Of a stretch of DNA of 21,025 nucleotides, positions 1 through 21,025 are shown one piece after another. A model generated the notes under the pieces. It did not search any database, had not been told where the DNA came from, and saw nothing but the letters and a program-made list of their open reading frames with translations. Within the stretch, counting starts at the first letter, position 1. Each line of letters starts with the position of its first letter. The DNA comes from Planctomycetota bacterium (GTDB taxonomy: Bacteria; Planctomycetota; PUPC01; DSUN01). The position numbers and the translations under genes are program-made. The DNA lies in contig VGYW01000104.1 in assembly GCA_016872875.1 (NCBI GenBank), positions 1-21,025 of the forward strand, written 5' to 3'.

Positions 1-2
1 CC

Positions 3-476
3 GAGGAGGTCATCGCCGCCTGCGAGCGGCACCCCGGCCGCCTCATCCCCTTCTGCCTCATTGACCCGCGCTTCGGCGACAACAGCCCGACGAGCGACTT
101 CCGCGACCTCCTGGCTGAATACAAGGAGCGCGGGTGCAGGGGCATCGGCGAGTTCCTGCCAAACCTCCTCTTCGACGACCCGCTCTGCCTCAACCTCTAC
201 GCTCAGGCGGGCGAGGCGGGGCTGCCCGTCCTCTTCGACATGATGCCCCAGCTCGGCGGCATGTACGGCGTGGTGGACGGCCCCGGCCTGCCGCGCCTCG
301 AACACGCCCTCCGCGAGCTGCCCCAGACCATCTTCATCGGCCACGGCCCCGCCTTCTGGTCCGACATCTCTGGCGACGTGTTGCCCGAGCAGCGCCGCGG
401 CTATCCCCAAGGCCCCGTCGCCCCCGGCGGCAGCCCACGATCTCGGCCACCTCAAGAGGGGACATGCCCTCATTGA
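3..476 (+). pseudogene. Amidohydrolase (amidohydrolase_2 type), 5' end outside window and 3' end disrupted
   Basis: The frame is open from the window edge and reads as the middle of a TIM-barrel metal-dependent hydrolase of the amidohydrolase_2 family. Seen: HPGRLIPFCLIDPRFG, then GCRGIGEFLPNLLFDDP, then GLPVLFDMMPQ, then the strand-plus-metal-ligand motif IFIGHGPAFW. Family members normally continue after the GPVAPGG-like stretch with another strand and the C-terminal catalytic Asp. Here the similarity stops near position 430 and about 15 unrelated residues follow before a TGA at 474-476. The break coincides with the inner end of a transposase-like fragment read on the opposite strand (430-585), so an insertion followed by deletion is the simplest explanation. 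The catalytic C-terminal third is missing, so a functional enzyme is unlikely. The substrate cannot be inferred. Confidence 0.72.
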
Positions 477-585
477 GGATGCGAACGGCCATTGCCGGAC
501 GTGCCTCCAACTGCTCTGCCGATCCTCTCGATCGCACTCTGGCGTGCTCTGCGGGGATCCTCGAGGACGCTGTGCTATAGAACAT
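430..585 (-). mobile_element. Fragment of a transposase N-terminus (helix-turn-helix, IS630-like)
   Basis: On the minus strand an ATG at 585 opens a frame whose first 52 codons include AEQLEARPAMAVRILNEGMS followed by PLEVAEIVGC. This is the basic-helix plus HTH pattern that begins IS630-type transposases and related Tc1/mariner-like proteins. After the Gly-Cys the frame runs into the antisense of the amidohydrolase and loses all resemblance, so only the first part of the HTH domain remains and the DDE domain is absent. Assignment to IS630 rests on recollection of the N-terminal pattern only; another HTH protein is possible. No target-site duplication can be recognised because the far end is lost. 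Confidence 0.45.
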
Positions 586-612
586 TACTTATGCAGATGT
601 CAATAAATAACA

Positions 613-648
613 GGCGGAAGGAATCTCAGGGATTCCTTCCGCCTTTTT
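613..648 (+). terminator. Strong intrinsic terminator
   Basis: A perfect 13-bp stem (613-625 with 631-643), a 5-nt loop and five T residues (644-648) form a textbook Rho-independent terminator for plus-strand transcription. It probably ended the operon containing the now broken amidohydrolase, or belonged to the inserted element. Confidence 0.85.
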
Positions 649-663
649 GACCTCGGTGCTCCC

Positions 664-757
664 GCGACGGAAGTGGCAAACAGTTGCTTACCACGCCACG
701 GGAGGGGACGGGCGGCACGGCGCGGCAGCTAACTGTTCCACGCCTACCTTCCGTCGC
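664..757. repeat. Imperfect long inverted repeat
   Basis: The left arm starts GCGACGGAAG and contains AACAGTTGCT. The reverse complement of the right arm starts GCGACGGAAG and contains AACAGTTAGCT, with a few extra bases in between. It could be a MITE-like remnant or a structured transcript end. Confidence 0.35.
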
Positions 758-975
758 ACGGAGCCCCGATTGTCAATGCCTCTGTCACTTCGATCCGTAA
801 GGCGCATTTGTAATCAGCAATCCGCATGCCATACACGGCCGAGAGCCAGCCCCCCGCCATAACCACTGAAAACAGATGGAGATATGGTGCCGGGCCGCCC
901 AGCCCCAGGCGTGGCCCCCCGATGGCGGCCCGCACGACAACGTGCGCACGCGCGCACCGGCCCGTGCACCGCCCT

Positions 976-1059
976 CTACCTTCCGCCTCTTGCCTCCTGC
1001 CTTTTGCCCTTTGCCTTCCGCCTTTTGCCTTATCCCTTCCGCCCTCTGCCCTCTACTCC
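976..1059. repeat. Degenerate 7-bp tandem repeat, 12 units
   Basis: Twelve consecutive heptamers keep strict phase. The commonest forms are TTGCCTT, CCGCCTT and CTGCCYT; the end units are more worn. On the minus strand the array reads as AAGGCAA-type units and sits directly at the 3' end of the kinase gene, whose stop codon (TAG, 1053-1055) lies in the last unit. Confidence 0.8.
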
Positions 1060-2264
1060 GGTCCTCGGCTGAAAACGGCGAACGACCTCCCGCGCTCCGG
1101 CCCCGTCAGGCACTCGGCCGCGGCGACCGCGCGCGGGCCACCGCCGGCCTCCAGCCAGGCCCGGTGCGCTCCGGCGTAGGCCCGAACGGCCGGGGCACAC
1201 CCGAAGAGCCGCGCGACCAGCCCGCGGCGCGGGTATCCGCGAACCTCAAGGGTGGCGTCGCCCTCCGGGAACTGGCTCACCGAGTGCCCGCTCGCCCTGT
1301 GGCGTTCCCAGAGGGCCAACACCTCGTCCGCTCCGTGGTCGCGGCGATGCCAGATGCGCCAGCCCGCGGACCTTTCGACCGCGAACTGGGTGCTGTTCTT
1401 CAGGCAGCGGCGCGCGCGGCTCGCAAGCCGTTCGGCGGCCCGACGCTCCACCGCGCGCACCACGGCCTCCAGGGAGGGCGCGGAACCCCCCAGCGGCGGG
1501 CCGGACGCGCCGTAGGCGTCCAGGAACGCCGCGGCCGCCGCCCGCCGCTCCGCCCCGACGCGCGCTGCCAGGCCGTGGAGCAGTTGGGCGATCGCCCGCG
1601 CCCGGTGCCGCGCGCCGGGCGGCCGCCCCAAGCGTATCCTGTGAAGGTCAATCACCAGGAACCGCTCGGCGGGCGACGGGGCGGACGCGCGGACGAGGAT
1701 GTTCCCCTCGTGCAGGTCGCCGTGCCTCACCCCGCGGTCGTGCAGGCGGCGCACGAAGGCCGCCAGCTCGCGGAGCAGCGCGTCACAGGCCGGAGGCCCG
1801 TGCCACCCTTGATTCCCTGGCGGTGGCACAGGCGTCCCGCCTGTGACGTACGCCCCCAATGACATCACGTCCGGCAGCACCTCCACGACGAGGTAGCCCT
1901 CAATGTCCCCCTCGCGGCTCGCCGGGAGGCCAAGGGCAATGGCGTGGGAGGCGGGCACGCCCATCGCCAGGAGCCGCCGCGACGCCGCCCACTCCGCCGC
2001 CGCCTTGCTCCCGAAGGCCAGCCCCTTGAGCCGCTGACGCCGGTTGCGAACCCGATACTCCTTCACGATGACGATGCTGCCGTCGCTCAGCCCCACGCGG
2101 TGAACAGTTCGTTGAAGGCTCCGCTTCACCAGCGTGGCGCCGGGCGACTCGGCCAGCGTCGCCACGCGGTCCAGCACCTCGCGCGCAATGGCCTCCGCGC
2201 GGGCGCTCTCCACCACCCACGTCATCCCGCCGCGTCGCAGAGTGACCAGTTCGCTTCCCGCCAT
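1053..2264 (-). CDS. Lipopolysaccharide-kinase-like (WaaP/Kdo-kinase type) protein kinase-fold protein
   Basis: A 403-residue protein with a protein-kinase-like fold. Seen: a candidate ATP-binding Lys (VIVKEY, near residue 68), the catalytic loop HGDLHEGNIL (residues 181-190) and the metal-binding Asp in VIDLHRI (near 206). The HGDLHxGN loop followed by DLHR is characteristic of the WaaP/KdkA/InaA group, which phosphorylates lipopolysaccharide core sugars at the inner membrane. The actual acceptor is unknown here. Residues 141-161 are encoded by a 66-bp imperfect palindrome and probably form an added loop between the N- and C-lobes. The ATG at 2264 is supported by a GGAAGGAG site 13 or so bases upstream and a promoter at 2292-2320. 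The C-terminal 150 residues are Arg/Ala-rich and lack recognisable motifs. The gene is divergent from the heparinase-like gene. Confidence 0.78.
   Translation of the reverse strand: MAGSELVTLRRGGMTWVVESARAEAIAREVLDRVATLAESPGATLVKRSLQRTVHRVGLSDGSIVIVKEYRVRNRRQRLKGLAFGSKAAAEWAASRRLLAMGVPASHAIALGLPASREGDIEGYLVVEVLPDVMSLGAYVTGGTPVPPPGNQGWHGPPACDALLRELAAFVRRLHDRGVRHGDLHEGNILVRASAPSPAERFLVIDLHRIRLGRPPGARHRARAIAQLLHGLAARVGAERRAAAAAFLDAYGASGPPLGGSAPSLEAVVRAVERRAAERLASRARRCLKNSTQFAVERSAGWRIWHRRDHGADEVLALWERHRASGHSVSQFPEGDATLEVRGYPRRGLVARLFGCAPAVRAYAGAHRAWLEAGGGPRAVAAAECLTGPERGRSFAVFSRGPE
1782..1847. repeat. Palindromic repeat element inserted in frame in the kinase gene
   Basis: Two 25-bp arms (1782-1806 and 1823-1847) are complementary at 22 of 25 positions by eye, around a 16-nt loop. 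The arms begin GTCACAGGC and end GTGCCAC. The total of 66 bp equals 22 codons, so the kinase frame is kept. It encodes the low-complexity peptide TGGTPVPPPGNQGWHGPPA. Confidence 0.8.
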
Positions 2265-2291
2265 TTCGTTCGCAGAGCTCCTTCCTGCCTC

Positions 2292-2320
2292 ATTCTACCC
2301 AGCCTCGCCCCAGCCCGCAA
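2292..2320 (-). promoter_or_regulatory. Sigma70-like promoter of the kinase gene
   Basis: On the minus strand TTGCGG (2315-2320), a 17-bp spacer and TAGAAT (2292-2297) precede the kinase start by about 27 bp. The match is good in a GC-rich background. Confidence 0.6.
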
Positions 2321-2360
2321 GGTAGAGCGTACGGACCCTTCGCGCCCGCTCAGGGCAGGC

Positions 2361-2390
2361 TTGCACGCAGGACGGGCTTTCCACTACAAT
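2361..2390 (+). promoter_or_regulatory. Sigma70-like promoter of the heparinase-like gene
   Basis: TTGCAC (2361-2366), an 18-bp spacer and TACAAT (2385-2390) lie just upstream of a full AGGAGG ribosome site (2399-2404), which sits 9 nt before the ATG at 2414. Confidence 0.6.
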
Positions 2391-2413
2391 CCGCCATCAG
2401 GAGGTATCCCGAC

Positions 2414-5400
2414 ATGAGCCGCATTGCATGGTTTCTCGTGTGCGCATCCGCTGCCGCGGCGATGGCCAGCGCGGCCGCGGCGGACCTGCCGAGGCCGGGC
2501 GTGGGGGTGTTCTTCAAGGCAGAGGAGGTGGCGGCGCTGCGCGAGAAGGTGAAGCGGCCACCGTGCAACGCGATTTTCGAGCAACTGGCCAAGCGGGCCG
2601 ATGCGGCACTGGCCAAATGGCCCGAGGACAAGGCGAAGCTCCGCTTCGAGCAGATCATCCCCAAGCTGCCCGACATGCAGACCGAGTTCGTGCCCAAGGA
2701 GTTCCTCCCCGACGGCGGCAAGGAGGCGGGCATGGCCCTCGGCAACTACGCCAAGGAGGCCGCCCCCGCCGCCGCATTCGTCTACCTCATCACGGGAGAG
2801 CGGCGATACGCGGACTTCGCGTGGGAGGTCTTCGAGTTGTGCGCGAAGGCTAACCGCTGGGGCTGGTTCCCCTGGAGCGGCTCGCACATGCCCCAAATCC
2901 ACTTCGGCATCCAGAGCCGCGCCCTCATCTTGGTCGCCGATTGCGTGTGGGACGCCCTCACGCCGCAGCAACGCCAGCTCGCCCGCGAGGCCATCGCCGA
3001 CAAGTGCGTCGAGCCCTACTTCCGCATCGTCCTCCACACCCCAGGCATGGGCCTCTTCCACCTGCGGTCGCGCAACCAGGGCAGCAACGCCCTCGCCGCC
3101 GCGCTTATTGGGAGCATTTTTGTGGGCGGGACGTCCCCGTCCCGCGATGCTGTGGGCGGGATGTCCCCATCCCGCGATACGCGGCGTGGGGACACGCCGC
3201 CCACAACAGGGGACACGCCGCCCATTGCCGAAAACCGCATCTGGTTCAACAGCCTGCTCCAGACCTTTCACTGGGCGATCACCCACGACATCGGCTGGAT
3301 GGGCCAGAACCTCGAGAGCGGCCTCGGCGGATACTGGTCGGTCTCGATGCAGAACCTCTACACTGCCGCCGCCGCGCTCTGGAACGTGCGCGGCGTTGAC
3401 CTCCGCCCACACCCAGGCTTCGACCAGGCCACCTACTACCCCATCATCCACGAGACCACCGTCCCCGCCGTCAACCACTTCACCGATCCGGTTGACCCGG
3501 CAGCCAAGGGGCTGCCAGGCATCATCTCGGGCAAGCCGATCGAGCTGCCCCACGGCGGCCGCTGCGGCGCCTGGTGGCTCGACTACGCCGCGAAGTTCCC
3601 CGACTCCCCCGCCCATTACTTCATCCGCAAGGAAATGGTCGCCCCCGACCGCCTGACCGTGGCCGACGCCCATCAGGGCGCGCTCGGCCAGGTGCTCGGC
3701 ATCGCCTGGTGGGACGAAAAACTCCTCGCCGACCCAAAGCCCCCCACCAGTCTCACCCAGTTCACCGACCGCATGGCCGGCATCCGCAGCGGCTACGGGC
3801 TGGGCCAGACCTATCTCTACTTCAACGGCGACCTCTTCCTGAGCGCGCGGAACGAAATCCTCTGCACCACCTCCGGCATGTCCTGGCACTTCCCCTGGCA
3901 CCAGTACCAGATTTCGGAGACGGGCATCGAGACCGAGGGGGAGCCTTTCGCCCCCAGCATGGTCCTCAAGGAGTCCTACAACGACGAGCGGTTCGCCTAC
4001 TTCCGTGCCGAGAGCGGCTTCAGCAACGTGGCCTACTACCCGCGCCCTGGCCAGCGCGAGAGCCACACCCACTACGAGCGGCGCGAGCGGAGCGTCCTCT
4101 ACGTCCGCGCCGCCGACGGCGCCCCCGACTACTTCGTCTTCTCCGATGTCGTCCGCCATAAGGATGAGCGCCCCCGTTGGCACGCCTGGACCTGGCACCT
4201 GTGGAACCACGCGGAGAACCCGAAGAACTACGGGCGTTTCGTCCCGCTTGGCGACAACGCCGTGCGAGCTGAGAGGCCCAACACCGACCTCTACATCAAG
4301 TTCCTGACCCCTGGCAAGCTTGCCTTCGAGCAGCACGGCGTGCCGGCCCAGCCGTGCGTCTCCTACCAGATGGACCACAATGGACGGATGCTGCGCGCCA
4401 TCGCCGGCGGCTATGAGCCGACTGATGCCAAGCCCGTCACCATCCCGCCCTCCGCGTGGAAGGCCCTTGCCCCTAACCTCCCGAAGGTTCCGAACCTTCG
4501 GGAGGTCAAGCTCGACGACGCCCCCGATGTCCCCGAGTTTCTGGACCTCAGCCCGCCTCCCACCGAGAAGACCGTTACGAGCGAAGTGGTCAAGGGACTG
4601 ACGGGCGGGGTCCGCTACCGGGCCTCCCTCAAGTGCAAGGAGGCCAACTACCGCGTCTACGAGGCCACGGCCTGGGAGGTGGGCTTGGAGCTTCTCGACA
4701 AGGAGGGCAAGGTCATCGCCAAGCCCGAGACGCCCTACGGCCATCCGGACCCGCTCAAGCTCGGCGCGCCCAAGAGCGACATCAAGACCCACGACTGGAC
4801 GGAGACCGTCTCCTACTTCGACGCGCCCGAGGGCGCCGTCGCCTGTCGCGCCAGCTTCCGCGCCGTGGGCAGCGCCCACTACTTCACCCTCGGGGAGCTG
4901 TGGCTGAGCGAGATCAAGCTGCAGCCCGTGGGCAAGCCCAAGCGAAGCCGCGAGGAGCGGTTCACCGCACTCGTGGTTCCGGTCCCCAAAGGACAGGGGG
5001 CTCCGGCCATGAGCTTCGACGAGGCCGGCGTAGTCAACATCCGCACCCGCGCGGGATCGCACAAAGTCTGGGCCTCAGTCACAGGCGGTGGCGTACGGCA
5101 TCTCGTCGCAACGCGGCAAGAGGACGGCACCCAAGAAATCAAAGAAATCACCCGCTTCCCCGACCCCGCGAGGAAGGGCGGTGCGCAAGCCCTCGCCACA
5201 AACTCCGACGCAAATGCGAGGCAGCTTCTCGCCGGGCTGAAGCCGGTCCTCGACCAACTTGCCGCCGAGCGGGATGCGGTGACGAAGCAGGGAAGGAGGA
5301 ACCTCGCCCTAGGCGCAAAGGCCACGGCCTCGGCGACCCGCGACGAGCGCTTCCCGCCCTCGAAGGTGATTGACAACCAGGTGGCCGAATACCCGCTCGA

Positions 5401-5950
5401 TGGGCATCTCGACTACACGCTCGGCATCGTCTGGACCTCCGGCCGCTTCGCAGGCTACGGCTCGGGCAAGGAGTCGCTCCTCGACAACCGCGACTACTTC
5501 CCGCTCTACGTGAAGCCCACCTACTGGCTCCTGCCCGAGGACAAGTTGGGCCACATCGAGTTGGAGCTGAAGGAGCCGGCGGCGGTGGACCTGGTGCGCC
5601 TCTTGAACACCAGCAACGCGGGGCTGAACGATTTCGCGGCCCACGAGTTCCGCGTGGAGCTGCTCGACGCCGACCGCAAGCCGCTCGCGAGCAAGGACGG
5701 CGCGTTCGGGAGAGTCTTCGACCGCCCCTTCCAGCACGCCTTCTTTGCGCCCAAGTGGTTCAGCCGGTATACTCCCTCCTTCGCGGGGATGCTGGAGCCT
5801 GGCCTCACGGTGCCCTTCGGCGACGGGTGGAAAGCGGTTGCCTTCGAGGGCGTCAAAGGCGTCAGATTCGTCCGCGTCGCCATCACCAAGTTCTGGGGCA
5901 TTGGCGGCGGGCTCAACGAAATCCAGGCTTTTGCCGTAGAGGTGCGATGA
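2414..5950 (+). CDS. Secreted heparinase II/III-like protein with C-terminal discoidin-like domain
   Basis: A 1178-residue exported protein. A Sec signal peptide (MSRIAWFLVCASAAAAMASA) ends near residue 23. Residues about 60-470 are rich in paired helices with aromatic motifs (FHWAITHDIGWMGQN, GLGGYWSVSMQNLYTAAAAL), like the alpha/alpha-toroid of alginate lyase and heparinase II/III families. Residues about 480-690 look like the following beta-sandwich (FYxHYERRERSVLY, YFVFSDVVRHKD). Residues from about 963 resemble an F5/8 type C (discoidin) carbohydrate-binding module: NLALGAKATASATRDERFPP then KVIDN. The likely role is polysaccharide lysis outside the cytoplasm; the substrate is not readable and catalytic residues were not assigned. 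Residues 237-271 and about 688-697 come from palindromic repeat inserts. The last 115 codons are duplicated at 7129-7477. The start is fixed by AGGAGG 9 nt upstream. Confidence 0.72.
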   Translation: MSRIAWFLVCASAAAAMASAAAADLPRPGVGVFFKAEEVAALREKVKRPPCNAIFEQLAKRADAALAKWPEDKAKLRFEQIIPKLPDMQTEFVPKEFLPDGGKEAGMALGNYAKEAAPAAAFVYLITGERRYADFAWEVFELCAKANRWGWFPWSGSHMPQIHFGIQSRALILVADCVWDALTPQQRQLAREAIADKCVEPYFRIVLHTPGMGLFHLRSRNQGSNALAAALIGSIFVGGTSPSRDAVGGMSPSRDTRRGDTPPTTGDTPPIAENRIWFNSLLQTFHWAITHDIGWMGQNLESGLGGYWSVSMQNLYTAAAALWNVRGVDLRPHPGFDQATYYPIIHETTVPAVNHFTDPVDPAAKGLPGIISGKPIELPHGGRCGAWWLDYAAKFPDSPAHYFIRKEMVAPDRLTVADAHQGALGQVLGIAWWDEKLLADPKPPTSLTQFTDRMAGIRSGYGLGQTYLYFNGDLFLSARNEILCTTSGMSWHFPWHQYQISETGIETEGEPFAPSMVLKESYNDERFAYFRAESGFSNVAYYPRPGQRESHTHYERRERSVLYVRAADGAPDYFVFSDVVRHKDERPRWHAWTWHLWNHAENPKNYGRFVPLGDNAVRAERPNTDLYIKFLTPGKLAFEQHGVPAQPCVSYQMDHNGRMLRAIAGGYEPTDAKPVTIPPSAWKALAPNLPKVPNLREVKLDDAPDVPEFLDLSPPPTEKTVTSEVVKGLTGGVRYRASLKCKEANYRVYEATAWEVGLELLDKEGKVIAKPETPYGHPDPLKLGAPKSDIKTHDWTETVSYFDAPEGAVACRASFRAVGSAHYFTLGELWLSEIKLQPVGKPKRSREERFTALVVPVPKGQGAPAMSFDEAGVVNIRTRAGSHKVWASVTGGGVRHLVATRQEDGTQEIKEITRFPDPARKGGAQALATNSDANARQLLAGLKPVLDQLAAERDAVTKQGRRNLALGAKATASATRDERFPPSKVIDNQVAEYPLDGHLDYTLGIVWTSGRFAGYGSGKESLLDNRDYFPLYVKPTYWLLPEDKLGHIELELKEPAAVDLVRLLNTSNAGLNDFAAHEFRVELLDADRKPLASKDGAFGRVFDRPFQHAFFAPKWFSRYTPSFAGMLEPGLTVPFGDGWKAVAFEGVKGVRFVRVAITKFWGIGGGLNEIQAFAVEVR
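3122..3226. repeat. Cluster of 24-bp palindromic repeat units inside the heparinase-like gene
   Basis: Two direct units (3122-3145 and 3152-3175), each starting GTGGGCGGGA and ending TCCCGC, have a 30-bp period. An inverted copy follows at 3181-3204 and a partial inverted one at 3208-3226. Each unit is itself self-complementary. The cluster is 105 bp, or 35 codons, and keeps the frame, encoding the low-complexity peptide VGGTSPSRDAVGGMSPSRD and onward. Confidence 0.85.
4477..4505. repeat. Perfect hairpin element inside the heparinase-like gene
   Basis: A 13-bp perfect stem (CCTCCCGAAGGTT at 4477-4489 with its complement at 4493-4505) surrounds a 3-nt loop. It encodes LPKVPNLREV in a linker between the catalytic part and the later domains. 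It has no T-run and is too perfect to arise from coding constraint alone; a repetitive element insertion is likely. Confidence 0.7.
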
Positions 5951-5970
5951 ACTAGATCACTGCCCATCAG

Positions 5971-6033
5971 CCTCGGCTCCAGCGGATGCTTCCACAAAAA
6001 AGCCAATTATCAGTCCTTGTAGCCGAGGTTTTT
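5971..6033 (+). terminator. Possible intrinsic terminator after the heparinase-like gene
   Basis: CCTCGGCT (5971-5978) can pair with AGCCGAGG (6021-6028), which is followed by five T residues (6029-6033). The loop is long (42 nt), so the call is weak. Confidence 0.3.
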
Positions 6034-6045
6034 GGCTAGATTTAT

Positions 6046-6073
6046 TTGACGTGTCGACTATCTGTGGTATAAT
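6046..6073 (+). promoter_or_regulatory. Near-consensus sigma70 promoter
   Basis: TTGACG (6046-6051), a 16-bp spacer and a perfect TATAAT (6068-6073) in an AT-rich patch. It is the best promoter in the window and should drive the 6181-6456 gene. Two palindromes lie between it and the start codon: TCTCCGAA/TTCGGAGA (6112-6130) and GAAGCGTACGCTTC (6150-6163). Either could be an operator for the downstream Xre-type protein or a 5' leader hairpin. Confidence 0.75.
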
Positions 6074-6111
6074 TATTTTTAGGCGCGCTTGGCCAGGTGG
6101 CTAAGTGATGG

Positions 6112-6163
6112 TCTCCGAACGATTCGGAGAGGACCGCGCCCAGTTCTTTGAAGCGTACGCTTC
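6112..6163 (+). promoter_or_regulatory. Two palindromes in the leader, possible operators
   Basis: TCTCCGAA-CGA-TTCGGAGA at 6112-6130 (8-bp arms) and the perfect 14-bp palindrome GAAGCGTACGCTTC at 6150-6163 lie 39 and more bases after the TATAAT box. A plausible ligand is the Xre-type protein encoded at 6658, which is inference. Confidence 0.35.
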
Positions 6164-6180
6164 GGAAAAGGAGTGAGCCT

Positions 6181-6456
6181 ATGCACCCGGATCAGGCGGG
6201 CGGTCGGGCTGAAGGAAGAGTCTCCTTCTCCCAGGAGGTACGAAAGGAGGTTCTGATCCTGGAAGAGAGGCTTGATGAAGCCAACCGCTCGCGCTCGCCT
6301 CAGGTGGACCAGTGGTTGGATCTCCTTGGAATGGCGCTGGCCCTGGACCACACGGTTCAGTTCGGGCCAATGCGCAAGGCCCTTGTTAGTGCGTTGGAAA
6401 GCATCCAATCCATGCGCAAGAAACTGGAGCGGTACCAGTTGCCCGAGCGGCAGTAG
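6181..6456 (+). CDS. Hypothetical 91-aa helical protein
   Basis: I do not recognise this family. The ATG at 6181 has AAAAGGAG placed about 8 nt upstream and follows the strong promoter at 6046-6073; an upstream TTG in the same frame (6148) lacks such a site. The product is charged and looks all-helical: SFSQEVRKEVLILEERLDEA, then a central LGMALALDHTV, then ALESIQSMRKKLERYQ, consistent with a short coiled-coil or regulator-partner protein. No signal peptide or membrane segment is seen. It precedes an Xre-type regulator by 201 bp in the same direction and in the same more AT-rich island, so the two may form a small acquired module. A toxin-antitoxin or phage-type regulatory pair is possible but not shown. 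Confidence 0.55.
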   Translation: MHPDQAGGRAEGRVSFSQEVRKEVLILEERLDEANRSRSPQVDQWLDLLGMALALDHTVQFGPMRKALVSALESIQSMRKKLERYQLPERQ

Positions 6457-6591
6457 GTAACTGGCGGCGCTCCAGGCTCAGCTTAGCGGAGAAGTGAAAT
6501 GATGAGCCACTGCTTTGCGTCTATAGCAGCTGATTCTGGAAGATCCCCTCCGACGACCCTCGAGGCAGGTCGCGCCTCCCCCAAACTATTC

Positions 6592-6630
6592 CTGTTGCGG
6601 GGTGCTTGTCGCTGTAAGAGTGCGCAACAG
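6592..6630 (+). promoter_or_regulatory. Inverted repeat upstream of the Xre-type gene
   Basis: CTGTTGCG (6592-6599) and CGCAACAG (6623-6630) are perfect 8-bp arms 23 nt apart, ending 27 bp before the regulator start and followed by GTTTTG. It may be an autoregulatory operator or a weak terminator for the preceding gene. Confidence 0.4.
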
Positions 6631-6657
6631 GTTTTGCTTAGAAAGAGACTTTGAACC

Positions 6658-7053
6658 ATGTCGAAAGGATTTATTGTAAGACTCCTGCGGATCGCCGAAG
6701 GCTTCTCCCAGGCAGCTCTGGCCGAGAAGCTTGGGGTGTCAGTATCCTATCTTTGCCAGGTCGAGAGGGAGAGGAGAACCCCCGGCCTTCCATTTCTGCG
6801 GGACGTGGCCAAGGTGTTCCACATCCCTCTGGCCCTCTTGGTCTTGGACGAGAGTGATCCGGACTCAGCCCTTTTTGCGGACCTCCAGGGCATCCTTAGC
6901 CGGATCCTCTTGACCCACATCGAGACCTCGAGGCCGGTGAAGAAAGCCCTCCGGCCTGCGCCGAAAAGACGCGAGGCATCACTCACACGAAGCCGATCGG
7001 CCAGGCCCGTCAGCACCGATTCACTGAGCGCTCTGCCGGCCAAAACGTGCTGA
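6658..7053 (+). CDS. Xre-family (HTH_3) transcriptional regulator
   Basis: A 131-residue protein with a classical Cro/C1-type helix-turn-helix at residues about 6-62: RLLRIAEGFSQAALAEKLGV, then SVSYLCQVERERRTPGL, then FLRDVAKVFHIPLALLV. The S-x-x-L-x-x-V-E-x-x-x-R pattern of the recognition helix is intact. The C-terminal 60 residues are Arg/Ser-rich with no known domain. The ATG at 6658 has only a weak AGAAAGAG-like ribosome site. Xre proteins usually bind inverted repeats near their own promoter; candidate sites are at 6112-6163 and 6592-6630. The gene lies between two copies of heparinase-like sequence, in a more AT-rich region, suggesting it arrived by insertion. Its targets are not known. 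Confidence 0.75.
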   Translation: MSKGFIVRLLRIAEGFSQAALAEKLGVSVSYLCQVERERRTPGLPFLRDVAKVFHIPLALLVLDESDPDSALFADLQGILSRILLTHIETSRPVKKALRPAPKRREASLTRSRSARPVSTDSLSALPAKTC

Positions 7054-7112
7054 TCCGGATCATCGGTCTCTGCCTGTGCCGAACCACAAGGACGATGATT
7101 TCCTCTGTGTCG

Positions 7113-7477
7113 GTGCCTCCTCGGCCCTCGTGCGCCTGCTGAACACCAGCAACGCGGGGCTGAACGATTTCGCGGCCCACACCTTCCGCGTCGAGCTGCT
7201 CGACGCCGACCGCAAGCAGTTGGCGGGCAAGGACGGGGCGTTCGGCAAGGTCTTCGACCGCCCCTTCCAGCACGCCTTCTTTGCGCCCAAGTGGTTCAGC
7301 CGCTACACCCCCTCCTTCGCGGGCATGCTGGAGCCTGGCCTCACGGTGCCCTTCGGCGATGGGTGGAAAGCGGTTGCCTTCGAGGGCGTCAAAGGCGTCA
7401 GATTCGTCCGCGTCGCCATCACCAAGTTCTGGGGCATCGGCGGCGGGCTCAACGAGGTCCAGGTCTTCGGGAAGTAG
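7113..7477 (+). pseudogene. Truncated copy of the heparinase-like gene's C-terminal discoidin-like domain
   Basis: From about 7129 the frame reads VRLLNTSNAGLNDFAAHTFR onward to FWGIGGGLNEVQVFGK and matches the last 115 residues of the 2414-5950 product. I counted roughly 25 base differences over about 345 bp by eye, near 93% identity, many at third positions. Everything upstream of the domain is missing. A GTG at 7076 could open a 133-aa ORF, but the first 17 codons are unrelated and no ribosome site is evident. It ends 13 bp before the Asp-box propeller gene. This is either the remnant of a paralogue whose first 90% was deleted with insertion of the regulator island, or a partial duplication. 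It is unlikely to be functional alone, lacking a signal peptide. Confidence 0.8.
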
Positions 7478-7490
7478 AAGGGAGCCGATC

Positions 7491-9677
7491 ATGTGCTTGC
7501 GTTCCCTTGCTGTCCGATCAGTCCGATCAGTCCGATCAGTCCGATCAGTCCGATCAGTCGGATCGGTCGGATCGCTCCTGCTGTCTCTCGCGGCCTTATC
7601 TGTCGCCGCGGTGGCCGCCGAGCAACCGTGGCTGGTGATAGGCATCGGCGGGGGCGGGGGGATGTTCACCCCGGCCGCCTCGCCCCACGACCCCGGCCTC
7701 ATGCTGATGTCGTGCGACATGAGCGGCAGCTACCGCTCGACCGACGGCGGCAAGCACTGGGAGATGATCCACTGGAGCCAGCTCCACTCCTCCCTCAACT
7801 GCCGCCCGCTCTTCACGCCCGACGCCATCTACTGGGTCTGCGGCCCCGAGCTGCGCGTCAGCCGCGATAAGGCGAAGACGTGGAAGCCGGTCATCGAGGG
7901 TAAGGCGCCCTGGACCGGGGCGCCAACCCGCCTTGCCGCCTCGAAGTCCTCGGTCTTCGTCGGCACCGAGGCCGGCCTCTGGCGCTCGGCCGACGGCGGC
8001 AAGACCTGGGCCGAATGCGCCAAGGGCAAATGCTACGCGATCCTGGCTCTTGGCAAGAAGGTGTATGCCTCGGTTGACCTCAAGTATCTCGTCAGCGCCG
8101 ACGATGGGGCGACGTGGGACGAGGTGAAGGTCCCGCTCTTCGACGGCCACGGCTTCCAGGCCCTCGCCGGCGGCGGCTCGCGCCTTTTCGGCGTTGTCTT
8201 CAAGGTGGGCATCCTCAAGTCCGACGATGAGGGGAAGACCTGGACGCTGGCCGACCAGTTCCGCGACTGCAATGACATTTTCATGGCCGCCAACCAGACG
8301 GAGGTCGCCTATGCCGTGCAGGAGGGCAGGCGGGGCGAGCAGGGAGTCTGGCGCACGCGCGACGGCGGCAAGACGTGGGAGAACTGCTTCCGCATGACCG
8401 GCCCGAAGGCCAACGTCGAGCGGTCGTGGGTCCAGACCGAGATTCACTGGGGCTACTACATCACGCCGCTGGGCTTCGGCATCAACCCCGCCGACCCCAA
8501 GGTGGCAATGGTCACGACCCAGGGCGACCTCTATGTCTCGCGCGATGGCGGCGAGAGCTGGCAGCAGGCGATGAACACGCCCGCCGGCAAGCAGCCCGAC
8601 GACGGGCGGCCACGCTTTGCCTCCAACGGCCTGGAGGTCACAAGCTGCTGGGAGTATCTCTTCGACCCCTTCGAGCGGAGCCGCCGCTACATCGCCTACA
8701 CCGACATCGGCTTCGCCCGCTCGCTCGAGGCCGACAAGACCTGGAGCTGGGCCGCCAAGGGCTGCCCCTGGTCCAACACCTTCTACAAGGTCGTCTTCGA
8801 CCCCGCCGTGAAGGGCAAGCTCTACGCCGCCACGAGCAACCGCCACGACATCCCGCACTGGACGCACACCGACGGCAACCGGCCCAACCACGCGGGCGGC
8901 GTGTGCGTGAGCGAGGATGGAGCGCGCACCTGGCGCGTCCTCGGCACAGGCCAGCCAAAGCTCCCCTGCACCTGCATCTGCCTCGACCCGAAGACGAAGC
9001 AGGCGCCGCTCACCTTCTACGCCACCTTCTACGAGGGGGGAGTCTACAAGTCCACCGACACCGGCCAGACCTGGGCCAAGAAGTCCGAGGGCCTCGGCAA
9101 CCCCGGCAACCTCCACGCCTACATGGTCAAGGTGCATCCAAAGACGGGCGATGTCTACTGCTCGATCACTGCCCATCGCCTTGGCGCCCGCGACTTCCCC
9201 GTGCCAGGCGGCCTCTGGAGGTCCACCGATGGCGGCGAGAGCTGGAGCGAGCTCACGAAGACGCTCGGCCTCAAGTGGCCTGGCGGCTTCGCCCTCCACC
9301 CAGACGACCCCAACACCATCTACCTCACCGCGGGCACCGTGCCTGGCGGCCCCCAGGGCGGCGTCTACAAGACGACCGATGGCGGCAAGACCTGGGCGCG
9401 GGCAATCGGCGACGCCGATTTCGCCAAGAGCGCCCCGCCGGGCTACGTCCACTGCTTCTTCGTCAACCTCCATCCCGACAAGCCCGATTGGGTCTACGCC
9501 GGCACCGTCGCCCACGGCCTCTGGCTGAGCCAGGACGCAGGGAAGACCTGGCGGCGCTTCGACGCCATCCCCTTCCGCGCCTGCCAGAACGTCGCCTTCG
9601 ACCCCGAAGACCGCTCCGTCATGTACGTCACTACCTTCGGCGGCGGGGTGTGGAAGGGGCCCGTCACGCCGGAGTGA
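7491..9677 (+). CDS. Secreted BNR/Asp-box beta-propeller protein (sialidase/VPS10/GH74-like)
   Basis: A 728-residue protein beginning at ATG 7491, with GGGAG 6-10 nt upstream. The signal peptide is unusual: its n-region is MCLRSLAV followed by Arg-Ser-Val triplets from a 9-bp tandem repeat, then LLLSLAALSVAAVAA with cleavage likely after AVAA. The mature part has about eleven Asp-box motifs of S/T-x-D-x-G-x-T/S-W type, including STDGGKHW, SADGGKTW, SDDEGKTW, TRDGGKTW, SRDGGESW, STDTGQTW, STDGGESW, TTDGGKTW and SQDAGKTW. They are spread over its length, implying one or two seven-bladed propellers. Asp-boxes stabilise the fold in sialidases, GH74 xyloglucanases, photosystem assembly factors and VPS10 proteins; they do not define activity. 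Its position after heparinase-like sequence hints at a glycan role, which is inference. Confidence 0.78.
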   Translation: MCLRSLAVRSVRSVRSVRSVRSVGSVGSLLLSLAALSVAAVAAEQPWLVIGIGGGGGMFTPAASPHDPGLMLMSCDMSGSYRSTDGGKHWEMIHWSQLHSSLNCRPLFTPDAIYWVCGPELRVSRDKAKTWKPVIEGKAPWTGAPTRLAASKSSVFVGTEAGLWRSADGGKTWAECAKGKCYAILALGKKVYASVDLKYLVSADDGATWDEVKVPLFDGHGFQALAGGGSRLFGVVFKVGILKSDDEGKTWTLADQFRDCNDIFMAANQTEVAYAVQEGRRGEQGVWRTRDGGKTWENCFRMTGPKANVERSWVQTEIHWGYYITPLGFGINPADPKVAMVTTQGDLYVSRDGGESWQQAMNTPAGKQPDDGRPRFASNGLEVTSCWEYLFDPFERSRRYIAYTDIGFARSLEADKTWSWAAKGCPWSNTFYKVVFDPAVKGKLYAATSNRHDIPHWTHTDGNRPNHAGGVCVSEDGARTWRVLGTGQPKLPCTCICLDPKTKQAPLTFYATFYEGGVYKSTDTGQTWAKKSEGLGNPGNLHAYMVKVHPKTGDVYCSITAHRLGARDFPVPGGLWRSTDGGESWSELTKTLGLKWPGGFALHPDDPNTIYLTAGTVPGGPQGGVYKTTDGGKTWARAIGDADFAKSAPPGYVHCFFVNLHPDKPDWVYAGTVAHGLWLSQDAGKTWRRFDAIPFRACQNVAFDPEDRSVMYVTTFGGGVWKGPVTPE
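7513..7575. repeat. 9-bp tandem repeat within the signal-peptide coding sequence
   Basis: Five exact copies of TCCGATCAG (7513-7557) are followed by two variants (TCGGATCGG, TCGGATCGC). The unit is a multiple of three, so copy-number change would add or remove Arg-Ser-Val triplets from the positively charged n-region without a frameshift. Confidence 0.9.
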
Positions 9678-10068
9678 GGGGGCGCCCGGCTCCGAGCGCG
9701 GCCCGACGCCTGCCGCGGTTCAGACGTAGCCAGGGTCGCCGTTCCGCTCCGCTGCCATCCAAAGCGGCATCTGCGATGCCGCACTCCACATTCCTTGGTG
9801 ATCTGGGCGTGGGGCGCTATGGAGTGCGGCGACGCGTCGACGCTCTGGTTCCCAGCGAAGCGAGCGAACAGAGGAAGGCCCCGTGACACAGCCTGCCTAC
9901 TTGCAGGCTGCCGTCGGGCGCGATAGCGCGAGCTCGCGTCTTACGTCTGAATCGTAGCGGCGCCTGATACTCAGGTGGGCAGTGGCTCCTCGCTCCGTGA
10001 AGTTGGATCGGCCGGTGGCTTGAGAAACACCGCCAGTTGGGCCTCAAACTCCCGCAGGGTGCTCCAGC
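9678..10068. other. Non-coding stretch with nested inverted repeats
   Basis: No credible gene. Inverted pairs seen: TTCAGACGTA (9719-9728) with TACGTCTGAA (9942-9951); CCGCACTCCA (9779-9788) with TGGAGTGCGG (9820-9829); CAGCCTGC (9889-9896) with GCAGGCTG (9903-9910). Additional partial symmetry (GCCGC) flanks the outer pair. This could be a roughly 230-bp MITE-like element or a structured RNA. Confidence 0.45.
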
Positions 10069-10350
10069 CTATCCCACACGCCGCAGCTCCCCCTCTTCCT
10101 TCAGGTATCGCGTGAAGGGGTTGTCTTCGTCGAGGTCCACGAGGTCTAGGGCGCGGTCAAGGAGGTCCGCTGCCCCGCCCATCGCCTCGAAGAAGCGCTC
10201 CGGCGGCAGGCCAGTCACCGCAAGGTCAATGTCGCCCCCCTCGCGCGGCACCCCCTTCGCCGCGGAACCGAACACGTATACCTCCCGTGCCCCCGCCTCT
10301 CGCAGCCTTGCCGCTGCCCGTTCGATCTGGACAGCGAATGCGTCGCTCAT
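10069..10350 (-). CDS. MNT-type minimal nucleotidyltransferase (putative antitoxin of MNT-HEPN type)
   Basis: A 93-residue protein with the minimal nucleotidyltransferase core: VYVFGSAAKGVPREGGDIDL (GS motif then D-x-D), found in MNT/MntA proteins. In characterised MNT-HEPN (MntA-HepT) systems the nucleotidyltransferase AMPylates and silences a HEPN ribonuclease encoded next to it. The ATG at 10350 is preceded by CGGAG 9 nt upstream. No HEPN partner is visible: upstream (10351 onward) is non-coding. Downstream a short frame after the stop reads WSTLREFEAQLAVFLKPPAD, then ends at a TGA; it has no start codon and might be the debris of a partner. The gene is therefore an orphan or half of a broken module. 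The third catalytic Asp is plausibly in the DLVDLDED segment. Confidence 0.75.
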   Translation of the reverse strand: MSDAFAVQIERAAARLREAGAREVYVFGSAAKGVPREGGDIDLAVTGLPPERFFEAMGGAADLLDRALDLVDLDEDNPFTRYLKEEGELRRVG

Positions 10351-10573
10351 CGGGCAATCTCCGAACCGTTGCTAAGCTGCACCAGTGCATTCTGCCGGAA
10401 ACTCCGGCGGCGTCAACTGGGGCAAGCTCAGGGGGTGCAATAGCGGGTCTGCGCGCGAGTGGCACCCTGGTTGACCCACCGGGGCCCACTTGCTTAGAGC
10501 CGACCCACGGTGCCAACTTCTGTCACTGCACCAGTGAACCGAAGGCCCGCCTTGGGGTGAATTGGCCCGGCGA

Positions 10574-10603
10574 TGATCAAACATTCTATAGAATGTTTGA
10601 TCA
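10574..10603. repeat. Palindrome array, site 1
   Basis: Perfect 30-bp palindrome. Each half is TGATCAAACATTCTA or its complement. After a 3-nt bulge on the left it extends with GGCCCGG (10564-10570) against CCGGGCC (10604-10610). Confidence 0.9.
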
Positions 10604-10662
10604 CCGGGCCCGGCACCACACAGCCATGCATCGCCAGACACGGGGCGAGTTCGTGCGTGTGA

Positions 10663-10692
10663 TGTTCAAACATTCTACAGAATGATTGAACA
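10663..10692. repeat. Palindrome array, site 2
   Basis: Imperfect 30-bp palindrome starting TGTTCAAACATTCTA and ending with GATTGAACA. The centre CTACAG and one arm position deviate. Its centre is 89 bp from that of site 1. Confidence 0.85.
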
Positions 10693-10753
10693 GTGGCCCC
10701 AACCTCGAGGTGGCACGCCAGGTCTCCTGTGGCAGTAGGACGGGGGCGGGCAC

Positions 10754-10781
10754 GTTGAGACATTCTATAGAATGTTTCAAC
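10754..10781. repeat. Palindrome array, site 3
   Basis: 28-bp palindrome starting GTTGAGACATTCTA. Compared with the other sites, a C-G arm pair is swapped to G-C (complementarity kept) and one pair becomes G-T. Its centre is 90 bp from that of site 2. Confidence 0.85.
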
Positions 10782-10845
10782 ATCACATCCAACCGCGGCC
10801 AGCCACGAGAGCCGCTCTTTAGCGGTGGGATGCTAGTGGTGGTGG

Positions 10846-10869
10846 TCAAACATTCTATAGAATGTTTGA
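10846..10869. repeat. Palindrome array, site 4
   Basis: Perfect 24-bp palindrome with half-site TCAAACATTCTA. Its centre is 90 bp from that of site 3. No further copy is found at the next expected position. Confidence 0.88.
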
Positions 10870-11129
10870 GTATCCCTCGACACCATGAGCAGGCACGGTC
10901 GCCCAGCTACGGCCGGCGCCGCGTGGAGGCGGCCAATCGTGGCCGTCGCGAGGCGAGCTCGGCGAGGGCGAGCTGCGCTGCGTGAATCCGTTACTGCGCC
11001 CAAGCCCAGAGGGGTGAGCGCGCTGTTTGCCGGGCTTTTCGGGGTTTTGTAAACTCTCTTGTGCGCAGTGGTGCTGGGGGAAGCAGAGGAATCGGGCAAC
11101 CCATGGTCCTGGCGATTGGATGCGACGCG

Positions 11130-13613
11130 ATGAAGCGCAGACGAGGGTTAGCCCTCTGGTGCCTTGTGTCGGCATGCGTCGCCCCCACAGTTGCTCCGGC
11201 GGGGCAGATGGCGCCCCCGCCGATTCCGCAGGACAGGTTCCAGGCCTTGGTGTCGGGGCCGATGCGGGGCGCGGGGGAGATCGTGTTCGCGGTGCGGCAG
11301 CCGGGAAAGGATGGCCACTGGTACGCCAACTTCGGCTATCGCTGCGAGGACGAGGCGGCATACGTCTACGGCGCAATGGGGCGGCTGTGCAAGGCCAATC
11401 TCCTCACCGGCGAGGTGACGACGCTGCTTGAGGACACCGAGGGCGCCGTCCGCGACCCGCAGGTGCACTACGACGCCGAGCGGATCATCTTCTCGTACCG
11501 CAAGGGCGGCGAGAGGTGCTACCACCTCTACGAGGTCCGTGCCGACGGCTCGGGCCTCAGGCAGCTCACCGGCGGCCCCTACGACGACATCGAGCCGACC
11601 TATCTCCCCGACGGCGGCATCATGTTCTGCTCCAGCCGCGCCAACCGCTGGGTGAACTGCTGGGACACGCCCGTGGCCACGCTCTACCGCTGCGACGGGG
11701 ACGGGCGGAACATCCGCCGCCTCTCCGCCAACATCGAGCACGACAACACGCCCTGGCCACTGCCCGACGGCCGCATCCTCCACACCCGCTGGGAATACGT
11801 TGACCGCAACCAGCTCTGGTATCATCATCTCTGGGCGACAAGCCCCGACGGGACGATGCAGACGGTCTACTACGGAAACCTGCTCCCGGGCGGCGTGTTC
11901 ATAGACGCCAAGCCGATTGCGGGCACCAGCAAGGTCGCCCTGATCGACTCCCCCGGCCACGGGGTGATCGAGCATCGGGGCACGGCCGCGACGCTCAGCC
12001 CGGCCTTCGGCCCCGACTGCCGCGAGGCGTTGAGAGCGCTCCCAAATGGCGCGAACTGCCGCGACCCGTATCCCCTTGCGGAGGACTGCATCCTCGCGGC
12101 CCAGGGCACGCGCGTAGTGCTGCTCGATGGGAAGGGAGGCGTCTGGACGCTCTTCGAGCTGCCGAAGCCCCTGGCCGAGAAGGGCGCGGAACTGCACGAG
12201 CCGCGCCCGCTCCTGCGCCGCACGCGGGAGCACATCCTCCCGCCGAGAACGAGCAACGACAGGAGCACGGGAACCGTGCTCCTCGTGAACGCCTATCTTG
12301 GCCGCAACATGGACGGCGTGAAGCCAGGCGCCATCCGCAAGCTCCTTATCCTCGAGCCGCTGGCCAAGCCGGTCAACTTCCTGGGCCTGTTCAATGGCTG
12401 GACGGAGCCGATCACGTTTGGCGGCTCATTCACGCTCGAGCGGGTGCTCGGGACCGTGCCGGTGGAGCCGGACGGCTCGGCGCTCTTCGAGGTCCCCGCT
12501 GGGATCCCCCTATTCGTCGTCGCCTGGGACGAGGCCAACAACTCCGTGAAGCGGATGCAGAGCTTCTTCACGCTGATGCCGGGCGAAACGCTCAGTTGCG
12601 TGGGCTGCCACGAGAGCCGCGCGGCCACCCCGCCCGCTGGCGCGCCCCTTGCGATGGCCCTCCGCTCCGCACCCGCCAGAATCGAGGGCTTCGACGGGCT
12701 GCCCGAGGTCTTCGACTTCCCGCGCGACATCCAGCCGCTCCTCGACCGCCACTGCGTCCGCTGCCACAGCAGCCAGAAACGCGACGGCAAGGTGGTGCTG
12801 GAAGGGGAGAGGAGCGAGACTTTCTCAATCTCTTACGCCGCGCTGACGCTTGCGGGGCAGATTTCCGACGGGCGCAACCGCGAAGGCAACAAGCGGCCCT
12901 ACTCCATCGGCTCCTCCGCCAGCCCACTGCTCAAGAAGGTGAAGGGCGAGCACTACGACGTGAAGGTTTCGCCGCGCGAGGAGCTCACGCTGCGGCTCTG
13001 GATAGAGTGTGGCGCCCCTTACCCCGGCACCTACGCCGCGCTCTGGACAGGCTCGATTGACCTCAAGCAGCGTCCCTGGGACGGGATCGCCGTCTGGCAG
13101 CCGTTCGCCCCTGCGGCCGCGGCCATCGGGAAGCGCTGCCTCGCCTGTCACAGCGAGAAGGCCGAGGGCAACATGCAGCTCCCCATGTCGCCCACCCACT
13201 GGGGGCTGATCGCCGGAACCTACGCACAATCGGAGGAGAAGGAACGGAAGAGGTGCATCTCGGCTCACCTGGCCTACAACCTCACGCGGCCCGAGAGGTC
13301 CGTCATGCTCCTGGCCGCTCTTGCCGCCTCGGCCGGCGGCTACGCCGGCGCGGAGAAGGGCCAGCACCCGGTCGTGTTCAAGGACGCCTCCGACCCCGAC
13401 TACCAGGTGATCCTGGCGGGCATCCGCACCGCACAGAAGGCGCTTGAGGCCAACAAACGCTTCGACATGCCCGGCTTCAGGCCGAACCGCCAATACGTCC
13501 GCGAGATGCAGCGGTTCGGCATCCTGCCCCAGACCCTCGACCCAGCAAGAGACCCCGTGGACCCGTATGAGGCGGACAGGAAGTACTGGGCATCGTTCCG
13601 CGAAAGGAGATGA
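11130..13613 (+). CDS. HzsA-like multihaem c-type cytochrome with PD40 beta-propeller
   Basis: An 827-residue exported protein. From ATG 11130 the signal peptide is MKRRRGLALWCLVSACVAP; an in-frame ATG at 11103 has a somewhat better placed purine stretch but would put nine residues before the basic n-region. PD40/TolB-type propeller repeats follow: VRADGSGLRQLTGGPYDDIE then PTYLPDGGIMFCSSR, and DGDGRNIRRLSANIEHDNTP then WPLPDGRILHTR. The C-terminal half has three haem c sites: CVGCH (residues 490-494), CVRCH (542-546) and CLACH (670-674). This propeller-plus-haem layout matches the hydrazine-synthase alpha-subunit-like family, widespread in non-anammox planctomycetes and verrucomicrobia, where the function is unknown. 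No HzsB/HzsC-like gene is present, so hydrazine synthesis should not be inferred. It abuts the FAD oxidoreductase gene, suggesting periplasmic redox partnership. Confidence 0.8.
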   Translation: MKRRRGLALWCLVSACVAPTVAPAGQMAPPPIPQDRFQALVSGPMRGAGEIVFAVRQPGKDGHWYANFGYRCEDEAAYVYGAMGRLCKANLLTGEVTTLLEDTEGAVRDPQVHYDAERIIFSYRKGGERCYHLYEVRADGSGLRQLTGGPYDDIEPTYLPDGGIMFCSSRANRWVNCWDTPVATLYRCDGDGRNIRRLSANIEHDNTPWPLPDGRILHTRWEYVDRNQLWYHHLWATSPDGTMQTVYYGNLLPGGVFIDAKPIAGTSKVALIDSPGHGVIEHRGTAATLSPAFGPDCREALRALPNGANCRDPYPLAEDCILAAQGTRVVLLDGKGGVWTLFELPKPLAEKGAELHEPRPLLRRTREHILPPRTSNDRSTGTVLLVNAYLGRNMDGVKPGAIRKLLILEPLAKPVNFLGLFNGWTEPITFGGSFTLERVLGTVPVEPDGSALFEVPAGIPLFVVAWDEANNSVKRMQSFFTLMPGETLSCVGCHESRAATPPAGAPLAMALRSAPARIEGFDGLPEVFDFPRDIQPLLDRHCVRCHSSQKRDGKVVLEGERSETFSISYAALTLAGQISDGRNREGNKRPYSIGSSASPLLKKVKGEHYDVKVSPREELTLRLWIECGAPYPGTYAALWTGSIDLKQRPWDGIAVWQPFAPAAAAIGKRCLACHSEKAEGNMQLPMSPTHWGLIAGTYAQSEEKERKRCISAHLAYNLTRPERSVMLLAALAASAGGYAGAEKGQHPVVFKDASDPDYQVILAGIRTAQKALEANKRFDMPGFRPNRQYVREMQRFGILPQTLDPARDPVDPYEADRKYWASFRERR

Positions 13614-13615
13614 CA

Positions 13616-14962
13616 TTGGACCGGGAGTTTTCGCGTCGTGGCCTGTTTCGAGTCCTGGGCGGTGCGGGCGTGGCGCTGGGTGTGAGCCAGTTCGGCCTGG
13701 CCGACCCGGCGAGCCGCAAGGATGCCCCGCCCGGCACGAAAGTGACTGGGCCGACGGGCCACGCGGCCAGGCTCATGGACGGCAAGGTGATTCAGCCGCA
13801 GCGCGAGCTGCCGCTGCTGCACGAGACCGACGTGCTGGTTGTGGGCGGCGGCGCGGCGGGCGTCACCGCCGCCATCGCCGCGAAGCGGGCGGGGGCACGC
13901 ACCACACTCGTCGAGCGCTACGGCCACTTCGGCGGACTCTGGACTGGCGGCCTCGTGGTCCTCGTCATCGGCCACTGGGTGCCAGGGCCGAAACAGGTCT
14001 GCCGCGGCATCGGCGAGGAGATGCTCAAGCGACTCGAGAAGCTCGACCGCGGGATCGTCGGCCGCAGGCCAGGCTCCAACCCCACCGTGGACGCCGAGGC
14101 GCTGAAGTACCTGATGGTGGAGATGGTGGTCGAGGCGAAGCTCGACGTCTTCCTCCACTGCTGGGGGGTTGACGCGATCATGGACGGCGCGACGATTCGC
14201 GGCGCCGTCTTCGAGAGCAAGAGCGGCCGGCAAGCCATCCTTGCCAAAGTGGTCGTGGACGCGACGGGCGATGGCGACGTCTTCGCCGTAGCGGGCGCCG
14301 AGCACGAGCGCCGAATCTACCACGCCGGCCTCCCCTACCGAATCGGGAACCTCGATCGGGCCGACAAGGCGAAGGCCTCGGCCAGCGGGCGCAAGCCCAG
14401 GAACACCGGCGACCTCACCCCCATCCCCGGCGTGAACTGGGTGAACATGCAAGGCCCCGATGCGAACGCCCTCGACGTGCGCGACCTCACCCGCCTGGAG
14501 CTCGCCCACCGCCGCCAGGTCTGGAAGCAGGTCAGCGAGCTCCGCGCCACGCCGGGCTACGAACAGGTCTACCTCATGGAGACCGCCCCCCAACTCGGCG
14601 TGCGGATCGGCCGCGTCCTCTCGGGCGTCGCCTCCCTCACGATGCAGGGGGTGAAGGAGGGACGCAAGTTCCCCGACGTTGTGGCCGTGGGCGGCGCCTG
14701 GGCGGGCGACCACCAGGAGTGGCAGATTCCCTACGGCGCCCTGCTGCCGAAGGACGTTGAGAACCTCCTCGCGGCCGGCCGCTGCATCTCCGGCGAGCCG
14801 CTGATGGCCGACCTCATCCGCGTGATCCCCAACTGCTGGATCACCGGCCACGCGGCCGGCTGCGCCGCCGCGCTCGCCGTGGCGGACAAGTGCCGCGTCC
14901 GCGACGTCGAGGTGCCGAAACTCCAGAAGCTCCTCCGCGAGCAGGACGCCTACCTGGGATGA
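13616..14962 (+). CDS. Tat-exported FAD-dependent oxidoreductase
   Basis: A 448-residue flavoprotein of the FAD_oxidored family. The N-terminus has a twin-arginine signal (FSRRGLFRVLGGAGVALGVS). The dinucleotide-binding fold follows near residue 76: VLVVGGGAAGVTAAIAAKRA. DATGDGDVF (about 215) and a C-terminal AGRCISGEPLMADLIRV then CWITGHAAG segment are typical of this family. The start is probably TTG 13616: AAAGGAG (13603-13609) lies 6 nt before it, whereas the ATG at 13610, which overlaps the previous stop as ATGA, touches the ribosome site directly. Near-overlap with the HzsA-like gene implies translational coupling. Tat export means the flavin is inserted before transport and the enzyme works outside the cytoplasm, alongside the haem protein. 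The substrate is unknown. Confidence 0.85.
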   Translation: MDREFSRRGLFRVLGGAGVALGVSQFGLADPASRKDAPPGTKVTGPTGHAARLMDGKVIQPQRELPLLHETDVLVVGGGAAGVTAAIAAKRAGARTTLVERYGHFGGLWTGGLVVLVIGHWVPGPKQVCRGIGEEMLKRLEKLDRGIVGRRPGSNPTVDAEALKYLMVEMVVEAKLDVFLHCWGVDAIMDGATIRGAVFESKSGRQAILAKVVVDATGDGDVFAVAGAEHERRIYHAGLPYRIGNLDRADKAKASASGRKPRNTGDLTPIPGVNWVNMQGPDANALDVRDLTRLELAHRRQVWKQVSELRATPGYEQVYLMETAPQLGVRIGRVLSGVASLTMQGVKEGRKFPDVVAVGGAWAGDHQEWQIPYGALLPKDVENLLAAGRCISGEPLMADLIRVIPNCWITGHAAGCAAALAVADKCRVRDVEVPKLQKLLREQDAYLG

Positions 14963-14990
14963 GCCGCCGAACATCGTTCCAGGGTCTTCA

Positions 14991-15076
14991 ATCGTCCTCG
15001 TCCTCGTTATCGCTCTGTCGCCCCTGAGGCAGAGAGGAATCGAGGACGAAGGACGAGGACGAGGGACGAGGACGAC
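14991..15076. repeat. Hexamer-like GAGGAC repeats in inverted arrangement
   Basis: ATCGTCCTCGTCCTCG at 14991-15006 faces a run of GAGGAC/GAAGGAC/GAGGGAC units at 15041-15076. GGACGAGGACG (15051-15061) is the exact complement of 14993-15003. It lies between two co-directional redox genes and could form an intercistronic hairpin. Confidence 0.7.
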
Positions 15077-15115
15077 AAGCCAAGAAGGGAAAGACCACAT
15101 ACGGAGGCGATGCTG

Positions 15116-16342
15116 ATGGGCCAGCGCGCCCGGACCCTTATCATGCGCATCGCGGCGCTGGCGGCTTGCGTGGTCCTCCTCTTGCCCCTCTTGCCCTGGG
15201 CGGGTGCCGCGCTCGTCGTCCCCGCGCTCAGCCCCTTCGTGGCCATCGCGGGCGCGATTGCGGCCCGGGCGGTGCCGGTCGCCGCGCTCATCGCCCTTCC
15301 CGTGCTCGTGATGGCGCTCCTGCGCGGGCGATGGTTCTGCCGGTCGCTCTGCCCTGTGGGGCTTCTCGCCGAGCAGGCCGACCGCGTGAGCTTGGGATGG
15401 CCCTCGTGGACCGCGCGCGTCCCTCGGCTGGGCAGGGGGCTTGCGCTCCTGAGCCTGGGGGGCGCCTGTCTCGGCTACCCGCTCTTCCTCTGGCTCGACC
15501 CTCTCGCCATCCTCAGCGGCGCCTTCGGCGCGACACGCCTGCCCCTGGCCGCGGGGCCCGTGCTCGCAGTCCTCGCCCTCGGCCTCGTGCTCCCCGGCGC
15601 CTGGTGCGGGCGGCTCTGTCCCTTGGGCGCGACCCAGGAGCTGCTCGCCGCGTGCGAGCTCATCCTGCCCCGACCTCCCGCGGGCTCGGGACCAGCGGGA
15701 GGTTTGCGGCGGCGGGCCTGGCTACGGGTGGCTTCGGAGGCGCTCCTTGCGGCGGCGGGGGCGGGGCTGGCGCTCCTGATGCGGCGGGTGGCGCTGGGCC
15801 GCGGCGACCCGCCCATCCGCCCGCCGGGCGCGCTCGATGAGGGCCGCTTCGCCGGGGTCTGCACTCGCTGCGGCAACTGCCTGCGCGCCTGCCCCACGGG
15901 CATCCTGCGCCCCGACACTGCCCCCGCCCACCCCGAGGGCTGGCTCGCACCCGTCGCCGTCTTCGACCCTGGCTACTGCCGCGAGGATTGTGCGGCCTGC
16001 ACCCAGGTGTGTCCCAGCGGCGCCATCGCGCGCCTCACGCCGATGTCGAAACGCTCCGTGGCTATGGGCATTGCGAAGGTGGAGATCGAGCTCTGCCACC
16101 TCGCCAACAACCACGAGTGCGAGATCTGCCGCCGCCACTGTCCCTTTGAGGCCATCACCTACGCCTTTGACGAGACGGCCTACATCCGCACCCCCGTCGT
16201 GAGGGCCGACCGCTGCACCGGCTGTGGCGCCTGCGAGGTCGCCTGCCCCTGCTCGAGCCCCCCGTCCGAGCCGCCGCGCCGCAAGGCGGTTCGCATCCTG
16301 CCGCGCCGGGCGCAACTTGGCGAGGGGAGGATGGGTGGATGA
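15116..16342 (+). CDS. Membrane-bound polyferredoxin (NapH/MauN/NosR-C-like 4Fe-4S protein)
   Basis: A 408-residue protein. The N-terminal half has several hydrophobic segments (about residues 8-30, 36-65, 100-125 and 145-165) and two CxxxCP motifs on loops, FCRSLCPVG and WCGRLCPLG, as in NapH/MauN/NosR-type quinol-linked proteins. After another membrane-like segment the C-terminal half carries four ferredoxin-type Cys clusters: CTRCGNCLRACP, CREDCAACTQVCP, the C-x7-C-x2-C-x3-CP cluster ending CEICRRHCP, and CTGCGACEVACP. Such proteins move electrons between the quinone pool and exported redox enzymes. ATG 15116 is chosen because GGAGG (15103-15107) lies 8 nt upstream; ATG 15110 would leave only 2 nt. 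Position after the haem and flavin genes supports an electron-transfer cluster. The stop falls inside a GGATGGGT repeat. Confidence 0.82.
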   Translation: MGQRARTLIMRIAALAACVVLLLPLLPWAGAALVVPALSPFVAIAGAIAARAVPVAALIALPVLVMALLRGRWFCRSLCPVGLLAEQADRVSLGWPSWTARVPRLGRGLALLSLGGACLGYPLFLWLDPLAILSGAFGATRLPLAAGPVLAVLALGLVLPGAWCGRLCPLGATQELLAACELILPRPPAGSGPAGGLRRRAWLRVASEALLAAAGAGLALLMRRVALGRGDPPIRPPGALDEGRFAGVCTRCGNCLRACPTGILRPDTAPAHPEGWLAPVAVFDPGYCREDCAACTQVCPSGAIARLTPMSKRSVAMGIAKVEIELCHLANNHECEICRRHCPFEAITYAFDETAYIRTPVVRADRCTGCGACEVACPCSSPPSEPPRRKAVRILPRRAQLGEGRMGG

Positions 16343-16360
16343 ATGGATGGGTGGATGGGT
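16329..16360. repeat. 8-bp tandem repeat GGATGGGT, four units
   Basis: Three GGATGGGT units and one GGATGAAT variant are in phase. The variant supplies the TGA stop of the polyferredoxin gene, so slippage would extend or alter its C-terminus. Confidence 0.85.
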
Positions 16361-16431
16361 GTCAGACAATCATCCATAGCGGGCAGTCGCGGGGCGTCTC
16401 GCCGTGTCTTTGCCTGCCATGGGGCGGGGTC

Positions 16432-16578
16432 AACTGCACTCGGGTGACAGACGACGGCCTGGCTCACCTGAAGGAGTTGAGCAAGCTAGAGTCGCTTGCC
16501 CTCTGGCGCACTCAAGTCACGGGCGCCGGCATTGCCGAACTCAAGAAGCCTGTGCCCGGCCTCGGCACGATACAGTGA
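16432..16578 (+). pseudogene. C-terminal remnant of a leucine-rich-repeat protein
   Basis: The frame reads RVTDDGLAHLKELSKLESLA, then LWRTQVTGAGIAELKKPVPG, then LGTIQ and stop. These are two LRR_6-type repeats of the VTDxGLAxL form abundant in planctomycetes, with the usual terminal ELKKxxP. No start codon with a ribosome site and no upstream repeats are present, so this is the 3' debris of a larger gene. It sits between the polyferredoxin gene and duplicated URO-D sequence. Confidence 0.7.
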
Positions 16579-16600
16579 AGCCAAGGATGTAACGAGTGAT

Positions 16601-16619
16601 GCCCGAGAGAGCATCGGGC
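16601..16619. repeat. Small hairpin between LRR and URO-D remnants
   Basis: GCCCGA (16601-16606) pairs with TCGGGC (16614-16619) around a 7-nt loop. No T-run follows on either strand. Confidence 0.3.
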
Positions 16620-16641
16620 AGGCGAGCAAGAGGGTAGCCAT

Positions 16642-16821
16642 TCAGCCCCCGCGGCTCTCCACCCAATCCCGCACGGCCAGGAAGCGGTCGAGGGGGGTGG
16701 GGAGGCCGTCGGCGCCGAGCCAGAGGAGGAAGGGGGCACGCCGAAGCCGAGGGGTGAAAGTGCTTGGGATTATGGCCTGCCAGATGGACGGATGGTGAAG
16801 GAACTGCTTTGCATCATTCAT
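16642..16821 (-). pseudogene. Chimeric ORF: 18-codon gene start fused to a duplicated URO-D C-terminus
   Basis: The minus-strand ATG at 16821 overlaps the end of the antitoxin-like gene (ATGAATGA arrangement), a spacing typical of two-gene operons. The first 18 residues (MNDAKQFLHHPSIWQAII) resemble nothing I know. From about 16761 the frame becomes FTPRLRRAPFLLWLGADGLP, then TPLDRFLAVRDWV, essentially the last 38 residues of the URO-D protein at 17147-18271. The 59-aa product is probably meaningless. The fusion implies a second cistron was cut off by recombination with URO-D tail sequence, or that a second URO-D gene has been lost. Confidence 0.65.
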
Positions 16822-17029
16822 TGGCGGACTTGGCATCGCGGTCCAGTTCCCCCAGCAGGGTCTCAGCCGCCTCGAACGCATCGTGGGGGGCCCAGACGGC
16901 GTATTCCCCCGCCGGCAACGCGGGCACACCCTCTTCCCGCGCGACATCCGCCACAAGAATCTGGATGACTTGAAGTTTGTCCGCCATGGACAATCTGTGC
17001 AGCTCGGCCAGGACCTCACTTGAGACCAT
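16814..17029 (-). CDS. Small antitoxin-like hypothetical protein, 71 aa
   Basis: A protein of MVSSEVLAELHRLSMADKLQ, then VIQILVADVAREEG, then AVWAPHDAFEAAETLLGELD. This resembles a short protein type I recall from cyanobacteria and planctomycetes (LSxxDKLxxIQxLVxxLAxEE, then xYxVWSPxxAxxAAxxLLxxL), often the first gene of a two-gene unit. Its function is not established; an antitoxin-like or chaperone-like role is a guess. The ATG at 17029 has AGAGGA about 7 nt upstream. It has its own near-consensus promoter (17095-17122). Its natural downstream partner seems to be cut off after 18 codons and fused to URO-D sequence. A tiny 14-codon ORF with GGAGG (ATG at 17062) overlaps its start and could be a leader peptide. 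Confidence 0.6.
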   Translation of the reverse strand: MVSSEVLAELHRLSMADKLQVIQILVADVAREEGVPALPAGEYAVWAPHDAFEAAETLLGELDRDAKSANE

Positions 17030-17094
17030 CGCATGGTCCTCTGCTGGGCAAGAAGGGCATTCAGCCTCCTTCGTCGCATTTCGCCACACCGGTG

Positions 17095-17122
17095 ATTGTA
17101 CCCGGCCATTCCCCTTTGTCAA
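17095..17122 (-). promoter_or_regulatory. Near-consensus sigma70 promoter of the antitoxin-like gene
   Basis: On the minus strand a perfect TTGACA (17117-17122), a 16-bp spacer and TACAAT (17095-17100) lie 66 bp before the start codon. Confidence 0.75.
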
Positions 17123-17146
17123 GACGATTCGCGGAAGGGATGTAAG

Positions 17147-18271
17147 CTAACCACCCCAGTTCCTCACCCAGTCGCGCACTGCGAGGAAGCGGTCGAGAGG
17201 GGTGGGGAGGCCGTCGGCGCCGAGCCAGAGGAGGAAGGGGGCACGCCGAAGCCGAGGGGTGAAGAGGCGGTCGAGGGCGCGCCAGATTTCCTGCCGCGTG
17301 ACACGCTCTTTCTGAAACACTGCGCCGTCGAAGATGCCGCCGAGGATGATGAGGCGGTCGCCCAGGGCGTCGAGGGCATCCTCGAAGGGCAGGTCGCCCA
17401 CGGGGGGCGGGGTGAGGGCGTTGATGCCGTCGAGGCCGGTCTCGGCGAGCTCGGGCAGGAGGCCCTTGAGGTGGCCGCACATGTGGAGGATGGCCTTCTT
17501 GCCGTGGCGGCGGCAGATGCGGCAGAAGTCGCGGAGCTGGGGGAGGCTGTAGCGGCGGTAGAGCGGCGGGCTGATGAGGGTGGTGCTCGTGTTCTCCACC
17601 GGCATCAGGGCGGGGGCGGGCGAGCGGCGAGCGACGATCTCATACTCCTGCACCCGGCAGGCGTGCATCGCGTCGAGGAGCGCTTCCACCTCAGCGCGAT
17701 GGTCTTGGAGCAGGTAGTAGAAGCTGGCCATGCCCATGTCCATCTCGATGAGCTGCTGGACGGGCGAGGGGTCGAGGGTGGGGATGTAGAGGCCGCTGTC
17801 GCCTATCGCGGCCTCGGCGCGGGCGAAGGAGACGCGGGGCACGGAGGCCCCGCCCACATCAATCTCCTCGTAGTGCGAGGCCGCCCAGAGGCTCCTGAGG
17901 GTGCTAAGCTCGTCGAGGGTTCCCACCGGGTGGAGGATGGGATGGCCGTTTCGGAAGGTGGCGACGAGGGTGCCCCAGGGGGTCTTCTGGGTGCGCACCG
18001 CGAGGCCATCGCTCTCCCTCTTCCACTCGGTTTCGATGGGTGGGGCGACAAGTCGGGCCGGGGAGGGGACGCGAAGCTCGCGTGGCAGCCCGTAGTTGCC
18101 GAACTGGAGGATGTCGCAGCCGATGTGGCGGTAGAAGTCGAGGACGGGCATTTCGCCGATGCGCGGCGGCATGGCCGAGCGGGTGGTGTCATCCACCAGG
18201 GTCGTCCACGCCACGCGGTCGGGGGGGCGACCTGAGAGGATGGTGAGAAGGCGCTGGCGGCCGGTCATCAT
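17147..18271 (-). CDS. Uroporphyrinogen decarboxylase superfamily protein (MtbA-like methyltransferase fold)
   Basis: A 374-residue URO-D superfamily TIM-barrel protein. Seen: MTGRQRLLTILSGRPPDRVA (the standard N-terminal ERxxxxLxGxxPDR motif), VENTSTTLISPPLYRRYSLP, the HMCGHLKGLLPEL segment (near residue 262) whose His-x-Cys-Gly resembles the zinc-binding motif of corrinoid methyltransferases such as MtbA/MtaA, and ILGGIFDGAVF. True HemE lacks the His-x-Cys, so a methyl- or demethylase-type function is more likely than haem synthesis; the substrate is unknown. The start is ATG 18271 or the adjacent ATG 18268; the ribosome site is weak (GGGGCAAG). It is the last gene of a minus-strand set after DegT, separated by 93 bp containing TCGATTGAATC-type repeats. 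Its 3' end is duplicated at 16642-16760. Confidence 0.8.
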   Translation of the reverse strand: MMTGRQRLLTILSGRPPDRVAWTTLVDDTTRSAMPPRIGEMPVLDFYRHIGCDILQFGNYGLPRELRVPSPARLVAPPIETEWKRESDGLAVRTQKTPWGTLVATFRNGHPILHPVGTLDELSTLRSLWAASHYEEIDVGGASVPRVSFARAEAAIGDSGLYIPTLDPSPVQQLIEMDMGMASFYYLLQDHRAEVEALLDAMHACRVQEYEIVARRSPAPALMPVENTSTTLISPPLYRRYSLPQLRDFCRICRRHGKKAILHMCGHLKGLLPELAETGLDGINALTPPPVGDLPFEDALDALGDRLIILGGIFDGAVFQKERVTRQEIWRALDRLFTPRLRRAPFLLWLGADGLPTPLDRFLAVRDWVRNWGG

Positions 18272-18301
18272 GGGCTTGCCCCATAGGCGACGGGACCGAT
18301 C

Positions 18302-18351
18302 GGACGAATCCGATTGATTCGATTGAATCGAATGATTCGACGGCTTCGACG
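18302..18351. repeat. AT-richer GATTCGA-type repeats between DegT and URO-D genes
   Basis: Irregular tandem and inverted copies of CGAATC/GATTCG, including the palindrome ATTCGATT-G-AATCGAAT (18317-18333), interrupt the otherwise GC-rich operon. A hairpin here could attenuate or process the transcript before the last gene. Confidence 0.65.
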
Positions 18352-18364
18352 GATGGGGCCGATC

Positions 18365-19678
18365 TCAGCGCTGCTGCCTCCACCCCCGCTCGTAGAGGGA
18401 GCGGTCGGCGGTCTTGGCGACGGCGGCGACGTCGAGCTCGCCGAGGTTCTCCATCACTTTGCGGATGGCGCGGGCGACGAGGCGCGCTGTTTCAACAGTG
18501 TTCGGGGTGCGGAGGCAGCCGAGGATGAAGTAGGTGTTGACGTGGCGGAGGGCCTCAGGGAACTGGCTGGGATGGTAGTCTACGCCCGCTCGGCCGGCGG
18601 ACCAGGGGTAGCCGCCCCCGTAGGCGTCGCGGGCGCGGATGACGCCCATTTCGGGCAGGATGCGGCGCTGCCAGACGCCCACGGGCGCGCCTTCGGCTTG
18701 CATGGCCTTGAGCACCGCCTCGCGCAACTCATCGGGCAGGCCCTGGTAGCCGCAGGCGGCGGGGTCAATGCGGAGCAGGTAGTTGTACCAGTTCGAGCGG
18801 CACTCGTCGCTCTCGACGGGCAGGATGAGGCCGCGGGTGCCGCGAAGCTCCCCGGTGACGGCCTCGGAGAGCGTGCGGGCATCGGCGATGAACTGGTCGA
18901 GGCGCTTGAGCTGGGCGCGGGCGAAGGCGGCGGAGAGCTCGTTGTTGCGGTACATGTAGGCCAGGCCGTAGGCGTGGTAGCCGGGCTGGGCGACCGGCTC
19001 GCGAAAGTCGCCGAAGAGGACGAGTGCCTGGGCACGCTTGTGGAACTCCTCGTCGTCGGAGACGAAGAGGCCCCCCTCGCCGCCGGTGAGCATCTTGTTC
19101 TGATTGAGGCTGAAGGCGGCGCAGTGGCCGAGCTTGCCCACCTTGGTGCCGCGGTAGAGCGCGCCGTGGGCCTGGCAGCAGTCCTCGATCACCACCAGGC
19201 TGTGGCGGCGGGCGATGTCGAGGATGGCGTCCATCTTGCACGGCAGGCCGTGGAGGTGGACGACGAGGATGGCGCGGGTGCGCTCGCTTATCGCCGCCTC
19301 GACCTTCGCGGGATCGAGGTTCGCGGTCGCAAAGTCAATGTCGGCGAACACCGGCACGCAGCCGTGGTGGAGGATGCACGAGACGCTCGAAGTCCAGGAG
19401 TAGGCGGGCGTGATGATTTCGTCGCCCGCCGAGGCGCCGCTCGCGGCCACGGTCATGTGCAGGGCGGAGGTGCCGCTGTTCGTCGTCCAGCAGAACTTGT
19501 TGCCGTTCCAGGCGGCGAACTCCTTCTGGAGAGCGTCGCAGTGCGGCCCCCAGGCGTGCCGGTCGCTGCGGAGCGACTCCAGCACCAGGCGTTCGTCCTC
19601 CGCCGTGATGGGCGGCCAGGGCTTCACCGCCCCCTCGGGCACTGCTTTTTCCCCTCCATTGATGGCCAGTACCGGCAT
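18365..19678 (-). CDS. DegT/DnrJ/EryC1/StrS-family PLP aminotransferase
   Basis: A 437-residue PLP-dependent fold-type I enzyme of the sugar aminotransferase family. Seen: the PLP-phosphate loop TTNSGTSALH (residues 65-74), ITPAYSWTSSVSCILHHGCV then PVFADID, LVVIEDCCQAHGALY with the pyridine-binding Asp near 166, and the Schiff-base Lys at about 195 in SLNQNKMLTGGEGG. The family usually transaminates keto-sugars for cell-surface glycans or secondary metabolites; some members are dehydratases or act on aminocyclitols. ATG 19678 is chosen because AAGGAG lies 8 nt upstream; a TTG at 19708 would overlap the preceding gene. The stop of the upstream URO-D gene is 26 bp before, so they are co-transcribed. 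The substrate and whether the URO-D proteins belong to the same pathway are unknown. Confidence 0.88.
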   Translation of the reverse strand: MPVLAINGGEKAVPEGAVKPWPPITAEDERLVLESLRSDRHAWGPHCDALQKEFAAWNGNKFCWTTNSGTSALHMTVAASGASAGDEIITPAYSWTSSVSCILHHGCVPVFADIDFATANLDPAKVEAAISERTRAILVVHLHGLPCKMDAILDIARRHSLVVIEDCCQAHGALYRGTKVGKLGHCAAFSLNQNKMLTGGEGGLFVSDDEEFHKRAQALVLFGDFREPVAQPGYHAYGLAYMYRNNELSAAFARAQLKRLDQFIADARTLSEAVTGELRGTRGLILPVESDECRSNWYNYLLRIDPAACGYQGLPDELREAVLKAMQAEGAPVGVWQRRILPEMGVIRARDAYGGGYPWSAGRAGVDYHPSQFPEALRHVNTYFILGCLRTPNTVETARLVARAIRKVMENLGELDVAAVAKTADRSLYERGWRQQR

Positions 19679-19704
19679 AGAACGCGCTCCTTCAATCCAG
19701 GTGA

Positions 19705-20775
19705 TCAAAGGTACTCGAGGAGGTAGCGGAAGCTGTCGAGCGACACGTCGGGCGGCACGGAGTGGTCAACTGCGGGGAAGTAGCCGCCGAGGTCGAGGAG
19801 GCGGCGGGCCTTGGCCGCCTCGCGGTCAATCGCGTCCCTGCCGCGGGCGAGCGCCCGCTTGTCTATGTTGCCCGCCAGGACGATGTTGCGGCCATAGCGC
19901 TTCTTGAGGGCCAAGGCGTCCTCGCCCGCGGCCACCTCAAGTGGCGAGAAGCCGTTCACCCCAACCTCCAGCCAGAGCGGAATCAGCTCGTCAATGAAGC
20001 CGTCGCTGTCCACGAAGACCGTCTCCACCCCGCGGCTGCGCAGAAGCTCGCAGAGGGGGACGTAGTGCGGGAGGAAGAACTCGCGGAACTTGGAAGGAGA
20101 AACGAAGGAGCGCCCCTTGTAGGCAATGTCCTCGCCGAACGACGCGAAGTCAAAATCCACCTCCGCCACGTAAGGCTTCAACAACTCGAGGAAGAACCAC
20201 TCCAGGTAGTCGAGCATCTCGTGGACGAGTCTCGGGTCGTCGTAGAGGAGTATGCAGAGGTTCTCGGTGCCCACCCAGCGCTGGAGGGTGTGGCCGAAGA
20301 AGCTGCCGGGGCCGATGCCGAGCGGGTAGTCGCGCCCCGCCCATTCCGCCTTCGCCTTGGCCCAGTCGGCCGGGAAGCGCGCGGGCGAGCGCGGGTCGAG
20401 CCGCCCCGCGAATTCGCGGAAGTCGGCCCGCGACTTGATGGGGAAGTCGAGCCACTGGGGCATGGTGGACTGCTCGTGGCGTCGCGAGACCCGCTTCGTG
20501 ATGCCCAGCTCGTCGCGCACCAGGCGCGTCTCCGCGTCCTCGGCCAGCACCTCGGCCTCGAACGGCGGGATGGGCGAATAGGGCCTCCCGCCCGTGAACC
20601 CCACGCGGTCCAGCCCGAAGAAGCCCACGAGGTCGGCCTCCCGCGGCAGCCCCTCCCCCTGCCAACGCTCCAGCGTCTCATCCATGAACCACGCGTAGTT
20701 CAGGTTGAACGGCAGGAACAGCTCCCCCTTCAACTCGCCCCGCGCGATCGCCCTGAACCGCTCTCTTCCATTCAT
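19705..20775 (-). CDS. Uroporphyrinogen decarboxylase superfamily protein, divergent member
   Basis: A 356-residue member of the URO-D superfamily: MNGRERFRAIARGELKGELF at the N-terminus, then LGIGPGSFFGHTLQRWVGTE, LYDDPRLVHEMLDYLEWFF, FGEDIAYKGRSFVSPSKFRE then FFLPHY, VFVDSDGFIDELIP and GVNGFSPLEVAAGEDALAL. The His-x-Cys-Gly motif of corrinoid methyltransferases is replaced by VDSDG, so it is not a classical MtbA-type enzyme. This FGEDIAYKxxxFVSPxxFREF type is common in planctomycetes and Lentisphaerae-like genomes and is of unknown function. The start at ATG 20775 is well supported: AGGAGG 6 nt upstream and a promoter at 20796-20823. An upstream in-frame extension to 21021 has no such signal. 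First gene of the minus-strand set. Confidence 0.82.
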   Translation of the reverse strand: MNGRERFRAIARGELKGELFLPFNLNYAWFMDETLERWQGEGLPREADLVGFFGLDRVGFTGGRPYSPIPPFEAEVLAEDAETRLVRDELGITKRVSRRHEQSTMPQWLDFPIKSRADFREFAGRLDPRSPARFPADWAKAKAEWAGRDYPLGIGPGSFFGHTLQRWVGTENLCILLYDDPRLVHEMLDYLEWFFLELLKPYVAEVDFDFASFGEDIAYKGRSFVSPSKFREFFLPHYVPLCELLRSRGVETVFVDSDGFIDELIPLWLEVGVNGFSPLEVAAGEDALALKKRYGRNIVLAGNIDKRALARGRDAIDREAAKARRLLDLGGYFPAVDHSVPPDVSLDSFRYLLEYL

Positions 20776-20795
20776 CCTTGCCTCCTGTCCCCACA

Positions 20796-20823
20796 ATGGT
20801 AGCCAACCATGCAGCCCTGTCAA
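20796..20823 (-). promoter_or_regulatory. Promoter of the URO-D/DegT/URO-D gene set
   Basis: On the minus strand a perfect TTGACA (20818-20823), a 16-bp spacer and TACCAT (20796-20801) lie 21 bp before the start codon. Confidence 0.6.
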
Positions 20824-20972
20824 CTGCTGCTGGAATTCCACATCCCTCCGCGCTATGATTGAGGGCGAAGGGAGGGCGGTACTATGCTGCAAATCATTGG
20901 GAACGTCCCAAGTTCTTGAGCCTCCCCGGGCGACGCTCTCCGCGCCGCGGGAACGCAAAGGCGAACTCGCCT

Positions 20973-20992
20973 CTGGGGGACCAGTCCCCCAG
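20973..20992. repeat. Short perfect hairpin CTGGGGGAC/GTCCCCCAG
   Basis: A 9-bp perfect stem with a 2-nt loop, followed by ACCCCCTGGG. It lacks a T-run. It resembles the other short palindromes in this window and may be a dispersed repeat. Confidence 0.55.
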
Positions 20993-21025
20993 ACCCCCTG
21001 GGATTTATCGCATTCGGCCACCGGC

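Follow-up and report, generated by a model that had tools for sequence, protein, structure and literature searches.

The four palindromes at positions 10574–10869 of the window (the whole stretch of 21,025 nucleotides analysed here) belong to a palindrome family which is dispersed in a few Planctomycetota genomes and which adjoins the gene of a small winged-helix protein. They are probably double-stranded DNA binding sites of a homodimeric, ArsR/PadR-like winged-helix regulator of about 93 aa, the gene of which would lie elsewhere in the genome and the sites of which would have been copied around it; we infer the binding from the sequence comparisons given below.

The four palindromes described in the earlier note were recovered, with centres at 10588.5, 10677.5, 10767.5 and 10857.5 and start-to-start distances of 89, 90 and 90 bp. 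Their 16-bp cores lie at 10581–10596, 10670–10685, 10760–10775 and 10850–10865. Searching the window for ACATTCTATAGAATGT with at most three mismatches gave four matches against 0.01 expected from 100 shuffles. Palindrome 1 (10574–10603, TGATCAAACATTCTATAGAATGTTTGATCA) is perfect over 30 bp, and palindromes 2 (10663–10692, TGTTCAAACATTCTACAGAATGATTGAACA), 3 (10754–10781, GTTGAGACATTCTATAGAATGTTTCAAC) and 4 (10846–10869, TCAAACATTCTATAGAATGTTTGA) are 24–30 bp long with few mismatches; none of the four is assigned to a strand. The self-complementary outer bases noted at the first two sites are real, as are the C-G to G-C swap and the G-T pair noted at the third. The array sits in a 779-bp gap, its context being a minus-strand nucleotidyltransferase-domain gene on the left (10069–10350; MntA-like, under the NCBIfam cut-off) and a plus-strand gene on the right for a protein with a hydrazine-synthase-alpha-like middle domain (11130–13613). 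The earlier exclusion of CRISPR and integron was upheld: a Cas domain was absent from the 15 window proteins scanned, and the units are 70–83% like the first unit over 40 nt, short of the near-identity of CRISPR repeats. No tRNA was found in the window.

Several other repeats are present in the window. Positions 7076–7477, which come after an HTH_3 gene at 6658–7053, repeat in part the C-terminal region of the large protein encoded at 2414–5950 (the stretch LLNTSNAGLNDFAAH...GIGGGLNE is common to both), and a 30-bp repeat in 1.9 copies lies within the 2414–5950 gene itself (3121–3178). The start of a BNR/sortilin-like gene carries 6.9 tandem copies of GTCCGATCA (7512–7573), and a short stretch on the minus strand (16642–16821) repeats the C-terminal end of the uroporphyrinogen-decarboxylase-like protein of 17147–18271 (TPRLRRAPFLLWLGADGLPTPLDRFLAVRDWV).

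The family motif is a palindrome of about 34 bp with the skeleton TTC-N5-TTCT-N2-AGAA-N5-GAA, thus with four TTC/GAA elements spaced by about 8 bp, and the ends of the sites read GAYRTTC/GAAYRTC. Palindrome 2 of the window matches the skeleton at 14/14, as the only one of the four, and the other three at 12/14. The scan for two cores 72–102 bp apart returned 23 stretches from genome contigs and five from viral contigs, and among these 28 stretches the skeleton was present at 13/14 or better only in L008, which is contig VGYV01000055.1 of a Planctomycetota MAG (whole genome VGYV01, here G001). In G001, 34 matches to CATTCTATAGAATG with at most two mismatches were found against 0 for the reversed-pattern control; the 34 include three weak sites in genes (L061, L063 and L064) which lack an outer palindrome and were left out of the classes, and also L051 and L052, which share a site sequence and are possibly one site counted twice. 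The flanks of the G001 sites extended the palindrome to GACGTTCAATCATTCTATAGAATGATTGAACGTC. The exact core was present in two of the 119 genomes around G001, namely G001 itself (21 matches) and one other (one match). A looser pattern, run over 392 genomes of the phylum, matched in 10, G198 being the only one besides G001 with more than one site. G397, which was reached from G198, carries palindromes as variants of GACATTCTCACATTCTYRAGAATGTGAGAATGTC. Seven of the 301 genomes around G198 (G198 included) contain the exact skeleton, five of them with three or more sites, and G083 has 28 exact sites. The site information amounts to approximately 50 bits, a figure biased upward by its derivation from selected good sites, whereas 17–20 bits would suffice to pick the sites out.

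A phage or plasmid origin was rejected: viral contigs gave no exact match to the tight pattern, and neither the viral contigs nor the plasmids searched contained a relative of the winged-helix protein. In the portion of the open-access literature consulted, a description of the palindrome family was not found, and one may exist elsewhere.

Fourteen of the 23 genome stretches in the paired ATTCTAYAGAAT scan are from Helicobacter saguini (L001, L005, L009–L011, L013, L014, L016 and L018–L023), and the sites there are a separate short palindrome, AGATTCTATAGAATCT, with many copies. The stretch of Bifidobacterium saguinibicoloris (L012, 1928–2343) has five TTCTATAGAA sites at a spacing of 99–102 bp without the longer skeleton, and four stretches of a Cloacimonadota MAG (L002, L004, L015 and L017) have TACATTCTGTAGAAT pairs 75–78 bp apart.

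The intervals between the window palindromes had been called unrelated, which is not wholly the case. With palindromes fixed at 30 bp the intervals are 59, 60 and 60 nt, and when the four units of about 90 bp (palindrome and flanks, 10544–10902, no strand assigned) were compared in register, 142 of 348 flank positions (41%) were identical. Shifted out of register, the flanks agreed at 30% on average (sd 2.6 points), and none of the 2402 shifted arrangements reached the in-register identity. The similarity is nevertheless faint, and gapped alignments of single spacer pairs were mostly not significant. From this comparison the 90-bp period of the array looks like the result of an old tandem duplication of a unit of about 90 bp. 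On this reading the palindromes were kept while the spacers became nearly randomised, which implies constraint on the palindromes.

The period itself is local to the window, since copies elsewhere are single or variably spaced; the spacings in other clusters are 66, 76, 111, 127, 138, 153, 269, 276, 326 and 390 bp, to which weaker sites would add 59, 61, 65 and 92 bp. A functional 90-bp phase was therefore rejected, and a regular phase of about 90 bp does not hold as a general trait. What survives of the suggested phased operator array is the operator-like nature of the sites, not the phase. Several G001 clusters have flanks alike well past the palindrome (78 nt at 99% in L046, 121 nt at 72% in L048, 91 nt at 78% in L055), so local tandem duplication makes clusters. 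Flanks are common also at L054 and at the L056 pair 111 bp apart, and sharing is not clear at L045, L105 and the remaining L056 pairs.

In G001, 28 of the 34 sites are intergenic in a genome that is 81% coding (binomial 2.5e-15), these intergenic counts and the gene orientations being rough, as the gene calls came from a home-made caller that misses short genes. Three of the six sites in genes are without the outer palindrome and three have it (L065, L067 and L069). The sites occupy gaps of every orientation, also those between convergent genes (L044, L048, L058, L110, L196 and L199). Among the stretches examined in other genomes, intergenic sites were 7 of 10 in G198, 6 of 10 in G083 (nine of the 28 exact sites, those with known places, and one near-match), 5 of 5 in G915 and 3 of 3 in G925. 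One of the in-gene sites in G083 and one in G198 lie at the 3' end of the winged-helix gene, as does also one of the three G925 sites. Another G083 copy lies within an MnmE-like GTPase gene (L197, position 5341), where it corresponds to the peptide HSNVLENIRIT in a variable loop; among the 14 homologues aligned, out of 120 listed, this loop is at least 11 residues shorter in ten and 5–7 residues shorter in four. The alignment suggests that the palindrome was inserted into the gene. For the G083 open reading frame with a palindrome at L192 no homologue scored. A tally of 58 neighbouring proteins revealed no common function, the tally being of sites with at least 11/14 pairs and thus without the neighbours of L051, L052, L057, L058 and L068. 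The flanks at G198 C9 have homologous blocks in G396 and other genomes, with about 75% identity or less.

The gene of a 93-aa winged-helix protein was first noticed at L056, where it is ringed by a G001 cluster of four sites. At all eight loci where the homologue has at least 50% identity, palindromes matching the skeleton at 12/14 or better are located beside or in the gene, while such palindromes were found at none of the 19 loci with weaker homologues (under 50% identity), where four matches reach 11/14. Homologues were present in clusters found earlier, at G198 C9 (three palindromes), G397 C369 (two) and G001 C749 (two), and three of the eight loci, L066, L105 and L115, were known palindrome loci before the homologue turned up there. 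Four loci were reached via the protein alone and also have palindromes (G001 C15 and loci in G083, G396 and G925). A palindrome scan without sequence constraint returned the common TTCT/AGAA pattern at all seven loci then known. A conserved palindrome is found upstream of the gene at all eight loci of at least 50% identity, 55–91 nt before the protein match in six of them and 160 and 196 nt before it in the other two.

The palindrome sequence shifts together with the protein across the paralogues and genomes compared. The three winged-helix paralogues of G001 are each accompanied by a different palindrome variant: CATTCTATAGAATG at C710, ACGTTCTTAAGAACGT at C15 and CATTCTCGAGAATG at C749. The last variant is also found beside the winged-helix gene of G083, the dispersed copies of which read AATGTTCTTAAGAACATT. 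Among the 301 genomes the protein was detected at E ≤ 1e-10 in ten, in five of these with at least 50% identity, and the protein at this identity coincides with three or more exact sites in four genomes (Fisher 7.4e-8; 3.1e-6 when all ten protein genomes are counted). The cut-offs were chosen afterwards and the genome set was drawn around G198, with two of the four overlapping genomes (G198 and G397) known as carriers, so this test is not fully independent. There are two exceptions. G915 has five exact palindromes and no winged-helix protein at E ≤ 1e-10, which may reflect either a different partner or an assembly gap; in this genome a 235-aa gene lacking any Pfam match has a palindrome on either side (L200, 4910–5789). 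G396 has the protein and no exact skeleton match, only a single 13/14 site. The window itself lacks a winged-helix gene (best tblastn E 0.019), and the partner in its organism is therefore assumed from the relatives.

In five of the eight genes the centre of a palindrome falls exactly 13 nt short of the stop codon, and this palindrome encodes [IV]-L-x-F-L-R-x-L-E-stop with T, M or K before LE ([IV]LxFLR[TMK]LE). The three genes without a 3'-end palindrome have a different peptide (FLGTLD, MLANMP and FLATLK). Among the 120 homologues listed out of 254, the ending FLRxLE is present in 61, with x being T in 24, I in 19, K in 9, M in 8 and A in 1, and all 61 have I or V at position -9. The residues T, I, K and M, which make up 60 of the 61, are chemically unlike, and their codons all begin with A, the base needed after AGA, as TTCTTAAGAA requires. 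This suggests that the palindrome and not the peptide is conserved in the FLRxLE group, a reading made, for most of them, from protein letters. About 20 of the 120 listed homologues end in FCKRLQ or FCKKLQ, into which the palindrome does not fit. The FLRxLE ending is kept in one homologue named Patescibacteria (P0071) and absent from those named Paceibacterota and Kaiserbacteria (P0045 and P0111).

The winged-helix protein is matched by Pfam HTH_20/HTH_27. In profile comparison with known structures the nearest were ArsR regulators such as HlyU (best E 6e-11), and the structure model (pLDDT 90.6) has a winged-helix fold matching PadR, MarR, AspA and CzrA proteins, among others, at similar Z scores of 11.6–13.1. 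The ArsR/SmtB metalloregulator model NF033788 of NCBIfam was approached with 53.9 bits at best among six family members, the cut-off being 55 bits. Autoregulated winged-helix regulators of the ArsR/SmtB or PadR type have palindromic operators. Fold, size and the palindrome adjoining the gene are shared with them; the dispersal and the 3'-end site are not. Unlike those regulators, the present family has dozens of sites, also in convergent gaps, a second site within the 3' end of the gene, and a site of about 34 bp with four elements. Such convergent-gap sites are odd for a promoter operator, and site information above the need and neighbours without a common function likewise stand against the operator reading.

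The earlier note had taken the paired changes in the arms as a sign that a hairpin is under selection and not a protein-binding site alone. In an array of structured RNAs or single-stranded DNA hairpins selected for base pairing, the arms would be expected to change together within a class. The 321-nt array does fold at -144.8 kcal/mol against -103.7 kcal/mol for shuffled sequences (z -8.2), but any set of palindromes must fold so. Symmetry is also higher than in re-paired halves, both for the complete set of 52 sites (747 against 700.4) and for the 32 sites of G001 (449 against 405.9 expected; two identical sites merged, and the ATTCT/AGAAT core used for the choice, so that core invariance is partly by construction). 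The G001-wide excess probably comes from mixing classes of different sequence: within the 19 class-A sites of G001, with the ATTCTATAGAAT core exact, the arms vary independently, giving 133 arm matches at positions -17 to -8 against 131.4 in re-paired halves (p = 0.39). Neither did G198 (nine sites, p 0.27) or G397 (seven sites, p 0.79) show an excess, in samples that are small and with arms much of which hardly varies, which limits the power. With no arm covariation within a class the hairpin argument lost its support, and at the gathering threshold Rfam gave no match to the window. The TTCT/AGAA pattern is common across classes and was found without sequence constraint, which fits protein recognition better than pairing, and we regard selection for hairpins as very unlikely. 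Equally unlikely are parS-like partition or chromosome-organising sites bound by the winged-helix protein, a reading drawn from the analogy with AspA, which binds the centromere of plasmid pNOB8. AspA is likewise a small winged-helix protein of similar fold, its DNA complexes appearing in PDB titles, but the fold does not discriminate, since ordinary regulators score alike. The present sites are many and dispersed on chromosomal contigs, unlike those of pNOB8, and no partition gene was found beside the winged-helix genes at the four loci scanned (L056, L066, L105 and L115).

A REP-like family had also been suggested, and the dispersed, mostly intergenic distribution agrees with it. According to the available part of PMC3733652, REP elements with RAYT transposases fall into GTAG and CGTC superfamilies, untagged REP families exist, and REPs within genes are known. 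The many-copy extragenic palindromes of 20–40 bp described there have a counterpart in the copies of G001 and G083, which are dispersed, mostly intergenic, clustered and in some cases within genes, and a partner gene flanked by copies resembles a REPtron. The Rickettsia RPE palindromes, for which that part of the source mentions no cognate DNA-binding gene, likewise lie inside genes. In contrast to REP/RAYT systems as presented there, the partner here is a winged-helix protein and not a Y1 tyrosine transposase, arms of about 17 bp stand in place of a short stem with an unpaired GTAG or CGTC tetranucleotide at one end, and in five of eight cases the final codons of the partner gene are formed by a copy. 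CGTC or TGTC does occur often, but as a paired part of the palindrome, and the bases after it are not conserved. RAYT mobilisation was rejected, as none of the 36 Y1_Tnp loci in three carrier genomes (G001, G198 and G397) has a palindrome within about 1.5 kb, so that the REP-type transposase of the earlier suggestion does not adjoin the sites. A mobile 34-bp REP-like element could instead use an unknown or borrowed transposase, the winged-helix protein being a passenger or the control factor of an autonomous palindrome–gene–palindrome unit. The G198 copies elsewhere that match the query over the palindrome only (32–45 bp), the patchy presence of the exact core and skeleton, the excess of site information and the copy in the MnmE-like loop all speak for such an element. 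Besides the Y1_Tnp loci and the missing tag, the class-specific pairing with the protein and the retention of the palindromes as spacers decay speak against it, both pointing to recognition; we consider the mobile element unlikely, though far less so than hairpins or partition sites.

If the palindromes are binding sites of the regulator, as we favour, a dimeric winged-helix protein would bind each of them as double-stranded DNA. Its own gene would be repressed from the site about 55–90 bp upstream, often with the second site in the last codons paired with the upstream site in the autorepression. The dispersed sites, which would have reached their places by duplication, would also be occupied by the protein, probably as a wider regulator. 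In the window, a unit of about 90 bp would have been tandemly duplicated, the palindromes being kept as the spacers decayed, and the host, judging from its relatives, presumably encodes the winged-helix protein.

Less likely than the regulator reading is a self-spreading unit, in which a winged-helix protein has its operator at both ends of the gene, the 3' copy being the conserved C-terminal codons, and the operator multiplies as a miniature element, even into coding sequence, making new sites. Such a unit may reach beyond Planctomycetota, considering the FLRxLE ending among the listed homologues with one Patescibacteria included. If true, such a unit would amount to a REP-like system in which a DNA-binding regulator takes the place of the transposase, and the protein and palindrome would diverge together in paralogues and lineages.

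Through location, co-occurrence and overlap, a dispersed bacterial palindrome family thus gains a specific candidate partner. In the overlap at the 3' end, a constraint at the DNA level seems to fix the last residues of the protein. If the binding is confirmed, it becomes possible to ask by what route an operator increases in number within a genome and which of the two, host or element, profits.
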